From NCBI RefSeq assembly GCF_021412625.1, contig NZ_JAKCFI010000001.1:310001-374000 (forward strand): a stretch of 64,000 nucleotides of DNA. Direction: 5' to 3'. The position numbers were made by a program, and so were the translations under genes. The notes below the pieces were generated by a model. That model made no database searches. It had not been told where the DNA came from and was given only the letters and a program-made list of their open reading frames with translations. Of the stretch, positions 1-64,000 are shown in pieces (positions within the stretch are counted from its first letter, which is position 1; each line of letters begins with the position of its first letter). Origin of the DNA: Myxococcus stipitatus (lineage in GTDB: Bacteria; Myxococcota; Myxococcia; Myxococcales; Myxococcaceae).

Positions 1-1
1 G

Positions 2-1462
2 CGCAAGCAGAAGAAGGTCGTCGTCATGGTGGAGGCCAACATCCACGCCGGCGAGGTGGAGGGCAAGGAGGCGCTGCTCGCGCTCGCGCGCGACCTGACG
101 CTCACGAAGCTGGGCCACAAGCTGCTCGACAAGCTGTGCCTGGTGCTCGTCCCCAACTTCAACCCGGACGGCAACGACCGCATCAGCCCCAACAACCGCA
201 AGCTCAACCTCCGGAGCCTGGAGGGCCAGGTCAATCCGCCGGGCGGCGTGGGGACGCGCTACACGGGCGAGGGGTGGAACCTCAACCGCGACAGCACGAA
301 GCAGGAGGCGCCGGAGACGCGCGCGTTGGCGAAGCTGCATCAGGCGTGGTGGCCGGAGCTGTTCATCGACTGCCACACCACCGACGGCAGCATCCACGCC
401 TTCGACCTCACGTTCGACACGTCGCACTCGAACGAGCCGTTGTTCCAAGAGCTGCGGGACTACAACCGCGCGATGCTGGAGCGCGTGTCCGAGGCGGTGC
501 GCAAGCGCCACGGCTTCGACAGCTTCTGGTACGGCAACTACCGCGAGGAGGACGAGCCCACCTCCGGCTGGCACACGTACCCCGCGCTGCCTCGCTTCGG
601 CAGCCACTACCGGGGGCTGCTCGGGCGGCTGGACGTGCTGCTGGAGACCTACAGCTACATCGACTTCCCTCGCCGGTGCGCGGTGATGCGCGCGTGGCTC
701 CTGGAGCTGATTCGCGAGGCGGCTCGGAGCGCCAAGGCCTTCCGCGCCGTCACGGAGGCGCAGCAGCAGGCCATCATCGCGCGAGGAGAGAACCCGGACC
801 CCCAGGTCCTGGTGGGCATCAACTACGGCGTGGCCACGCGCGACGCGCAGGGGGCGCTCGCCTTCGAGTACCCCGCGTACGCGAAGCCCGGGGATACCGC
901 CCGCGTCATGGCGTATGACGAGAAGAGCATCCGGGAGCGGCGCTACCCGGGGAAGAAGCACCGCGTCTACCGCGTGCCGCATCACCGGACCTTCATCCCC
1001 ACGCAGTCGGTGAGCACGCCCGCCGCGTACCTGGCCCCGCCGGAGCTGGCCCCGCGCCTGGAGGGACATGGCATCCGCTTCGAGGTGCTGCCCACGGCGC
1101 GGGCCTTCACCGTGGACAGCTACCGCGTGGCCCGGCGCGAGGAGACCTTCAGTCCGGACGTGGCGGCCAACGTCCCGCCCGTGGGCGAGGCCGAGGTGCC
1201 GCTGAGCATGAAGCCCAAGCCGGTGCGCTTCGAGACGGTGCTGACGGTGGCGCCCGAGCGCACCACGCGCGAGTTCCCCCAGGGTACGCTCTACATCCCC
1301 ACCTCCCAGCGCGCCGGCACGCTGGCGGTGTACCTGCTGGAGCCCCACTCGGACGACGGGCTGTGCCGCTGGCAGTTCCTCGACAAGCACATCGAGGTGG
1401 GCGGCCTGCACCCCGTCCACCGCGTGGTGAGTCCGGTCGCCGCGCCGAAGAAGGCGGAGTAG
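2..1462 (+). CDS. M14-family zinc carboxypeptidase, 5' end outside window
   Basis: The reading frame is open to the left edge, so the N-terminus is missing; the first Met in view (base 26) follows an in-frame KKVVV and lies inside the domain. The first zinc motif HAGE (HxxE) sits at the start of the visible part, the third ligand is the His of FIDCHTTDG, and ETYSYIDF supplies a plausible catalytic Glu. These are M14 (carboxypeptidase A) hallmarks. About 200 residues follow the catalytic domain and are probably a beta-rich accessory region. Expected role: removal of C-terminal residues from peptides, likely outside the cytoplasm, but the signal peptide cannot be seen. The family call is firm; the substrate is unknown. 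Confidence 0.85.
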   Translation, partial: RKQKKVVVMVEANIHAGEVEGKEALLALARDLTLTKLGHKLLDKLCLVLVPNFNPDGNDRISPNNRKLNLRSLEGQVNPPGGVGTRYTGEGWNLNRDSTKQEAPETRALAKLHQAWWPELFIDCHTTDGSIHAFDLTFDTSHSNEPLFQELRDYNRAMLERVSEAVRKRHGFDSFWYGNYREEDEPTSGWHTYPALPRFGSHYRGLLGRLDVLLETYSYIDFPRRCAVMRAWLLELIREAARSAKAFRAVTEAQQQAIIARGENPDPQVLVGINYGVATRDAQGALAFEYPAYAKPGDTARVMAYDEKSIRERRYPGKKHRVYRVPHHRTFIPTQSVSTPAAYLAPPELAPRLEGHGIRFEVLPTARAFTVDSYRVARREETFSPDVAANVPPVGEAEVPLSMKPKPVRFETVLTVAPERTTREFPQGTLYIPTSQRAGTLAVYLLEPHSDDGLCRWQFLDKHIEVGGLHPVHRVVSPVAAPKKAE

Positions 1463-1571
1463 GGCGTTCGCGAGGCGGGGCGGACGGGGAACACCGTTCG
1501 TCCCCGTCCGGCTCCCATTCGTCCCGGGTCGCGTGGAAGCCGTCATCCCGGGCCGGCTAGCCTTGCCGGCC

Positions 1572-2693
1572 ATGCGTGAGCCGGAAGCCGGGTGTCCGGG
1601 GGGTGAGGTGGAGCCCCTGCCTTCCTGGGCCGTGTGGTGGGGCTCGCTGGGGTGGTGGCTGGCGGACGCGCTCATCACCGTGAGCCAGGTGCAGCTGCTC
1701 CAGCGCATCGGCGAGGCGAAGGTCTCCGATGGCGAGCTGTGGCGCATGTCGCTGGCCAGTTCGCTGTTGTGGGTCCCCATCACGGTGATGTGCCTGCGGT
1801 TGTCGGAGCGGGTGCCCCTGGTGCGCGCGCGGCTGGGACGCGCCCTGGCGGTCCACCTGGGGGCGTTGCTGCTCGTGGTGGTGGGGAGGGCGGGTTTCGT
1901 CGTCCTCACCCAGGAGTCCATCGGTTGGTACGAGCGCATGCCCCGGGTGGCGGATGTGCTGGCCCAGAGCGTGGTCAACAACCTGCTGCCGTTCATCCTG
2001 CTGACGGCGGGCGCTCACGCGCTGGGGCTCGCGCGCCGCGCCCACGTCCGGCAGCGGCGCGCGGACCAGCTCCAGGCGCAGCTGGCCGAGGCCCGGCTCC
2101 AGGCGCTCGCGTCCCAGCTGCGCCCCCATTTCCTCTTCAACGCCCTCAACGCCGTGGCGTCGCTGGTCCACGTGGACCCGGATGCCGCGGAGCGGATGCT
2201 CGCGAGGTTGGGTGACCTGCTTCGCCACGGCCTGGACTCGCATGGCCGACAGGAGGTGACGCTGCGCGAGGAGCTGGACGCGCTGGCGCCCTACCTGGAC
2301 ATCGAGCGGGTGCGCTTCGGCCCCCGGCTGAGCGTGACCTACGACGTGCCGCCGGAGGTGCTGGAGGCGCGTGTGCCCTATCTCGCGTTGCAGCCCCTGG
2401 TGGAGAACGCGATCCGCCATGGCCTGGCGCCGCGCGCGGAGCCGGGGAGGATCGACATCCGCGCCGAGCGGGACGGGGGCACGCTGTGCCTGCGCGTCCA
2501 GGATGACGGCGTGGGGCCGCCGGCCCAGGTCGCGCCTCGCGGTGGGGGCGTGGGGTTGTCCAACCTGCGCGCGCGCCTGACGACGCTCCACGGCGCGCGC
2601 GCAACGCTGGCGCTGCGCCCCGCTTCGCCCCGGGGGACGGTGGTGGAGGTCCGCGTACCTTTCGCGGTGGAGCCCCGGCGGGAGGCCGCATGA
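1572..2693 (+). CDS. LytS/YehU-type sensor histidine kinase
   Basis: The predicted protein has 373 residues. About four hydrophobic segments fill residues 18-155, followed by the His_kinase motif LRPHFLFNALNAV with the phospho-acceptor at His186. The ATP-binding boxes are PLVENAIRHGL (N box) and GGGVGLSNLRARL (G box). This is the LytS/YehU architecture, which signals to a LytTR response regulator. That partner starts inside the stop codon (ATGA overlap at 2690-2693), so the two are translationally coupled and form one two-component system. I chose the ATG at 1572 because the upstream in-frame ATG at 1533 adds residues unlike the family N-terminus. No periplasmic sensor domain is visible, so the signal is unknown. 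Confidence 0.9.
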   Translation: MREPEAGCPGGEVEPLPSWAVWWGSLGWWLADALITVSQVQLLQRIGEAKVSDGELWRMSLASSLLWVPITVMCLRLSERVPLVRARLGRALAVHLGALLLVVVGRAGFVVLTQESIGWYERMPRVADVLAQSVVNNLLPFILLTAGAHALGLARRAHVRQRRADQLQAQLAEARLQALASQLRPHFLFNALNAVASLVHVDPDAAERMLARLGDLLRHGLDSHGRQEVTLREELDALAPYLDIERVRFGPRLSVTYDVPPEVLEARVPYLALQPLVENAIRHGLAPRAEPGRIDIRAERDGGTLCLRVQDDGVGPPAQVAPRGGGVGLSNLRARLTTLHGARATLALRPASPRGTVVEVRVPFAVEPRREAA

Positions 2694-3493
2694 CCAGCGG
2701 GTCTTCTCCCCTGCGCGTGGTGGTGGTGGACGACGAACCGCTGGCGCTGGCGCGCCTGCGCGCCCTGGCGGCGGCGGAGCCAGAGGTGGAGGTGGTGGGG
2801 GAGGCGGCCAGCGGCGAGGAGGCCGTGCGGGTCGTCCTGGCGCGTGCTCCGGACGTACTGATGCTGGACGTGGAGATGCCGGCGGGGGATGGCTTCGAGG
2901 TGTTGCGCGCGCTGCCGCCGGAGTCGATTCCCGTGGTCGTCTTCGTCACCGCCTGGCAGCAGCATGCCGTGCGCGCCTTCGAGGCACAGGCGCTGGACTT
3001 CCTGCTCAAGCCCTATGACCGCCAGCGCTTCCGCGCGGCGCTCGCCCGCGCGCGAGCGCAGGTGCGGCTGTTGCGGCGCGATGGGGCCTCCACGCGACAG
3101 GAGGTGCTCCTCTCCGGCCTGGCGCTGGCGGAGGCCCCCCTGCGGCGCCTGCCCGTCAAGGAGGACGGCCGCATCCGCTTCATCGACTGCGCGGCCATCA
3201 CCCACATCGAGGCCGAGGCGAACTACGCGCGGGTCCACGCGGACGGCGCGCAGCACGTGCTGCGCGAGACGCTGACGCGATTGGAGGAGCGGCTCGACGC
3301 GCGGCGCTTCGTGCGCGTCCACCGCTCCGTGCTCGTCAACGTGGACCACGTGCGCGAGGCGGAGCCGCTCTCCCAGGGAGAATACCTGCTGGTGCTGGGC
3401 GGCGAGGGCACGGCGGTGCGGACCGGGCGGAGTCATCGCGCGAGGGTGGAGGCCGCGCTGGGCCTGGGCTCGCAAGGGCCCGCCTCGCGCTGA
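2690..3493 (+). CDS. LytTR-family response regulator
   Basis: The 267-residue protein has a receiver domain at residues 8-125 with the acidic pair D14/D15, phospho-acceptor D60 (LMLDVEMP), T87 and K107. A LytTR DNA-binding domain follows at about 150-255, with the conserved stretches IEAEANYARVH and FVRVHRSVLVNV. The start codon overlaps the stop of the upstream histidine kinase by 4 bases, so the pair is expected to be co-translated in a fixed ratio. LytTR regulators bind paired direct repeats; the target genes are not evident here. A shadow reading frame on the other strand was discounted. Confidence 0.93.
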   Translation: MTSGSSPLRVVVVDDEPLALARLRALAAAEPEVEVVGEAASGEEAVRVVLARAPDVLMLDVEMPAGDGFEVLRALPPESIPVVVFVTAWQQHAVRAFEAQALDFLLKPYDRQRFRAALARARAQVRLLRRDGASTRQEVLLSGLALAEAPLRRLPVKEDGRIRFIDCAAITHIEAEANYARVHADGAQHVLRETLTRLEERLDARRFVRVHRSVLVNVDHVREAEPLSQGEYLLVLGGEGTAVRTGRSHRARVEAALGLGSQGPASR

Positions 3494-3638
3494 GCGTCGT
3501 CCCCGCGCCGCTCCCATCCATCCCCGGCGCGCCGCGCTTCATCCCCGCTTCCCGGACAGGCGAACGGCGAGCGCGTACCTCTGGCCGCATGACGGGAGCG
3601 GGCAGCGGCTCCTCCCGTCACTTCCCGAGGAGACCGTC

Positions 3639-4568
3639 ATGTCATCGCAGCTCCGCCGCATCCCCACAGTGCTCACCGCGCTCGCCGTGTCCCTGACGAC
3701 GTCCGCGTCCGCCTCCGCCCCGCGCACGCCCGAGGTGTTCGCTCCGGGCTTCGTCTCGCTCCCCGAGCAGGAGGAGTACCGCATCGCCTTCACCCCGGAT
3801 GGCCGCACCGCCTTCTGGGGCGTGAGCACGGACTTCTTCCCCGTGTCCCGGCAGTCCACCATCGTCTACTCGGAGTGGCGCGGCGGCCGCTGGAGCGAGC
3901 CTCGCGTGGCCCCCTTCTCCGGCGTGTACCCCGACATCGACCCGTTCGTCTCCGCGGACGGGCGTCGGCTCTACTTCTCCTCCATCCGCCCGGTGGACGG
4001 CGTGGCCCGCGAGGACGTGGAGCTGTGGGTGGTGGAGCGGCGACGCGACGGCGGCTGGGGCGAGCCTCGTCACCTGGGCCCGGCGGTGAACAGCGCGGCG
4101 GACGAGCTGTACCCGAGCGTCGACGCGGACGGCACGCTGTACTTCGGTTCGGACCGGGAAGGGGGCTACGGCGGCTGGGACCTCTACCGCGCCTTCCTCC
4201 GCCCGGATGGCACCTACGGCCCGGCGCAGAACCTGGGGCCCGCCATCAACACCGAGTACTGGGAGTTCAACCCCCACGTCCTCCCGGACGGTGACACGCT
4301 GCTCTTCGCCTCCATCGCTCGGCCGGATGGCCACGGCTCCGGCGACCTCTATGTGGCGTCGCGCACGTGGCGGGGCTGGCAGCCCGCCCGGAACCTGGGG
4401 CCCACGGTGAACACCGAGCTGGACGAGTACCACCCCGTCCTCTCCCCGGACCACGACACGTTGTACTTCATCCGCCACCAGTACGAGCCGTTCCTGCCGG
4501 GCGAGATGTTCCACGTGCGCGTCGGCCGGCTCCTGTCCGACGCCGGTTCGTGCGACGCGCGGGACTGA
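3639..4568 (+). CDS. Secreted PD40/WD40-like beta-propeller protein
   Basis: The 309-residue protein opens with a Sec signal peptide (MSSQLRRIPTVLTALAVSL, cleavage likely near ASA). It then has about five repeats with the PD40/TolB-like signature (PDGRTAFWG, ADGRRLYFSS, ADGTLYFGS, PDGDTLLFAS, PDHDTLYFI). Each repeat pairs an aspartate-glycine turn with an aromatic beta strand, as in the WD40-like Pd motif of TolB and related propellers. A clear AGGAG ribosome site (3625-3635) supports this start. It is probably a periplasmic or secreted propeller; no enzymatic residues are apparent. Related proteins are often linked to OmpA-like proteins, but none is adjacent here. Confidence 0.75.
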   Translation: MSSQLRRIPTVLTALAVSLTTSASASAPRTPEVFAPGFVSLPEQEEYRIAFTPDGRTAFWGVSTDFFPVSRQSTIVYSEWRGGRWSEPRVAPFSGVYPDIDPFVSADGRRLYFSSIRPVDGVAREDVELWVVERRRDGGWGEPRHLGPAVNSAADELYPSVDADGTLYFGSDREGGYGGWDLYRAFLRPDGTYGPAQNLGPAINTEYWEFNPHVLPDGDTLLFASIARPDGHGSGDLYVASRTWRGWQPARNLGPTVNTELDEYHPVLSPDHDTLYFIRHQYEPFLPGEMFHVRVGRLLSDAGSCDARD

Positions 4569-4713
4569 GCGCCCGTCTCCTCCCTCGAGCGCCGCTCCAC
4601 GTCCCGCCGGGCGTGGGGCGTCTGTTTCCGGCTCACGCGGACCGCCCGCAGGCCCCCCGGGCGGCCGAGCGACGGCGGCGGAGCCCGGGAGCGGTCTATA
4701 GTGCGCGCCCACC

Positions 4714-6072
4714 ATGACGGCGGATTCCTTGAAGGCCCAGCTCCGGCGCACGCTGCGGCGTGATTTGTGGTTCACGCTCGCGCCCGCGATTCTCCTCGTC
4801 GGCGTCGCGTTCGCCGCGACCTTCTACTTCATCAAGCCCGCGCCTCCGAAGACGGTGGTGCTGGCGTTGTCCCCGGACGAGGGCGGGTTCCGCTTCTACG
4901 CGCGCAAGTACCAGGAGTTCCTCAAGAAGCACGGCATCACCCTGGAGCTGCGCAACACCACCGGCTCCATCGAGAACGTGAAGCTGCTGGCCGACGAGGC
5001 GTCGGGGGTGGACGTGGCCTTCGTGCAGAGCGGCACGGCGGGAGGCGACCAGGCGCAGGGCGTGGTGTCCCTGGGCAGCCTGTCGTACGTACCGCTCTGG
5101 GTCTTCTACCGGGGCGACGTCATCGACGACGTGCGCGAGCTGAAGGGCCGGCGCATCGCGGTGGGCACGGAAGGCAGCGGCACCCGCGCGCTCGCGCTCG
5201 CGCTGCTGGAGGCCAACAAGGTCAGCGAGGCGCCCACGCAGCTGCTCCCCCTGGAGCGCGAGGCCGCCATCGACCAGCTCAAGCAGGGGCAGGTCGACGC
5301 CGTCTTCCTCATCTCGCCGGCGGAGTCCCCCATCATCAAGCGGCTGGCGGCGGCGCCCGGCATTCGGCTGCTGAGCTTCGCGCGGGGCGAGGCGTACGCG
5401 CGGCGCTTCACGTATCTGTCGCGCAAGGTGCTGCCTCGGGGCGTGTTCGACCTGGCCGCGGACCTCCCCTCCCAGGACGTGGTGGTGCTCACGCCGACCG
5501 CGAACCTGATGGCGCGCGAGTCGTTGCACCCCGCGCTCGCCTATCTCCTCATGCGCGCGGCCAGCGAGGTCCATGGCAGCGCCGGGCTGCTCGACGGCGC
5601 CGGCGAGTTCCCCGCGCCGCGCGAGACGGGCTTCCCGCTCAGCAGCGAGGCGGAGCGCTACTACGAAGCGGGCGTGCCGCTGCTCCAGCGCTACCTGCCA
5701 TTCTGGGCCGCCAACCTGGTGGACCGGCTGTGGGTGATGCTCGTGCCCATCATCGCCATCGTGGTCCCCCTCTTCCGCGCGGTGCCCGCCGTGTACCAGT
5801 GGCGCATCCGCTCGCGCATCGTCCGCTGGTACGCGCGGCTCAAGGAGATCGAAATCCAGCTCGACGAGAACCCCGGGCCGGAGATGCTCGAGGACATGCT
5901 GCGGCGGCTGGAAGAGGCGGAGCGCGAGGTCAACCGCATCCCCATGCCCCTGGCCTACGCGGAGAACCTCTACTTCTTCCGCGAGCACATCGAGGTCGTC
6001 CGGCGACGGCTCAGCCGCCGACTGACTGGCGGCGACCACCGCGAGGGCCACCCGCATCACGCGAGCGCCTGA
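4714..6072 (+). CDS. TAXI-family solute-binding protein (TRAP-type)
   Basis: The 452-residue protein has an N-terminal membrane anchor (residues about 17-38), a periplasmic binding domain, and a second transmembrane segment near residues 337-360 (LWVMLVPIIAIVVPLF). A charged, probably helical C-terminal tail follows. In the binding domain, AFVQSGTAGG, GRRIAVGTEGSGTRALA and LLPLEREAAIDQLKQGQVDAVFLIS-type stretches match TAXI binding proteins. The extra C-terminal membrane segment and cytoplasmic tail are the variant common among standalone TAXI proteins. No TRAP membrane component is nearby, so it may work as a membrane-bound sensor or with a distant permease. The gene is convergent with the sigma factor, overlapping it by 16 bases (6057-6072). 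Confidence 0.8.
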   Translation: MTADSLKAQLRRTLRRDLWFTLAPAILLVGVAFAATFYFIKPAPPKTVVLALSPDEGGFRFYARKYQEFLKKHGITLELRNTTGSIENVKLLADEASGVDVAFVQSGTAGGDQAQGVVSLGSLSYVPLWVFYRGDVIDDVRELKGRRIAVGTEGSGTRALALALLEANKVSEAPTQLLPLEREAAIDQLKQGQVDAVFLISPAESPIIKRLAAAPGIRLLSFARGEAYARRFTYLSRKVLPRGVFDLAADLPSQDVVVLTPTANLMARESLHPALAYLLMRAASEVHGSAGLLDGAGEFPAPRETGFPLSSEAERYYEAGVPLLQRYLPFWAANLVDRLWVMLVPIIAIVVPLFRAVPAVYQWRIRSRIVRWYARLKEIEIQLDENPGPEMLEDMLRRLEEAEREVNRIPMPLAYAENLYFFREHIEVVRRRLSRRLTGGDHREGHPHHASA

Positions 6073-6635
6073 GGGCGGGCGCGCGGCGCCTCCGGAGGCC
6101 CGAGCGCGCGTCGCAGCACCTGCGTGGCGCGCATCAGCCGCCGCCGGGCGTTGACGTGGGTGAGGCCCAGCTCCCGTGCGAGGCTGGCGCCATCGAGCTC
6201 GTCCTCGAGGCGCAGCCTGCACACGGCCTTGAGCGGGTCGGGCAACCTGGCGACGTGGCGCCTCAACAGGGAGGCGCGCTCCTGCTCCAGCACCCGTTGC
6301 TCCGGTGAGGGCGAGGGACACGGGGCGCCCGTGTCTCCGAGGAGCGCGTCGGTCCCCGCCTCGGCGTGGAGCACGTGGCGCGAGCGCAGCCGGTACTGGT
6401 CCGCGCAGGCGTTGAGGAGGATGCGCGTCAGCCACGCCTCGGGGTCGCGCAGGGCGGAGGGCGCGCGCGGAAACGCGGCGGCGGCCCTCAAGAGGGTCGT
6501 GCCCAGCGCTTCCTCGGCGTCGGGGCGATGGCCTCGCATGTGGCGCAGGCTCCGGGCGCGCAGCCGCGGTTGGTGGTCCAGCCACAGCTTCCAGAAGCCG
6601 GGAGGGGGCAGGTCGATGGGGGCTCTGACGCTCAC
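6057..6635 (-). CDS. ECF-like RNA polymerase sigma factor
   Basis: From the GTG at 6635 the protein has 192 residues. A sigma-70 region 2-like segment (FWKLWLDHQ, DAEEALGTTLLRAA, PEAWLTRILLNACADQYR) is followed by a region 4 helix-turn-helix with LPDPLKAVCRLRLEDELDG and ARELGLTHVNARRRLMRA. A ggtgggg stretch lies just upstream of the GTG. The frame stays open far upstream, but that part antisenses the divergent activator and is not coding. No anti-sigma factor adjoins it. The promoter must lie in the 6636-6852 intergenic region, where tandem palindromes suggest a repressor or autoregulatory operator. The start is uncertain by a few codons. Confidence 0.8.
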   Translation of the reverse strand: MSVRAPIDLPPPGFWKLWLDHQPRLRARSLRHMRGHRPDAEEALGTTLLRAAAAFPRAPSALRDPEAWLTRILLNACADQYRLRSRHVLHAEAGTDALLGDTGAPCPSPSPEQRVLEQERASLLRRHVARLPDPLKAVCRLRLEDELDGASLARELGLTHVNARRRLMRATQVLRRALGPPEAPRARPQALA

Positions 6636-6711
6636 GACGCCCCACCAGAGCAACGCCCATGCCCTGGATTTCTCCAGCGCGGACGCGGCCTTCCCTTGCT
6701 CGCCCCGTGTC

Positions 6712-6748
6712 CGCTGGCATGTCAGTGGCACACGCTGACATGTCAGCG
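6712..6748. promoter_or_regulatory. Tandem palindromic operator, two 16-bp sites
   Basis: CGCTGACATGTCAGCG at 6733-6748 is a perfect 16-bp palindrome. A second copy at 6712-6727 (CGCTGGCATGTCAGTG) matches it at 14 of 16 positions. The centres are 21 bp apart, about two helical turns, so both sites face the same side of the DNA. They lie between the divergent sigma factor and the FHA/AAA+ activator. This is the layout of a cooperative dimer-binding operator; the binding protein is unknown. Confidence 0.6.
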
Positions 6749-6796
6749 CCGACCCGCCCGTGACCTGGTCGGAACGGGCGGGGAGACGCGGCGGTG

Positions 6797-6832
6797 GCCC
6801 GGGTTCGTGTACCCTGCGGCGAGAACCCGGGC
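6797..6832. repeat. 10-bp perfect inverted repeat before the activator gene
   Basis: GCCCGGGTTC (6797-6806) and GAACCCGGGC (6823-6832) form a perfect inverted repeat with a 16-base spacer. It ends 20 bases before the ATG at 6853. It could be a protein-binding dyad or an RNA hairpin in the 5' untranslated region that limits ribosome access. Confidence 0.5.
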
Positions 6833-6852
6833 GCGGGTCCGGGGGCCCCCTC

Positions 6853-8430
6853 ATGAAACCCAGACCCCTCGACGATGTCTCCACTGCCAGCCCTCGGCGG
6901 CAGGGTGGCGAGAGCCAGGCGGCGGTGTTCGTGCCCGCCCTGACCATCGTCTCGCATCCGCTCGCCTCGCGGGTGGGGGAGCGGTTCGTGCTCGACCTGC
7001 TCGCGCGCGGGCGCGAGGTGCCGGTGTCGCGCAACGCGCCGCTGTTCACCCAGGTGGGAGAGCTGGTGGGGCGGCCCCTGGCGGACCCCTTCGTGAGTCG
7101 CAAGCCCCTGCGCTTCCTTCCCCGCCCCGACGGCGGGGTGCGTCTGGAGGGCGACGCGGACGGCACGCGCGTGGTGGCCGGGGGCATGGCGGGGGTGAGC
7201 TGGGACTTCCGGCCGGACGTCCTGGCCGCCGGCGTGACGCTGGAGCTGGCCGGGCGGGTGGTGTTGCTGCTGCACCGCGTGGCGTTGGACGAGTCGCGCC
7301 TGGAGGACCCGCTCGGCATGGTGGGCCAGAGCTCCGCGCTCCACCGCGTGCGCGCGCGGGTGCGGCAGGTGGCGGACCTGGACGTCCCGGTGCTCATCCG
7401 AGGCGAGACGGGCACGGGCAAGGAGCTGGTGGCGCGCGCGCTCCACCTCCGGAGCTCGCGTCGGGACCGGCCCTTCGTCAGCGTGAACCTGGGGACGCTG
7501 GCGCGGGAGCTGGCCTCCGCGGAGCTGTTCGGCGCGCAGCGCGGCGCGTACACCGGCGCGTCCCGCAGCCGGGAGGGGTTCTTCCGCGCGGCGCGGGGCG
7601 GCACGCTCTTCCTGGACGAAGTCGGGGAGGCGTCCTCGGAGGTGCAGGTGGCGCTGCTGCGCGTGCTGGAGACGGGCGAGATGTTCCCGGTGGGCGCCCA
7701 CGCGCCCATCGCCACGGACGTGCGGCTGGTGGCCGCCACGGACGCGCCCCTGGAGGACCTCATCGCGCAGGGGCGCTTCCGGGCGCCGTTGCTCCACCGG
7801 CTCTCCGGCTACACCCTCCACGTGCCCCCGCTGCGCGAGCGGCGCGAGGACATCCTGCCGCTGTTCCACCACTTCGCCCGGCGGGAGCTGGAGGCGGTGG
7901 GCGAGGCGGAGCGGTTGGAGCCCAGGGACCCCTACGCGGAGCCCTGGCTCCCCGCGCCGCTGGCGATACGGCTGGTGCGGCACGACTGGCCCGGCAACGT
8001 CCGCCAGCTGCGCAACGTCGCCCGGCAGCTCGTCATCAGCAGTCGGGGACTGCCCCGGCTCCAGGTGGACGCGGCGCTGGAGTCGGAGCTGGCGCCGCGG
8101 CGCGAGGAGGAGGCGATGGCGCCCTCGCTCCTGTCGCGGCGCCGTCCGTCGGAGGTGTCGGAGTCGGAGCTCCTGGCGGCGCTGCGCGAGTGCGCGTGGG
8201 ACCTGAAGGCCACGGCGGAGCGGCTGGGCATCACCCGGGCCTCGCTCTACAACCTCGTCGACCGGAGCCCGGACGTGCGCACCGTGAAGGACCTGGGGGC
8301 CGACGAAATCACCCGCTGCTTCCATGCCTGCGGCGGCGACCTGGACGCCATGGTGCGACACCTGGAGGTGTCCCGGCGCGCGCTCCAGCGGCGGGTGCGG
8401 GAGCTGGGGCTGGAGGCCCACGAGTCATGA
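6853..8430 (+). CDS. FHA-AAA+ sigma-54-type activator (Fis family)
   Basis: The protein has 525 residues from the ATG at 6853. Residues about 35-145 resemble an FHA domain (VSRNAPLFTQVGE, VSRKPLRF), which would sense a phosphothreonine partner rather than a two-component kinase. The AAA+ core has Walker A GETGTGKE (184-191), a GAYTGA sigma-54 contact loop (231-236), Walker B GGTLFLDEVGE, and DWPGNVRQLRN near the C-terminal end of the domain. The C-terminus holds two Fis-like helix-turn-helix segments, LKATAERLGITRASLYNLV and LDAMVRHLEVSRRALQRRV. FHA activators of this kind pair with Ser/Thr kinases in myxobacteria. Fis-like HTH output plus GAYTGA supports sigma-54 promoters. Targets are unknown. 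Confidence 0.9.
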   Translation: MKPRPLDDVSTASPRRQGGESQAAVFVPALTIVSHPLASRVGERFVLDLLARGREVPVSRNAPLFTQVGELVGRPLADPFVSRKPLRFLPRPDGGVRLEGDADGTRVVAGGMAGVSWDFRPDVLAAGVTLELAGRVVLLLHRVALDESRLEDPLGMVGQSSALHRVRARVRQVADLDVPVLIRGETGTGKELVARALHLRSSRRDRPFVSVNLGTLARELASAELFGAQRGAYTGASRSREGFFRAARGGTLFLDEVGEASSEVQVALLRVLETGEMFPVGAHAPIATDVRLVAATDAPLEDLIAQGRFRAPLLHRLSGYTLHVPPLRERREDILPLFHHFARRELEAVGEAERLEPRDPYAEPWLPAPLAIRLVRHDWPGNVRQLRNVARQLVISSRGLPRLQVDAALESELAPRREEEAMAPSLLSRRRPSEVSESELLAALRECAWDLKATAERLGITRASLYNLVDRSPDVRTVKDLGADEITRCFHACGGDLDAMVRHLEVSRRALQRRVRELGLEAHES

Positions 8431-8452
8431 CCAAGGGGAGGTTCGCACGGTG

Positions 8453-8974
8453 ATGCGCCGCGGAACGTTGCTGCTGGGAATGCTGCTGTGGGGAGCGGCC
8501 TGTTCGTTGGGGCCGATGTCCGGCGAGGGCTCCACCCAATCGAGCGCCCTCGATGACGAGGAGGAGCGGCCCTGCGAGGCGCGGGAGGAGGTGGCGTGCA
8601 TTCCCGACGACTCCTCCGGCCTGTGCCCCCGCGTGGAGCCATGGCAGGTGTGCACCATCTGGATTTCGGAGGGGATCGAGGCGGTGAAGCCGCCCGTCTC
8701 GTGCATCCGTCGGAGGCAGTGGCTGAAGTTCCATCTCGAGGAGCCGGTGCCCGAGTCCATCCTCTACTTCGAGGGGGAGGGCAGCGACCTCATCTTCGTG
8801 GGCCACCCTTCGAGCAAGATCGAGCTGAGCGACTCCGCTGGCAGGACGTGGTGCGGGAAGGTCCGCGCGGACGCGAAGTGGCAGGACCATCTCTTCCAGG
8901 TCTCCTCGGGCCTCCCGGAGGGCGAGCCCGGCGAGCTGGAGGTGGTGAGGGATCCTGGCGAGGAAGGGGAGTGA
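8453..8974 (+). CDS. Hypothetical lipoprotein
   Basis: The 173-residue protein begins with a lipoprotein signal (MRRGTLLLGMLLWGAACSLG; lipidated Cys at about 17). The mature part has several Cys residues (PCEAREEVACIPDD, CPRVEPWQVC, VSCIRRRQW, WCGKVRADA), suggesting disulfides in a periplasmic or surface domain. A strong AAGGGGAGG ribosome site at 8432-8440 fits the ATG at 8453; GTG at 8450 is also possible. It starts 22 bases after the activator stop and may be co-transcribed with it. It ends 15 bases from the convergent kinase gene. No known domain was recognised. Confidence 0.7.
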   Translation: MRRGTLLLGMLLWGAACSLGPMSGEGSTQSSALDDEEERPCEAREEVACIPDDSSGLCPRVEPWQVCTIWISEGIEAVKPPVSCIRRRQWLKFHLEEPVPESILYFEGEGSDLIFVGHPSSKIELSDSAGRTWCGKVRADAKWQDHLFQVSSGLPEGEPGELEVVRDPGEEGE

Positions 8975-8989
8975 GCGGGGGGCTCCGGC

Positions 8990-11900
8990 TCACCGGGGAG
9001 ACTCCCGCGCGGAGGGCGAGGCGACGAGCAGGGCCGCGTGCGTGCGAGACAGCCTCGGGTGCCGCGTCAGCAGCGCTCGCAGCACCGCGCTGGCGCGGGC
9101 CTCCTGTCCGGGATGTTCCCGAGGGGACGCGCGGCCCTGGGTGAGCTCCAGCGCGGCGTGGAGGGCCTGGGCCTCGATGTCCCCGGGGCGGACGGCGAGG
9201 ACCTCGCGTGACAGGGCGAGGCCCCGCGTCAGCACGTCGCCCGCGTCGCGCCCGCTCCTCGCCCGCGCGAGGCTCCAGTCGAGGTGGAGGCGCGCGAGCG
9301 CGCGCCGGTCGTCCCGCGGCTGGGAGCTCACCGCGAGCACGTCCTCGTGGGCCCGGGCCGCTCGTTCGAAGGCGGCCTCGACGTCGAGCCCCGTTCGCGC
9401 GCTCCACGCGGCGCGCGTGTCATGGGTCCGCGCGAGCGCGCGGCGCGCCTCCTCGCTCCGGGCGTTCCTCGACAGGGCCTCCGTCAGGGCGGCGGCCGCG
9501 GCGTCGAGTTCCGGTCGCGGGTCCTCGCCTCGGGTGAGCGCGATGTCGGCGAGCAGCCGGTGCGCCTGCCCCAGGTTGGCCCTGGCGGCGGCCAGGGCGG
9601 GCTCCAGCGCGAGCGCGGCGCGGGCCTCCCGCATCGCCGCGCGGGCGTCCTCGCGAGCATCCTCGCCCCGTGCCAGGTGGTGGTCGGCGCGAGCGGCCAG
9701 GGCCTCGGAGAGGTTGCTGTGGGGGAGCCCCTGCTTCGGCGCGAGCGCCACGGCGCGCGTGAGCGACGCGTGCGCGAGCGTCAGGAAGGGCAGCGCCTCC
9801 TCCTCGCGGGACGCCGCCTCCCGCGCCTGCTCCAGCCGCAGGAGTCCCAGGCCGCCGTGGAGCGGTGGCACGGCGTCGTTGAGGGCCAGCGCGCGCTGAT
9901 ACGACGCGAGCGCCTGTCGCAGCGCCGGGCGGGCATCGCCTCCACCGTCTCGCAGGCGGGCGGCGCGCAGCGCGTGGACCTGGGCCTCGTAGAAGTGGCT
10001 CACCAGGTTGCCGGGGTTGAGCGTGCGCGCCTTCTCCAGGGCCTGTCGTGCCCGCTCCAGGTCCGCCTCCGCGTCCCGCGTGCGGGGATGGGTGGCGCGC
10101 TTGAAGTACGCGCTGCCCAGGTTGATCCACGCGTCCGGCAGGTGCTCGTCGATGCGGATGGCCGTGAGGTAGGCGTCGATGGCGCGCCCCCGGTTGTCGA
10201 GCGAGTCCTCGCCCACGGAGTCCTCGTGGTCGGCCCACACCTTGAAGATGAGGCCGAGGTTGGAGTGATAGTCGTAGCCCCGCTCCTCGGGGGCCACGCC
10301 CTCGAAGGCGTCGATGGCCCGGCGCAGCAGGTCGCGCGGGTCCTGGCTGTGGGCCTGCCTGTCCCGCGCGGCCTGCCACAGGGCGAGCCCCAGGGCGTGC
10401 CGGGCCTCGCTGCGCGCCGGGTCCACGGCGAGCGCCGCGTCGGCCGCCGCGCGCGCCGCCTCCAGCGCCGCCGCCGCGTCCTCGCCCCGCCGTCCGCGGA
10501 ACTCCGCGAGCCGACGGTAGAGGTGGGCCTTGCGCACCAGCGAGGGGAGGTGATGGGGGGAGGCGGTGAGTCCGCGTCCGAGCGCCTCGAGGGCCCGCTC
10601 GAGGTGGGGTGTCACGTCTCCCTGCCCGTAGAGGCCCATGCGCAGGGCCAGCAGCTCGACGCCCGCCAGGGCCAGGTGCGCCTCGGGCAGGCTCTCCGCG
10701 ATGGCCGCCGCGCGCGCATGGGCGAGCCGCGCGGCGTCCAGGTCCTCCCGCGCGCGGTCGAGCTGGCCCGCGTCCCAGTGGCTGGTGGCCCGCGCCACCA
10801 GGACGTCGCCGCGCAGGAGGGAGGCCTCGAAGAACCACGGCAGCCGGTCCCCGAGCGCGTCGAGCCGCGCCAGCGCGTCCCCGTACCGCTCCTCGTGGAA
10901 GGCGAGCAGCGCGGAGACATATTCGGCCGGGGGGATGTCGGCGCCCTCCGCCCTCCTCAGCCAGGACAGGGCGGGCTCGCGGTACTGCGCCGCCAGCTCT
11001 CCCCGGCGCGCCTTCCGCTCCGCGGCGGGCAGGTGCTCCTGGGTCCGCAGCTTCTCCAGGTAGAGCTGCCCGAGCGCCAGGGCCAGCGCGCACGCGACGC
11101 GAGGCGTGCGCGCGCCGTGCGCCCAGGCCTCCTCCAGGTGCGCGCGCGCGCGCGCCGGCTCGCCCACCGCCAGCCAGCCCCGCCCCAGGGCCTCGTTGCC
11201 GGGACCGAGCGCGCGCTCGCCGCCCTCGCGCATCTCCCGCGCGATGTCCGCCAGCCGCGACTCCAGCTCGCGCCGCTCGTCGCGCGTGTCGTGCAGGCGC
11301 GCCAGCGCGGTGTAGCGGGCGCGGGCCTCCACCGACACGGCCAGCTCGGAGAAGCGGCGCGCGAGGTGCTCGCGCAGGTCCGCCTCCCTGCGCGCGAGCA
11401 CGGCCTGGAGCCCGGCGAGCAGCACCAGCACCCCGGCCGCCGCCACCACCGCGAGCCCGCGCCAGTGCTTGCGCGCGAAGCGCGACAGCCGGTAGCCGGT
11501 GCCCGCCAGGCGTGCGTGGACGGGCGCGCCATCGAGGAAGCGTTGCAGGTCCTCCGCGAGCGCCCGCGCGGAGTCGTACCGGTGGGCCCGGTCCTTCTCG
11601 AGGCACTTGAGGACGATGGCCTCCAGGTCCTCCGGCACGTCCGGCGCCAGCGCCCGCGGCGGTGTGGGCTCGTGCGTGGGGATGCGGTGGAGGACCTCCA
11701 GCGCGTTGCCGCCCGGCACCGGCGGCTGGCCCACCAGCAGGGCGTAGAGCGTGGCGCCCAGCGCGTAGACGTCCGCGCGCCGGTCCAACCGCCCCGCCTC
11801 GCCGCGGGCCTGCTCCGGCGCCATGAAGTGCGGCGTCCCGAGGACGTCGCCGGTGGCGGTGACGCCCTCGGTGGGCTCCTTCGCCAGCCCGAAGTCCATG

Positions 11901-12610
11901 ACGTACGGCTTCCATTGCCCGTCCGGGGTGCGCTCCACCACGATGTTGGAGGGCTTGAGGTCGCGGTGGATGAGGCCCGCGCGGTGCGCGGCGTGGACCC
12001 CCTCCGCGGCCTGGGCCAGCACCAGCGCCTTCTGCTCGGGGGAGAGCTGCCCGGCCAGCAGGTGCAGCGGCTGGCCGTCCACGTACTGCATGGCGATATA
12101 GGCGCGCCCCTGGACCTCGCCCACCTCGTACACCTTGCACACCCGCTCGTGGTCGACCCGCGCCTGGGCCTGCGCCTCCGCGATGAAGCGCCGCGCCCGG
12201 TCCGGCGCGTCGTCGCGGACGAACTTGAGCGCGACCTGCCTTCGCAGCACCGGGTCGTACACCAGGAAGACGCGCCCCATGCCCCCCTGTCCCAGGAAGC
12301 GCACCGGCACGTACCGCTCCCACCCCGGCACCGGGAAGGCCGGCGCCTCGTCCGCGCCGGACGGCGCCACCGCCCGCGAGGCCCCCGGGGCGGCGGTGGA
12401 CGGCCCCGCGAGGTCGGCCTGGGGGGCGGCTCGCGCGACGAGCTGGAGCGAGGCCAGCGTCCGCTCGGACAGCCGCCCCCGGGCCCGCAGCAGCTCCAGG
12501 GGAGAGCGGCCCTGCCTCGCCGCCTCCTCGCGCAGGACCTCGACCTCCGCCTCCGAGAGCAGTCCCTCGAAGAGCACCGCCCTCCACTCCGCCTCGTCGT
12601 CCTCTCGCAT
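8990..12610 (-). CDS. Membrane Ser/Thr protein kinase with C-terminal TPR array
   Basis: The protein has 1206 residues. The kinase domain (about 98-362) carries the glycine loop GQGGMGRVF (107-115), Lys129 in VALKF, the catalytic loop HRDLKPSN (215-222), DFG (239-241) and the APE motif (264-266), so it looks active. A single transmembrane helix at 384-404 follows. About 800 residues of TPR-like helical repeats come next (AWINLGSAYFKRA, LPHSNLSEALAARADHH), predicted outside the membrane. This PknB/Pkn-like layout is common in myxobacteria, where such kinases control development and FHA activators. The ATG at 12610 is preferred; the open frame upstream to 12862 lacks kinase-like sequence. The GC-rich TPR part makes long shadow frames on the other strand. 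Confidence 0.95.
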   Translation of the reverse strand: MREDDEAEWRAVLFEGLLSEAEVEVLREEAARQGRSPLELLRARGRLSERTLASLQLVARAAPQADLAGPSTAAPGASRAVAPSGADEAPAFPVPGWERYVPVRFLGQGGMGRVFLVYDPVLRRQVALKFVRDDAPDRARRFIAEAQAQARVDHERVCKVYEVGEVQGRAYIAMQYVDGQPLHLLAGQLSPEQKALVLAQAAEGVHAAHRAGLIHRDLKPSNIVVERTPDGQWKPYVMDFGLAKEPTEGVTATGDVLGTPHFMAPEQARGEAGRLDRRADVYALGATLYALLVGQPPVPGGNALEVLHRIPTHEPTPPRALAPDVPEDLEAIVLKCLEKDRAHRYDSARALAEDLQRFLDGAPVHARLAGTGYRLSRFARKHWRGLAVVAAAGVLVLLAGLQAVLARREADLREHLARRFSELAVSVEARARYTALARLHDTRDERRELESRLADIAREMREGGERALGPGNEALGRGWLAVGEPARARAHLEEAWAHGARTPRVACALALALGQLYLEKLRTQEHLPAAERKARRGELAAQYREPALSWLRRAEGADIPPAEYVSALLAFHEERYGDALARLDALGDRLPWFFEASLLRGDVLVARATSHWDAGQLDRAREDLDAARLAHARAAAIAESLPEAHLALAGVELLALRMGLYGQGDVTPHLERALEALGRGLTASPHHLPSLVRKAHLYRRLAEFRGRRGEDAAAALEAARAAADAALAVDPARSEARHALGLALWQAARDRQAHSQDPRDLLRRAIDAFEGVAPEERGYDYHSNLGLIFKVWADHEDSVGEDSLDNRGRAIDAYLTAIRIDEHLPDAWINLGSAYFKRATHPRTRDAEADLERARQALEKARTLNPGNLVSHFYEAQVHALRAARLRDGGGDARPALRQALASYQRALALNDAVPPLHGGLGLLRLEQAREAASREEEALPFLTLAHASLTRAVALAPKQGLPHSNLSEALAARADHHLARGEDAREDARAAMREARAALALEPALAAARANLGQAHRLLADIALTRGEDPRPELDAAAAALTEALSRNARSEEARRALARTHDTRAAWSARTGLDVEAAFERAARAHEDVLAVSSQPRDDRRALARLHLDWSLARARSGRDAGDVLTRGLALSREVLAVRPGDIEAQALHAALELTQGRASPREHPGQEARASAVLRALLTRHPRLSRTHAALLVASPSARESPR

Positions 12611-12686
12611 CGACGTTCCCGGGGCTGCGAAGTCCCGGCCCTTTCCGGGAATCACCGACCCCTGGTCTAGCACCGGAGGCCGTCGT

Positions 12687-12714
12687 CGCCCCCCTGTGCA
12701 GGTCCGGGGGGGCG
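12687..12714. repeat. GC hairpin before the small ORF
   Basis: CGCCCCCC (12687-12694) and GGGGGGCG (12707-12714) form a perfect 8-bp stem with a 12-base loop, in the divergent gap between the kinase and rsgA. It lies 60 bases before the 21-codon ORF and may be part of its 5' leader or an operator. Confidence 0.35.
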
Positions 12715-12774
12715 TTGATATGGAAGGGGCGTCGGGCGGCGAGGGTGCCGCCCCGCTTCGCCTTGGGAGGCACC

Positions 12775-12840
12775 ATGAACGCGGACCTTGATCTTGTCGC
12801 GGTGGGAGTCCTGAACGCCCGGAGGACGCGGGCCCGCTAG
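12775..12840 (+). CDS. 21-codon ORF upstream of rsgA, possible leader peptide
   Basis: ATG at 12775 runs to TAG at 12838-12840 and encodes 21 residues ending in the basic run NARRTRAR. A good ribosome site (TTGGGAGG, 12763-12770) lies 4 bases before the ATG, better than the site of most genes here. The frame is on the same strand as rsgA, about 100 bases upstream, and the space between holds a GGTGCC/GGCACC stem near the possible GTG start at 12902. It could be a regulatory leader peptide or a small protein; chance cannot be excluded without comparison. Confidence 0.35.
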   Translation: MNADLDLVAVGVLNARRTRAR

Positions 12841-12940
12841 GGCCCGTACGAAGGCCCGTCACAGCGCGGTCCGTTCACCCCCGGGTGCCCTGAAGAACCA
12901 GGTGCGCCACAGGCACCGCTCTGTCCGGAGTCTTCCTCTC

Positions 12941-14038
12941 TTGTCTCTCGAAAACCTCGGTTGGGGGCCCGACCAGGCCCAGTCCTTCTCCGTCGTCGTC
13001 TCGCAGTCCTCCCTTCCCCTCGTCCCCGGCCGCGTGGTGCGCCAGGAGCGGGGGCTGCTCACCGTCCAGATCGCCGAACGCACCCTGCGGGCGCGCACCG
13101 CGGGGCGGCTCCTCCACCTGGCCGCCGGAATCGAGTCGCTGCCCACCGTGGGCGACTGGGTGGCGCTCGTCATGCCTCCCGGAGGCGCGGGGGATGGCCT
13201 GCTCCAGGCCGTCCTGCCCCGCCGGGGCGTGCTCCAACGCCGGGAGGCCGGCAGCGAGCGTGACGGCCAGCTCATCGCCGCCAACCTCGACGTGGTGTTC
13301 GTGGTGACGGGGCTGGATGGCAACTTCAACCCGCGCCGCATCGAACGGGCGCTCGCCATGGCCTGGGGGAGTGGCGCGTCCCCCGTCGTCCTGCTCAGCA
13401 AGGCGGACCTCCTCCTGGTGGACGCCCAGGACGTCGTCGACGAGGTCTCCGCGCTGGCCCCCGGCGTCCCCGTGCTGGCGATGAGCGCGTGGACGGGCGA
13501 GGGACTCGACGCGGTCCGCGCCCTCATCCCCCCGCGGCACACGGCCGCGCTGCTCGGCTCGTCCGGGGTGGGCAAGTCCACCCTCGTCAACCAGTTGCTG
13601 GGTGAGACGCGCCTGGCCACCCAGGCCGTCAGCGCGCTGGACGACAGGGGGCGCCACACCACCACCCACCGGCAGCTCTTCGTCCTTCCTCATGGCGGGC
13701 TGCTCATCGACGGCCCGGGCATGCGGGAGCTGGGGCTGTGGGGCGAGGACGAGGACGAGGGCGTCGACCAGACCTTCGCGGACGTCCTCGCGCTCGCCGC
13801 GGAGTGTCGCTTCAACGACTGCCAGCACCAGCGCGAGCCCGGGTGCGCCGTGCGCGCCGCCGTCGCCTCGGGAACACTCCCCGAGGCGCGCCTCTCGAGC
13901 TTCGAGAAGCTACGACGGGAGCAGGCCTTCCAGGCCCGCCGCACCAACACGGCGGGGCAGCGCGAGCAGCGCCGCTTCGAGAAAAGCCGCTCCGTCCTGG
14001 GCTGGGAAATCACCCGCGCCAAGCGACGGAAGGACTGA
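12941..14038 (+). CDS. rsgA: Ribosome small-subunit-dependent GTPase RsgA
   Basis: RsgA (YjeQ/EngC) is a circularly permuted GTPase that checks late 30S ribosome maturation. The G4-like motif LLSKADL precedes the P-loop GSSGVGKSTL, and IDGPGMRELGLW supplies the G3 region, in the permuted order of the family. An N-terminal OB-like region holds the GRVVRQERG/TVGDWVAL stretches. The C-terminal zinc knuckle is CRFNDCQHQREPGC. I prefer the TTG at 12941 (365 residues, product starting SLENLGW like homologues), with CCGGAG about 10 bases upstream. GTG at 12902 would add 13 basic residues. Housekeeping ribosome biogenesis gene. Confidence 0.93.
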   Translation: MSLENLGWGPDQAQSFSVVVSQSSLPLVPGRVVRQERGLLTVQIAERTLRARTAGRLLHLAAGIESLPTVGDWVALVMPPGGAGDGLLQAVLPRRGVLQRREAGSERDGQLIAANLDVVFVVTGLDGNFNPRRIERALAMAWGSGASPVVLLSKADLLLVDAQDVVDEVSALAPGVPVLAMSAWTGEGLDAVRALIPPRHTAALLGSSGVGKSTLVNQLLGETRLATQAVSALDDRGRHTTTHRQLFVLPHGGLLIDGPGMRELGLWGEDEDEGVDQTFADVLALAAECRFNDCQHQREPGCAVRAAVASGTLPEARLSSFEKLRREQAFQARRTNTAGQREQRRFEKSRSVLGWEITRAKRRKD

Positions 14039-14116
14039 ATCCCCCGCCCGAAAATCGCCGGAAAATTCCCCGCTCAAGGATTTCGGCGGGGCGCGTTTGG
14101 AAGATTCGAAAGGTGG

Positions 14117-14439
14117 GGACACCGGGGCAGAGCCGCGGTGTCCAAGGGGCTCGGACGCAGAGCGTCCGACAGGCGGGTTGGGGGGGAGTGTCCGGGCGGT
14201 CCGCCGGCACTCGAGTTTTCGGACGCACGGCGTTCGATGAGGGAGCGAGCCGGGGGGCTCGCTGTCTCGAGTAGGGGGGCGCCCCTGGGGAGGGGCGTGG
14301 CTTCCGGAGGGGCCGCCGAGGGGCGGCCTCGGCTCGTGCCGGAGGTACGAATTCGAGCAGTCCACATACGGCGGGGAGCGCGTCGAGGGGGCGCGCTCCC
14401 CGTTGTTCTTTCCAGGGCCCGGCGTGGATGCCCGGGCCC
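14117..14439. repeat. Array of seven hairpins in a 413-base non-coding gap
   Basis: The gap 14039-14451 holds no convincing gene. It carries successive perfect stems: GGACACCG/CGGTGTCC (14117-14143), TCGGACGC/GCGTCCGA (14151-14169), AGCGAGCC/GGCTCGCT (14244-14263), CGCCCCT/AGGGGCG (14280-14297), GGCCGCC/GGCGGCC (14311-14328), the 10-bp terminator-like stem (14373-14401) and GGGCCCGG/CCGGGCCC (14415-14439). Loops are 3-11 bases. This is more ordered than the other intergenic gaps. It could be a structured RNA, a long 3' untranslated region of rsgA, or a decayed repeat element. Confidence 0.5.
14373..14412 (+). terminator. Rho-independent terminator candidate
   Basis: GGGGAGCGCG (14373-14382) and CGCGCTCCCC (14392-14401) make a perfect 10-bp stem with a 9-base loop. 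On the plus strand it is followed by GTTGTTCTTTCC, a moderate T-tract. It would end transcripts coming from rsgA or from the hairpin-rich stretch. Confidence 0.6.
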
Positions 14440-14451
14440 CGGAGGCGGGCG

Positions 14452-14994
14452 CTACTTGGACTCGGGCCCGGCGGGCATGACCATGAGGCGCTGGCCCTCG
14501 TCACCCGTGAGCACCGTGCCCTGGGCCTTCTGCTGCTCGACGGTGGGCTCGCCGGTGGCGAAAGTGGACACCTTCACCATGCGGCGGCCCTGGAAGGAGC
14601 CGGTGACGGACACCACCAGGTGCGACTGCCCGGTGCCGGGGGTGTAGTCCACGTCGAACTCCGTGGTGGCCTCCGCGTTGAAGCGGCCGCCGGCCACGGG
14701 CGTGGCGTTGCTCTTCACGGCCAGGCCATCCACGCCGGAGACGTCCACCTGGACCTTGCTGGCCGGCGCGGCGAAGCGCACCGTCACGTGGGCCTTGCCG
14801 TCCGCGAGCCGGGCGTCGACCTCCACCGGGGCGGCGGGCTTGGCGGTGTTGTGGGGGGCGGCGTCCAGCGCGGCCGCCTGCTGGGACTCCTCCGCCGAAC
14901 CGTCGACGGGGGTGTTCTGCGAGGGAGAGGTGCAGGCCACCGGCGCCATGAGCGCGAGGAGGCCGGAGAGGACCGCGGGGGCGAAGCGATTCAT
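14452..14994 (-). CDS. Hypothetical lipoprotein
   Basis: The 180-residue protein has a lipoprotein signal (MNRFAPAVLSGLLALMAPVAC, lipidated Cys21) and a low-complexity Ala/Pro/Gln linker. A beta-rich domain follows, containing VTVRFAAPASKVQVDVSGVDGL and LVVSVTGSFQGRRM-type strands that resemble an Ig-like or bacterial adhesin fold. An AGGAG site six bases before the ATG supports this start. It lies 38 bases downstream of the HExxH lipoprotein gene on the same strand and is probably in its operon. No known family was recognised. Function unknown. Confidence 0.7.
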   Translation of the reverse strand: MNRFAPAVLSGLLALMAPVACTSPSQNTPVDGSAEESQQAAALDAAPHNTAKPAAPVEVDARLADGKAHVTVRFAAPASKVQVDVSGVDGLAVKSNATPVAGGRFNAEATTEFDVDYTPGTGQSHLVVSVTGSFQGRRMVKVSTFATGEPTVEQQKAQGTVLTGDEGQRLMVMPAGPESK

Positions 14995-15032
14995 GGGAGC
15001 TCCTGGTGAGGCCGGGCGTGTCCGCGGGGCGC

Positions 15033-16655
15033 TCATTGACTGGTGATGGAAAGCGCGGCCGTGTAGGACCCCGAGCTGGTCTTGTAGCCCGTCAACGCCA
15101 GCACGTAGGTCACGTCCGCGCGGCTGGCGAAGCTGAAGGCCTCCGTGCCCAGGATGGTGTCGTCGGCGGAGCCGGCCACCTCGCCGTTGGCCAGGGCCTC
15201 GATGCCCAGGTCCTCGGTGGCGTTGGTCGCCTTCACGGTGATGGTCCGCCCCGTGCCGGTGAAGACGAAGTACCGGTTCTGGACCTGGTTGTTGTACGGC
15301 GCGCCACCCGGCAGCGACAGCGTCGCGCTGTAGGGCACCGTCACGTTCGTGTACATGGCCGCCAGCCGCGAGTCCCCCTCGCCGAAGGCGGAGCGGATGG
15401 AGCCGATCTGGTAGTGCGCGGCCAGCCTGTCCACGTCCGCGGCGTTGACGCCGGGCTGGGCCTTGAGCCCGTGGATGAACGAGCCCACCGTCGTGAAGGC
15501 GGGGGTCGTCCTCTGGGGACCCACCAGCACGTCGTAGATGATGCCCAGGTCGAGGTTGACCTGGTCGTACGCGGCCTCGGTGCCCGTGGGGCCGTCGAAC
15601 AAGTCGTAGAGCAAGCGCATGATGCTCGTTTCGGAGAAGACGCCGGGGCTGGTGTCGTCGGTCGGCGTGGGGGCCGTCTCCATGTCGAAGCCGAAGGCGC
15701 CCATCGTGCCGCCGCTGCTCCACGACGTGTCGGCGTAGATGCTGCTCGGCAGGAGGATGGCGGACAGGCCGTTGCCGTAGCCCTCGCCGAACGCGACGCG
15801 CGGGTCCAGCACGTCGCCGCTGGCGTGGGGCCCGCCGATGCTGTCCGAGCGCGACAGGTTCGATTCGAAGAAGTGCCCCCACTCGTGGACGATGACGTGG
15901 TCGTCGAACTCGTCGGTGTCCGCGCCCTCCTTGCCCAGCACGTAGATTTCGTTCTCCTTCGGGTTGAAGTGCGAGGTGCCGATCCTCCCGGCGGACGCCC
16001 CGGCCCCGCCGCTCTGCGGGACGTTGTTGGGGCTCCAGTTCACCTTCAACGCGGGGAAGTTGACGGGGCGCACGTCCATGAAGGCGTGGGACGCGGTGTA
16101 CATGCTGTCCAGGATGGCGAAGGGCGCCGCCAGGCGCTGGCTGGCCGTGTAGGACCGGCCGGACCAGCCGTGGGTGGCGTGGATGCTCTTGGAGGTGGTG
16201 CCCACGGTGAGCGGGGTGCCCACGGCCCAGATGGCGCTGCCGTTCGTGTTGTCCTCCACCTGGATGACCGGGTCGGTCGTCTTGGCGAGCGCGTACAGCG
16301 TCACGCTGCTGCCCTCGGCCGCGTCGTAGGTCAACGAGAAGTTGCCCTGCTCGTCCGTCGTCGTCTCCGCGATGAGCGTGGTGCCCTTGCGCACCTGGAC
16401 GACGCCGTTGCGCACCGGCTTCACCGTCGACTGGGAGAAGGCCAGGGTGCCGGTGTCGGTGATGGGCGAATACGTCGCCGGGACGAAGTCGAACGTCACC
16501 TTGCCGGAGACGGTGCTGGTGACGGTGGGGCCGCCATCCCCGTCGCCATCGTCGTCGTCGTCCTTGTCCCCGGAGCAGGCGACCAGCGCGAGGCCGAGCG
16601 CGAGCGCCAGCATCGAGCGGGCCCGGTTCCCGGCTGATTTGCGAGACACGTACAT
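15033..16655 (-). CDS. Putative zinc-metalloprotease lipoprotein
   Basis: The 540-residue protein has a lipoprotein signal ending in LALVAC (Cys27), then an acidic linker with five consecutive Asp, and an Ig/CarboxypepD-like beta domain to about residue 135 (GVVQVRKGTTLIAETTTD). The catalytic region has HEWGH at 257-261 and a Glu at 291 (FGEGYGN), consistent with a gluzincin HExxH...E zinc site. A C-terminal beta domain (TVKATNATEDLGIEAL) resembles a pre-peptidase C-terminal domain. A GGGGGAGG ribosome site precedes the ATG at 16655. It is probably a surface protease, but the subfamily and substrate are unknown. The small lipoprotein downstream is likely its operon partner. Confidence 0.75.
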   Translation of the reverse strand: MYVSRKSAGNRARSMLALALGLALVACSGDKDDDDDGDGDGGPTVTSTVSGKVTFDFVPATYSPITDTGTLAFSQSTVKPVRNGVVQVRKGTTLIAETTTDEQGNFSLTYDAAEGSSVTLYALAKTTDPVIQVEDNTNGSAIWAVGTPLTVGTTSKSIHATHGWSGRSYTASQRLAAPFAILDSMYTASHAFMDVRPVNFPALKVNWSPNNVPQSGGAGASAGRIGTSHFNPKENEIYVLGKEGADTDEFDDHVIVHEWGHFFESNLSRSDSIGGPHASGDVLDPRVAFGEGYGNGLSAILLPSSIYADTSWSSGGTMGAFGFDMETAPTPTDDTSPGVFSETSIMRLLYDLFDGPTGTEAAYDQVNLDLGIIYDVLVGPQRTTPAFTTVGSFIHGLKAQPGVNAADVDRLAAHYQIGSIRSAFGEGDSRLAAMYTNVTVPYSATLSLPGGAPYNNQVQNRYFVFTGTGRTITVKATNATEDLGIEALANGEVAGSADDTILGTEAFSFASRADVTYVLALTGYKTSSGSYTAALSITSQ

Positions 16656-16970
16656 TCCGTCCTCCCCCTGCCTTTCACGGTGAATGGGTGGGCCGCATTC
16701 TCGGCGGGTCGTCTCCGAACAGCAAACACGACCGACGTGTCTCCAGGCGCGTCGCGGAGATTTCCAGTCACGCGGGGTGGCGGGCGAGCGCCCGTTCCCC
16801 GGTGTTCGCGGTGAAGGAGGGGCTTGCCCCATGGGGCCGGGAGGGGGGCATGGGTTGGCGGCGCGGTGGGGCGGCGCCACCGTGAAGGAGTCACCGCGCG
16901 CTCGCGCGTGACGTGCCCTCGACCGAGGGCGCACTCGGGGGAGCGGGGCCCTGATTCGTCGTCACCCACC
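16656..16970. other. Divergent intergenic region with dyads
   Basis: This 315-base gap separates the metalloprotease gene from the divergent PAS kinase and holds no gene I can support. It contains a compound hairpin at 16773-16801 (CGGGG/CCCCG outer arms, CGGGCG/CGCCCG inner arms) and a dyad GCCCTCG/CGAGGGC at 16915-16930, about 40 bases before the kinase ATG. These are candidate regulator-binding sites; promoters for both genes should lie here. Confidence 0.35.
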
Positions 16971-17666
16971 ATGGCGCGTTCTGTCGACAACAGGCAGCAG
17001 GGCCCCGGCGGCCCGCGGGACGACGAGGACATCTTCCAGTCCGTGCTGTCCAGCATGGGCGAGGGCGTGGTGGTGGCGGACGCCCAGGGGCGCCTGGTGT
17101 TCTTCAACCCGCGAGCGGAGGCGCTGCTGGGCCAGGGCTCGTCCGCCGTGGGGGTCGCCGACTGGCCGGCGCGGTATGGCTTGTTCCTGCCGGACCAGGT
17201 GACGCCCTTTCCCGCGTGGGAGCTGCCCCTGGCGCGCGCCCTGCGCGGCGAGTCCGTGGACCAGGTGGAGGTGTTCATGCGCAACCCGACCAGTCCCGCG
17301 GGGACCTGGTTGCTCGTCAACGCCCGGCCCGTGCGGGACGCCTCGGGGGCGCCGCGCGGCGCGCTCGCCGTCTTCAACGACATCACCGCGTTCAAGCGGG
17401 CCGGGGACGCGGTGCTCGACCGCGAGGCACAGTACCGTTCGCTCTACAACAATACGCCGGTGATGATGCACTCCATCGACCCCGAGGGGCGGCTGGTGAG
17501 CGTCAGCGACACCTGGCTCCAGACGTTGGGGTACTCGCGCGAGGAGGTCATCGGGCGCAACTCGGTCGACTTCCTCACGCCCGGGTCGGCGCGCTTCGCG
17601 CGGGAGGTGGTGCTGCCCGAGTTCTTCCGCACGGGCCAGAGCGGGACGTCCCGTACCAGATGGTGA
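16971..17666 (+). CDS. N-terminal part of a frameshifted PAS histidine kinase
   Basis: This 231-codon frame begins a hybrid PAS sensor kinase that continues in another frame at about 17640. PAS domain 1 (residues about 24-140) contains GEGVVVADAQGRLVFFNPRA, and PAS domain 2 starts at about 157 (YRSLYNNTPVMMHSIDPEG). The frame then breaks after FFRTGQ and stops at 17664-17666. Downstream homology resumes exactly where PAS 2 should continue (RDVPYQMVKRDGG) in the -1 frame. A single G missing after the cag at 17637-17639 would restore an open frame. If the deletion is real, the encoded product lacks the kinase domain; otherwise this is a sequencing error. Confidence 0.8.
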   Translation: MARSVDNRQQGPGGPRDDEDIFQSVLSSMGEGVVVADAQGRLVFFNPRAEALLGQGSSAVGVADWPARYGLFLPDQVTPFPAWELPLARALRGESVDQVEVFMRNPTSPAGTWLLVNARPVRDASGAPRGALAVFNDITAFKRAGDAVLDREAQYRSLYNNTPVMMHSIDPEGRLVSVSDTWLQTLGYSREEVIGRNSVDFLTPGSARFAREVVLPEFFRTGQSGTSRTRW

Positions 17667-19462
17667 AGCGGGACGGCGGGCGCATCGACGTGCTGCTGTC
17701 GGCCATCGCGGAGCGGGACTCGGAGGGACGGCTGGTGCGCTCGCTCGCCGTCCTCATCGACGTGACGGAGCGCAAGCGCGCGGAGCGGGCGCTCCTGGAG
17801 AGCGAGAAGCGCCTGCGCGCCATCCTGGACAACGCGTCCTCCATCTTCTTCCTGCTCGACACCCAGGGGCGCTACATCTTCGTCAACCGTCAGTGGGAGC
17901 GGCTGTTCGGCCGCTCGCGCGAGGAGGTCATGGGGAAGTCGGTCCACGAACTCTTCCCCCGCGAAGCCGCGGACGCCTTCGTCGCGCTCAACCAGGAGGT
18001 CCTCGCGCGCCGGGAGCCCATGACGCGGGAGGAGCGCGTGCCCTGCGGCGATGGCCTGCAGACGCACATCACCCAGAAGTTCCCGCTGATGGATGCGTCA
18101 GGCCAGCCCTACGCCATCTGCGGCATCTCCACGGACATCTCCGAGCGCAAGCGCATGGAGGAGACGCAGCGCTTCCTCGCGGAGGCCGGGCGCGTGCTGG
18201 GGACGTCGCTCGACACGGAGACGACGCTCCAGCGCGTCGCGGAGCTGACGGTCTCCCGGCTGGGGGACGTGTGCGTGGTGTTCGTGGGCGAGGAGGGCGC
18301 GCCGCTGCGCGCGGTGGCCGTCGCCGCCAGCGAGCCCGGCCTCGCGGAGGAGGTGCGCGCGCTGTTGGCCGCCCATCCTCCGCTGATGGACGTGCCGGGC
18401 GGGCCCGCGCGGACGCTGGCCTCCGGGCGCCCGGAGGTGGGGCCGCTGCCGGGGGCGCTGCTCGACGGGGAAGGGCTGGACTCCGAGCGGTGGGCGCGGG
18501 TGCGGCGGCTCGCGCGCCAGCCGTCGCTGAGCGTGCCCCTGCGCGCGAGGGGGAGGGGCGTGGGCGTGCTGACGCTGTTGTCGATGCGCCCGGGCCAGGT
18601 CTACTCGGAGGACGACCTGTCGCTCGCGGAGGAGCTGGGCCTGCGCGCGGCCTACGCCATCGACAACGCGCAGCTCTACGGCAAGTCGCGCGAGGCCATC
18701 CGCGCGCGCGACGAGTTCCTGTCCATCGCCTCGCACGAGCTGAAGACGCCGCTGACGTCGATGAAGCTGCGCATGCAGCAGATGGGCTCGCTCCTGTCGC
18801 GCCACGGCCCGGACGCGGCGCTGGCGGGAAAGCTCACCGCGATGCTGCACGTCTGCGAGAGCCAGCTGACCCGGCTGTCGCGGCTGGTGGAGCACCTGCT
18901 CGACGTGTCCCGCATCCACGAGCGCCAGCTGGGGCTGCACCTGGAGGACATGGACCTGGTGAAGGCGGCGCGGGACGTGGTGTCGCACCTGAAGGAACAG
19001 CTGGAGAAGGCGGGCTGCGCGTTCGAGCTGGAGGCGCCGCGCTCGCTGCCCGGACGGTGGGACCGGCTGCGGCTGGAGCAGGTGATGTTCAACCTGCTGT
19101 CCAACGCGGTGAAGTACGGCGCGGGGCAGCCGGTGTGGATGCGGCTGGCCCACCACGACGGGCGCGTGTGGCTGAGCGTGGAGGACCGTGGGATGGGCAT
19201 CCCCCGCGAGTCACACGAGCGCATCTTCGAGCGCTTCGAGCGCGCCGCCTCCGCCAACTACGGTGGCCTGGGGCTGGGCCTCTTCATCACCCGGCGGATC
19301 GCCGAGGCCCACGGCGGCCGGGTGTGGGTGGAGAGCGAGCCGGGGCGGGGCGCCCGCTTCGTCGTCGAGCTGCCCCAGTGGACTCACGGCAGCGGCCCCT
19401 CGACCAGCCGCAGCACGTCCGCCAGCACGCCGGAGGCCGTCACCGCCGCGCCCGCGCCGTAG
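17660..19462 (+). CDS. C-terminal kinase part of a frameshifted PAS sensor
   Basis: From the first in-frame ATG (17660) this frame encodes 600 residues. It has the end of PAS 2, a third PAS (RAILDNASSIFFLLDTQGRY region), a GAF domain (TLQRVAELTVSRLGDVCVVF...), the HisKA box IASHELKTPLTSMKLR and the HATPase boxes (NLLSNAVKYG, DRGMGIP, GGLGLGLFI). With the preceding fragment it makes a complete cytoplasmic hybrid sensor kinase of about 830 residues with no receiver. No transmembrane segment is visible, so it probably senses an internal signal. The last 79 bases overlap the convergent thrA gene tail-to-tail, giving the product a non-conserved Ser/Thr/Pro tail. No cognate regulator adjoins it. 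Confidence 0.85.
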   Translation: MVKRDGGRIDVLLSAIAERDSEGRLVRSLAVLIDVTERKRAERALLESEKRLRAILDNASSIFFLLDTQGRYIFVNRQWERLFGRSREEVMGKSVHELFPREAADAFVALNQEVLARREPMTREERVPCGDGLQTHITQKFPLMDASGQPYAICGISTDISERKRMEETQRFLAEAGRVLGTSLDTETTLQRVAELTVSRLGDVCVVFVGEEGAPLRAVAVAASEPGLAEEVRALLAAHPPLMDVPGGPARTLASGRPEVGPLPGALLDGEGLDSERWARVRRLARQPSLSVPLRARGRGVGVLTLLSMRPGQVYSEDDLSLAEELGLRAAYAIDNAQLYGKSREAIRARDEFLSIASHELKTPLTSMKLRMQQMGSLLSRHGPDAALAGKLTAMLHVCESQLTRLSRLVEHLLDVSRIHERQLGLHLEDMDLVKAARDVVSHLKEQLEKAGCAFELEAPRSLPGRWDRLRLEQVMFNLLSNAVKYGAGQPVWMRLAHHDGRVWLSVEDRGMGIPRESHERIFERFERAASANYGGLGLGLFITRRIAEAHGGRVWVESEPGRGARFVVELPQWTHGSGPSTSRSTSASTPEAVTAAPAP

Positions 19463-21837
19463 CCTCGGATGACCAGGGGCGTGGGGCTGTAGCGCTCCGA
19501 CAGGAAGCTGAGCGCGTTCTCACCGCCCTTCACCGCGGCCAGCGGGTTCTCCAGCGGCACGGCCTTCAGCCCCACGGCGCACCCCTCTGGCGTGACGCTG
19601 CCCACGTAGCGCAGCACCTGGCCCTCGTCGCGCAGCCGCTCCACGCGCCGCTGGAAGGCCGCGTCGACCTCCGGCAGGCGGGCGAGGAAGGCGTCGAGCG
19701 GGCCGGACGCGTCGAAGTCCGCGGGCAGCAGCGACTCGAGCGCCACCTGCTCCAGCTCCACGTCGCGCCCCAGCTCCCGCGCGAGGATGAGCACCTTGCG
19801 CGCCACGTCCGTGCCCTGGAGGTCGTCGCGCGGGTCGGGCTCCGTGAAGCGCTTCTCCATGGCGGTGCCCACCGCCTGGGACAGCGGCACGCCCTGCTCC
19901 GTCAGGCCGAGGATGAACGACAGCGAGCCGGAGAGGATGCCCTCGATGCGCAGCACCCGGTCCCCCGTGCGCAGCATGTTCTTCAGCGTGTCGATGACGG
20001 GCAGGGCCGCGCCCACGTTCGTCTCGTACAGGAAGCGGCGCTGGTGGCGCGAGGCCGTCGCGCGGATGTCGCGCCAGTGCGCCATCTTCCCCGCGTTGGC
20101 CTTCTTGTTGGCGGTGACGACGTGCAGCCCCGCGGCCAGCAGGGACGGGTAGGCGAGCGCCACGTCCTCGCTGCTGGTGCAGTCCACGAAGACGGGCCGC
20201 CCCGGCCGCCGCGCCCGCGTCTGCTCCCGGAAGCCCGCGAGGAGCGCGCAGTCCGGGGCCGCGTCCAGCCGCTGCTTCCAGCCGTCGAGCGGCAGGCCCG
20301 CCGGGTCGATGACGCCGCGTCGGCTGTTGGCGACTGCGCACACGCGCAGCTCCACGCCCTGGGCGCGCAGCTTCGGGGCCTGCTGGGCGAGCTGCCGCAT
20401 CAGCTCCCCGCCCACGCTGCCCACGCCCGCCACCAGCAGCTCCACCACCTCCGTGGTGCCGAAGTAGCGGTGGTGCACGTGCGCCATGGCGCGAGGGCCG
20501 TCCGCCTCCGCGATGACGGCGGAGATGCTCCGCTCGCTGGAGCCCTGGGCGATGGCGGCGATGCTGCATCCCACGTCCGCCAGGCCGCTGAAGAACGTGC
20601 CCGCGACGCCCACGCGGTGGCGCATGCCGTCGCCGACGATGCTGAGCACCGCCAGCTCCCCCTGCCGCTCGATGGTGTCCACCTTGCCGGCCTCGCGCTC
20701 CACCTCGAACTCCGCCTCCAGCGCGCGCACGGCGGCGGAGGCGTCGCCCTGCTGCACGCAGAAGCTGATGGAGCACTCGCTGGAGCCCTGGGTGATGAGC
20801 ACCACGGAGATGCTGGAGCGGGCCATGGCCTCGAAGACGCGCGCCGCGGTGCCGGGCACGCCCTTGAGGCCCGCGCCGGCGATGTTCACCAGCGCCACGT
20901 CCTTCAGGAAGGACAGGCCCCGCACGGGGTGGCGCGGCGGCGCGGCGGTGGCCGTCACCCGGGTCCCCGGGTGGTCCGGCCGGAAGCTGTTGCACACGCG
21001 CACCGGAATGCCCCGCTCGCGCGCCGGCGAAATCGTCTTGGGGTGCAGCACCTTCGCGCCGAAGTAGGCCAGCTCCATGGCCTCCTCGAAAGAGACCTCG
21101 GGCAGCGGGAAGGCCTCCGGCACCAGGCGCGGGTCGGCGCTGAAGATGCCGTCCACGTCCGTCCAGATTTCGAGCAACTCCGCGTCCAGCGCCGCCGCCG
21201 CCAGCGCCGCCGAGTAGTCCGAGCCGCCCCGTCCCAGCGACATCGTCCGGCCGCGCTCGTTGCCGCCGAAGAAGCCCGGCATCAGCATGAGCCCGGGCCC
21301 GGAGGCGTCGCGCAGGGGCGCGAAGCGGGCGCGAATCTCGTCCGCGCGGGGCGTGGCCTGGAGCGGATCCCCCGAGCAGATGAGCGCCTGGCGCGGGTCC
21401 ACGGCGTACGGTGAGAGCCCCCGCGCGGCCAGCATCGCCTCCAGGATGAGGCACGAGGCGCGCTCGCCCAGGCCGGACAGGTGCGCGAGCACGGCGGGGG
21501 AGCACTCGCGCAGCAGGCCCACGCCCTGGAGCAGCCCCCGCAGCTCCATGTCGATGGCCGCCAGCCCCAGCTCGAGCGGCACCTGTGCCCCCACCTCGGC
21601 GCCCAGCTCTCGTGTGATGGACAGGTGCGTGTGCGCGAAGCGGGCCAGGGCCTCCTCCACGGACTCGCCCTCCTGCGCCGCGCGCGCCGCGTCCACCAGC
21701 AGGTTGGTGATGCCGGACACCGCGGACGCCACCAGCATGACGCGTGTCTCCCGCCGCGCCTGCTCCACCAGGTCCACCACCCGGCGCAGCTGCGCCGCGC
21801 CCCCCACGCTCGTGCCGCCGAACTTCATCACCCGCAT
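19384..21837 (-). CDS. thrA: Bifunctional aspartokinase/homoserine dehydrogenase
   Basis: This is an 817-residue fusion of two enzymes of threonine/methionine synthesis. The aspartokinase N-terminus has KFGGTSVGG (5-13), the substrate loop GRGGSDYSA (203-210) and two ACT-type regulatory segments (ITQGSSECSISF, 349-360; IAQGSSERSISAV, 429-441). The homoserine dehydrogenase part begins at the NAD-binding GVGSVGG (471-477) and includes CTSSED and TANKKA. The product supplies homoserine, and feedback by threonine is usual in this family. A GAGGTG ribosome site precedes the ATG at 21837. Upstream on the minus strand lies a Thr-codon attenuator, indicating control by charged tRNA-Thr. The gene overlaps the sensor kinase by 79 bases. 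Confidence 0.95.
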   Translation of the reverse strand: MRVMKFGGTSVGGAAQLRRVVDLVEQARRETRVMLVASAVSGITNLLVDAARAAQEGESVEEALARFAHTHLSITRELGAEVGAQVPLELGLAAIDMELRGLLQGVGLLRECSPAVLAHLSGLGERASCLILEAMLAARGLSPYAVDPRQALICSGDPLQATPRADEIRARFAPLRDASGPGLMLMPGFFGGNERGRTMSLGRGGSDYSAALAAAALDAELLEIWTDVDGIFSADPRLVPEAFPLPEVSFEEAMELAYFGAKVLHPKTISPARERGIPVRVCNSFRPDHPGTRVTATAAPPRHPVRGLSFLKDVALVNIAGAGLKGVPGTAARVFEAMARSSISVVLITQGSSECSISFCVQQGDASAAVRALEAEFEVEREAGKVDTIERQGELAVLSIVGDGMRHRVGVAGTFFSGLADVGCSIAAIAQGSSERSISAVIAEADGPRAMAHVHHRYFGTTEVVELLVAGVGSVGGELMRQLAQQAPKLRAQGVELRVCAVANSRRGVIDPAGLPLDGWKQRLDAAPDCALLAGFREQTRARRPGRPVFVDCTSSEDVALAYPSLLAAGLHVVTANKKANAGKMAHWRDIRATASRHQRRFLYETNVGAALPVIDTLKNMLRTGDRVLRIEGILSGSLSFILGLTEQGVPLSQAVGTAMEKRFTEPDPRDDLQGTDVARKVLILARELGRDVELEQVALESLLPADFDASGPLDAFLARLPEVDAAFQRRVERLRDEGQVLRYVGSVTPEGCAVGLKAVPLENPLAAVKGGENALSFLSERYSPTPLVIRGYGAGAAVTASGVLADVLRLVEGPLP

Positions 21838-21927
21838 GGCGACACCTCGCGACGGAAGGGGGAGGAGGCGACGGGGCTTCTTCGGAGGGGCGTCTTCGAT
21901 GTCCGCATGGCGTTCCTGGGGGATGGA

Positions 21928-21967
21928 GGGAAAACGAAAAAGGCCCCGCGCGGGGGAGCGCGGGGCC
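21928..21967 (-). terminator. Attenuator terminator upstream of thrA
   Basis: On the minus strand GGCCCCGCGC (21967-21958) pairs with GCGCGGGGCC (21951-21942) in a perfect 10-bp stem with a 6-base loop. TTTTTCGTTTT follows immediately. It lies about 105 bases before the thrA ATG and after the Thr-rich leader ORF, in the classic position of an amino-acid operon attenuator. Confidence 0.85.
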
Positions 21968-21998
21968 GAGGTCGGAAGGGGTGGTGCGGCTTTCCGAG

Positions 21999-22136
21999 CT
22001 AGACCTGCCGCGCTCCGCGAGGAGTCACGGTGGTGGTCGTAGTCGTGGTGGTGGTGACGGCGGTCGACGCGCGCGCGAGGGCCGGGGACGTCGTCCGCCC
22101 GGCGTTGCGCGCGATGTCGAGGTTCGAGCCGCTCAC
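21999..22136 (-). CDS. Threonine leader peptide of thrA
   Basis: The frame from GTG (22136) to TAG (21999-22001) encodes 45 residues including nine consecutive Thr codons (22029-22055), then VTPRGARQV and stop. Codons 41-43 read GGAGCGCGG (22016-22008), an exact complement of CCGCGCTCC in the attenuator stem (21963-21955). Stalling at Thr codons would leave GGAGCGCGG free to form an antiterminator; translation to the stop would cover it and let the terminator form. No strong ribosome site is seen before the GTG, so the start is uncertain. It is similar in function to E. coli ThrL but unrelated in sequence apart from the Thr run. Confidence 0.8.
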   Translation of the reverse strand: MSGSNLDIARNAGRTTSPALARASTAVTTTTTTTTTVTPRGARQV

Positions 22137-22270
22137 GGACTGGAACGCTGACTGAAGTGCCAGCTCCGAGTCAAGCCACCCCCCCGCAACGCGTGGGAGG
22201 CGGGTGACGGGAGGCCCGCCGTGGGGCGGCGGCTTCGAGCCGACGTGGGAGGTGGGGGGAGGCGCGTCCT

Positions 22271-22316
22271 TCCGCTCGCGCGGGCCGCCGGGAGAGGGCG
22301 CCCAGGCGCGAGCGGA
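22271..22316 (-). terminator. Possible terminator of the Pit operon
   Basis: TCCGCTCGCGC and GCGCGAGCGGA form a perfect 11-bp stem (22271-22281 and 22306-22316), 12 bases after the transporter stop. There is no T-tract, so intrinsic termination is weak; it may be a 3' stabilising hairpin. Confidence 0.4.
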
Positions 22317-22328
22317 GGGGATGGCCGG

Positions 22329-23354
22329 CTAGGAGGCCAGCCGCACGACGAGCTGGGTCAGCCCGTAGACGAGCATCGCCACGGTGGCCGCGGCGGGGAT
22401 GGTGACCACCCAGGCCCAGATGATGCGGCCGGCGGTACCCCACTTCACCGCGCGCCAGCCGCGCGTGGAGCCCACGCCCACGATGGCCCCGGTGATGGTG
22501 TGCGTGGTGGAGACGGGGATGCCCATCTCCGCCAGCGCGATGATGGTGACGCCGCCGCCCGTCTCCGCGCTGAAGCCGCCGATGGGCGCCAGCTTGGTGA
22601 GGCTGTGGCCCATGGTCCGCACGATGCGCCAGCCGCCGAAGAACGTCCCCAGGGCGATGGCCGCGTGACAGGAGATGATCATCCACCAGTCGATGTGGAA
22701 CGGGCGGTCCTTCCAGATGGTGCCGAAGAGCACCACGGCGATGATGCCCATCACCTTCTGCGCGTCGTTGGTGCCGTGGCTGTAGGAGAAGATGGCGGAG
22801 GACACGAGCTGGAGCCGGCGGAACCACGCGTCCACGCGCAGCGGCGTCTGCTTGTGCACCGCCCAGGTGCTCGCCACCATCAGCGTCGTCCCCAGGAACA
22901 TGCCGATGAGCGGCGACAGGACGATGAAGGCGGCGATCTTCGCGATGCCCGCGCCCACCAGGCCCTTGAACCCGAGCACCGGCAGCGTGGCGCCAATCAT
23001 GCCGCCCGCCAGCGCATGCGACGAGGACGACGGCAGGCCCCACCACCACGTCAGGAGGTTCCAGGCGATGGCGCCCATGAGCGCGGAGAAGATGACCGCC
23101 AGCACCGCCGGCGAGCCCTCGGCCCGGAGCATCTCGAAGTTGATGATGCCCTTGCCCATGGTGTTGGCGACGTGGACGCCCCCGCTGAACGCGGCCACGA
23201 AGTTGAAGAAGGCGGCCCACGCCACGGCCAGGTTGGGCGACAACACCCGGGTGGACACCACGGTGGCGATGGAGTTCGCCGCGTCGTGGAAGCCGTTGAT
23301 GAAGTCGAAGATGAGCGCGACCGCGACAATGAGGATGACGGCGGCGAGTAGCAT
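22329..23354 (-). CDS. PiT-family inorganic phosphate transporter
   Basis: The 341-residue protein has about ten transmembrane helices. The two PiT signature repeats are GFHDAANSIATVV near residue 21 and SYSHGTNDAQKVMG in the second half. Homologues take up phosphate (often as metal phosphate) with cations. Its ATG follows the stop of the DUF47 gene directly (TAGATG at 23357-23352), so the two are translationally coupled. The hydrophobic pattern runs without breaks. This DUF47-Pit pair is widely conserved and is probably a low-affinity phosphate uptake system. Confidence 0.93.
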   Translation of the reverse strand: MLLAAVILIVAVALIFDFINGFHDAANSIATVVSTRVLSPNLAVAWAAFFNFVAAFSGGVHVANTMGKGIINFEMLRAEGSPAVLAVIFSALMGAIAWNLLTWWWGLPSSSSHALAGGMIGATLPVLGFKGLVGAGIAKIAAFIVLSPLIGMFLGTTLMVASTWAVHKQTPLRVDAWFRRLQLVSSAIFSYSHGTNDAQKVMGIIAVVLFGTIWKDRPFHIDWWMIISCHAAIALGTFFGGWRIVRTMGHSLTKLAPIGGFSAETGGGVTIIALAEMGIPVSTTHTITGAIVGVGSTRGWRAVKWGTAGRIIWAWVVTIPAAATVAMLVYGLTQLVVRLAS

Positions 23355-23981
23355 CTAGGAGTGCTCCAGCACCACGCCTTCGATGACATTGGCCACGCCC
23401 TGGCACTTGTCCGTGGCGGTCTCGATGAGGTCGTAGATCTCCTTCCATTTGATGATGGTCAGAGTGTCGACCCCGCTCTTGAAGAGCCGGCCCAGTCCGG
23501 ACCGCAGCACCTCGTCCGCCTGGCTCTCCAACTGCTTGATGTCCTTGCAGCCCGCGAGAATCTGGTCCGGCTTCTTGATGAGCCGCAGCGCCGCCACGGC
23601 CTCCTGCACCTTCTCCGTCGACAGCACCAGCAGCCGCGCCAGCTCCGTGGCGTCCGGCAGGCTGGATTCGATTTCGTAGTAGTGCAGCCGCGCCGCCGCC
23701 GCGTTGGTCAGGTCCAACACGTCGTCGATGCGCGACAGCAGGGAGTGGATCTGCGCCCGGTCGAACGGGGTGATGAACTGCTGGTGCAGCCGGTTGAACG
23801 CGGTGTGGGTCACCTCGTCGCCCTGGTGCTCCACGTCCTTGAGCGCGCGGACGCGCTCGGGCACGTCACGGTAGTCTCGCAACAGGTCGTACAGCATCTT
23901 CGCGCCCTTGACGGTCGCGGCGCATTGCTTGTCGAAGTCGTCGAAGAACTCGTCCGACTTGGGCATCAGCCTTTCGAGCAT
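23355..23981 (-). CDS. DUF47 PhoU-like Pit accessory protein
   Basis: The protein has 208 residues from the ATG at 23981 and is all-helical in character. It opens LMPKSDEFFDDFDKQC and has repeated acidic and hydrophobic helices (HQGDEVTHTAFNRLHQQF, PFDRAQIHSLLSRIDDV) like PhoU-related DUF47 proteins. These bind metal clusters and modulate phosphate transport by Pit. A GGGAG ribosome site lies upstream. The gene precedes the transporter with no gap. An in-frame ATG 33 bases upstream exists, but its ribosome site is poor. Confidence 0.9.
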   Translation of the reverse strand: MLERLMPKSDEFFDDFDKQCAATVKGAKMLYDLLRDYRDVPERVRALKDVEHQGDEVTHTAFNRLHQQFITPFDRAQIHSLLSRIDDVLDLTNAAAARLHYYEIESSLPDATELARLLVLSTEKVQEAVAALRLIKKPDQILAGCKDIKQLESQADEVLRSGLGRLFKSGVDTLTIIKWKEIYDLIETATDKCQGVANVIEGVVLEHS

Positions 23982-24323
23982 CGCTCCCTCTCCCTGTCTC
24001 GGCCCGTGGAACACAGGCCCATGTCGCCATGGGGCGTCACCTGCGCGTGACGGACCCGTGGCGCGCCTGTGACTACCTCACCTGGGGAGAATCGCCAGCC
24101 TTCCTTTTTGACTTGCAAGCAGCCGACGGAACCCACAAGGGGCGCCCGGCGGCCCGTTGGGCGCGGGTGCTACAGGTCGCGCACGCGCATGGAGGCGGGG
24201 ACTCCCCCCGTCAGCCCGGACACGGACGTGGGGAGCGGGCTGTCGATGTAGGTCCCAAGACCCGACAGGCCGGTGTGGGCGGGGGGCGGGAGGCGATGGT
24301 TGCGTCGCCTCCGCCTCCGAGCC
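23982..24323. other. Intergenic gap between DUF47 and thioredoxin genes
   Basis: This 342-base stretch holds no gene I can support. It has one hairpin, GGAGGCGA/TCGCCTCC (24289-24312), immediately downstream of the thioredoxin stop on the minus strand and without a T-tract; it may mark the 3' end of that transcript. A short A/T-rich patch at 24108-24120 is the most promoter-like part. No PHO-type repeat was clear. Confidence 0.3.
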
Positions 24324-24650
24324 TCACACGTGGGCGAGCACCTCCTGCTCCAGTTTCGCCCTGGGCAGCGCGCCGACGATCTGCCGCACCACCTTGCCCT
24401 CCTTGAAGATGAGCAGGGTGGGCAGGGCGCGGACGCCGTACTGGCTCGCGGTCGCCGGATGGGCGTCCACGTCGAGCTTCGCCATCTTCATCCTGCCGCG
24501 ATACTCGACGGCGAGCGCCTCGAGGATGGGGCCGATGAAGCGGCAGGGTGGGCACCATGGCGCGGTGAAATCGACCAGCACCGGTTCGCGTGATTCGAGC
24601 ACCTCGGGGGGGAACGCCGCGTCGCTCAGCTCGATGACTTCTCCCGCCAT
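24324..24650 (-). CDS. Thioredoxin-family protein
   Basis: The 108-residue product spans a single thioredoxin fold with the active site WCPPC (usual WCGPC). It sits in PVLVDFTAPWCPPCRF, followed by the cis-Pro loop ALPTLLIF and the C-terminal GKVVRQIVGALPR. It likely acts as a cytoplasmic protein disulfide reductase. The Pro-Pro spacer differs from the typical Gly-Pro and could alter redox potential. The start is the ATG at 24650; the same frame is open upstream but not thioredoxin-like. It is transcribed in the same direction as the LysR gene 120 bases upstream; co-transcription is uncertain. Confidence 0.92.
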   Translation of the reverse strand: MAGEVIELSDAAFPPEVLESREPVLVDFTAPWCPPCRFIGPILEALAVEYRGRMKMAKLDVDAHPATASQYGVRALPTLLIFKEGKVVRQIVGALPRAKLEQEVLAHV

Positions 24651-24769
24651 GTCCTGACCTCCGTGTGGGCACCGCCCTCGTCGGGCGGGCCGGGTGTCCT
24701 CGGAGGTGTAATGGCGAGCCCGGGCCTGGACGAGAGCCCCGGATGCAACACTGCGTTGCGTGAAGGCCC

Positions 24770-25717
24770 CTACCGCGCCCGCGCCCTCGGCGGCGACGCG
24801 GGCTCGGGCGTGCAATCCCACGGCAGCGAGGTGCCGCGCTCCGAGAGCAGGTCGAGGAAGGCGCGCACCTTGCGCGGCAGGTTCCTTCCGCTCGGATAGA
24901 CGGCGAAGACGGGGATGCCCGGTGGCGTCTCCGCCTCCAGCACCGGGACGAGCAGGCCCGCGCGCACGTCGTCGACGACGAGGGCCGCCGGCAGCCGCAC
25001 CAACCCCAACCCCGCGCGAGCGGCGGCCTGACCCGCGCGGACGCTGGGCACGCGCAGCCGCCCCGCCACCGGCATGCTGCGGGCGGCGCGCCCCTCTGCG
25101 AAGAACCACACCTCGTCGGTGCCCCGCTCGGCGAGCACCACGCAGGCATGGCCCTCCAGCTCCGTCGCCGTCCGAGGCGTGCCGTGTCGACCGAGGTACG
25201 CGGGGCTGGCGTAGTAGCCGGTGCGCAGCCGTCCCAGCCGGCGGGCCACGAGCGACGAGTCGGCGAGCGGGCCGGTGCGCAGCGCCAGGTCGTACTCCTC
25301 CGCGATGAGGTCCACGTGGGCCTCGGCGAGCGAGACCTCCACGCGCAGGAGCGGGTGGCGCAAGAGCAGCTCGGCGATGAGCGGCGTGAGCAGCTCGCCC
25401 AGCAGCGACAGGGTGGCGATGCGCAGCGTGCCCTGGGGCGTGGCGCGGGACTCTCCGAGCGCGCGGTTGGCCTCGCGGGCCTCGGAGACGATGCGCGCGC
25501 AGTGCGCGTGGTAGTCGCGCCCCACCTCGGTGAGGCGAAGCCCTCGCGTGTTGCGCTCCAGCAGCCGGACGCCCAGCCGCCCCTCCAGCGCGGACAGGCG
25601 CCGGCTCACGGTGGACTTGCGCAGGCCCAGCCGCTCGGCGCCGGCGGTGATGCCTCCCGCGGCGACGACCTCGACCAGCAGGAGCATGTCGTCCAACAAG
25701 GGAGGGCTGGGGGGCAC
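24770..25717 (-). CDS. LysR-family transcriptional regulator
   Basis: The 315-residue protein has the LysR winged helix at residues about 10-68 (GGITAGAERLGLRKSTVSRR, LEGRLGVRLLERNTRGLRLTE). A substrate-binding domain follows from about residue 95 (GTLRIATLSLLGELLTPLIAEL), with LSEAHVD-like and YPSGR-type segments typical of the AaeR/DmlR group. It is divergent from dusA, 129 bases apart. Targets and effector are unknown; LysR proteins usually act on a neighbour and on their own promoter, so the intergenic DNA is the likely site. Confidence 0.93.
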   Translation of the reverse strand: MPPSPPLLDDMLLLVEVVAAGGITAGAERLGLRKSTVSRRLSALEGRLGVRLLERNTRGLRLTEVGRDYHAHCARIVSEAREANRALGESRATPQGTLRIATLSLLGELLTPLIAELLLRHPLLRVEVSLAEAHVDLIAEEYDLALRTGPLADSSLVARRLGRLRTGYYASPAYLGRHGTPRTATELEGHACVVLAERGTDEVWFFAEGRAARSMPVAGRLRVPSVRAGQAAARAGLGLVRLPAALVVDDVRAGLLVPVLEAETPPGIPVFAVYPSGRNLPRKVRAFLDLLSERGTSLPWDCTPEPASPPRARAR

Positions 25718-25846
25718 GGGGGACAGCCTAACCGGGGGCGTGATGTCCGGCTGCTCCCTCTTCGCTCACCCGGGCGTCACTGAGGGGTGGGCACGAGGGG
25801 CGGACCCGGGGTAGATGCACGAGACGCTTCCCCACGGGTTCCCGCC

Positions 25847-26845
25847 ATGACGCTCTCCCGCCCCATACCGCTGTGTGTCGCGCCGATGATGGATTGGACG
25901 GACCGGAACTGCCGGTACTTCCACCGGCAGATCAGCCGCCACACGCTGCTGTACACGGAGATGCTGACCACGGGCGCCGTCCTCCACGGGGACCGCGACC
26001 GCCTGCTGGGGTACGAGGCGGCGGAGCACCCGGTGGCCATCCAGCTGGGCGGCTCGGAGCCGGAAGCGCTGGCGGAGGCGGCGCGCATCGCCGAGTCCTG
26101 GGGCTACGACGAGGTGAACCTCAACGTGGGCTGCCCGAGCGACCGGGTGCAGTCCGGCCGCTTCGGCGCGTGCCTCATGGCGGAGCCGGAGTTGGTGGCG
26201 AGGCTGGTGGCGGCGATGCGCGCGGCGGTGCGCATCCCGGTGACGGTGAAGTCGCGCATCGCCATCGACGAGTTGGAGGAGTGGCCCACGCTGGAGCGCT
26301 TCGTGAAGCTCATCGCCGCGGAGGGCTGCACGCGCTTCATCGTCCACGCGCGCAAGGCGTGGCTCCAGGGGTTGAGCCCCAAGGAGAACCGCGACGTGCC
26401 GCCGCTGCGGTACGAGCTGGTGCACCGCCTCAAGGAGGAGCTGCCCCACCTGGACATCAGCATCAACGGCGGCATCAAGACGCTGGACGCCGCCGCCGAG
26501 CACCTGCGCAAGGTGGACGGAGTGATGATTGGCCGCGCCGTGTACGAGAACCCGTACCTCCTGGCGGAGGCGGACCGTCGCTTCTTCGGCTCGGACGAGC
26601 GCCCGCGCGAGCGGCACGAGGTGGTGGAGGCCATGCTGCCCTACATCGAGCGTTGCCGGCAGCGGGGCGCGCCGCTCAGCGCGGTGACGCGGCACATGCT
26701 CGGGCTGTTCCAGGGACTGCCGGGCGCGCGCGCGTGGCGCCGCCACCTGAGCGAGAACGCGCACAAGCCGGGGGCGGGCCCGGAGGTCGTCGTCGCCGCG
26801 CTGGCCAAGGTGCGCCGCGAGCCCGAGACCGTCGTCGCGGCTTGA
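25847..26845 (+). CDS. dusA: tRNA-dihydrouridine synthase A
   Basis: DusA reduces U to dihydrouridine at D-loop positions 20/20a of tRNA, using NADPH and FMN. The 332-residue product has CVAPMMDWTDRNCRYF at the N-terminus, the catalytic Cys96 in NLNVGCPSDRV, the phosphate-binding IVHARKAWLQGLSPKENR, and INGGIKT plus GVMIGRAVYENP that bind FMN. Length fits DusA. The start at 25847 gives the family N-terminus; an upstream ATG at 25787 adds 20 unlike residues. The 3' end lies in a 47-bp direct repeat shared with the DNA just downstream. Confidence 0.96.
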   Translation: MTLSRPIPLCVAPMMDWTDRNCRYFHRQISRHTLLYTEMLTTGAVLHGDRDRLLGYEAAEHPVAIQLGGSEPEALAEAARIAESWGYDEVNLNVGCPSDRVQSGRFGACLMAEPELVARLVAAMRAAVRIPVTVKSRIAIDELEEWPTLERFVKLIAAEGCTRFIVHARKAWLQGLSPKENRDVPPLRYELVHRLKEELPHLDISINGGIKTLDAAAEHLRKVDGVMIGRAVYENPYLLAEADRRFFGSDERPRERHEVVEAMLPYIERCRQRGAPLSAVTRHMLGLFQGLPGARAWRRHLSENAHKPGAGPEVVVAALAKVRREPETVVAA

Positions 26846-26933
26846 GCCGGGGGGCGTCGCCTCGCTCTCGCCAAGTGGCGCCTCGCCGCTGGCCAAGGTG
26901 CGCCGCGAGCCCGAGACCGTCGTCGCGGCTTGA
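26799..26933. repeat. 47-bp perfect direct repeat at the dusA 3' end
   Basis: The last 47 bases of dusA (26799-26845, including the stop codon) recur exactly at 26887-26933, 88 bases downstream. The copy encodes the same C-terminal residues (ALAKVRREPETVVAA) but has no start. The intervening 41 bases contain a degraded resemblance to the unit (GCCAAGTGGCGCC). This looks like a local duplication or slippage and could allow recombination. Confidence 0.8.
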
Positions 26934-27003
26934 CGCCAGGGCCGCCCGCCCCCGTCGTCCGGTGGGCGACGGAGGCGGAGTCCAGCACGCCAGCGCGTTC
27001 CCG

Positions 27004-27037
27004 CGAGGCCCGGGCACCTGAGGGTCCCCGGGCCTCG
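27004..27037. terminator. Hairpin between convergent genes
   Basis: CGAGGCCCGGG (27004-27014) and CCCGGGCCTCG (27027-27037) form a perfect 11-bp stem with a 12-base loop, between dusA and the convergent Ala-rich protein gene, 22 bases from the latter's stop. There is no T-tract on either side, so it is a candidate bidirectional terminator only. Confidence 0.45.
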
Positions 27038-27059
27038 TCGGCGTGGCGTCTGGGCGCGC

Positions 27060-29066
27060 TCAGCCGATGACGAGCTCGCCGGGCAGCGGCTTCTTGCCGG
27101 CGTCCTGGAAGAGGCCGAAGTAGCTCTGCGCCAGCTTGTACTCGTTGTAGGCCGGCGAGCAGGCCATGTTGCGCACCGCCATCAGCGGGTCGTTCGGCTT
27201 GCCGTCGTAGTCGGTGAGCAGGACGTTGATGCCCATGTGCCCGCCGTTCTGCGCCTGGATGCCGGAGCGGCGCTGCATCTCCTGGATGTCGCTGGCGGTG
27301 AGGTTGAGCGTGATGGGGTCGTCGTTCTCGCGCGCGGCCTTCGCCTTGGCCGAATCGCCCGTGTACGAATAGACGAGCAGCTCGCGGGCGTTGTCATCCT
27401 TGGTGTCGAACTTCATGGCGAACTTCTCGGAGCCAGGGATGAGCTTGCCGTCCTTGCCGTACTTCTGCTCGATGGTGATGTCCGGGTGGTCGCCGCCGTA
27501 GGTGATGTCCGACGTCAGCGACTTGGTGCCGTCCGGGTGGTGGGTGATGAGGTAGTCGCCGGTGTTGGTGGTGCCGTCGGTGCCGATGCTGAAGGGCCCC
27601 ACGTCGATGTCCACCTTGCCGCCGGTCGACTCGTAGTTGACCTTGTCGAAGCGCAGCGTGTTGGAGACGCCCGGGCCTTCCTTCTCCGGCATGCGGCCGT
27701 CCTTCGCGAAGGACTCGAAGGCCTTCTTGCCGTCCGGGTTGGCCAGGTCGAACTCGGCGGTGCGCAGCTTGTACTCCTTGAGCGTGTCCTCGCGGCCCAT
27801 GCTCACGGAGACGGGGCCCACGCCCAGGCTCACCGTGCCGTTGTTCTCGATGAACTCCGTGGGGCCGCTGGTCATCTTCAGCTTGTCGCCATCGCGGCTG
27901 ACCTCGATGGACATGCCCTTGCCCTGCTTCACGTCGCCCGCGAGGCCCAGCTCGACGGCGTGGTAGCTCAGGCCGACATCCAGGCCATAGCCGGCGAACT
28001 TGCTCTGCTCCATCTTGATGGAGGCGCCGTCCGGGATGGTCTCCGGGTTGAGCGGGTGGGGAGGAGGAATCTCGCCCTTCTTGAGCTTCTCGAAGTCGGC
28101 CTCCTTCATCTTCACCTCGTACTCCATCGACTTGCCGGCCTCGACGCTGCCGGTGATGGAGGCGCCCACCTTCGCCTTCTTGAACTCGACCGTGCCCTCG
28201 GCGGACACAGACGTCTCCGCGTTGAGCTTCACGGTGACGTAGCCGTCCTCCTTCTTGACGTCCTTCTCGAGCGAGTCGCTGAACTCGACGGAGACGGGGC
28301 CGGCCTGGCCGGGGATGGTCGTCTCGTGAGGCTCCACCGTCGCCGGGTTGGGCGCGCCGCCCACGTCCGCCGGGTAGTCCGCGACCATCATCTTCTGCAG
28401 CTCGGGCGACACGTTCGCCTCGGCCAGGGCCTGGGCGCGCTCGGGCGAGCCGGCCTTCGTGGAGAAGACCTTGGCGGCGGTGGTGCCGGGGATGGAGCCG
28501 GCCTCGGAGTAGTGCGGCTTCTCGTCGAGGTACGACTTCATGTCCTCGTAGGACTTGCCGCTGCTCGGGTCGAGCACGCGCTCGCCCTGGCGCACGACGA
28601 CGTGGCCCGTCTGGCCCTCGGCGCCCTTGCGCGAGTCATTCAGGAACACCATCTCCGAGCGCGCCTGCAGCTCCGGCGAGCTCTTGTTCACGAAGTCCGC
28701 GGCCTTGTCGAGGCAGTTGACCTTGCCGTCCTTGCTGTCCTCCGTGAACAGCGACGACGCGGGGGCCTTGCCCTGGCCGTCCAGGTTCAACGTGTTCTTC
28801 GGCGCCTCCGCCTCGAAGGTGGAGACGTTGGAGTGCCCCGTCGGGCCCTGCTTCGAGGTGGGGGCCTCCTTCGCGCCAACCGGGGACTCCGCCTTGGCCG
28901 AAACCTTGGCGGCGGCCTCCGCCGCGGCCTTGGCGGCGGCCTCCGCGGCTCGACGGGCCGCCTCGGCCGCGCGCCTCGCGGCCTCCTCTGCCGCTCGACG
29001 GGCAGCCTCGGCCGCCCGACGCGCCATGTCCGCGAATCCACCGCCACCCACGCGTCCAGTTCCCAT
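27060..29066 (-). CDS. Large Ala/Arg-rich N-terminus protein with possible Cys protease-like core
   Basis: The 668-residue protein starts with a heptad-like run (AARRAAEAARRAAEEAA..., residues about 15-55), a positively charged helical segment and then a linker. Residues 114-175 hold C118, H155 and D166 in a spacing (36 and 10 residues between) that fits the catalytic triad of NlpC/P60 or transglutaminase-like enzymes (KVNCLDKAADF, GHVVVRQGERVLDP). The rest is beta-rich, with repeated GPVSV-type strands. It has no signal peptide or lipobox. A GGGAGGAG ribosome site precedes the ATG. Catalytic activity and role are not established; a secreted effector or cell-wall-acting protein is conceivable. 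Confidence 0.55.
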   Translation of the reverse strand: MGTGRVGGGGFADMARRAAEAARRAAEEAARRAAEAARRAAEAAAKAAAEAAAKVSAKAESPVGAKEAPTSKQGPTGHSNVSTFEAEAPKNTLNLDGQGKAPASSLFTEDSKDGKVNCLDKAADFVNKSSPELQARSEMVFLNDSRKGAEGQTGHVVVRQGERVLDPSSGKSYEDMKSYLDEKPHYSEAGSIPGTTAAKVFSTKAGSPERAQALAEANVSPELQKMMVADYPADVGGAPNPATVEPHETTIPGQAGPVSVEFSDSLEKDVKKEDGYVTVKLNAETSVSAEGTVEFKKAKVGASITGSVEAGKSMEYEVKMKEADFEKLKKGEIPPPHPLNPETIPDGASIKMEQSKFAGYGLDVGLSYHAVELGLAGDVKQGKGMSIEVSRDGDKLKMTSGPTEFIENNGTVSLGVGPVSVSMGREDTLKEYKLRTAEFDLANPDGKKAFESFAKDGRMPEKEGPGVSNTLRFDKVNYESTGGKVDIDVGPFSIGTDGTTNTGDYLITHHPDGTKSLTSDITYGGDHPDITIEQKYGKDGKLIPGSEKFAMKFDTKDDNARELLVYSYTGDSAKAKAARENDDPITLNLTASDIQEMQRRSGIQAQNGGHMGINVLLTDYDGKPNDPLMAVRNMACSPAYNEYKLAQSYFGLFQDAGKKPLPGELVIG

Positions 29067-29104
29067 TGCGACTCCTCCCAGGACGGGCGTCTCCTCCGCC
29101 CGCG

Positions 29105-29130
29105 ATAATCGATTCTCGATTCTCGGGAAA
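29105..29130 (-). promoter_or_regulatory. A/T-rich promoter-like patch of the Ala-rich gene
   Basis: Reading the minus strand, CGAGAAT occurs twice in tandem, followed by CGATTATCG, in an A/T-rich patch unlike its GC-rich surroundings and 40-65 bases before the ATG. GATTAT resembles a -10 element; no clear -35 is seen. Confidence 0.3.
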
Positions 29131-29225
29131 CGGCGCCCCGGGTTGCGTCGCGGCGGGCGGGATTCCGCCGAGTCGTGCCTGGAGTGACGCGGGAGCGGAC
29201 CTCGAGTGAAGGTCGAGGCCGGTCG

Positions 29226-29792
29226 TCAGCGTCGCGAGCGGGCGGGCGATGCGTCGCGGAAGCGCTGGACCTTGGTCCGGTTGCCGCACACGGCCATGGA
29301 GCACCAGCGCCCGGAGCGGTTCTTCGAGGTGTCGTAGAAGGCCGCCTGGCAGTCCCCGGCGGGGCACGCCTTCATGCGCGCCCAGTGCCCCTCGCGCTGG
29401 GTCGTCACCAGGGCGGCGAAGAGGGCGCCCAGGGCCTTCCAGCCGCCCTCGCCCACGGGACGCAGGTGGGCGGCGCCGTCGGGGGCGAAGGTGACGGCGA
29501 GGGGGCAGTCCGCGGCGCGGCGCTCCAGCGTGCGCAGCTCGGCGGCGGGCGGGGGTTCGCCGTGGTGGAACTGGAGGACGATGCGCAGGGCCTCGCGGAC
29601 CTCGATGGCCGCGGCGAAGGCGTCCGGTGACACCGTCTCCGTCGGGCCCAGCAGCCCGCGCGCGCGGAGCCAGGTGGCGAGCGCGGCGGGGGAGGGCACG
29701 TCGTCGGTCAGCTTCTCCACGTCCAGCGTGTTGACGAAGTCCAGCAGCAGCACGACGTCTGGCGGGAGTCCGGGGCTTTGGGCGGAGGCCAT
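29226..29792 (-). CDS. CGNR zinc-finger (ABATE-domain) protein
   Basis: The 188-residue protein has an N-terminal ABATE-like domain (LLLDFVNTLDVEKLTDDVP) and ends with the CGNR zinc finger (CPAGDCQAAFYDTSKNRS...CSMAVCGNRTKVQRFR; key Cys at C-x4-C and C-x4-C). CGNR proteins are likely DNA-binding stress-responsive regulators. The zinc finger ends about 10 residues from the C-terminus, as in the family. It lies 160 bases upstream of the Ala-rich gene on the same strand and 9 bases downstream of the arginase-family gene, so it may be co-transcribed with the latter. Confidence 0.9.
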   Translation of the reverse strand: MASAQSPGLPPDVVLLLDFVNTLDVEKLTDDVPSPAALATWLRARGLLGPTETVSPDAFAAAIEVREALRIVLQFHHGEPPPAAELRTLERRAADCPLAVTFAPDGAAHLRPVGEGGWKALGALFAALVTTQREGHWARMKACPAGDCQAAFYDTSKNRSGRWCSMAVCGNRTKVQRFRDASPARSRR

Positions 29793-29801
29793 GTCCGGGG
29801 C

Positions 29802-30740
29802 CTAGCGCGTCCTCGGCGCGGCGGCCAGCCCACCGAGCCCGTTGACGAGGGTGTCCACCAGCGCGTGGGCCGCGTGACGTTCGGGGTCGAGGCTGGGGTC
29901 GTAGATGGTGACGTCGATTCCCAGCGCCATGCCGGAGGCGACGAGGTGGGAGAGCAGCTCGGACAGCTCCTCCACGCGCAGCCCGTCGGGTTGGCGCGAG
30001 TCGACCGCGGGCATCACGTCGTCGTGCATGACGTCCGCGTCCAGGTGCATCCAGAAGCCTTGGACGCCGGATGCGCGGAAGCGCGCGAGGGCCCGCTCCG
30101 CGCCCGCGGCCATGCCCTCCTTGCGGAGCACGTCCAGGTCGAGCCAGGCCATGGCCGTGTCGCGCGCGTGTTCGGCGGCGACCTCGATGCCCCAGACGTC
30201 CGGGTCCCGGACTCCGAGGATGGCCACGTCCTCGTCACGCACGAGTGGGCGCAGTCCCTCCAGGTCGGAGAGCACGGAGGGGCCTCGGCCCGAGGAGAGC
30301 CACAGGTCCATGCCCGCGGTGCCACCCATAGGAGACGCCTCCGGCGGCCAGAAGTCGGTGTGCCCATCCATGAAGGCGAGCCCCGCCCGCGCGCCGGTGC
30401 GCCTGACGCCCAGCAGGCACCCGAGCAGGATGCTGCAATCGCCTCCCAGCACCACCGGGAAGCGTCCGGCCTGGAGCACCCGCTCCACCGCGTCTGCGAG
30501 CCGCTTCGCCACGTCCGCGATGGTGTGGGGGTTGAGGACCTTCGTCTCCGCGTCTCGCCGGGCCTCGTAGGGGCCGGGCGTCACGGTGTGCTCCAGGCGC
30601 GCGCCCAGCCGGCGACCGAGCCCGGCTTCCAGCAACGCCTCCGGGAGCAGGTCCACCCGAGGGATGCGCCCGTCCGGCCGACTCAGCCCCAGTCCGGAGG
30701 GCGCGGCGAGCAACGCGATGGGGAAGGGTCTTCCAGTCAT
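29802..30740 (-). CDS. Arginase/agmatinase-family hydrolase
   Basis: The 312-residue protein has the ureohydrolase metal motifs in order: GGDCS (99-103), DGHTD (125-129) and HLDADVMHDDVMPAVDS. These would bind a binuclear Mn centre that hydrolyses guanidino compounds. The first motif is GGDCS rather than the usual GGDHS, replacing a metal-ligand His with Cys, as in some divergent family members, so arginase activity cannot be assumed. An inverted repeat lies just upstream. The CGNR gene follows with a 9-base gap. Confidence 0.85.
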   Translation of the reverse strand: MTGRPFPIALLAAPSGLGLSRPDGRIPRVDLLPEALLEAGLGRRLGARLEHTVTPGPYEARRDAETKVLNPHTIADVAKRLADAVERVLQAGRFPVVLGGDCSILLGCLLGVRRTGARAGLAFMDGHTDFWPPEASPMGGTAGMDLWLSSGRGPSVLSDLEGLRPLVRDEDVAILGVRDPDVWGIEVAAEHARDTAMAWLDLDVLRKEGMAAGAERALARFRASGVQGFWMHLDADVMHDDVMPAVDSRQPDGLRVEELSELLSHLVASGMALGIDVTIYDPSLDPERHAAHALVDTLVNGLGGLAAAPRTR

Positions 30741-30760
30741 GGTGTAACCCTCTTTCGATG

Positions 30761-30813
30761 TTCAGTGGTTTCGATGAGGGTAGGGGTCGGGAGGTCGGGA
30801 TGCAACCACTGAA
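30761..30813. repeat. Inverted repeat upstream of the arginase-family gene
   Basis: TTCAGTGGTT (30761-30770) and AACCACTGAA (30804-30813) are perfect inverted 10-mers with a 33-base spacer. The nearer arm is 21 bases from the ATG at 30740. The spacing suits a DNA loop or a tetramer-binding regulator more than an RNA hairpin. Possible operator. Confidence 0.45.
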
Positions 30814-30941
30814 ATCAGTTGGGTGGTTTCTTGCCCGGTGTCCTTCCTCGGAGTGCAGCCCCTGTCCTGGGAGTTCTCGGTCCAGACGCGGAGCTTCTGG
30901 AGGGGGCATGCATCCGAGGTCTCATCGTTCCCGAGCCGCCG

Positions 30942-32426
30942 TCACATTCTGGCGAGCACGGCCTGCACCTTGGGATGCGCGCTCCAGCCCTCGCGATGAC
31001 GCGCGTTGCGTTTCTGCGCGGCCTTCTTCGCTTTGACGAGATCGCTCTTGCACTCGACCACATCGTTGGCGGCATCGAGGATGTAGTGAATCAAGGACGC
31101 ATCGCTGATCCACAGCTCCGGCTGGTCGTCGAAGCGCGCGACGGGGTACTCGCCGTCTGCGTCGGCGACGCCCATGTAGAGGAAGAGCTCCTGGTCGCCG
31201 GGGCTCGCGAGCTCGATGCACGCGGGCAGGTCCGCCGCGTCGCTCCACACGGGCACGTCCTTCGGCAGCTTCGATAGCGCGCGCAGGCCGGTCGAGTCGT
31301 CGTGCCTTGCCGCGCTGCGCACGAGCTTCTCGACGTCGGCGGACGTGACGCCCTTCTTCGCGGCCTTCCACAGCGGCGCTAGCAGCGGCGTTGCATTCTC
31401 GAACAACGTGAAGTTCCGGTCGTAGCGCAGGATCGTCTTCGCGCTCTCGGGTAGCCCGACGCTCTCGCCGCCACCACGGCGCTTCGTCGCGAGGCGAATC
31501 CTGGCGATCTCCGCATCGGACAGCGGCTGCTTCTTGCTCGTGATGCGGAGGCTCTTGCGCAGCGCATCGGCGATCTCGGGAAACCGCGCATGGAAATCGG
31601 CGACCTTTTCGAGGACGATCTTGCCGTCATTCTCGCTGGCGCGCAGGCGTTCGAGTTCGCGCTTGCCGAGGCGTTGCGCGAGACGCGCACAGCGAAGCTT
31701 CGCGTAGGGGCGCACCGCCCACCGGCTGGCCTGGAGGCCCGCACGATAGAAGCGGTCCGCCGCCGCGAAGTCGCCACGCGCCTCGGCGAGGAAACCCTGG
31801 TTCACGTCGCTGCCGGTGTAGCAGGCGCGCGCGCGCTCCATGTCACCGAGCGCGAAGTACGCCGCCCCCGCATACAGCGCGTTGTCTCGCGGGACCTCGC
31901 CCCGCTTGATGCCCAGCCGCGCGAACACCTGTTTCGGCTGTCCCTCTCTCAGCGCGATGACCGCGAGGACACACGTCGCTTCCCTCTTCATGTCGGAGCT
32001 CTCGTCGGCCGCGATCTCCTCGAGCATCCGCTTCGCCTCGGCGTAGTCCGGATGCCCCTTGTCCTTCTTGGGTTGCCAGGTCTTCGTCGCGGCTTCGATG
32101 GCTCTCTGCGACGGATCCATGGCGTCGCCGAGCGTCGTATTCGGAACCCAGGGGGACGCAGCGGGATCGTGCCGGGCCCAGTACTTGCGGTCCTCTTTCG
32201 CGAAGAGAGACGCCGCGAGCAGCAAGCGCGTGCTGCTCATCTGCGACTCGGGGACGAGGAGGCCACCCCCGTGCGGATGGCGCAGGTGCTTGCGTTGCGC
32301 CGGCTCGAGCGCGGCCATCCACTCCAGGAGCGCGAGCTTCTTCGCGGGCGATTCGAGCTCCAGGTACTCGGCGACCTTCCGCTTGATGTCGTCCCGCTTC
32401 AGCGAGGTGGGCGCTTTCTTGGTCAT
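30942..32426 (-). CDS. Hypothetical protein with SUKH-like C-terminus
   Basis: The 494-residue protein has helical, TPR-like repeats in its N-terminal half (AYFALGDMERARACYTG, FLAEARGDFAAADRFYRAG). The C-terminal half has LPESAKTILRYDRNFTLFEN and LPACIELASPGDQELFLYMG...GEYPVARFDDQPELWI, which resemble SMI1/KNR4 (SUKH) immunity domains. Two sampled lines inside it (31381-31440 and 31561-31620) are about 57% and 60% GC, below the surroundings, suggesting recent acquisition. No toxin gene adjoins it. SUKH proteins often bind and neutralise toxins, but this role is inferred only from the resemblance. Confidence 0.65.
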   Translation of the reverse strand: MTKKAPTSLKRDDIKRKVAEYLELESPAKKLALLEWMAALEPAQRKHLRHPHGGGLLVPESQMSSTRLLLAASLFAKEDRKYWARHDPAASPWVPNTTLGDAMDPSQRAIEAATKTWQPKKDKGHPDYAEAKRMLEEIAADESSDMKREATCVLAVIALREGQPKQVFARLGIKRGEVPRDNALYAGAAYFALGDMERARACYTGSDVNQGFLAEARGDFAAADRFYRAGLQASRWAVRPYAKLRCARLAQRLGKRELERLRASENDGKIVLEKVADFHARFPEIADALRKSLRITSKKQPLSDAEIARIRLATKRRGGGESVGLPESAKTILRYDRNFTLFENATPLLAPLWKAAKKGVTSADVEKLVRSAARHDDSTGLRALSKLPKDVPVWSDAADLPACIELASPGDQELFLYMGVADADGEYPVARFDDQPELWISDASLIHYILDAANDVVECKSDLVKAKKAAQKRNARHREGWSAHPKVQAVLARM

Positions 32427-32436
32427 GACGGTCAGG

Positions 32437-32573
32437 CTAGCGCACGAGGTAGCGGCGCGGGGGCTTCACCGCGATGGCGTCATGCCGAGGAGCGTCGTGT
32501 GGAAGCGGCCCTCGTTCAGGGGCTGAGCGAAGGACAGGGCCAGGTCGTAACCGGCCCAGTCGCTTGGGCGATT
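32437..32573 (-). pseudogene. Gene remnant (two frames of a short C-terminus)
   Basis: On the minus strand one frame (32573-32466) reads WAGYDLALSFAQPLNEGRF and HTTLLGMTPSR before a stop. The other frame continues past this with AIAVKPPRRYLVR and a stop at 32437. Together they look like the end of one protein broken by a frameshift. There is no start codon or ribosome site, and a stop lies directly upstream (32574-32576). The family was not recognised. Confidence 0.4.
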
Positions 32574-32593
32574 TCAAGGCAGGCGCGGAAGTG

Positions 32594-33316
32594 TCAGGCG
32601 CGGTCGAGGTCCCGGAGCGCCTGGCCCAGCGCGTCGGGGAGCGAAGGTGGGTCGCCACGGCGCAGGGCTCCGAGCCCCGCCTGGAAGTCCGCGCGAGCCC
32701 CGGCTGCATCACCCAGCCGGGCGCGCAGCAGGCCCCGCTCGTGGAGCAGCTCCGGGTCGACGTGCTCACCGCTCTGCTGGCCGAGGGCGGCGGAGAGGTC
32801 GGCGACGGCTTCCTGCGTGCGACCCAGCCGAGCCCGGGCGGCGGCGCGCCGTTGGAGCAGCCACGGGTTGTCCGCGTCCTCCTCGAGCGCGAGCGTCCAG
32901 TCCCGCTCCGCGTCCGCATGCCGGCCGAGCGCCTCCAGCGAAGCCGCGCGCTGCATGTGGAGCACGAGCGCCTTGCGATAGCCGCCCTCCACCAGCGCGT
33001 CGAAGTCGGCGACGGCCTCCTCATGACGCCCGAGCCGCGCCAGACACAGCGCGCGGTGCAGCCGCGTGGTGCGGTGGCCGGGCGCCAGCTCCAGCACGCG
33101 CTCGAACCAGGGTAGGGCCTGCGCGGGCGCGCCCCCCCAGATGCCGAGCGTCATCGCCAGCTCCAGCAGCACGCGCGTCAGCCGGGGGTTGGCGTCCGCG
33201 AGCGCCTGGACCCGGGCGAGCGCGGTGGCGTAGCGCCCGCTGCGGCGCAGGCGGTCCACCTCCCGGAGCTGCTCGGCGATCTCCGGCGGGCAGGGTTCGC
33301 GGCCGTTGCGTTCCAT
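32594..33316 (-). CDS. TPR-repeat protein
   Basis: The 240-residue protein is an array of about six TPR units (YATALARVQALADANPRL, QALPWFERVLELAPGHRTT, EEAVADFDALVEGGY, EALGRHADAERDWTLALEE, TQEAVADLSAALG). It has no signal peptide and is probably a cytoplasmic protein-interaction scaffold. The ATG is 5 bases after the stop of the CoA-transferase gene, so they form one operon. Its partner is unknown. Confidence 0.75.
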   Translation of the reverse strand: MERNGREPCPPEIAEQLREVDRLRRSGRYATALARVQALADANPRLTRVLLELAMTLGIWGGAPAQALPWFERVLELAPGHRTTRLHRALCLARLGRHEEAVADFDALVEGGYRKALVLHMQRAASLEALGRHADAERDWTLALEEDADNPWLLQRRAAARARLGRTQEAVADLSAALGQQSGEHVDPELLHERGLLRARLGDAAGARADFQAGLGALRRGDPPSLPDALGQALRDLDRA

Positions 33317-33321
33317 GGCGC

Positions 33322-34851
33322 TCAGGTGCCCTGGGGGAAGGCCCGGCAGGCGGCGTCGTAGTCGCGCCACCAGCCCTCCAGCGCCTTCATGTCCGTGGCG
33401 CGAGGCTCGTCACCGGGGCCCGCCATGTCCAGGTAGGCGTGCAGCAGCGGCTGGAAGTAGGGGTGGGCGCACCGCTCGATGATGTCCACCGCGCGGCGCC
33501 GGGGGGAGCGGATGTCCAGGTTGAGCGCGTAGCCGTGCTCGGTGACGACGCACTTGATGTCGTGCTCAGTGTGGTCGATGTGCCGCACGTACGGCATGAC
33601 ACAGCTCACCGTGCGCCCGTCCTTGAGCCTGCGCACGGACGGGGTGTGGACGATGCTCAGGTAGGCGTTGCGGAAGAAGTCCCCGGAGCCGCCCAGCCCG
33701 TTGACGATGCGCGAGCCGTCGATGTGCGTGGAGTTCACGTGCCCGTAGATGTCCACCTCGATGGGCGTGTTCATCGCGATGACGAACAGGCGGCTGATGA
33801 TTTCGGGGCTGTTCGACAGCCACATGGGGCGCAGCACCAGCCGGTCCTTGGCCCGCTCGAAGAGCTGCTGGAACTTCTGTCGCCCCTCGGCGGAGAAGGA
33901 CACCGCCGTGGCGGACGCGTACTCGAACTTCGCGTCGTCCTCCACGTAGCGCAGCATCCCGTCCTGGAAGACCTCGGTCCAGAAGCGGATCTTCTGGAAG
34001 GGCGAGTCGTACAGCTCGCCGATGATGGCGTTGGCCACGTTGCCCACGCCGGACTGGATGGGCGGCAGGCGCTTGCCCCAGTGGTATTCGTCCCGGCACC
34101 GCAGGAGGAAGTCCACCACGTTCCGGGCGATGCGCCGGTCCGTGTCGTCCGCCGCCTTGAAGGGCACCGGGTAGTCCGGCGTCCGCGACTCCACCACCGC
34201 GACGACCTTGCGCGTGTCGAACTCCACGTAAGGTGTGCCGATGCGGTCCCTCACGTTCACGAGCGGCAGCGGCCAGCCCACGTGCGGGTGCACCGCGGGC
34301 AGGACGATGTCGTGGAAGCCGGTGTAGTCCGGCACGGACGTGTTCACCTCGAGGATGACCTTCCTCGCGCGGGCCAGCGCCTCCGCGCTGATGCCCACCG
34401 ACGAGGTGAGCACCACGCTGCCGTCGGGGCGGATGCGCGACACCTCCACCACCGCCACGTCGATGTCGCCGTAGAAGCCGTACATCAGGTTGCGCGCGAA
34501 GGCGGACAGGTGCACGTCCGTGAAGTCCATCTCCCCGGCGTGGATGCGGCGGCGCGACGCGGACGAGGACATGTAGGGGCCGCGCTTCGCGATGAACGGC
34601 GCCATGGGGCCCTCGACGTCCTCGGACAGCGAGGCGCCGGACAGCAGGGTGAGGCGCGTGGTGGGCGCGCTCCGCGCCAGGTGCCTCGCCAGGGCGGGGA
34701 AGAAGGTCTTTGGCTCGCCGGACTTGGTGAAGCCGCTGATGGCCACGGTGTTGCCGTCGGCGACGTGCAGGACGGCCTGCTCGGCGGGGACGACCTTCGC
34801 CAGCAGCTCGGGGTTCTGGATGCGCTCCGTCAGGGGGCTCGGGGAGGTCAT
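33322..34851 (-). CDS. Acetyl-CoA hydrolase/transferase family protein
   Basis: The 509-residue product has the two-domain class I CoA-transferase fold of the succinyl-CoA:acetate transferase/acetyl-CoA hydrolase group. Seen features are NTVAISGFTKSGEP, GVGNVANAIIGEL, WTEVFQDGML (a plausible catalytic Glu region) and the glycine-rich VNGLGGSGDFFRNAY. Such enzymes move CoA between acetate and a second acid. The start at 34851 is preferred over an ATG at 34878. It is likely cytoplasmic and shares an operon with the TPR gene. Confidence 0.85.
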   Translation of the reverse strand: MTSPSPLTERIQNPELLAKVVPAEQAVLHVADGNTVAISGFTKSGEPKTFFPALARHLARSAPTTRLTLLSGASLSEDVEGPMAPFIAKRGPYMSSSASRRRIHAGEMDFTDVHLSAFARNLMYGFYGDIDVAVVEVSRIRPDGSVVLTSSVGISAEALARARKVILEVNTSVPDYTGFHDIVLPAVHPHVGWPLPLVNVRDRIGTPYVEFDTRKVVAVVESRTPDYPVPFKAADDTDRRIARNVVDFLLRCRDEYHWGKRLPPIQSGVGNVANAIIGELYDSPFQKIRFWTEVFQDGMLRYVEDDAKFEYASATAVSFSAEGRQKFQQLFERAKDRLVLRPMWLSNSPEIISRLFVIAMNTPIEVDIYGHVNSTHIDGSRIVNGLGGSGDFFRNAYLSIVHTPSVRRLKDGRTVSCVMPYVRHIDHTEHDIKCVVTEHGYALNLDIRSPRRRAVDIIERCAHPYFQPLLHAYLDMAGPGDEPRATDMKALEGWWRDYDAACRAFPQGT

Positions 34852-34951
34852 GGGGTTCTCGCGGCGGCAGGATGTCACACCGTGCGTCGCCGGGGCGGAC
34901 GGAGGAGGGGGGACGGACCGTCCGTCCGGGCCCTTCCCGGGTCGGAGGCCC

Positions 34952-36034
34952 TCAGCGGAAGCCCGGCAGCCGGCGCTTGGGGCCGGAGGTCTTCGCCTCC
35001 TCCCGCAACCGGGCCCCCGGGGGCAGTTCGAACACGACGCCGAACTGCCACTGGCTCAGCCGCTCCAGGAACAGGATGTTGTATGAGTCCTGTCCGTGGA
35101 CGTAGCGGGTGAAGAGTCCGAAGCCCGCGCCCCACCAGGGCAGGGCGGAGAGCTCCGCGCTCAGCGTGGTCCTCCGGTGGGGCTCCTCGCCGAAGGGCCG
35201 CGACAGGGTGCCCTCGAAGAGGAAGCGGTGCCGGTGCCAGATGCGCCGCGCCTGCACGCTGAAGCCCCAGAAGCCGTCGCCATAGACGCGGCGCTCCTCG
35301 GAGGTGAGCCCCCCGATTCCCAGCGACGAGTTCAACTCCAGGAAGGAGCCCCCGCCCACGAGCCACGCGCTGTCCAGGTCCTGCTCCACGTCGAAGGCCA
35401 GCAGCACGTACAGCTCGCCGCGCAGGAAGTTGGTGGAGAAGCTGCCTGTCACCTCGTTGAGGGGCAGGCTCCCCTCGGCGGGGACGCAGTCCGGGTCGGT
35501 CCCCGTCTGGTTCGCGAAGAAGCACCCGTCCTCGCCATTGGAGTGATGTCCCGCGACGAGGTTCGCCGCGAGCGCCAGGCCCCGCAGGGGGCTGCCCTCC
35601 CGCGCGGAGCCGGGCAGCAGCCGCAGGTGCGCCACCTGGAGGGTGAGCTGCGGCAGGTACGAGGGCGGGATGACGGGCCGGCTGGCGGTGTCGAGCAGCC
35701 GTATCTGGATGGCGGGGGTCAGCACCGCCGTGAAGAAGAACTCCCCGCCCGGCTCGCGGAAGCCGCCGTGGTGGAACTGGGGGAGGAAGAAGTGGGGGGC
35801 CAGCTGCGCCTCGAAGAACAGGTGCGCGGGCGACCGCGGGTCTCCCAGGCGGTGGATGCGGTTGGGCGAGGCGAAGACATAGGTGCGCTTCAGGAAGATG
35901 CTGGCGGGGGAGTCGTTGTCCACGATCCACTCTGCCCGCCCCGCGACCGGCAGCAGCAGCGCCACCACCACCGCGAGCGCGGTCCACCCTCCCGCCCTCG
36001 CTCCGCTCCGGTGCATCCCCAGCCCTGGCCCCAT
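34952..36034 (-). CDS. Putative outer-membrane phospholipase A-like beta-barrel
   Basis: The 360-residue protein has an N-terminal signal peptide (about residues 1-33) and then amphipathic beta-strand character. GHHSNGED (about 162-169) resembles the OMPLA active-site HxSNG, and HGQDSYNILFLERL near the C-terminus resembles the GYGESLxDYN Ca-binding stretch. Such enzymes hydrolyse outer-membrane phospholipids. The match rests on motifs only. A start at 36016 is also possible. Divergent from the M3 peptidase gene. Confidence 0.55.
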   Translation of the reverse strand: MGPGLGMHRSGARAGGWTALAVVVALLLPVAGRAEWIVDNDSPASIFLKRTYVFASPNRIHRLGDPRSPAHLFFEAQLAPHFFLPQFHHGGFREPGGEFFFTAVLTPAIQIRLLDTASRPVIPPSYLPQLTLQVAHLRLLPGSAREGSPLRGLALAANLVAGHHSNGEDGCFFANQTGTDPDCVPAEGSLPLNEVTGSFSTNFLRGELYVLLAFDVEQDLDSAWLVGGGSFLELNSSLGIGGLTSEERRVYGDGFWGFSVQARRIWHRHRFLFEGTLSRPFGEEPHRRTTLSAELSALPWWGAGFGLFTRYVHGQDSYNILFLERLSQWQFGVVFELPPGARLREEAKTSGPKRRLPGFR

Positions 36035-36250
36035 GCGCGCTCCGTCCTCCGGTCCGTGCGGGACCGGGACCCCGGGTGGGGCCTGTGGTCCGCGCGCCCG
36101 CTCTAGCCGGCCTTCCGCCCCCGCTCACCCGGACCGGAGGGCGGATGTCGCCTGGGGACGGGAAGAGGTGCGGCGGTGGACGTGTTGGGGGGCCCGGTTT
36201 CGTGTTCTGGTGCACCCCCCACCTCGCTTCGTTGGGAGAATCACACTCCA

Positions 36251-38476
36251 ATGCGCAACATCCTCTTCGTCGGTGCCGGCGTGGCCGCGCTCGTCTCCTC
36301 GGGCTGCGCGACCACGGCGCCTTCCCCGGACTCCCGCTCCGAGGCCCCCACCGCGACCGCGCCCGCGAGCGCGCCGGAGGTTCCCATGGCTCCGCAGTCC
36401 CCGCTGACCGTGAAGTGGACCGGCCCCTACGGCGGCGTCCCCCCGTTCGACCAGGTGAAGGTCTCCGACTTCAAGCAGGCCTTCGAGACGACGATGGAGG
36501 AGTTCCGCCGCGAGGTGGCCGCCATCGCCAACAATCCGCGGCCGCCGACGTTCGAGAACTCCGTCGCGGCGTACGAGGACGCCGGCCGGCGCTTCAACGA
36601 CATGGAGGTGCTCTTCGACATCTGGGGCTCGTCCATGAGCAGCCCCGAGTTCCAGGCGGTGGAGCAGGAGCTGGCCCCGCGCTTCGCGGCCTTCCGCGAC
36701 GAGCGCATGCAGAACGAGGCCCTCTTCAAGCGCATCGAGGCCGTCTACCAGTCGCCGGACAAGGCGAAGCTCACGCCGGAGCAGCAGCGGCTGACCTGGT
36801 ACTACTACACGCGCTTCGTGCGCGCGGGCGCCCGGCTGGACGCCGCGGGCAAGCAGCGCATGGTGGCCATCAACCAGCGCCTCGCCTCGCTCTACACCAC
36901 GTTCAGCCAGAACGTGCTCGGTGACGAGGAGGCCTACACCGTCGTCCTGGAGTCGGAGGCGGACCTCGCCGGCCTGCCGGACTCCCTGCGCAAGGCCGCC
37001 GCCGCCGCGGCCGAGGCCCGCGGCATGAAGGGCAAGTGGGTCGTCACCAACACGCGCTCCTCCATGGAGCCGTTCCTGACGTACTCGGCGCGCCGCGACC
37101 TGCGCGAGAAGGTGTGGCGCAACTACGTCAACCGCGGCGACAACGGCGACGCGCGCGACACCAACGCCATCATCTCGGAGATCCTCAAGCTGCGCGCGGA
37201 GCGGGCGAAGCTGCTGGGCTTCAAGACGCACGCGCACTGGCGGCTGGAGGACTCCATGGCCGGCTCGCCCGAGCGCGCGATGGAGCTCATGGAGGCGGTG
37301 TGGAAGCCCTCCGTGGCGCGCGTGCGCGAGGAGGTCGCGGACATGCAGGCCCTGGCCAACAAGGAGGGCGCGAAGTTCAAGATCGAGCCCTGGGACTACC
37401 GCTACTACGCGGAGAAGGTGCGCAAGGCGAAGTACGACCTGGACCAGAACGAGGTGAAGCCCTACCTCCAGCTGGAGAAGCTGCGCGAGGGCATGTTCTG
37501 GGTGGCCGGCGAGCTGTTCGGCTTCAGCTTCACGCAGGTGAGCGACGTGCCGGTGTTCCACCCCGACGTGCGCGTCTGGGAGGTGAAGGACAAGGCCACC
37601 GGCAAGCACGTGGGCCTGTGGTACTTCGACCCGTACGCGCGGCAGGGCAAGCGCTCCGGCGCGTGGATGAACGCGTACCGCAACCAGGAGCGCTTCCGGG
37701 GCGAGGTGACGACCATCGTCTCCAACAACTCCAACTTCGTGAAGGGCGCCCCGGGCGAGCCGGTGCTCGTCTCGTGGGAGGACGCGTCCACGCTGTTCCA
37801 CGAGTTCGGCCACGCGCTCCACGGCCTGAGCTCGTCGGTGGAGTACCCCACGCTGTCGGGCACCAACGTCGCGCGTGACTACGTGGAGTTCCCCTCGCAG
37901 CTGCTCGAGCACTGGCTGTCCACGCCGGAGGTGCTCAACACCTACGCGCTGCACTACCAGACGGGAAAGCCCATCCCGGAGGCGCTGGTGAAGCGCATCG
38001 AGAAGGCGTCCACCTTCAACCAGGGCTTCGCCACGGTGGAGGCGCTGTCGGCCGCGCTGGTGGACATGAAGCTGCACCTGGCCGGGGACGTGACCATCGA
38101 CCCGGACGCCTTCGAGCGCGACACGCTCAAGGCGCTGGGCATGCCGAAGGAGATCGTCATGCGGCACCGCACGCCGCAGTTCGGCCACGTCTTCTCCAGC
38201 GACGGGTATTCGGCCGGCTACTACAGCTACCTGTGGGCGGACACGCTGACGGCGGACGCGTACGAGCGCTTCACCGAGGGCAAGGGCGCCTACGACAAGG
38301 ACGTGGCGGCGCTGTTGCGCGCGAACATCTTCGCGGTGGGCAACACCGTGGAGCCGGCGGACGCGTACCGCGCCTTCCGGGGGCGTGACGCGGGCATCGA
38401 CGCGCTGATGCGCAAGCGCGGCTTCAAGGCGTCCGCCGCGTCCGCCCAGCCCAAGACGTCGAAGACGTCGAACTGA
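36251..38476 (+). CDS. M3-family metallopeptidase lipoprotein (Dcp-like)
   Basis: The 741-residue protein opens with a lipoprotein signal (MRNILFVGAGVAALVSSGCA; Cys19) and an Ala/Pro linker. A peptidyl-dipeptidase-like all-helical M3 domain follows. The active site is FHEFGHALHGLSS, the HExxH zinc motif, with EFPSQLLEHWL downstream, and the Dcp C-terminus MPKEIVMRHRTPQFGH. The enzyme likely trims short peptides, here at the outer membrane. The 216-base divergent gap upstream should hold the promoters of this gene and the OMPLA-like gene. The start follows GAATCACACTCCA without a clear ribosome site. Confidence 0.93.
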   Translation: MRNILFVGAGVAALVSSGCATTAPSPDSRSEAPTATAPASAPEVPMAPQSPLTVKWTGPYGGVPPFDQVKVSDFKQAFETTMEEFRREVAAIANNPRPPTFENSVAAYEDAGRRFNDMEVLFDIWGSSMSSPEFQAVEQELAPRFAAFRDERMQNEALFKRIEAVYQSPDKAKLTPEQQRLTWYYYTRFVRAGARLDAAGKQRMVAINQRLASLYTTFSQNVLGDEEAYTVVLESEADLAGLPDSLRKAAAAAAEARGMKGKWVVTNTRSSMEPFLTYSARRDLREKVWRNYVNRGDNGDARDTNAIISEILKLRAERAKLLGFKTHAHWRLEDSMAGSPERAMELMEAVWKPSVARVREEVADMQALANKEGAKFKIEPWDYRYYAEKVRKAKYDLDQNEVKPYLQLEKLREGMFWVAGELFGFSFTQVSDVPVFHPDVRVWEVKDKATGKHVGLWYFDPYARQGKRSGAWMNAYRNQERFRGEVTTIVSNNSNFVKGAPGEPVLVSWEDASTLFHEFGHALHGLSSSVEYPTLSGTNVARDYVEFPSQLLEHWLSTPEVLNTYALHYQTGKPIPEALVKRIEKASTFNQGFATVEALSAALVDMKLHLAGDVTIDPDAFERDTLKALGMPKEIVMRHRTPQFGHVFSSDGYSAGYYSYLWADTLTADAYERFTEGKGAYDKDVAALLRANIFAVGNTVEPADAYRAFRGRDAGIDALMRKRGFKASAASAQPKTSKTSN

Positions 38477-38533
38477 GCGCTGGCGCGGGCGAGGGGCGTG
38501 GAGGGGACCCTGTCCTCCTCGCCCCTCGTGGGG

Positions 38534-40327
38534 CTATTCCGCCGGAGGGGTCACCGCCGGGTCGAGGAAGGCGCGCTTGACCTGGTGGAGCAGCACGTCG
38601 CGCTCGCCCAGGGGCTGGCGGGGGCGGTGGCCCTGGTTGACGGTCCAGATGATGGTGCCGCCCAGGCCCTCGGCGCGTGCCCACTGTCCCTTGACGGCGA
38701 TGGACTGGCCGTCCTCGTAGGAGATGTAGTTGCAGTGGCCCGGCCCGGTGGGGGTGGAGAACGACAGGTAGGGGGACTTGGCCCGGTCGTCCCAGCGGCG
38801 CGCCTCCGCCGCGTAGTACGACTCCATGATGTTGACGTAGCTCATGGCGTTGTCGCTCTGGCCCTCGTAGACGTCCTGCCGGCCATCGAGTGGCGTTCGG
38901 GGCTCCGTGACGCCCTGCCAGCACGTGCCGAAGAAGCCGATGCCCACGCCCAGCCGGCCCCGGGGGACTCCCGCGTCCAGGTAGCCCTGCACGGAGTTGG
39001 CGACGGAGGCGGGCCGGCCCGGCGACTCGTCCTTGAGCGGGCTGGTGTGCCAGCTCTCCCAGCTGCCCCAGTTGCCGCTCATCTTGTAGGACATGATGTT
39101 GAGCTGGTCGACGCGCGCGGAGAGCTGGGCCATGAAGGCGGCCTCGTGCGGCGTCATCTTGAAGTTGGCGTTGAGCCAGCCCACCGGCACCGTGAGGAGG
39201 ATGTCCGGGCGCGCCGCGCGCAGGTCGTCCAGCAGCGCCAGGAGCAGCTCCCCGTCGTTGCCCGCGGGCGGCAGGTTGATGGGCTCCCAGTCGATGTCCA
39301 GCCCGTCGTAGCCCAGCTCGTCCATCAGCCCGATGAGGCTGCGCACGAAGATGGGGCGGCTCTCGCCGGTGGACGCCTGCACGAAGCCGTCGTGCTCCCC
39401 GAAGCCGCCAATCATGAGCAGCGCCTTGCGCCCGGCCTCGTGCGCCCGCCTCGCCAGCTCCCGGGCCATGATGGGGCCCTCGTAGGCGGTGACGTCGAAG
39501 TCCGAGTGCACGGTGCCGTCGAAGCGCGGGCGCACGCGGCCCACCATCAGGTGCGTCATGGCGGAGAAGTCCACCGCCTCCACCGGCAGCAGCGCCCGCT
39601 GGTAGCCCACGTAGTAGCCCGACACCCAGCTGGCCGGCGCGCCCCCCGTGCGCGGCGCCACCGGCGCGGCGAGCGCCTTGGGGCCCGGGCCCACCTCGTT
39701 GTGCGCCTCCACGGAGAACGCGTACAGCCGCCCGTTCTCCAGGCCGGGCACGCTCACGCTGGCCGCCGGCGCTTGGACCTCCACCGTCGCGCCGCCCGGA
39801 TGCGCCGTGACGACGTACTTCGAGAGCTTGCGCCCGCCGAAGCTCGCCGGCGCCAGCCAGCTCACGTACACCTGACCGTTGCCCGGTGTCGCCCGCACCG
39901 AACGCGGCTGGCCCGGCACGGTGGGCTGCGGAATCGACGCGCCCGCCTCCGGCATCACCGACTCGGACGGGACGGAGGAGGGACCCTCGCCCCGCGAGTT
40001 CACCGCCGACACCTTGAACAGGTACGGAAAGCCGTTGTTGAGCCCCACCACCGTGGCCTGCCGCTCGCTCGCGCTGACGATGGCGCCGCCGCACACCGGC
40101 TCGCAGCGGATGATGTAGTAGAGGAGCGGATTGCCGCCGTTCGTCGTCGGTGGCGTCCACGTCACCAACGCCTGGGCGTCCGCCGCCTGGGCCTCCACGT
40201 CGGCGGGCGCGCCTGGCAGCCCCGTGTCGCTCTCCGTCGGCTTCCCTCCTCCGCACCCCCACAGCACCGTTTCCAGCATCACGAGCGCCGCGACAGCCCC
40301 CCACTGCGTTGCGAGTCGATTCGTCAC
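38534..40327 (-). CDS. GH18-family chitinase-like lipoprotein with FN3 domains
   Basis: The GTG at 40327 is preferred: AGAGG lies 7 bases upstream and the N-terminus then gives a lipoprotein signal ending in LWGCGGG. The 597-residue protein has two fibronectin type III-like domains (SAVNSRGEGPSS, SVEAHNEVGPGP) and then a GH18 TIM barrel with the catalytic DGLDIDWEP. GH18 enzymes cleave chitin or related glycans, so a role in degrading prey or extracellular matrix is likely. A start at the ATG 40351 is less likely. The gene is convergent with the M3 peptidase. Confidence 0.9.
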   Translation of the reverse strand: MTNRLATQWGAVAALVMLETVLWGCGGGKPTESDTGLPGAPADVEAQAADAQALVTWTPPTTNGGNPLLYYIIRCEPVCGGAIVSASERQATVVGLNNGFPYLFKVSAVNSRGEGPSSVPSESVMPEAGASIPQPTVPGQPRSVRATPGNGQVYVSWLAPASFGGRKLSKYVVTAHPGGATVEVQAPAASVSVPGLENGRLYAFSVEAHNEVGPGPKALAAPVAPRTGGAPASWVSGYYVGYQRALLPVEAVDFSAMTHLMVGRVRPRFDGTVHSDFDVTAYEGPIMARELARRAHEAGRKALLMIGGFGEHDGFVQASTGESRPIFVRSLIGLMDELGYDGLDIDWEPINLPPAGNDGELLLALLDDLRAARPDILLTVPVGWLNANFKMTPHEAAFMAQLSARVDQLNIMSYKMSGNWGSWESWHTSPLKDESPGRPASVANSVQGYLDAGVPRGRLGVGIGFFGTCWQGVTEPRTPLDGRQDVYEGQSDNAMSYVNIMESYYAAEARRWDDRAKSPYLSFSTPTGPGHCNYISYEDGQSIAVKGQWARAEGLGGTIIWTVNQGHRPRQPLGERDVLLHQVKRAFLDPAVTPPAE

Positions 40328-40371
40328 CTGCTCACCTCTTGGACTTGGCAACGGATATTACGGAGAGGGCC

Positions 40372-40395
40372 GACATTCCTGTTTTTGGAATTGTC
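40372..40395. promoter_or_regulatory. Dyad upstream of the GH18 gene
   Basis: GACATTCC and GGAATTGTC (40372-40379, 40387-40395) are near-perfect inverted arms (one extra base) about 45 bases before the GTG of the GH18 gene, in an A/T-rich stretch of the 200-base divergent gap. A dimeric regulator could bind here. Confidence 0.35.
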
Positions 40396-40527
40396 TAGCA
40401 GTACTGCATGTGATTGCCGGACGACAAGGTCGCGGGCGTGTCTCATGGTGCGAGAAACCGGAAGTAGGGTGGCAGACGCGCGCTCCATGCTGGAGGGTGG
40501 GGTCTGATACCTTGCGGGTTACTCCCG

Positions 40528-41988
40528 ATGCGACGACTCGTCCTGTTCCTTCTTGGTGGAGTGTTGGTGCTGGCCGCGGTCCTGTTGGCGCGGACCCTGG
40601 GGTTCACGACCCGGCAGGTGACGCCCGAACCCCCGGCGGCGCTGGCGGTGGACGCGGACGCCGTGGCCGCGCGGCTGGCGGGGGCGCTGCGGCTGAAGAC
40701 GGTGGCGGCCTCGGAGGGGAGTGCGGGGGAGGACGCGGCCTTCGACGCGCTCCACGCGTACCTCGCGGAGCAGTTCCCGCGCGTCCACGCCGCGCTGAAG
40801 CGCGAGCCGGTGGGCCCGCACTCGGTCCTCTACACGTGGCAGGGGACGGACGCCTCGCTGCGCCCCGTGTTGCTGATGGGGCACCTGGACGTAGTGCCGG
40901 TGGCGGCCGGCACGGAAGGGGCCTGGGCGAAGCCGCCGTTCGAGGGCGTGGTGGAGGGCGGGTTCGTGTGGGGACGTGGCGCGCTCGACGACAAGGGCAG
41001 CGTGCTGGCCATCCTGGAGGCGGTGGAGGCGCTGCTGGCGGCGGGGGAGGCGCCCCGGCGCACGGTGATGCTGGCCTTCGGGGCGGACGAGGAGGTCGGT
41101 GGGCGGACGGGCGCGGTGCTCATCGCGAAGCGGTTGTCGGAGCGCGGCGTCCGGTTGGAGTCCGTGCTGGACGAGGGCGGCGTCATCATGTCCGGCACGG
41201 TGCCGGGCGTGCAGGCGCCGGTGGCGCTCGTGGGCACGTCGGAGAAGGGCTTCGTCAGCGTGGAGCTCGTCGTGGAGGAGGAGGGGGGACACTCCTCCAT
41301 GCCGCCGCCGCGCACGGCGGTGGGCATCCTCGCGCAGGCCATCTCCCGGCTGGAGGCCCACCCCATGCCCACGCGGCTCCAGGGGGGCAGCCGCGAGCTG
41401 TTCGAACGGGTGGGGCCGGAGATGTCCTTCGGGATGCGGCTGCTCTTCGCCAACCTGTGGCTCACCGAGCCCCTGGTGGTGAGCCAGCTGGCGTCCAAGC
41501 CCACCACCAACGCGGCGGTGCGCACCACCACCGCGGCCACGATGTTCCAGGCGGGCGTGAAGGACAACGTGCTGCCGGCGCGGGCGCGCGCGGTGGTCAA
41601 CTTCCGCATCCTCCCCGGCGACACCGTGGCGGGCGTGCTCGCCCACGTGCGCGACGTGGTGGACGAGCCCCGGGTGAAGCTGTCCACGCTCGCCTTCGAG
41701 AGCGAGCCTTCCCCCGTCTCGCCCACGGACACGGAGAGCTTCCGCGCGCTGGAGCGCACCCTCCGGCAGGTGTTCCCACAGGTGCTCGTGTCGCCGTACC
41801 TCAACATCGCCGCCACCGATTCGCGCCACCTCGTGGGGCTCTCCGACAACGTCTACCGCTTCTTCCCCATCCACCTGCAGCGCGAGGACCTGTCACGGGT
41901 GCATGGCAGGGACGAGCGCATCGCCGTGGCCGGTTACGTCGACGCGATCCGCTTCTACGCCCAGTATCTGCGCAACACCGCGCGTTGA
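40528..41988 (+). CDS. M20-family metallopeptidase (carboxypeptidase S/PM20D1-like)
   Basis: The 486-residue protein has an N-terminal signal anchor (VLFLLGGVLVLAAVLLA). Metal-ligand motifs are MGHLDVVP, GRGALDDKG, GADEEVGG (catalytic Glu) and LDEGG, as in M20 aminoacylase/carboxypeptidases. HSSMPPPRTAVG and the LPARARAVVNFRILPGD dimerisation region also fit, as does the C-terminal ATDSRHLVGL. It is likely periplasmic and hydrolyses N-acyl amino acids or dipeptides. Divergent from the GH18 gene. Confidence 0.93.
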   Translation: MRRLVLFLLGGVLVLAAVLLARTLGFTTRQVTPEPPAALAVDADAVAARLAGALRLKTVAASEGSAGEDAAFDALHAYLAEQFPRVHAALKREPVGPHSVLYTWQGTDASLRPVLLMGHLDVVPVAAGTEGAWAKPPFEGVVEGGFVWGRGALDDKGSVLAILEAVEALLAAGEAPRRTVMLAFGADEEVGGRTGAVLIAKRLSERGVRLESVLDEGGVIMSGTVPGVQAPVALVGTSEKGFVSVELVVEEEGGHSSMPPPRTAVGILAQAISRLEAHPMPTRLQGGSRELFERVGPEMSFGMRLLFANLWLTEPLVVSQLASKPTTNAAVRTTTAATMFQAGVKDNVLPARARAVVNFRILPGDTVAGVLAHVRDVVDEPRVKLSTLAFESEPSPVSPTDTESFRALERTLRQVFPQVLVSPYLNIAATDSRHLVGLSDNVYRFFPIHLQREDLSRVHGRDERIAVAGYVDAIRFYAQYLRNTAR

Positions 41989-42243
41989 GCCGCGCCGTCG
42001 CGGGGGGCTTCCGCCGGCGTGGGGACGCGTGTCGGTGGGGCGCGCGCGCCCGAGGGCAGGCAGGCCCGAGTGGAACGCCAGGGCCCTAGATGGCGGCGGA
42101 TGTATGCAGGTGGCTCGAAACATTCGGGTTTCAATCCACCCGACCTTCATATCTGCGCATTTCCTGCATTTTCACACGCGGTGTGGACGAATCATGCGCG
42201 AGCGCGTTGACACGCCACGCGCGCACTCTCAGCATCATGGGTC

Positions 42244-44031
42244 ATGGCGACCGTCCCCCCTTCTGGCAAGCGGCTCGCGAGTCTCGTACTCGCTTCGATA
42301 CTCATCTCGATCATTGCATCCTGCGGAGGCGGCGGTGGTGACGGAAAGCCCGATGGTGGCGGCTCCGGCTCCGACGCGGGCGATGGTCCCGTCACCATTC
42401 CGGAGACGTGTGGCAACAGTGTCGCGGATACCGGAGAGGCCTGCGACGACGGCAACCAGCGCAGCGGCGACGGCTGCAGCGCCGCGTGTGACGCGGTGGA
42501 GGCCGGCTGGGTCTGTGAGCTGCCGGGCCAGGCCTGCGTGAAGGTGACGGGCTGTGGCAACGGCCGCAAGGAGGAGGGCGAGGAGTGCGACGACCGCAAC
42601 ACCTCGGACAACGACGGCTGCAGCGCGACGTGCACCCTGGAAGAAGGCTGGAACTGCCCGGCGGCCGGTGGCCGCTGCCACGCGGCGAAGTGCGGCGACA
42701 ACATCAAGGTGGGCGACGAGGAGTGCGAGGACGGCAACACCGCGAACGGTGACGGCTGCAGCTCGACCTGCCGCCTCGAGGAGGGCTGGAAGTGCCCCAC
42801 CGTGGGGCAGGCCTGCTCGAAGACGACCTGTGGCGACGGCGTGGTCGAGGGCACCGAGCAGTGCGACGACAAGAACAACAACATGGGTGATGGCTGCTCG
42901 CCCTTGTGCAAGCTCGAGCCGAAGTGCAAGGACGGTACGTGCCAGGAGACCTGCGGTGACGGCGTCCTGCTGCCCCCCGAGGTGCGCACCGAGGAGTGCG
43001 ACGACGGCAACACGCGCGACAACGACGGCTGCTCGTCGCAGTGCAAGAAGGAAGAGGGCTTCGTCTGCGACAACGTGGGCTCCGGCACGCCGCCCGACAC
43101 GACCTCCATCCCGGTGGTCTACCGTGACTTCCGCGGCTACGACCTGGCCGCGGTGGCGGGGACCAACATCCCGCGTGGCCACATCGACTTCGAGAACAAG
43201 AACGGTGGCAGCGAGACGGGCATCGTGAAGCCGAACCTCGATGCCGACGGCAAGCCCGAGTACAACAAGGAGGGGGTCGCCTCGGCGAACACGAACGGCG
43301 CCGCGCCGTTCCGCCAGTGGTACCGCGACGTGGAGAACGTCAACAAGACCGTGGTGTCCACGCTGACGATGACCCTCCAGAAGCCCGTGCCCGCGGGCCA
43401 GCTGGGCACATATGCCTTCGACACGGACGCCTTCTTCCCGCTGGATGGCAAGGGGTGGGTCGCCGCCGGACACGAGCGCCTGCGTCAGGCCAACGACGGC
43501 AAGGACCACAACTTCAGCTTCACCAGCGAGGTCCGCTACTGGTTCCAGTACAAGGGCGGCGAGACGCTGACCTTCCGTGGTGACGACGACGTGTGGGTCT
43601 TCATCAACGGCAAGCTCGCCCTGGACCTGGGCGGCGTGCACGGCCCGGTGTCCGGCACCGTCAACGTCTCCAACCAGGCCGCCGCGCTGGGCCTGCGGCT
43701 CAACGGCATCTACGAGGCCGTGGTGTTCCAGGCGGAGCGCCACACGTCGGGCTCCTCGTACCGGCTGTCGCTCGGCAACTTCAGCACCGAGACGACGGTG
43801 TGCCGCGCCACCTGCGGCAACAACGTCGTCGACCAGGGCGAGGAGTGCGACGACGGCGTCAACGCCGGTGGCTACAACCAGTGCGCCCCCGGTTGCGTGT
43901 TCGGCCCGCGCTGCGGCGACGGTCGCACCCAGCCTCGGTCGACGACGCCGGGCGACGTCGAGGAGTGCGACGACGGCAACACCGTCAACGGCGACGGCTG
44001 CAGCGCGCAGTGCGAGGTCGAGATCGGCTGA
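42244..44031 (+). CDS. Lipoprotein with DUF4215 repeats and fibro-slime domain
   Basis: The 595-residue protein has a lipoprotein signal (LASLVLASILISIIASC; Cys27) and a Gly/Asp linker. At least six Cys-rich DUF4215 repeats follow (EECDDGNTxNxDGCSxxC), four or more before and two after a fibro-slime/PA14-like domain marked by FRGDDDVWVFINGKLALDLGG. These surface proteins are typical of myxobacteria and other social bacteria, and may bind sugars or act in adhesion. It has no MYXO-CTERM tail. Upstream lies a 255-base gap with A/T-rich parts that probably holds its promoter. The Cys pairing within each repeat (usually three disulfides) should stabilise it. Confidence 0.9.
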   Translation: MATVPPSGKRLASLVLASILISIIASCGGGGGDGKPDGGGSGSDAGDGPVTIPETCGNSVADTGEACDDGNQRSGDGCSAACDAVEAGWVCELPGQACVKVTGCGNGRKEEGEECDDRNTSDNDGCSATCTLEEGWNCPAAGGRCHAAKCGDNIKVGDEECEDGNTANGDGCSSTCRLEEGWKCPTVGQACSKTTCGDGVVEGTEQCDDKNNNMGDGCSPLCKLEPKCKDGTCQETCGDGVLLPPEVRTEECDDGNTRDNDGCSSQCKKEEGFVCDNVGSGTPPDTTSIPVVYRDFRGYDLAAVAGTNIPRGHIDFENKNGGSETGIVKPNLDADGKPEYNKEGVASANTNGAAPFRQWYRDVENVNKTVVSTLTMTLQKPVPAGQLGTYAFDTDAFFPLDGKGWVAAGHERLRQANDGKDHNFSFTSEVRYWFQYKGGETLTFRGDDDVWVFINGKLALDLGGVHGPVSGTVNVSNQAAALGLRLNGIYEAVVFQAERHTSGSSYRLSLGNFSTETTVCRATCGNNVVDQGEECDDGVNAGGYNQCAPGCVFGPRCGDGRTQPRSTTPGDVEECDDGNTVNGDGCSAQCEVEIG

Positions 44032-44099
44032 GCGGGTGTCGCGGCGCCCGCTCCCGGGTATCCCTGGGTAGCGGGTGACCGCGAGCGGTAGGAGGGCAG

Positions 44100-44123
44100 G
44101 CGGCCCGCTTCGATGCGGGCCGC
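44100..44123. repeat. 9-bp hairpin between fibro-slime and TPR genes
   Basis: GCGGCCCGC (44100-44108) and GCGGGCCGC (44115-44123) form a perfect stem with loop TTCGAT, 69 bases after the fibro-slime stop. It has no T-tract, so is a weak terminator candidate for the upstream gene. Confidence 0.4.
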
Positions 44124-44159
44124 GTGTCCGAAGCGGTCTGGTATCTTCCGCGCGACTCC

Positions 44160-45614
44160 ATGGCGTCCCTCCTTCCGTCGCGCGTGTTGCTGCTCGTGTC
44201 GCTGCTGCTGGCCCTCCCCGTGGGAGCGGCGGGCGCGCGGGACACGTTGCCCCCGGCGGACGAGGTGATGGCGGTGCTGCGCCGGGTGGAGGGTGCCCGG
44301 GTGCGCGGCACGCTGCGCGCGCTCGACAGCGAGTTCGAGGAGCAGGGGCGCGCCCGCCCCCGGGACGCGATGCCGCGCATCTACCGGGCGTGGCTCTCCT
44401 TCCCCGCGGACAGCTGCTGGAACGAGCTCAAGGCGCTCTCCACGCTGTACCCGGAGAACCCCTGGACCCACCTGGGCATGGGGCTCGTCTATCTGCGCTG
44501 GGGCCTGTTGAAGGAGGCGGCCGGGCCGCTCGCCACGGCGTCGCGGTTGTCCCCGGGGTTCGCGCCCGCGCTGTGGGCGGAGGGGCTCCTGCTCCAGGCG
44601 GAGGGCAAGCCGGTGGAGGCGGAGGCGCGGCTGCGCGCGGCGCTCGCGACGCTGGACGCGGCGCAGGTCCGCGCGTCGCTGGGGCTGTTGCTGGCGCAGC
44701 TGCCCGGGCGCGAGGCGGAGGCGCGCGCGGAGCTGACGCGCGCGGTGGAGGCCTGGCCGGAGCAGCCGGAGGCCCTGCGCAGGCTCGCGGCGCTCGCGCA
44801 CGCGGCCAAGGACACGCGCGCGGCGGCCACGGCGGGTGAGAAGCTGGTGGGGCTCAAGCCCGCGGACCGGGAGGCGCACCGCGCCCAGGCGGACCTGTGG
44901 CTGGCGGCTTCCGAGCGGGAGAAGGCCGCCGCGTCGCTGGAGCGCTACGTGGAGCTGGGCGGCGCGGACCCCGCGCCCCTGGCCCTGCGCGCCCGCGTCT
45001 ACGCGGAGCTGGGCCGCGCGGCGGACGAGGAGAAGGCCCTGTCGCGCCTCGTCGAGGTGGAGCTGAAGGACCCCGAACCCTTCCTGCGGTTGGCGGAGCT
45101 GGCCGAGGCCCGCTCCGACGCCGCCGCCACCGAGGCCTTCCTGGTGAAGGCCTCCGAGCGGGCCCCGGAGCGCTCGGACATCCACGTGCGCCGCGCGCGG
45201 CTGTGCGTGAAGCAGGAGCGTTGGCAGGACGCGCTCGTGTCCTATCGCGCGGCGCTCGCGGCCCCGGAGCGCAAGGTCGCGCAGGCGCAGGCGGAGACGG
45301 ACGCGCTCGTGAAGCGCTTCCGGCTGCCGGCCACCCCGGCGAAGGGGCCGGCGGACAAGATCTACAACCGCGTGTCGCTGGGGCTGGTGGCGCTGTACAT
45401 GGAGCGGCTCAAGGAGACGCCGGGCCTCAAGGGCAACCTCAAGATGCGGGTCCAGGTGGACGAGTCCGGGCGCGCCACCCAGGTGTCCGTGCTCTACGAC
45501 AGCCTCCAGGACCCGCTCATCTCCGGCCACGCGTACTTCGCCTTCATGGACGCCGAGTACCCGCCCGGGCGCGACGAGCCCATCTTCCAGTACGTCTTCC
45601 GGCCTCCGAAGTAG
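44160..45614 (+). CDS. Secreted TPR protein with AgmX/PglI-type C-terminus
   Basis: The 484-residue protein has a Sec signal (LLPSRVLLLVSLLLALPVG) and a long TPR-like array (GMGLVYLRWGLLKEAAGPL, EAEARLRAALATLDAAQVR, WQDALVSYRAALAAP). The C-terminal domain (GLVALYMERLKETPGLKG, KMRVQVDESGRATQVSV) resembles the AgmX/PglI domain used by myxobacterial gliding proteins. The ATG at 44160 is preferred over 44124. Likely periplasmic scaffold; a role in motility is only suggested by the domain. Confidence 0.75.
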   Translation: MASLLPSRVLLLVSLLLALPVGAAGARDTLPPADEVMAVLRRVEGARVRGTLRALDSEFEEQGRARPRDAMPRIYRAWLSFPADSCWNELKALSTLYPENPWTHLGMGLVYLRWGLLKEAAGPLATASRLSPGFAPALWAEGLLLQAEGKPVEAEARLRAALATLDAAQVRASLGLLLAQLPGREAEARAELTRAVEAWPEQPEALRRLAALAHAAKDTRAAATAGEKLVGLKPADREAHRAQADLWLAASEREKAAASLERYVELGGADPAPLALRARVYAELGRAADEEKALSRLVEVELKDPEPFLRLAELAEARSDAAATEAFLVKASERAPERSDIHVRRARLCVKQERWQDALVSYRAALAAPERKVAQAQAETDALVKRFRLPATPAKGPADKIYNRVSLGLVALYMERLKETPGLKGNLKMRVQVDESGRATQVSVLYDSLQDPLISGHAYFAFMDAEYPPGRDEPIFQYVFRPPK

Positions 45615-45639
45615 CCCGGGCGGGGCGGGCTCGCGGGCG

Positions 45640-46350
45640 TCAGTGCTCCGGCGTGGCGCCGCTGCCGCCGTAGCCGGGGGCCTCGTCGCGCAGCTTCGCG
45701 AAGTGGGCCTGGGCTTCGCGCTCCTCGCGGCCGCGCGTGTCCACCAGCCGCTGGGCCTCCTCCGCCTTGCGCTGGGCCTCGGCCACCGCGGAGGTGAACT
45801 CGCTCTCCGACAGGTCCTTGGCGCGCACGTCGTCGCTGTTCTTCATCGTCCGCATCTCCACCTGGCGCAGGCGCGCGTCGGCCAGCTCCAGCTCGCGCTC
45901 GCGCAGCTGCTTCTCGGCCTTCCTCGTCTCGATGGCGCGCTCGCGCCACTGGAGCTCGGCCTGGGCCGCGGCGTACTGCGACTGGCGCTCCCGCATGCCG
46001 GACTTCGCGTCGTCGATGCTCGACGCCTTGCCGGTCGCCTGGGCGGCCTCGACGGCGCTCTTGCTCGCCTCCATCGAGTGTTTGGCCGCCTCGGACTGTT
46101 GCCTGGCGACGGTGGCCTCGCGTTCGGCGTCCTTGAGCGCGACGTCGGCCCGCGTCACCGCGTCCTGCGCCTTGGTCCGCTGCGCCTGGGCCTCGCGGAC
46201 TTCGCCGAGTTGCTCCTCCGGCAGTCGCGCCAGCCAGGACTCGTCGACCTGTGCCTGGGAGGACTTCGACGTGCCGCAGCCGCTGAGTACCGACAGGGCC
46301 GTGCCCAGCACCACGCCCGCCCATACCGGGTGCTTCCTTGTCTGGAACAT
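45640..46350 (-). CDS. Coiled-coil lipoprotein, DUF4398-like
   Basis: The 236-residue protein has a lipoprotein signal (GVVLGTALSVLSGC) and then a long charged coiled coil (AQRTKAQDAVTRADVALKDA, LRERELELADARLRQVEM). Such proteins can span the periplasm. An AGGAG ribosome site five bases before the ATG at 46350 fixes the start. It is convergent with the TPR gene. No enzymatic motif was seen; the DUF4398 resemblance is weak. Confidence 0.7.
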   Translation of the reverse strand: MFQTRKHPVWAGVVLGTALSVLSGCGTSKSSQAQVDESWLARLPEEQLGEVREAQAQRTKAQDAVTRADVALKDAEREATVARQQSEAAKHSMEASKSAVEAAQATGKASSIDDAKSGMRERQSQYAAAQAELQWRERAIETRKAEKQLRERELELADARLRQVEMRTMKNSDDVRAKDLSESEFTSAVAEAQRKAEEAQRLVDTRGREEREAQAHFAKLRDEAPGYGGSGATPEH

Positions 46351-46513
46351 GTCCGCTCCTCTCCGTCGTCGTTTCACGAACCGTGCTTGCCCTTGACGGT
46401 AGGCATGGCATCGGAGCGGAGCAGCCAACGGGAGCCGACGCCGGGCGCGCCCCCGGCGAGGGGGCGGGCGGGGGGACGGCCTGGCAGGCAGGCCCCGTGA
46501 CGGGCGGGGCCGC

Positions 46514-47323
46514 TCAGCGCTTCTCGAAGACGACGGCGTAGAACTCGATGCCGAGTCCCTCCCGGTCCTCCTCGGTGATGTGGTCCTCGGGCAGGCCGAG
46601 GAACTCGCGCACCGTCTTCACGCCCCCGGGGCCGGGCGTCCAGGGCGCGCACAGCTCCAGGTATTCGGGCAGGGAGTAGAGCGAGAACGTCTCGCCCATC
46701 TTCTGGAACATGCCCACGAACTGCTCCCACTTCGGCGTCGTCAGGCCCGGCGTCTTCGTCTCGAAGGTGGCGAACAGCTTGGAGCCGGGCGCGGCCCAGT
46801 CGTACAGGTCGCGGAAGAACCGCCGGTTCTCCTCCGTGGTGAGGAACACGGTGATGCCGTTGGCGCCGAACACCACGCGGCGCTCGCCCCCGAGGAAGGC
46901 CTCGACGTCCGGCCGGCGCAGGAAGTCGCCCGCGGTGCGGATGTCACATTCCAGGTAGCGGACCTGGGGATTGTCGCCCAGCAGGTGCCGGCCCGTGGCG
47001 ATGGTGAGCGGGTTGACGTCGCTGTAGAGCACCTTCGCGTGGGGCAGCACGGCGTGCACGTGGTCCTCCGTGGGCAGGCCGGAGGCGAAGTCCACCCAGT
47101 GCCCGAAGCCGTCCTGGGACAGACGCTGGGCGGCCGTGCGCAGGCAGGCGCGCAGCATGCGCACCCACTTCCGCGTGGAGGGGACGAGCGAGAACATGAA
47201 CTCGGCGGCCTGCCGGTCCGCCTCGAAGTGGTGCGTGCCGCCCAGCGTGTAGTCGTAGATGCGGGCGGCGTTGGGGACGTCGGGGTTGACGCCGGGAATG
47301 CGGGCCAGTTCCAGGTGGCTCAT
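46514..47323 (-). CDS. SAM-dependent methyltransferase, DUF574 (PF04672) type
   Basis: The 269-residue protein has the family start VPNAARIYDYTLGGTHHFEA and the SAM-binding GHWVDFASGLPTEDHVHAVL with the acidic LYSDVNPLT. RYLECDIRTAG is a further conserved segment. DUF574 methyltransferases are mostly known from actinomycetes, where they may modify secondary metabolites, so transfer is possible. An AAGGAG ribosome site supports the ATG. Substrate unknown. Confidence 0.88.
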   Translation of the reverse strand: MSHLELARIPGVNPDVPNAARIYDYTLGGTHHFEADRQAAEFMFSLVPSTRKWVRMLRACLRTAAQRLSQDGFGHWVDFASGLPTEDHVHAVLPHAKVLYSDVNPLTIATGRHLLGDNPQVRYLECDIRTAGDFLRRPDVEAFLGGERRVVFGANGITVFLTTEENRRFFRDLYDWAAPGSKLFATFETKTPGLTTPKWEQFVGMFQKMGETFSLYSLPEYLELCAPWTPGPGGVKTVREFLGLPEDHITEEDREGLGIEFYAVVFEKR

Positions 47324-47358
47324 CCAGGGCTCCTTCGGGAGAGGGGGCGGTGCGGGCT

Positions 47359-48471
47359 TCAGGGGCGCCAGAGCTCGGAGGTCGTCTCGGGCATGGCGTC
47401 GGGCGTGGGACGGGAGACGCCCACGACGAGGTAGGCGCCGTCGTCCAGGGCAACCACCTGGTGCCCCGAGCGGGCCACGGCGAGCGGGGGGCCGGGGCTC
47501 CACGTGCCCGTGGCCGGGTCCCACAGCTCCACGTCTCCGAGCGCGTCGAACGAGGGGCCCGCGCCCAGGCCGCCCGACACGGCGGCGCGTCCATCCGGCA
47601 GCGCGGTGAGCGCGAAGCCGGAGCGGCCGAGCGCGAGGCTCCCCGTCGCGCGCCACTGCTCGGTGCGCGGGTCCCAGACCTCCGCGCTGGTGAGGACCTG
47701 GCCCTGGTGCCAACCCCCGACGACGAGGACGCGCCCGTCGGCCAGCGTCACGCCCGCCGCGTCGTCGCGCGTCTGGGTGAGCGGGTGGGGCGTCGTGCGC
47801 CACGTGCGTCCGGTGGGCTCCCAGACCTCGGTGCTCACGTCGAGCGGTGGGGCCAGGTGCACGCCCTCGATGACGGCGAAGCCGAAGCCGTTGTCCCGCC
47901 CTCCGGCGATGACCACGCGCTCGCCGCTGACGCAGACGGGGCCGGCGTGGAAGATGCGCTGGGTCTGCCCCGCGGGCTCCCATGCGTTCGCGCCCGGGCG
48001 GAGGAGCTCCGCGCGCGTGCCGCGGGACAGGTCGTCGTCGTGGTCCGAGCCGAGCACGAGCACCGCGCCGTCCGGCAGCGCCACGGCCAGGGGCCTCGAG
48101 CGCGCGGTGAGGAGCGGCGGGCCCTCGGTGAAGCGCCGGGATTCGGGGTCGAAGAACACGGTGGAGCCCAGCTCCATCGCCTGCATGTTCCTCCCGCCGA
48201 TGAGCAGCACCCGCCCATCCGGCAGCGCCACCGCCGCGTGGTCCTGGCGCGGCGCGGGCAGGGGCGCGAGCGCGAGCCACTCCTCGCGGGCGGTGTCCCA
48301 GAGGGCCGCGCCCGTGGACGAGCGAGGGGTGGTGCCCCCGCCCTCGGGATGCCAGCCGTGTCCCCCGGCGAGCAGGGCGCCACCCGGGACGGGCGTGAGG
48401 CTGAACTGCTCGAGCCAGAGGCCCGCGTAGGGGACGCGCCGGCGGGCCGTGGATGCCGTAACTCGGTTCAT
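47359..48471 (-). CDS. Kelch-repeat protein
   Basis: The 370-residue protein has about six kelch motifs (ALPDGRVLLIGGRN, DGAVLVLGSD, GERVVIAGGRD, LADGRVLVVGGWH, LPDGRAAVSGGLG) of the beta-propeller type. No signal peptide is seen, so it may be cytoplasmic. The ATG at 48471 begins MNRVTASTARRR. It is transcribed toward the methyltransferase 35 bases downstream and could share its operon. Confidence 0.8.
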   Translation of the reverse strand: MNRVTASTARRRVPYAGLWLEQFSLTPVPGGALLAGGHGWHPEGGGTTPRSSTGAALWDTAREEWLALAPLPAPRQDHAAVALPDGRVLLIGGRNMQAMELGSTVFFDPESRRFTEGPPLLTARSRPLAVALPDGAVLVLGSDHDDDLSRGTRAELLRPGANAWEPAGQTQRIFHAGPVCVSGERVVIAGGRDNGFGFAVIEGVHLAPPLDVSTEVWEPTGRTWRTTPHPLTQTRDDAAGVTLADGRVLVVGGWHQGQVLTSAEVWDPRTEQWRATGSLALGRSGFALTALPDGRAAVSGGLGAGPSFDALGDVELWDPATGTWSPGPPLAVARSGHQVVALDDGAYLVVGVSRPTPDAMPETTSELWRP

Positions 48472-48613
48472 CCTCGCATCGTATGCGCCACGCGGTGGCT
48501 TTCGCAGCACGAAGGCGGTCGCCACCCGGCGCGCCGTGGCCGGTCGGGGGGGCAGGACTCCCTCGGACGAGGGCCCCACGCGCGCGGGACGTGGGGCCTC
48601 GCGTGGACGCGGG

Positions 48614-49642
48614 CTACTTCGCCTTGCCGAACTCGCGGCTGGCGATGACCCCCTGGACCTCCGCGAGGGCGCGAGCGCCGGAGGCCGACTCGAGCGCCTT
48701 CTCCGCGATGGCCTGCACCTGGCGCTTCGCCTCGGCCAGCTCCGTCTGGAGCGCCTGGATGGCCTGCGCCTGCTTGGTGGCGGTGTCCTTGAGCGAGGCA
48801 ATCTCCATGCTGGCCACGCGCTGCGCCGTCTCCGCGTCCTTGGTGGCGAGCGTCAGCTTCATGTCCCACTCCGCCTTCACCCGGTTGCCGACGATGGCGG
48901 ACGCCGTGTCCGTCTCCTTCTTCAGCACCTGCGGGAACTCCGCCACCTGCTTGCGCAGGTCCTCCAGCTCCTTCTCCCGCAGCCTCAACGCCTCCTCGCG
49001 GCCAGCCCAGTCCTTCTCCAGCTTCTCCTTGCGGTCGCGCTCGGCGGCGGCCTGCACGCGCAGCCCCTCCGCGAAGGCGTCCTGCTCCTTCTTGCGCTGG
49101 TTCTGGACGTCGTAGGCGTACTGCTCCTCCGCGCGGCGACGGGCCACCTCGGCCGCGTCGCGCTCGGCCGTCAGCTCCGCGTCCGCCCGCTCGCGCCGCT
49201 CGGCGATGTCCTTCTGCAACTGCTCCACCTCCGCCTGGAGGTCCGCCTTGCGCTTGTCGTACTCGGCCACGAGCACGTCCACCGCGCTGGCGGCCACGTC
49301 CCGGCCGTGCAGGTCCGACAGCTCCTGCGTCTTGAGCTGGATGGCCTCGTCCAACTGCTTCATCTCCTCCACCAGCGCGACGACCTGCTCGTTGATGCCG
49401 GCCAGCGTGCGATTGATGGTGAGGCCCGCCTCGGTGACCTTCTTCACCGCGGACTCGGCCGACAGGTTGGAGACCTCCGCCAGCACGCTCCGGGCGTGCG
49501 TGTCCCTGGCCTCCTGCTCCTTGGCGGGCACCACGGGCTTGTTGCGGGCCTTGCGAGCCAGGTCCTCGAAGGCCGCCTTGGTGGCCTCCGAGGAGCGGTT
49601 GCGGGACGCGGACTTGCGGGTGGAAACGGAACGAGAGGCCAT
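48614..49642 (-). CDS. Long coiled-coil protein
   Basis: The 342-residue protein is almost wholly charged, heptad-like helix (ELTAERDAAEVARRRAEEQ, KLEKDWAGREEALRLREKEL) between a short basic N-terminus (MASRSVSTRKSASRNRSS) and the C-terminus ASREFGKAK. It has no signal, membrane segment or catalytic motif and resembles filament-like scaffold proteins. A GGAG site precedes the ATG at 49642. Divergent from asnS. The family was not recognised. Confidence 0.65.
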   Translation of the reverse strand: MASRSVSTRKSASRNRSSEATKAAFEDLARKARNKPVVPAKEQEARDTHARSVLAEVSNLSAESAVKKVTEAGLTINRTLAGINEQVVALVEEMKQLDEAIQLKTQELSDLHGRDVAASAVDVLVAEYDKRKADLQAEVEQLQKDIAERRERADAELTAERDAAEVARRRAEEQYAYDVQNQRKKEQDAFAEGLRVQAAAERDRKEKLEKDWAGREEALRLREKELEDLRKQVAEFPQVLKKETDTASAIVGNRVKAEWDMKLTLATKDAETAQRVASMEIASLKDTATKQAQAIQALQTELAEAKRQVQAIAEKALESASGARALAEVQGVIASREFGKAK

Positions 49643-49904
49643 GTGACGCTCCAGGTAGGAAAGTGCCACGGCGGGCCGGGCGGCCCGCGAATGACGTGGC
49701 GGTGGTGTGGGAATCGATGGCCCCCTTCCGGGCGACCATGAGAGCAAGATACCCGTGGGGTCTGACATGGCTTGGCCGGTTTCCTGGCCTGCGGGCGGGG
49801 GGCGGAAAGGGTCCGCCAGACCCCGGGAGGCAACAGCGGGCTTGTCCTCGGGGGGCCCGCCCGGCTAACTCGCCCGTCCAGAATCCGCTCAAGGGAGAGC
49901 GTCA

Positions 49905-51305
<1,401 letters not shown>

Positions 51306-51322
51306 ACGTCCCCCCGGACGCG

Positions 51323-51376
51323 AATCCCTGGCGGCCCGTGGACGTGACGCGGGCGTCAGGGATTTCTTATTATTTC
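51323..51376 (+). terminator. Rho-independent terminator of asnS
   Basis: AATCCCTG (51323-51330) and CAGGGATT (51357-51364) form an 8-bp outer stem, with an inner CCCG/CGGG pairing in the 26-base loop. TCTTATTATTTCG follows, the most T-rich stretch of the neighbourhood. Confidence 0.7.
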
Positions 51377-51439
51377 GTTATTTGCCGTTAAAACGGACTG
51401 GACGGCTAATCCCGGGCCTCTCGCAGAGGAGGTGCCTGG

Positions 51440-52615
51440 ATGATGCGTCTGGACCGTCGTGACTTCCTACGTCTCTCCGCGCTGGGTGGGGGGACGTTGG
51501 CGTTGGGGCCCGGGTTCTGGAGGGCGGCGTATGCCGCGCCGGCGGAGCCGGGGCCGGGGCCGTATGGGGCCCTTTCGGGGACCGCGGATGCGAATGGGGT
51601 GAGGCTGCCCGCGGGCTTCGCGTCGCGCATCGTCGCCCGCTCGGGGCAGGTGGTGGCGGGGACGGGCTACACGTGGCACTCCGCGCCGGATGGTGGGGCG
51701 TGCTTCGCGTTGTCGGACGGGGGTTGGGTGTACGCCTCCAACAGCGAGGTGTCGTCGGGGGGCGGCGCGGGCGCGCTGCGCTTCGACGGTGGCGGCGCGG
51801 TGGTGGACGCGTACCGCATCCTCTCCAGCACGCGCAGCAACTGCGCGGGCGGGCCCACGCCCTGGGGCACGTGGTTGTCGTGCGAGGAGTACAGCGGAGG
51901 GCGGGTCTGGGAGTGTGATCCGACGAAGGCGTCGCAGGGCGTGGCGCGCGGCGCGATGGGGACCTTCTCCCACGAGGCGGTGGCGGCGGACCCCGAAGGG
52001 CTGCGGCTGTACCTGACGGAGGACAGCACCAGCGGGCGCTTCTATCGCTTCACGCCGTCCGCCTGGCCCTCGCTGAGCGCGGGCACGCTGGAGGCGGCGA
52101 AGGTGAACGGGGACCCGCTGGCGGGCACGGCCACGCTGACGTGGGTGCCGTGCGCGGCCACGAGCCCCGCGTCGCAGCAGTCCTCCGTGGCCTCGAAGAC
52201 CACCGTGTTCAACGGCGGCGAGGGCTGCTGGTTCGACGGCGGCGTCGTCTACTTCACGACCAAGGGCGACAACCGCGTGTGGGCCCACACGCCCGCGACC
52301 GGGGCGCTGGAGGTCATCTACGACGCGAGCCTGTTCGCCAGCTCTCCGCTGACCGGCGTGGACAACGTCACGGTGTCCCGCTCCGGGGACCTCTATGTCG
52401 CGGAGGACGGGGGCAACCTCGAAATCTGCCTCATCACCCCGGGGCCGCAGCGGGTGGTCGCGCCCTTCATCCGGTTGTCGGGGCACTCCAGTTCGGAGAT
52501 CACCGGCCCGGCCTTCAGCCCGGACGGGCGGCGGCTGTACTTCAGCTCGCAGCGCGGCACGTCCGGGTCGAGCAGCGGCGGCATCACCTTCGAGGTGAGC
52601 GGCCCATTCCGCTGA
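51440..52615 (+). CDS. PhoX-like (DUF839) Tat-secreted protein
   Basis: The 391-residue protein has a twin-arginine signal (RRDFLRLSALGGGTLALG) and a beta-propeller-like body with GTWLSCEEYSGGRVWE and FNGGEGCWFDGGVVYFTTK, the segments of PhoX/DUF839 phosphatase-like proteins. A GAGGAGG ribosome site precedes it. PhoX enzymes are Ca/Fe alkaline phosphatases, but the metal ligands were not confirmed here. Upstream DNA at 51360-51396 is A/T-rich with a CCGTT/AACGG dyad and probably contains the promoter. Confidence 0.85.
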   Translation: MMRLDRRDFLRLSALGGGTLALGPGFWRAAYAAPAEPGPGPYGALSGTADANGVRLPAGFASRIVARSGQVVAGTGYTWHSAPDGGACFALSDGGWVYASNSEVSSGGGAGALRFDGGGAVVDAYRILSSTRSNCAGGPTPWGTWLSCEEYSGGRVWECDPTKASQGVARGAMGTFSHEAVAADPEGLRLYLTEDSTSGRFYRFTPSAWPSLSAGTLEAAKVNGDPLAGTATLTWVPCAATSPASQQSSVASKTTVFNGGEGCWFDGGVVYFTTKGDNRVWAHTPATGALEVIYDASLFASSPLTGVDNVTVSRSGDLYVAEDGGNLEICLITPGPQRVVAPFIRLSGHSSSEITGPAFSPDGRRLYFSSQRGTSGSSSGGITFEVSGPFR

Positions 52616-52629
52616 CGGAGGCTGCTCGC

Positions 52630-54318
52630 TCAGGGGAGCTGGGACTGCAACGCGGGCCAGCGGGTGCGGATCCACTGGCGCACGTACTCCAGCTCCTCTT
52701 CGTACGAGAGGAAGTCCTGGCGCGTGTACCACATGGGGAAGTTGCCGGCGCCGATGGTGCCGGGGGCGCCGAAGGCGCGGTACTCCAGTTGCCACCTGGC
52801 CCAGTCGCGTCGCGCGGAGGGCGCCGTCTGCTTCACGTAGCCGTCGATGAGCGCGAGCACCGTCTCCAGCTTCAGCTCGTTGGCGAGCAGCATGCGGTAG
52901 CGCTCTCGCATGGGCGTGGCGAAGGTGGGGTCGGCGAGCAGCATCAGGAAGATGCGGTTGCGCTCCGTGAAGGTCGGGCGCACGGTGGCGCTGGTGCGCG
53001 TGGTGTCGAACCCCTGGCCCATGCTGGCGTCGAGGTCCCAGGGGATGAAGCGCCAGGGCCCCTTCGTGGTCGTGTCGTAGGCGTGGTAGGCGTTCTTGGA
53101 GTGGGAGTCGGTGCCGAAGATGAGCGTGTTGAAGATCCACCAGTCCACGTAGTCGCTCAGGTGGGCGCGCTTGGGAAAGCCCTCGCGGAAGGTGACGGCG
53201 TTCGCGTCCGCGACGAAGGCGACGAACTCGTCGAGCGTGACGAAGGCGCGTGGCTGGCCCTGCTCGGGGTTGCCCACCTGCTTCTCGAACCCCTCGCGCA
53301 GGTACTCCTTGGGCCTGCCGTCCCTGCGCAGGCGGGTGAAGTTGGCGTCGTTCTCCACGGCCTTGAACAGGTCCGAGTCCTTGTCCATGCCGTGCTCGGC
53401 CATCAGCCGCTTGTGGGGCAGGTCCGCCACCGTGTAGAGCCCGTGGTATCGGTTGTTGACGTAGACGACCGCGCTGTAGGTCTTGATCTGGATGTGGTCG
53501 GACGACATCCGGTTCCACAGGTCGAACGCCAGCCGGACGCGCACGTAGGAGTTGTCGTTGAACGTGGTGATGAGCGCCACGCGCTTGCGGTCGAGGAACC
53601 CGTCGCCGAAGACGGGCTCGTTGAAGAGGTCCTCGTCCTTGAACTTCAGTGTGAAGCTGCGCTTGGGGAAGGCGCCGGAGGTGGCGCCGCGGAACTTCGC
53701 CTCGATGTCGTAGCGGCGGCCCCGGTAGACGAGCTGCGCGGGCCGGTAGCTGCCGGACGTGAGGTTGGGCGGGTTGGGGTAGTACAGGTGGAACACCGGC
53801 AGCCCGTACTCCTCCGTGTACGTCAGCGGATCCGCGATGGGGACCTTGCCCGGCAGCGCGTCGTTGTCCACGACGCCGACGACGAGCGTGCCCGTCTCGC
53901 CGGTGGTGTGCTCGCGCAGGACCAGGTTCCAGACGGCCGCCTGGTCCTTGCCGGGTGTCCAGCGCAGCGTGGCGGTGGCCTCGTCGAAGACGGCGCCGGC
54001 CGGCAGCGTGTCCACGCCGAAGCGAAGGTTCGCCGCGGTGTGCCCCGTGCCGCAGCGCACGGTGGTCATCAGGGCCTCGCCTTCGAGCAGCCACCTCCGC
54101 TCGCCCGCGGTGGGCGCGCAGACCGTGGGGGCGGGGCCCGCGTCGGGGGGCTCGGCTCCCCCGTCCGGTGTGCCTCCGTCACCGTTCTGGGAAGAAGGGG
54201 GCGGTACCCCGGGGTCGTCCACGCTTCCTGGCGCGGGGGTGGAGGAACTCCCACCACATGCCATCAGCGCATACACGAGCCCCGCCAGAAGCCCCCGCCA
54301 CACGCCACGACCGACCAT
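52630..54318 (-). CDS. CotH-kinase-family lipoprotein
   Basis: The 562-residue protein has a lipoprotein signal (MVGRGVWRGLLAGLVYALMAC) and Pro/Gly/Asp-rich linker, then an Ig-like domain (LRFGVDTLPAGAVFDEATA). The CotH kinase domain has RRYDIEAKFRGATSGAFPKR and the active-site-like FIPWDLDASMGQGFD. CotH proteins are atypical kinases for secreted proteins in sporulating bacteria. The catalytic role here is inferred from the domain. It is convergent with the PhoX-like gene, 14 bases apart. Confidence 0.88.
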   Translation of the reverse strand: MVGRGVWRGLLAGLVYALMACGGSSSTPAPGSVDDPGVPPPSSQNGDGGTPDGGAEPPDAGPAPTVCAPTAGERRWLLEGEALMTTVRCGTGHTAANLRFGVDTLPAGAVFDEATATLRWTPGKDQAAVWNLVLREHTTGETGTLVVGVVDNDALPGKVPIADPLTYTEEYGLPVFHLYYPNPPNLTSGSYRPAQLVYRGRRYDIEAKFRGATSGAFPKRSFTLKFKDEDLFNEPVFGDGFLDRKRVALITTFNDNSYVRVRLAFDLWNRMSSDHIQIKTYSAVVYVNNRYHGLYTVADLPHKRLMAEHGMDKDSDLFKAVENDANFTRLRRDGRPKEYLREGFEKQVGNPEQGQPRAFVTLDEFVAFVADANAVTFREGFPKRAHLSDYVDWWIFNTLIFGTDSHSKNAYHAYDTTTKGPWRFIPWDLDASMGQGFDTTRTSATVRPTFTERNRIFLMLLADPTFATPMRERYRMLLANELKLETVLALIDGYVKQTAPSARRDWARWQLEYRAFGAPGTIGAGNFPMWYTRQDFLSYEEELEYVRQWIRTRWPALQSQLP

Positions 54319-54441
54319 CTCGCCTCTCCCTCGGGCCCGACTGCATCCGCAGGTCGGATGGAAGGAGTAGTCATCGTCCCGGGGAAGGGAAGGCTCCCGG
54401 GCGCGGGGTGTGTTGGGTCGAGGACGGACGTCGCGGGAAGC

Positions 54442-55149
54442 TCAGCCCGTCTTGAGGCGCGCGGGGTTCGCGCCCTGTCGCGCCAGCGCGTCGGAGATCT
54501 GCTCCGCCGACCACAGTGGATCCAGACAGGGGCAGAAGTAGCCGGGGCCGGCCTTCTCGCGCACGGCCCACGCGAAGAAGTCGCGGGCGATGGAGTGCTG
54601 CTCCTCGGGCAGGAAGAGCACGGCCACGTCGTACTCGGTGAAGCGCAGGAGACCCGGCACGCGCCACTCTCGCTCCCAGTCGAAGCGGTAGCTGTAGGGG
54701 GCGTTGTGGGTGTCGCCCTGGACGTCCACGAAGGGCGTCATGGACCAGAGGGGGTGCTGCTCCGGCTCCGGTGTGGCCAGCGCCGCGTCGACCTGGTGCT
54801 TCAAGGCGCGGTGCGCGGGCGAGGCGTACTGGACGTACCAGACCGGACCGCCGCCCTGGGAGAGGACGAAGCTCTTGCTGAAGCCGATGCCATACAGGCT
54901 GCGGCGGTGCACGAGCCGCTTGAGCTGGTCGAGCGGAATCTCGCTGAAGCAGACCGAGCGGTGGCGCTCGGCGACCACGGCCTCGCGCCGCGCGAGACCG
55001 AAGCCCTCCGCGCCTGGAATCAGCGTGCGCGTGCCCAGGATGTTCATCATGTTCTGGTACGCGTCCCCGAAGGGCGGACCCGGCTTCGTGAAGTGCACCA
55101 CGAAGTCGGACATGTCACGCCACTGGGGATTCGCCTGATAGCCGAGCAT
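54442..55149 (-). CDS. AbiGi-like abortive-infection antitoxin-type protein
   Basis: The 235-residue protein resembles AbiGi (PF10899-type): FVVHFTKPG near the N-terminus, RSVCFSEIPLDQLKRLVHRR, and YGIGFSKSFVLSQGGGPVWYV. AbiGi is the antitoxin half of the lactococcal AbiG phage-defence pair. No AbiGii-like toxin is seen adjacent, so it is an orphan here. The mature body has WEREWRVPGLL and an acidic tail. The start at 55149 is preferred; Met13 is an alternative. Confidence 0.65.
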   Translation of the reverse strand: MLGYQANPQWRDMSDFVVHFTKPGPPFGDAYQNMMNILGTRTLIPGAEGFGLARREAVVAERHRSVCFSEIPLDQLKRLVHRRSLYGIGFSKSFVLSQGGGPVWYVQYASPAHRALKHQVDAALATPEPEQHPLWSMTPFVDVQGDTHNAPYSYRFDWEREWRVPGLLRFTEYDVAVLFLPEEQHSIARDFFAWAVREKAGPGYFCPCLDPLWSAEQISDALARQGANPARLKTG

Positions 55150-55417
55150 CGCTTCCTACCCCTCCGACAATGTCCCGGAGCGGAAGGGGCGATGCAACCC
55201 GACGGCGATTGTCACCGCATGGCCCGGCTGCCCCGCGAGCGGCGGGGCGACGGCTCGGCGCGTCAGGGCTCGGGCGCGTGCGTGTACCGCTCGGCGGGAG
55301 TCTGGCTCATGGACCGGCGAAGCAGGGCTGTCCGCCGTTCGTCGGAAGGGTCGCCGGGCGGGTGGCGGCCCATAGAATGACGGCTCGACAACCTGGCCGT
55401 GGGGGGAGGGCTCGAGG

Positions 55418-58400
55418 ATGCGTCGATGGCTCATGTGGGGAGTGGTCCTGTTCGCGCTCGTGGGGGGCGTGTGGTGGGGGACGCGTGAAGGCGGTCGTCA
55501 CCAGGGGGCGGAGCGTTCGCGCGCGCCCGCGGTGGCCCGGCCGAGTCCCTGGCTCGACGTGCCCGTTCCGCCTCCGCGAGGCACGAGGACCCTGAGCGGG
55601 AAGGTGGTGGGCCCCGAGGGCCCCGTGGAGGGGGCGGTGGTGGTGGCCACGGTGAGCGTGGTTCCGGAGACACTCCTCGAGGCGCGCTGCGACTGCGCCG
55701 AGCCGTGCGAGCTGCCGCTATTGGCGCCGACCTGCGAGACGGCGGCGCGGACGCTGGCGGAGTGGGTGGAGGCGCGGCGCGGCGAGGCGCCACCGCTGGC
55801 GCGAGTGACCACGGATGCCGAGGGCCGCTTCGAGCTCGCGGGGTTGGAGGAGGGGGCTCATGCGCTCTGGGCGGAGCATGCCTCCGGCGTGGGGCTGCGC
55901 GAGCACCGCGCCTCGGGTGGCGTGGACGAACAGGTCGTCCTGGGCGGGACGCGTCCGTTGACGGGCCGCGTGCGTGACGACGAGGGGCGACCGGTGGACG
56001 GTGCGCGCGTCACCGCCATCCTGGTGCCCCACAGCCGCTACTTCGAGGCCGTGAGCGACGCGCGAGGCCTGTTCCGCTTCCCCAGCCTTCCCCCGGGCGG
56101 CTACGTCGTGGTCTTCACCCGGGAGGGGCTGCTCCCGGTCCACGCGGCCGTGCGCGACGACGCGGGGCCCGCGCTGGAGGTCACGATGCCGCGCGCGCGA
56201 CGCGTGTCGGGGCGCGTGGTGCGAGGCGTCGACGCGCCTGTTCCGGGCGCTCGGGTGGTGCTGCGCGGGACGCAGTCCCGAGAGGAGGCGACGGCCGATG
56301 GCGAGGGGCGCTTCGCCTTCGAGGGCCCCGGGCCCGGAGGGTATGTGCTCGTCGCCTCCCACGAGGGGGAGGAGGCCGTGGGCGAGGTCCTGGTGGAGCA
56401 GGGCGCGGCGCCCCCGGACGTCACCCTCTTCCTGGGGGGAGGGGTGAGGGTGCACGGCACCGTGCGCGACGCGCGGGGAAATCCCATCGCGCGCGCTGAG
56501 GTCTCCCTCCAAGGGAGCTCGCGGCTCCTGTCGCTGTGGCCCGAGCGTGGGCAGGCGCGCACCGAGGCCGACGGGACCTATCGGCTCGGGCCCCTGGACG
56601 CGGGCCGCTACACGCTCTCCGTCTCGGCCCCGCGCTTCGCGCGGTGGGAGTCCTCGGCCGAGGTGGATGGCGTGGCCCCTGTCGACGCCACCCTGCGCGA
56701 GTCGTCCGGGGTCGAGGGGAAGGTCATGGACGCGGCGGGGCGGCCCGTGAAGGGGGCGCGGGTCGCGCTGTGGCGCAGGCTCGATTCGCGCGGCCCCACC
56801 GACGCCGACCCGCTGGAGGCCGACGTGGAGCAGGCGCCGGGCGCTTCGACCGAGACGGCGGAGGATGGCGCCTTCCTGCTCGATGCCGCCGCGCCGGGGA
56901 GATGGCTCCTCACGGTCTCCCATCCGGAGCATTCCTCCCGGGGGCTGCCGGTGACGTCCCCGAGCCAGGGCCTCAGGGTGGTGCTGGAGACCGGCGCGAG
57001 CGTTCAGGGACAGGTGGTGACGGCGGCCGGTGTTCCCGTCCGAGGGGCCACGGTGACGCTGCTGACCGCGGGGAAGCGGATCCTCCCGTGGCGCGTGCGA
57101 CAAGTGGAGACGGGCGGGGACGGAACCTTCGCGCTGAAGGGCGTGGTCGCGGGGCGCTACTCCCTCGCGGCGCGCACGGAAGGCGTGGCGGGAGGTCAGG
57201 GGGTGGTCATCACGCTCGACGTGAATGGCTCGGACCCGAGCGAACAGCTCCTCCGCATTCCGGAGGCTGGGAGCATCTCCGGGCGCGTGGTGGATGAGCA
57301 GTCTCGACCCCTGTCCGGCGCGAGCATCCGGCTGGTGGCCGATATCTCGGAGGACGCGCTGGCGCGAATGGAGGCGGGCCTGGCGCCGCCCTCGATCTTC
57401 CGGGGCCAGGTGGATGTGGAGGTCCGCGAGGATGGGCGCTTCGAGGCGCGCCCCGTCGACGCGGGGCCCTACCGGGTCCTCGTCCAACGCCGGGGTTATC
57501 GCCTGGACGTGGCCGCGTCTTCATCCATGGGCCCCGACTCGAAGCGCGACGGACTCCGGGCGTGGCCAGGGGACGTGGTGACGATGGTGATGCGCCGTCA
57601 GGAGGGCGTCCGGGGACGGGTCGCCCGCGAGGATGGCTCGCCGGTCACCCGGTTCGAGCTGAATGGGCGGCCCTTCGAGGACGCGGAAGGGGCCTTCTTC
57701 GCGCCCGCCGGCCATCCGGAGTCGCGGTCGCTCACCTTCGTGGCGGCGGGCCTCGCCCCTGTCACGCGCGAGGTGGCCGTGGAGGCGGGACGTGAGATCG
57801 ACCTGGGCACCATCGTCCTCACCCCGGGGCGCGCGGTGGAGGGGCGGGTGACGGATGGCGCGACGGGGGCTCCCATCGCCGGGGCCCTGGTGGCCGTGGG
57901 CGAGGTTCCCCCGGACGCGGAGGCGCGGCGACGTCCATTCAGCCTCTCCGAGCGCTTCGGCGCTGTGAGGACGGGGCTCGACGGGGCCTTCCACTTCCCG
58001 CATGTGGGGCCAGGGCCTCGGGTGCTCATGGTCGAGCACGCCAGCTACCTCCAGAAGCGCCATCCGCTCGCGGAGCAGGACGTGTCCGTGAGCGTGTCGC
58101 TCGAGGGCGGCGCCGTCGTCCGGGGCTCCATCCTCGGACAGCGCGTCCCCAGGAGCGCCGTGTCGCTGGTCGGACGGAGCGGGAATGGCCTCTACGTGCC
58201 GGTGACGGAGGGGCGCTTCGAGCAGCGAGGCGTGGAGGCGGGGACGTACGTGGCCTCGGTCGTCGCCGCGGAGATCGGCCCCCGCTCGCACGTCCTCCTG
58301 CCCCGGTTCATCGAGGTCCCCGCCACGGGCACGGTGACCGTGGACTTCGAGGCGCGTCCGGCGGGCGCGAGCCTGCGCCTGTCGCTGCCCTCCGGGAGCG

Positions 58401-58708
58401 AGGACGCGCTCGTCCGCCTCATCCCCGGGCGTGTCGGCCCGCCGGTCACGGTGGAGGACCTGCGGCTGTTGCTGCACTGCCCGCAGCGCGACCACACCCG
58501 GAAGGGCGGTCAGGCCGTCTTCGACGAACAGCCCGCGGGCCCCTACACCGTCTTCGTCATCCGCGCGGGGCACGGCGCGACGTCCCTCGAGGTCCAGCGC
58601 CACGAGCTGGACCTGCCGGAGACGGGGGAGCATGTCCTCCCGCTGGCGCCAGGGTGGACCGCGCTGCCCTTCGCCATGAGCTTCCAGGAGGCTCGCGCCG
58701 TGCGCTGA
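55418..58708 (+). CDS. Large protein of CarboxypepD regulatory-like repeats
   Basis: The 1096-residue protein has a signal anchor (LMWGVVLFALVGGVWWG) and then nine or more CarboxypepD_reg/Ig-like units. Each has the pattern GxVxDxxGxPVxGAxVxL...TxxDGxFxFxxLxPGxY. A Cys-bearing stretch (RCDCAEPCELPLL) lies between early units. Such proteins line the myxobacterial surface and resemble adhesins or polysaccharide-binding proteins. No enzymatic motif is seen. It is followed by the TonB-C domain gene 70 bases on. Confidence 0.85.
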   Translation: MRRWLMWGVVLFALVGGVWWGTREGGRHQGAERSRAPAVARPSPWLDVPVPPPRGTRTLSGKVVGPEGPVEGAVVVATVSVVPETLLEARCDCAEPCELPLLAPTCETAARTLAEWVEARRGEAPPLARVTTDAEGRFELAGLEEGAHALWAEHASGVGLREHRASGGVDEQVVLGGTRPLTGRVRDDEGRPVDGARVTAILVPHSRYFEAVSDARGLFRFPSLPPGGYVVVFTREGLLPVHAAVRDDAGPALEVTMPRARRVSGRVVRGVDAPVPGARVVLRGTQSREEATADGEGRFAFEGPGPGGYVLVASHEGEEAVGEVLVEQGAAPPDVTLFLGGGVRVHGTVRDARGNPIARAEVSLQGSSRLLSLWPERGQARTEADGTYRLGPLDAGRYTLSVSAPRFARWESSAEVDGVAPVDATLRESSGVEGKVMDAAGRPVKGARVALWRRLDSRGPTDADPLEADVEQAPGASTETAEDGAFLLDAAAPGRWLLTVSHPEHSSRGLPVTSPSQGLRVVLETGASVQGQVVTAAGVPVRGATVTLLTAGKRILPWRVRQVETGGDGTFALKGVVAGRYSLAARTEGVAGGQGVVITLDVNGSDPSEQLLRIPEAGSISGRVVDEQSRPLSGASIRLVADISEDALARMEAGLAPPSIFRGQVDVEVREDGRFEARPVDAGPYRVLVQRRGYRLDVAASSSMGPDSKRDGLRAWPGDVVTMVMRRQEGVRGRVAREDGSPVTRFELNGRPFEDAEGAFFAPAGHPESRSLTFVAAGLAPVTREVAVEAGREIDLGTIVLTPGRAVEGRVTDGATGAPIAGALVAVGEVPPDAEARRRPFSLSERFGAVRTGLDGAFHFPHVGPGPRVLMVEHASYLQKRHPLAEQDVSVSVSLEGGAVVRGSILGQRVPRSAVSLVGRSGNGLYVPVTEGRFEQRGVEAGTYVASVVAAEIGPRSHVLLPRFIEVPATGTVTVDFEARPAGASLRLSLPSGSEDALVRLIPGRVGPPVTVEDLRLLLHCPQRDHTRKGGQAVFDEQPAGPYTVFVIRAGHGATSLEVQRHELDLPETGEHVLPLAPGWTALPFAMSFQEARAVR

Positions 58709-58778
58709 GGTGGGGTGTCTCCGGCGTGGGAAGACGGGGGCGTGCTGGACGGAGGCGCCCGTGATTAGCATCCCGACC

Positions 58779-59183
58779 ATGTCCCGACTCCGTCCGTCGA
58801 TCCTCCTCGCCGTCTTCGCGCTCCTCCTCGCTCCCGTGGCGATGGCTGCTTCGGCGGGTCCTCAGCTCCAGGCCTTCTTCCAGCCGGAGCTGACGGACGC
58901 CGCGTATCAGCAGAAGGCCTACGCCAAGGTGGCCGGGAAGTGGGTCCAGCCGGGGAAGAAGGGCGTCCCGGCGGTGGGGCGGAAGACCGTGGTACAGGCG
59001 GTGATTGGCCGGGATGGCAAGCTCGTCTCCGTGCTGGTCACCACGGAGTCGGGGTCGAAGGCCTGGGACGACGCGGCGCTCGCGGCGGTGAAGAAGGCGG
59101 CGCCCTTTGCTCCGTTGCCCAAGAGCTTCAATCCGCCGACGTTGGATGCCCACTTCCATGTCGCGTGGGTCGCCGGGCCCTGA
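58779..59183 (+). CDS. Small secreted protein with TonB C-terminal-like domain
   Basis: The 134-residue protein has a Sec signal (MSRLRPSILLAVFALLLAPVAMA) and a TonB-C/TolA-like domain (TVVQAVIGRDGKLVSVLVT, GSKAWDDAALAAVKKAAPF, PLPKSFNPPTL). It could be a periplasmic partner in outer-membrane coupling. The start at 58779 is preferred over the in-frame ATG at 58710. Probably co-transcribed with the upstream repeat protein. Confidence 0.75.
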   Translation: MSRLRPSILLAVFALLLAPVAMAASAGPQLQAFFQPELTDAAYQQKAYAKVAGKWVQPGKKGVPAVGRKTVVQAVIGRDGKLVSVLVTTESGSKAWDDAALAAVKKAAPFAPLPKSFNPPTLDAHFHVAWVAGP

Positions 59184-59267
59184 ACCCCTCACGGGGCCGC
59201 GGTTCCGGGGGCCGAGGTTCGAGTTGGTCGTCGCGGGGAGCGGGCCAGGCGGCTATGGTGCGCGCCC

Positions 59268-59993
59268 ATGGCAACTCCCCATATCTCCGCGGCACCCGGA
59301 GACTTCGCAGACGTGGTGCTCATGCCCGGCGATCCGCTCCGGGCGCGTTACATCTCCGAGCGCTTCCTGGAGAACGCCCAGGGCGTCACCTCCGTGCGCA
59401 ACATGTTCGGCTTCACGGGCTCCTACAAGGGGCGCCGGCTGTCGGTGATGGGGCACGGGATGGGCATCCCCTCCATCTCCATCTACGCCACCGAGCTCAT
59501 CAAGGTGTACGGCGCCAAGGTGCTCATCCGCGTGGGGAGCTGTGGCGCGTTGCGCCCCGACGTGAAGCTTCGCGACGTCATCATCGCCACGGGGGCCGGC
59601 ACGGACTCGCAGGTGAACCGGATGCGGCTGCTGGGGCACGACTACGCGGCCGTGGCCGACTTCGAGCTGGCGCGCCGCGCGATGGAGGCCGCCGAGCGCC
59701 GGGGCAAGGCGGTGCGCGCCGGCAACGTCTTCTCGTCCGACCTCTTCTATCACCCGCAGGAGCAGCTCAACGCCGCGCTGGTGCGCATGGGCGTGCTGGC
59801 CATCGAGATGGAGGTCGCGGGGCTGTACGGCGTGGCGGCGGAGTTCGGCGCCCGCGCGCTCGGGCTGCTCACCGTGTCGGACCACATCCAGACGGGCGAG
59901 GCGTTGTCGCCGCAGGACCGCCAGACGTCGTTCGACGAGATGATCGAACTGGCGCTGGACGTGGCCCTCTCGGTTCCGCTCCCCGCGAAGTGA
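59268..59993 (+). CDS. deoD: Purine-nucleoside phosphorylase DeoD
   Basis: The 241-residue product cleaves purine nucleosides by phosphorolysis in the salvage pathway. Seen motifs: [13 protein letters not shown] (phosphate site), [43 protein letters not shown], and VSDHIQTGE with the catalytic Asp. The length fits the hexameric DeoD type. The start gives the usual MATPHISA N-terminus. Confidence 0.96.
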
Positions 59994-60127
59994 TGTCCGG
60001 AGGGCGCCGAGCCCTCGCGCGAAGTGTGAGCAGGTGATGCCCGGAGCGGCCCTCCGGGCAGGCCCGTTGTCGAAAAGTCCGGGCGGGGCTTTGTGCTCGA
60101 ACGAATCTCGGGCCATCCTTCGCCCCG

Positions 60128-61888
60128 GTGCGTTACCCCGTCCTGTTCCTCCTGGTCTGCGCCGGCTGTGCCGGACGCGTTTCTTCCACTGCCGGCTCCG
60201 CTCCGGCCCTGGCCGCCGTGCGTCCGGATGCCCCGGTCGTGGCGAGCGTGGAGTCGGCGCCCGCCGCGACGGCCACGCCCGAGTCCGCCGCGTCGGGGGC
60301 TGTCGACGCCGCGTCCTCCGAGGTGGCCGCCGCTGGAGGGCTCGTCCCGTCGGCCGCTTCCACGCCGGGTGAGTGCGCGCTGGCGCCCGAGGACCTCGAG
60401 TCCGAGGACGAGGCGGCGGAGGCGGAGGGCGAGGGGGACGATGGCGAGGGCGAGACGCCGGTGGTCTCCTCGGGAGAGGTGCCGACGGGGCCGTTGTACA
60501 CGGCGGACCTCTCCGACGAGGAGCTGGCGCGGCGGTGGAAGGACGAGATTGCCTCGCTCGGGTCCATGGCGGTGGGCTTCGCGCACAGCGGCCGGCTGGT
60601 GAACTCGGTGCAGTTCCCCAAGGGGCCGGAGTGGATCGTCGTCTCTCCGGAGGCCGCGTACGCGACGCAGGAGAGCGTGGACTATCTGGCGACGGCCATC
60701 CGCGAGGTGCGCGCCCGGTTCCCGAACGCGCCGCCCCTGCGCGTCAACGGCATGAGCAACAAGGAGGGTGGTCACATGCGCCCTCACAAGAGCCACCAGA
60801 ACGGGCGGGACATCGACGTCGGCTTCTACTACCCGACGGTGGACCCCATCCGTGAGCGCGAGCGGGAGAAGTACATCGACGTCGCGCTCAACTGGGCCTT
60901 CGTTCGCGCCGTCGTGACCAAGACGGACATCCAGCTCATCCTCGTGGACCGCCGCGTGCAGAAGGTGCTGTACGACCACGCGCTGTCGGTGGGCGAGGAC
61001 AAGGCGTGGTTGGACTCGCTGTTCAGCGAGGGGCCCAACGGCATCATCAAGCACGCGCGTCGTCACCGGGACCACTTCCACCTGCGCTTCTGGAATCCGC
61101 GCGCGCAGGAGCTGGGGCGTCGCGTGCAGCCGCTGCTCGCGCTGCAGCCGGAGCACAACGTGACGACGCACCGGGTGCGTTCGGGTGACACGTTGGGTGG
61201 CATCGCGCTGCGCTACAACTCCACGGTGGCGATGATTCGCAAGGCCAACCGCATGCGCGGCAGTTTCCTGCGCATCGGCCAGCGGTTGTCGGTGCCGCTG
61301 CGCGGGCCGTGCACGCACTGCCCTGTTCCTCCGCCCGTCGTGTTGCCCCCGCGCCGGCTCCCGCCGGAGCCCAAGGCCCCTGCGGTGGCCGCGGCTTCGA
61401 GCGTCTCGGACGCCGCCGCGCCCATGGCTCGGGAGTGCCCGAAGCCCGCGCCGGGGGGCGTCGCCGCGAAGGCCGCATCCACGACGCCTGGCGCGGAGGC
61501 GAGCACCGAGTCGCCGCGGGCCCAGCCCGCGTCGGGGGCCTCGACGGACGCGGCGGTGGCCGCGACGCCCGCGTCGGGTGCGCCCTCGGCCCAGGTCGCG
61601 GCGACGCCCGCCGCTCCGAGTGCATCGGCGGCCGAGGTCGCGGCGACGCCCGCCGCGCCGGGTACCCCGTCTGTGGTGGCGAATCCCGCGCAGGGGGCCT
61701 CGGCGGCCGAGGTCGCGGCGACGCCCGCCGCGCCGGGTAACCCGCCTGTGGTCGCGAATCCCGCTCCGGTCGAGTCAGCGGCCTCGTCTGCCTCCTCTTC
61801 GGCCGCCCAGGCCGAGTCCTCGTCTCCGTCGATCTCCGCGAAGGAGTCGGCCGGAGGTTCCTCGGCGGGCATCACCCACGCTCGCTGA
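60128..61888 (+). CDS. MepA-like murein endopeptidase with LysM domain
   Basis: The 586-residue protein starts at a GTG with a lipoprotein signal (MRYPVLFLLVCAGCAG). After an Ala/Glu-rich linker comes a MepA-type domain with GGHMRPHKSHQNGRDIDVGF and RHRDHFHLRF as metal ligands. A LysM domain follows (HRVRSGDTLGGIALRYNS...). The C-terminus is Ala/Pro-rich with a 25-residue tandem repeat. MepA enzymes cleave D-Ala-mDAP crosslinks, so the role is peptidoglycan remodelling, possibly of prey walls. Confidence 0.88.
   Translation: MRYPVLFLLVCAGCAGRVSSTAGSAPALAAVRPDAPVVASVESAPAATATPESAASGAVDAASSEVAAAGGLVPSAASTPGECALAPEDLESEDEAAEAEGEGDDGEGETPVVSSGEVPTGPLYTADLSDEELARRWKDEIASLGSMAVGFAHSGRLVNSVQFPKGPEWIVVSPEAAYATQESVDYLATAIREVRARFPNAPPLRVNGMSNKEGGHMRPHKSHQNGRDIDVGFYYPTVDPIREREREKYIDVALNWAFVRAVVTKTDIQLILVDRRVQKVLYDHALSVGEDKAWLDSLFSEGPNGIIKHARRHRDHFHLRFWNPRAQELGRRVQPLLALQPEHNVTTHRVRSGDTLGGIALRYNSTVAMIRKANRMRGSFLRIGQRLSVPLRGPCTHCPVPPPVVLPPRRLPPEPKAPAVAAASSVSDAAAPMARECPKPAPGGVAAKAASTTPGAEASTESPRAQPASGASTDAAVAATPASGAPSAQVAATPAAPSASAAEVAATPAAPGTPSVVANPAQGASAAEVAATPAAPGNPPVVANPAPVESAASSASSSAAQAESSSPSISAKESAGGSSAGITHAR
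61625..61774. repeat. 75-bp tandem repeat in the MepA-like gene
   Basis: Two tandem 75-bp units (61625-61699 and 61700-61774) encode SAAEVAATPAAPGTP-type 25-residue repeats. A partial unit lies before them (AQVAATPAAPS). The units stay in frame and extend the low-complexity tail. Confidence 0.75.
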
Positions 61889-62170
61889 GGAGCACCTTGC
61901 TGGGTTCAGGCGCGCCGCGAGCATGGCTCGCACGGCCTCCGCTTCGCCCGATGAGGCGAGGGCGGTTCATGGTCGCGAGCGCCCGACGAGCGCCTCCGCG
62001 AGGCCGTCGACGAGGCGCCATGAGGACGGGTTGCGGAGCCTTGCGGTCGTTGGCCCGCTTGCTGACGGGAGGCCGAGCGCCCGTGTCCCCTCGGAGGAGG
62101 GGCTGGACGCAGGCCCCGCGCACCCGGCGATACGCAGCGGCGCGAGGGGTGTGGTAGCACGGGGCCGCCC

Positions 62171-63049
62171 ATGGCTCTTCCCCCTCGCCGAGGCCCCTCG
62201 CTGGCTCACAAAGCCCGTCAGCGCACTCCAGGCCATCACTACAACGCGAGCTTCCTGTCCGCGATGGACCGGGAGGCCATCCTCTCGTGGCTCGGCGCCC
62301 TCCATCCTTTGTGGGAGGAGCGCTACTCCAAGCACTTCCCGCCGCCCCCGGGGCAATCGCAGCGGCGGCTGCTGCGTCCGGTGTACTGGCTGGGCAACTG
62401 GCAGTTCGCGTGCCTCGACTACTACCGGCCCCCCAAGGGCGTGTGGAACCGGTGCGTGAAGGCGGAGCCCTTCCCCGAGGTGCTCCAGCGACAGGTTTCG
62501 AAGATCGAGGAGCTGGCGCGCCGCATGTTCCGAGGCCCGGACATGCCCAAGGGCTGGCACCTCAACACCTGCCTGGTGAACTTCTACGGCAGCCGCCTGG
62601 AGGACGGGCGCTGGGTGGACACCGCGCGGGTGGGCGAGCACAAGGACTTCGAGCCCGGCCCCGTGGCCTCCCTGTCCTTCGGCGAGCGGGCCCTCATCCA
62701 GTTCGTCACCTCCACGCGCCCCGGCGAGCGCGACGCCGTGGTGCTGGAGCAGTGGCTGGATGACGGCTCCCTGGAGCTGTTCGGCGGAGCGCGATGGAAG
62801 GACGAGACCTTCCACCGCGTGCAACGCGTGGACACGCGCGCGGGACATGACCTGGCGCCGAAGCTGCCGGACTTCCGGACCCGTCGCATCAACCTCACCT
62901 TCCGCTACGTGCCGGACGTCCACGTGACACCCTACGCGGCCCTGTCACCCGAGGCGCGCGAGGACGTGCGGCCGTACATGGAGCAGCTGGCGAAGGGCAG
63001 CGCCTTCTTCCGCGCCGAACTGGACCGGGCGCCGACCCCCGAGCCCTGA
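62171..63049 (+). CDS. AlkB-like 2-oxoglutarate/Fe(II) dioxygenase
   Basis: The 292-residue protein has the AlkB pattern: NTCLVNFYGSRLEDG, the iron-binding HxD in GEHKDFEPGP, a further His in FHRVQRV, and RRINLTFRYV for 2-oxoglutarate. AlkB proteins repair alkylated nucleic acids by oxidative demethylation, though distant members modify other substrates. It has no signal peptide. A 282-base upstream gap (61889-62170) holds nothing else I can support. Convergent with the DEAD-box gene. Confidence 0.85.
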   Translation: MALPPRRGPSLAHKARQRTPGHHYNASFLSAMDREAILSWLGALHPLWEERYSKHFPPPPGQSQRRLLRPVYWLGNWQFACLDYYRPPKGVWNRCVKAEPFPEVLQRQVSKIEELARRMFRGPDMPKGWHLNTCLVNFYGSRLEDGRWVDTARVGEHKDFEPGPVASLSFGERALIQFVTSTRPGERDAVVLEQWLDDGSLELFGGARWKDETFHRVQRVDTRAGHDLAPKLPDFRTRRINLTFRYVPDVHVTPYAALSPEAREDVRPYMEQLAKGSAFFRAELDRAPTPEP

Positions 63050-63142
63050 ACGGCGGCGTCCTCTCCGGGACGCACCTCGTGCCGGAGTCACTCCGTCGCG
63101 AGCGACGCATCCCACGCGGGGCCACCCCCGACGCCGCGGCGA

Positions 63143-64000
63143 CTACTTGCCACCGCGCTTGCCATGCGTCCGCGCATGTCGCCCCGGCGTCGAAGCGGGC
63201 CTGGGGGACTGGGCATCCTTCTGGGGGGGACCCGGGTCCTTCTGCGCGGCGACGAAGCGCGTCCAGGCCTCCTGGAAGACCGGGTCCTCGCGAGGCACCG
63301 CGACGCGCGGAATCTGCGCGCGCATGATGCGTTCGATGGTGGCCACCACGTCCTTGTCGCGCTGGGTGGCGAAGGTGGAGGCCACGCCGCTGGCCTGGGC
63401 GCGGGCCGTGCGACCGATGCGGTGGACGTAGTCCTCGGGGGCGTGGGGCAGGTCGTAGTTGATGACGTGTCCCACGTCCTCCACGTCGAGCCCGCGCGCG
63501 GCGATGTCGGTGGCGACGAGGCAGCGGTAGGTCCCCTCGCGGAACCCCTCCATGGCCTGGCGCCGCTGGTTCTGCGTCCGGTCCGCGTGCAGCACGGCGC
63601 TCTTGTAACCCGCGCGCTGGAGGGCGCGATGCACCTTGTCGGCGCGCTCCTTCGTCCGCGTGAAGACGAGCGCGGTGGCCTCGTCGCGCGCGAGCAGGGT
63701 GAGCAGCAGGGCCGACTTCTCCTGGGCGTCGAGGATGTAGAGGCGTTGCTCCGCGCGCTCGGCGGGGGTGCCGCTGCGGGTGACCTCCACGCGCACCGGA
63801 CGGTGGAGCCGCTCGCGGGCGAAGCGCCCCACGTCCGCGCCCATCGTGGCGGAGAACAGCAGCGTCTGCCGACGGCGAGGCAACGCGGAGAGGATCCGCT
63901 CCAACTGGGGCTGGAAGCCCATGTCCAGCATCCGGTCCGCCTCGTCGAGCACGAGGACCTCCAACCGGGGGAAGGCCGCGCCGCCGGACTCCAACAGGTC
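63143..64000 (-). CDS. DEAD-box RNA helicase, 5' end outside window
   Basis: The visible 285 residues are the second half of a RhlE-like helicase and the frame is open at the right edge. It has the DEAD motif (LVLDEADRMLDMGF), SAT (LLFSATMG), the second RecA domain with ALVFTRTKERAD, TDIAARGLDVEDV and HRIGRTAR. It unwinds RNA in ribosome assembly or mRNA decay. The C-terminus is basic and Pro/Lys-rich. The Walker A region is outside the window. Confidence 0.95.
   Translation of the reverse strand, partial: DLLESGGAAFPRLEVLVLDEADRMLDMGFQPQLERILSALPRRRQTLLFSATMGADVGRFARERLHRPVRVEVTRSGTPAERAEQRLYILDAQEKSALLLTLLARDEATALVFTRTKERADKVHRALQRAGYKSAVLHADRTQNQRRQAMEGFREGTYRCLVATDIAARGLDVEDVGHVINYDLPHAPEDYVHRIGRTARAQASGVASTFATQRDKDVVATIERIMRAQIPRVAVPREDPVFQEAWTRFVAAQKDPGPPQKDAQSPRPASTPGRHARTHGKRGGK

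Follow-up and report, generated by a model that had tools for sequence, protein, structure and literature searches.

The window that we analyzed is a stretch of 64,000 nucleotides from Myxococcus stipitatus. On its minus strand, it encodes ThrA, a bifunctional aspartokinase-homoserine dehydrogenase (AK-HSD) of 817 amino acids (19384..21837; AA_kinase, ACT, NAD_binding_3, and Homoserine_dh in Pfam). Aspartokinase and homoserine dehydrogenase are enzymes of the threonine pathway. The protein is 45% identical to ThrA from E. coli and 94% identical to ThrA from Myxococcus dinghuensis. A first-pass annotation, made from the window's letters, had proposed that thrA is preceded by a threonine attenuator: an ORF of 45 codons that includes nine Thr codons in a row, a short segment just before its stop codon that could pair with a terminator, and a 10-bp terminator stem. 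We found all of these elements at the positions that it gave.

On the minus strand, the order is the leader ORF (uORF1) with its Thr run, then segment 2, a stop codon, a perfect 10-bp terminator, and thrA. uORF1 (21999..22136) has 45 codons and a GTG start, and its translation, by direct reading, is VSGSNLDIARNAGRTTSPALARASTAVTTTTTTTTTVTPRGARQV. The nine Thr codons that we consider to be the control codons are at 22029..22055, and there is one more Thr codon two codons past the run. A pattern of nine ACB codons has a single match in this 10.12 Mb genome (10,122,657 bases, both strands), and the reversed pattern, as a control, has none. (An ACS version of the pattern has no match because the run includes ACT codons.) Segment 2 (GGAGCGCGG; 22008..22016) is followed directly by CAGGTC and the TAG stop codon (22001-21999). 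The intrinsic terminator hairpin, GGCCCCGCGC-TCCCCC-GCGCGGGGCC, is at 21942..21967, and its T tract, TTTTTCGTTTT, is at 21931..21941 (direct reading). Between the terminator and thrA there is a second small ORF of 26 codons, uORF2 (21828..21908, also on the minus strand), which has an SD-like AGGA and whose stop codon overlaps the start of thrA.

Competing pairings before thrA

Segment 2 pairs with segment 3 (CCGCGCTCC; 21955..21963), which comprises six bases of the terminator's 5' arm and three bases of its loop, just as the annotation had it. Because the antiterminator (2:3) and the terminator (3:4) both need 21963-21955, the two pairings exclude each other. Folding also identified a segment 1 (CCGTGACTCC; 22021..22030), which overlaps the last control codon and pairs with segment 2 to form a 9-bp pre-emptor hairpin (22030-22021 with 22016-22008). 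The predicted energies were -24.2 kcal/mol for the terminator and -31.9 kcal/mol for the antiterminator segment (0 of 200 shuffles were as good, in either case), and -12.8 kcal/mol for the pre-emptor hairpin (1 of 200 shuffles). In the predicted fold of a leader truncated at the stop codon, all of segment 2 pairs with segment 1 (unpaired probability of 0.00). Since the pre-emptor completes the set, we read the uORF1 region as having the classical four-segment anatomy of a ribosome-mediated attenuator. There is also a 5' hairpin inside uORF1 (22071..22110), which might be a pause hairpin. As folded from the window's sequence alone, it is unremarkable (35 of 200 shuffles were as good); its covariation among relatives is described below.

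We predict that thrA is controlled by a ribosome-mediated transcription attenuator that responds to threonine, and we put the probability of this at roughly 90%. The sequence elements are present, their pairings are mutually exclusive, and both are conserved (see below); the attenuator interpretation of the first-pass annotation is supported as far as computation can tell. RNA polymerase would start at the start codon of the leader, or only a few bases from it, and would pause at the leader, and a ribosome would load on the nearly leaderless end and follow the polymerase. If Thr-tRNA is ample, the ribosome would reach the TAG codon and cover segment 2, the 3:4 terminator would form, and thrA would be off. 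If Thr-tRNA is scarce, the ribosome would stall at the last Thr codons and cover segment 1, which would block the 1:2 pairing; segment 2 would then pair with segment 3, the terminator would be pre-empted, and the polymerase would enter thrA. Were the ribosome to stall at the first Thr codons instead, segment 1 would remain free, and under very strong starvation the leader might terminate again.

The arrangement resembles thrL from E. coli (RF00506 in Rfam), which is also a short Thr-rich ORF, with a terminator just before a thrA that encodes a homologous AK-HSD. But thrL has Ile codons as well as Thr codons, while the control region here has Thr codons only; thrL encodes 21 amino acids instead of 45 and starts 73 nt after a TTGACT box instead of 32 nt; and the second small ORF before thrA is not a feature of the E. 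coli leader. The Thr_leader model (RF00506) had no match at E ≤ 1 in positions 20000-24000 of the window, and none at its gathering score in five related loci; as a positive control, the E. coli locus scored 122 bits. The model also fails to match four gammaproteobacterial thrA loci, so it looks narrow.

Conservation and variation in myxobacteria

ThrA of this type (E ≤ 1e-180) was found in 42 of 195 genomes of Myxococcota and was confined to 2 of the 90 genera searched. The DNA upstream of thrA was readable in 39 of the 42 genomes. (One contig begins 62 bases before thrA, and G065 and G067 gave no 5' end for thrA.) The leader ORF, segment 2, the stop spacing, and the terminator are kept in 38 of these 39 genomes of Myxococcus, Pyxidicoccus, or Corallococcus, including the window's own. 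The alignment of relatives that the annotation had called for thus bears it out on these elements, and on Thr runs for all but 11 Corallococcus leaders, which lack a continuous run. We parsed 37 distinct leaders, 26 from Myxococcus or Pyxidicoccus and 11 from the Corallococcus genus group; since the parser required the segment-2/stop and terminator motifs, their presence in all 37 is partly by construction. Among the loci with DNA there, the parser failed on only two, L109 and L110, both from the Corallococcus group, which we then read by eye. L109 retains the ORF and has one mismatch in segment 2, and in L110, segment 2 is gone and the frame is shifted, owing to a deletion of about 10 bases. 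In these two loci, segment 2 looks to be in decay. The stop codon lies 6 nt after segment 2 in 29 distinct segment 2-3 stretches.

All 26 leaders from Myxococcus or Pyxidicoccus have a longest Thr run of 5-13 codons, and the runs differ by whole codons. In all 11 Corallococcus leaders, the longest run is 2, and the Thr codons are spaced. Over the leaders, ACC is used 190 times, ACG 175 times, and ACT 70 times. We counted codon changes over 27 nearest-neighbor pairs: 38 of the changes that touch Thr codons were synonymous and 27 were not, versus 23 and 90 for the other leader codons (obtained by subtraction; Fisher p = 5e-7, which is a guide only, as the neighbors are related). The mostly synonymous changes at Thr codons imply that the Thr codons are kept rather than the peptide. 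As controls, we considered 30 regions upstream of other AK-HSD genes or of HSD-only genes, and none had a run of Thr or Ile codons or a terminator. (The script for these regions was set for dense runs; given Corallococcus thrA, it reported the terminator in 9 of 10 cases and no run.)

The best of the rival explanations is that the leader is constitutive or is a decaying relic, so that the terminator trims the expression of thrA and the supply of threonine is irrelevant. This would fit with the spaced Thr codons in Corallococcus, the mismatch in L109, the deletion in L110, and the free change of the non-Thr codons. However, the persistence of the Thr run in every Myxococcus or Pyxidicoccus leader, together with the mostly synonymous change at its codons, argues against a relic, and we consider this explanation to be quite improbable.

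Another explanation is that the hairpin is just the terminator of an upstream gene for a phosphate transporter (PHO4), and that the Thr-rich ORF arose by chance. In the window, PHO4 is indeed upstream on the same strand (22329-23354), and in 7 of the 20 loci that we searched, there are 97-175 nt between the end of the PHO4 match and the leader start. But in three other loci (L001, L002, and L015), about 1.7 kb separates PHO4 from the leader, and in the remaining 10 there is no PHO4 match. These 10 include four loci from the Corallococcus group (L011, L012, L016, and L017) and three from Holophagaceae, and all seven of those still carry the leader and the terminator before thrA. Also, a run of nine Thr codons that is unique in its genome is hard to reconcile with a chance ORF, which leaves this explanation with very little going for it. 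Less probable still is that the leader is a riboswitch or a T-box that binds a metabolite or a tRNA: the additional conserved and covarying 5' hairpin would suit such an element, but no Rfam family reached its gathering score in five related loci, the three matches in positions 20000-24000 of the window were all far below theirs (one of them, Pseudomon-1 with E = 0.81, overlaps the leader), and the in-frame Thr codons would presumably serve no purpose.

For the ribosome-mediated attenuator, the pairings themselves are kept to different degrees. Across all 37 leaders, the predicted energies are -31.1 to -41.5 kcal/mol for the segment 2-3 stretch and -20.9 to -24.8 kcal/mol for the terminator. 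The 1:2 pre-emptor pairing is strong in the window and is shorter or different in many relatives. In a consensus structure from RNAalifold, the 5' hairpin and the terminator are both present, along with a small 1:2 hairpin. The annotation had also looked to compensatory changes in the antiterminator and terminator stems; within Myxococcaceae there are none, because these stems are nearly invariant. None of the 11 consensus antiterminator pairs has two-sided changes within the family, and this absence of covariation neither supports nor refutes the pairs. Compensatory changes were found only in the 5' hairpin, where 5 of the 10 pairs have two-sided changes and 94.6% of the cells are paired, versus at most 75.9% in slid versions. 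Its covariation score was reached by 0 of 500 shuffles; the number of two-sided pairs was reached by 9 of 500, and the number of pair types by 105 of 500.

The leader ORF of the proposed attenuator is probably leaderless, with a weak -10 element in Myxococcus. A -35-like box, TTGACT, is at 22169..22174 (minus strand) and is kept in relatives: all 26 leaders from Myxococcus or Pyxidicoccus have a TTGAC box 31-32 nt ahead of their start codon (32 nt in the window). By eye, CAGCGT (22145..22150, minus strand), 8 nt before the start codon, could be a weak -10 hexamer; a consensus promoter scan reported no promoter-like site at the leader. All 11 Corallococcus leaders lack the TTGAC box and have TAGGAT 9 nt before the ATG instead. 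For the Holophagaceae, we defined the start as whichever in-frame ATG or GTG came first at 26-39 nt past TTGACN; the distance from TTGACN to this start is 29 nt for 26 of 33 leaders and 30 nt for the other 7. (The 34th has no DNA there.) Taking the groups together, 59 of 70 readable leaders have a TTGAC box 29-32 nt ahead of the start. Given the ordinary spacing of sigma-70 promoters, these distances imply that the transcript would start at the start codon or no more than about 3 nt away from it. With the set of SD-like motifs that we tried, there is no match before the leader start in 26 of the 37 myxobacterial leaders, and the matches in the other 11 are TAGGAT itself.

A leaderless attenuator has a precedent in the trpL attenuator of Sinorhizobium (S.) meliloti, whose leader RNA begins with the start codon, according to the portion of PMC7298713 that we draw on. 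That system has Trp codons and precedes another gene, and its leader RNA (rnTrpL) and its peptide (peTrpL) act in trans.

Similar leaders in Holophagaceae and the choice of control codons

Using a threshold of E ≤ 1e-150, we found ThrA in 42 of 61 genomes of Holophagaceae, which is the family of the genome with L018. All 34 of the loci that we examined from those 42 genomes (L150-L183) have a similar leader before thrA. The leader ORF has 2-8 Thr among its last 22 codons and stops 20-34 nt before a GC-rich terminator near thrA; the script takes the Thr-richest ORF that ends there, and weak cases such as L157 and L179 depend on this rule. Five of these leaders end with ARPV-stop, encoded with GGTCTAG, as in Myxococcus. 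The leaders from the two groups share their position, the promoter distance, the Thr codons, and the core of the terminator. They differ in that the Holophagaceae leaders have Ile, Met, and Asn codons as well and have other sequences for segments 2 and 3; also, by eye, Holophagaceae have no second ORF between the terminator and thrA, unlike Myxococcus with its uORF2. In a first scan, this order of run and terminator was not seen in 14 more distant acidobacterial loci (L184-L197) or in L013, L014, and L019; the scan also overlooked the terminator at several of the Holophagaceae loci among those 34.

Among the 71 leaders from the two phyla, there are 41 distinct pairs of segments 2 and 3. For 22 of these, the segments anneal better than with a shuffled segment 2 (p ≤ 0.05). 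The other 19 do not beat the shuffles at this level, including the M. xanthus type (p = 0.31 and 0.47). Annealing energies averaged -21.7 kcal/mol for cognate pairs, versus -19.0 kcal/mol when segments were swapped between the groups.

The patchy distribution of this type of ThrA, in 2 of 90 genera of Myxococcota, suggests that the gene and its switch moved between the phyla, and either direction is possible. In a tree of ThrA, the Myxococcaceae lie among the Holophagae (24-row clade, 100/99; 19-row clade, 95/97). By an AU test, neither of two alternatives was rejected: a single Holophagae clade (p = 0.06), or Holophagae and myxobacteria joined in one clade without L013 and L014 (p = 0.215). 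(In this tree, L013 and L014 are on long branches, and L016 was left out as too short.) A plasmid collection contained no similar DNA.

The control codons correspond to the presence or absence of isoleucine synthesis genes. The annotation had remarked that the window's control region has Thr but no Ile codons, and this is true of all 37 myxobacterial leaders: none has Ile in its last 24 codons, versus 30 of the 34 leaders from Holophagaceae. In 21 hand-chosen genomes, we searched for ilvC and ilvD, and both were above the family cutoffs in 0 of 11 myxobacterial genomes versus 9 of 10 from Holophagaceae; three of the 11 had weak matches to ilvC, of about 21 bits. The exception in Holophagaceae is G147, an unfinished genome with Ile retained in its leader. 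M. xanthus is described as auxotrophic for leucine, isoleucine, and valine in the part of PMC8538405 that we cite. If threonine is not a precursor of isoleucine in myxobacteria, this would explain a control region with Thr only. The match between Ile codons and ilv genes amounts to a single comparison of two lineages rather than to multiple independent cases.

Two other amino acids also stand out in the last 24 codons of the Holophagaceae leaders, which are 5.9% Met and 4.3% Asn. In the 37 myxobacterial leaders, these shares are 0.3% and 0. Like threonine, methionine and asparagine are products of the aspartate family.

uORF2 and the wider setting

In all 37 myxobacterial leaders, there is an SD-led ATG between the terminator and thrA, and its frame terminates across the thrA start. 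The stop codon of uORF2 ends at +4 in 9 leaders and at +10 in 28. Across the 37 leaders, the uORF2 distance has seven different values, between 59 and 77, and it is always 2 modulo 3. Thr accounts for 22% of the first 12 codons of uORF2, and for 3% and 2% in the other frames. This arrangement suggests that uORF2 is translationally coupled to thrA. In folding predictions, the accessibility of the thrA SD is 0.30, versus 0.31 with shuffled upstream sequence, and it is 0.43 with a ribosome on uORF2 (a value that has no matched control). By eye, the thrA start of L158 and similar loci (GGAGTCCCCATGCAGCCCACCCCC and variants) resembles the uORF2 start of L004 from Pyxidicoccus, and on that visual likeness uORF2 may be a relic of an older thrA start.

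A broader scenario would be that a threonine-sensing cassette moved with thrA between Acidobacteriota and myxobacteria; that its control codons were retuned to the pathway of the host, with Ile dropped where isoleucine is not made from threonine; and that it gained a second tier, in which the Thr-rich uORF2 couples the translation of thrA to the supply of threonine through a stop codon that overlaps the thrA start. In this scenario, the leaderless leader RNA of thrA may also act in trans, like rnTrpL and peTrpL. Taken as a whole, we regard this scenario as unlikely, although not as far-fetched as the rivals above. If the proposed attenuators are real, then leader-peptide attenuation by amino acids extends to Myxococcota and Acidobacteriota, and there is a natural experiment in which related genes and switches reside in hosts with or without isoleucine synthesis and have control codons that differ accordingly. 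In myxobacteria, a shortage of amino acids triggers multicellular development. A direct sensor of threonine with a probably leaderless leader ORF would be easily tested in these bacteria, and uORF2 is a further conserved element, at the start of thrA.

The mechanism of attenuation is known, and its myxobacterial and acidobacterial setting is apparently undescribed. The annotation knew of no example in Myxococcota. Our search of open-access titles and the starts of abstracts, a corpus that excludes most subscription papers, likewise found no description of a threonine attenuator from either group. This case adds to the known kind in its host groups, its probably leaderless start, its match between codons and pathway, and its uORF2.

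The window's genome also encodes a second AK-HSD (G000:C10:157603-160065; 40% identity), and the region upstream of it (L120) has no Thr run and no terminator. In this genome, which is the only one that we searched for the threonine synthase family, there were three matches above the cutoff (on G000:C7 and G000:C2). The loci of four matches to this family had no clear leader with a Thr run. L200-L202 contain a few frames in which 5 of 10 codons are Thr. We also noticed that L009, from a record for Comamonas sp. KCTC 72670, is a thrA locus of the Myxococcus type (82% identity for ThrA); this record may be misnamed.
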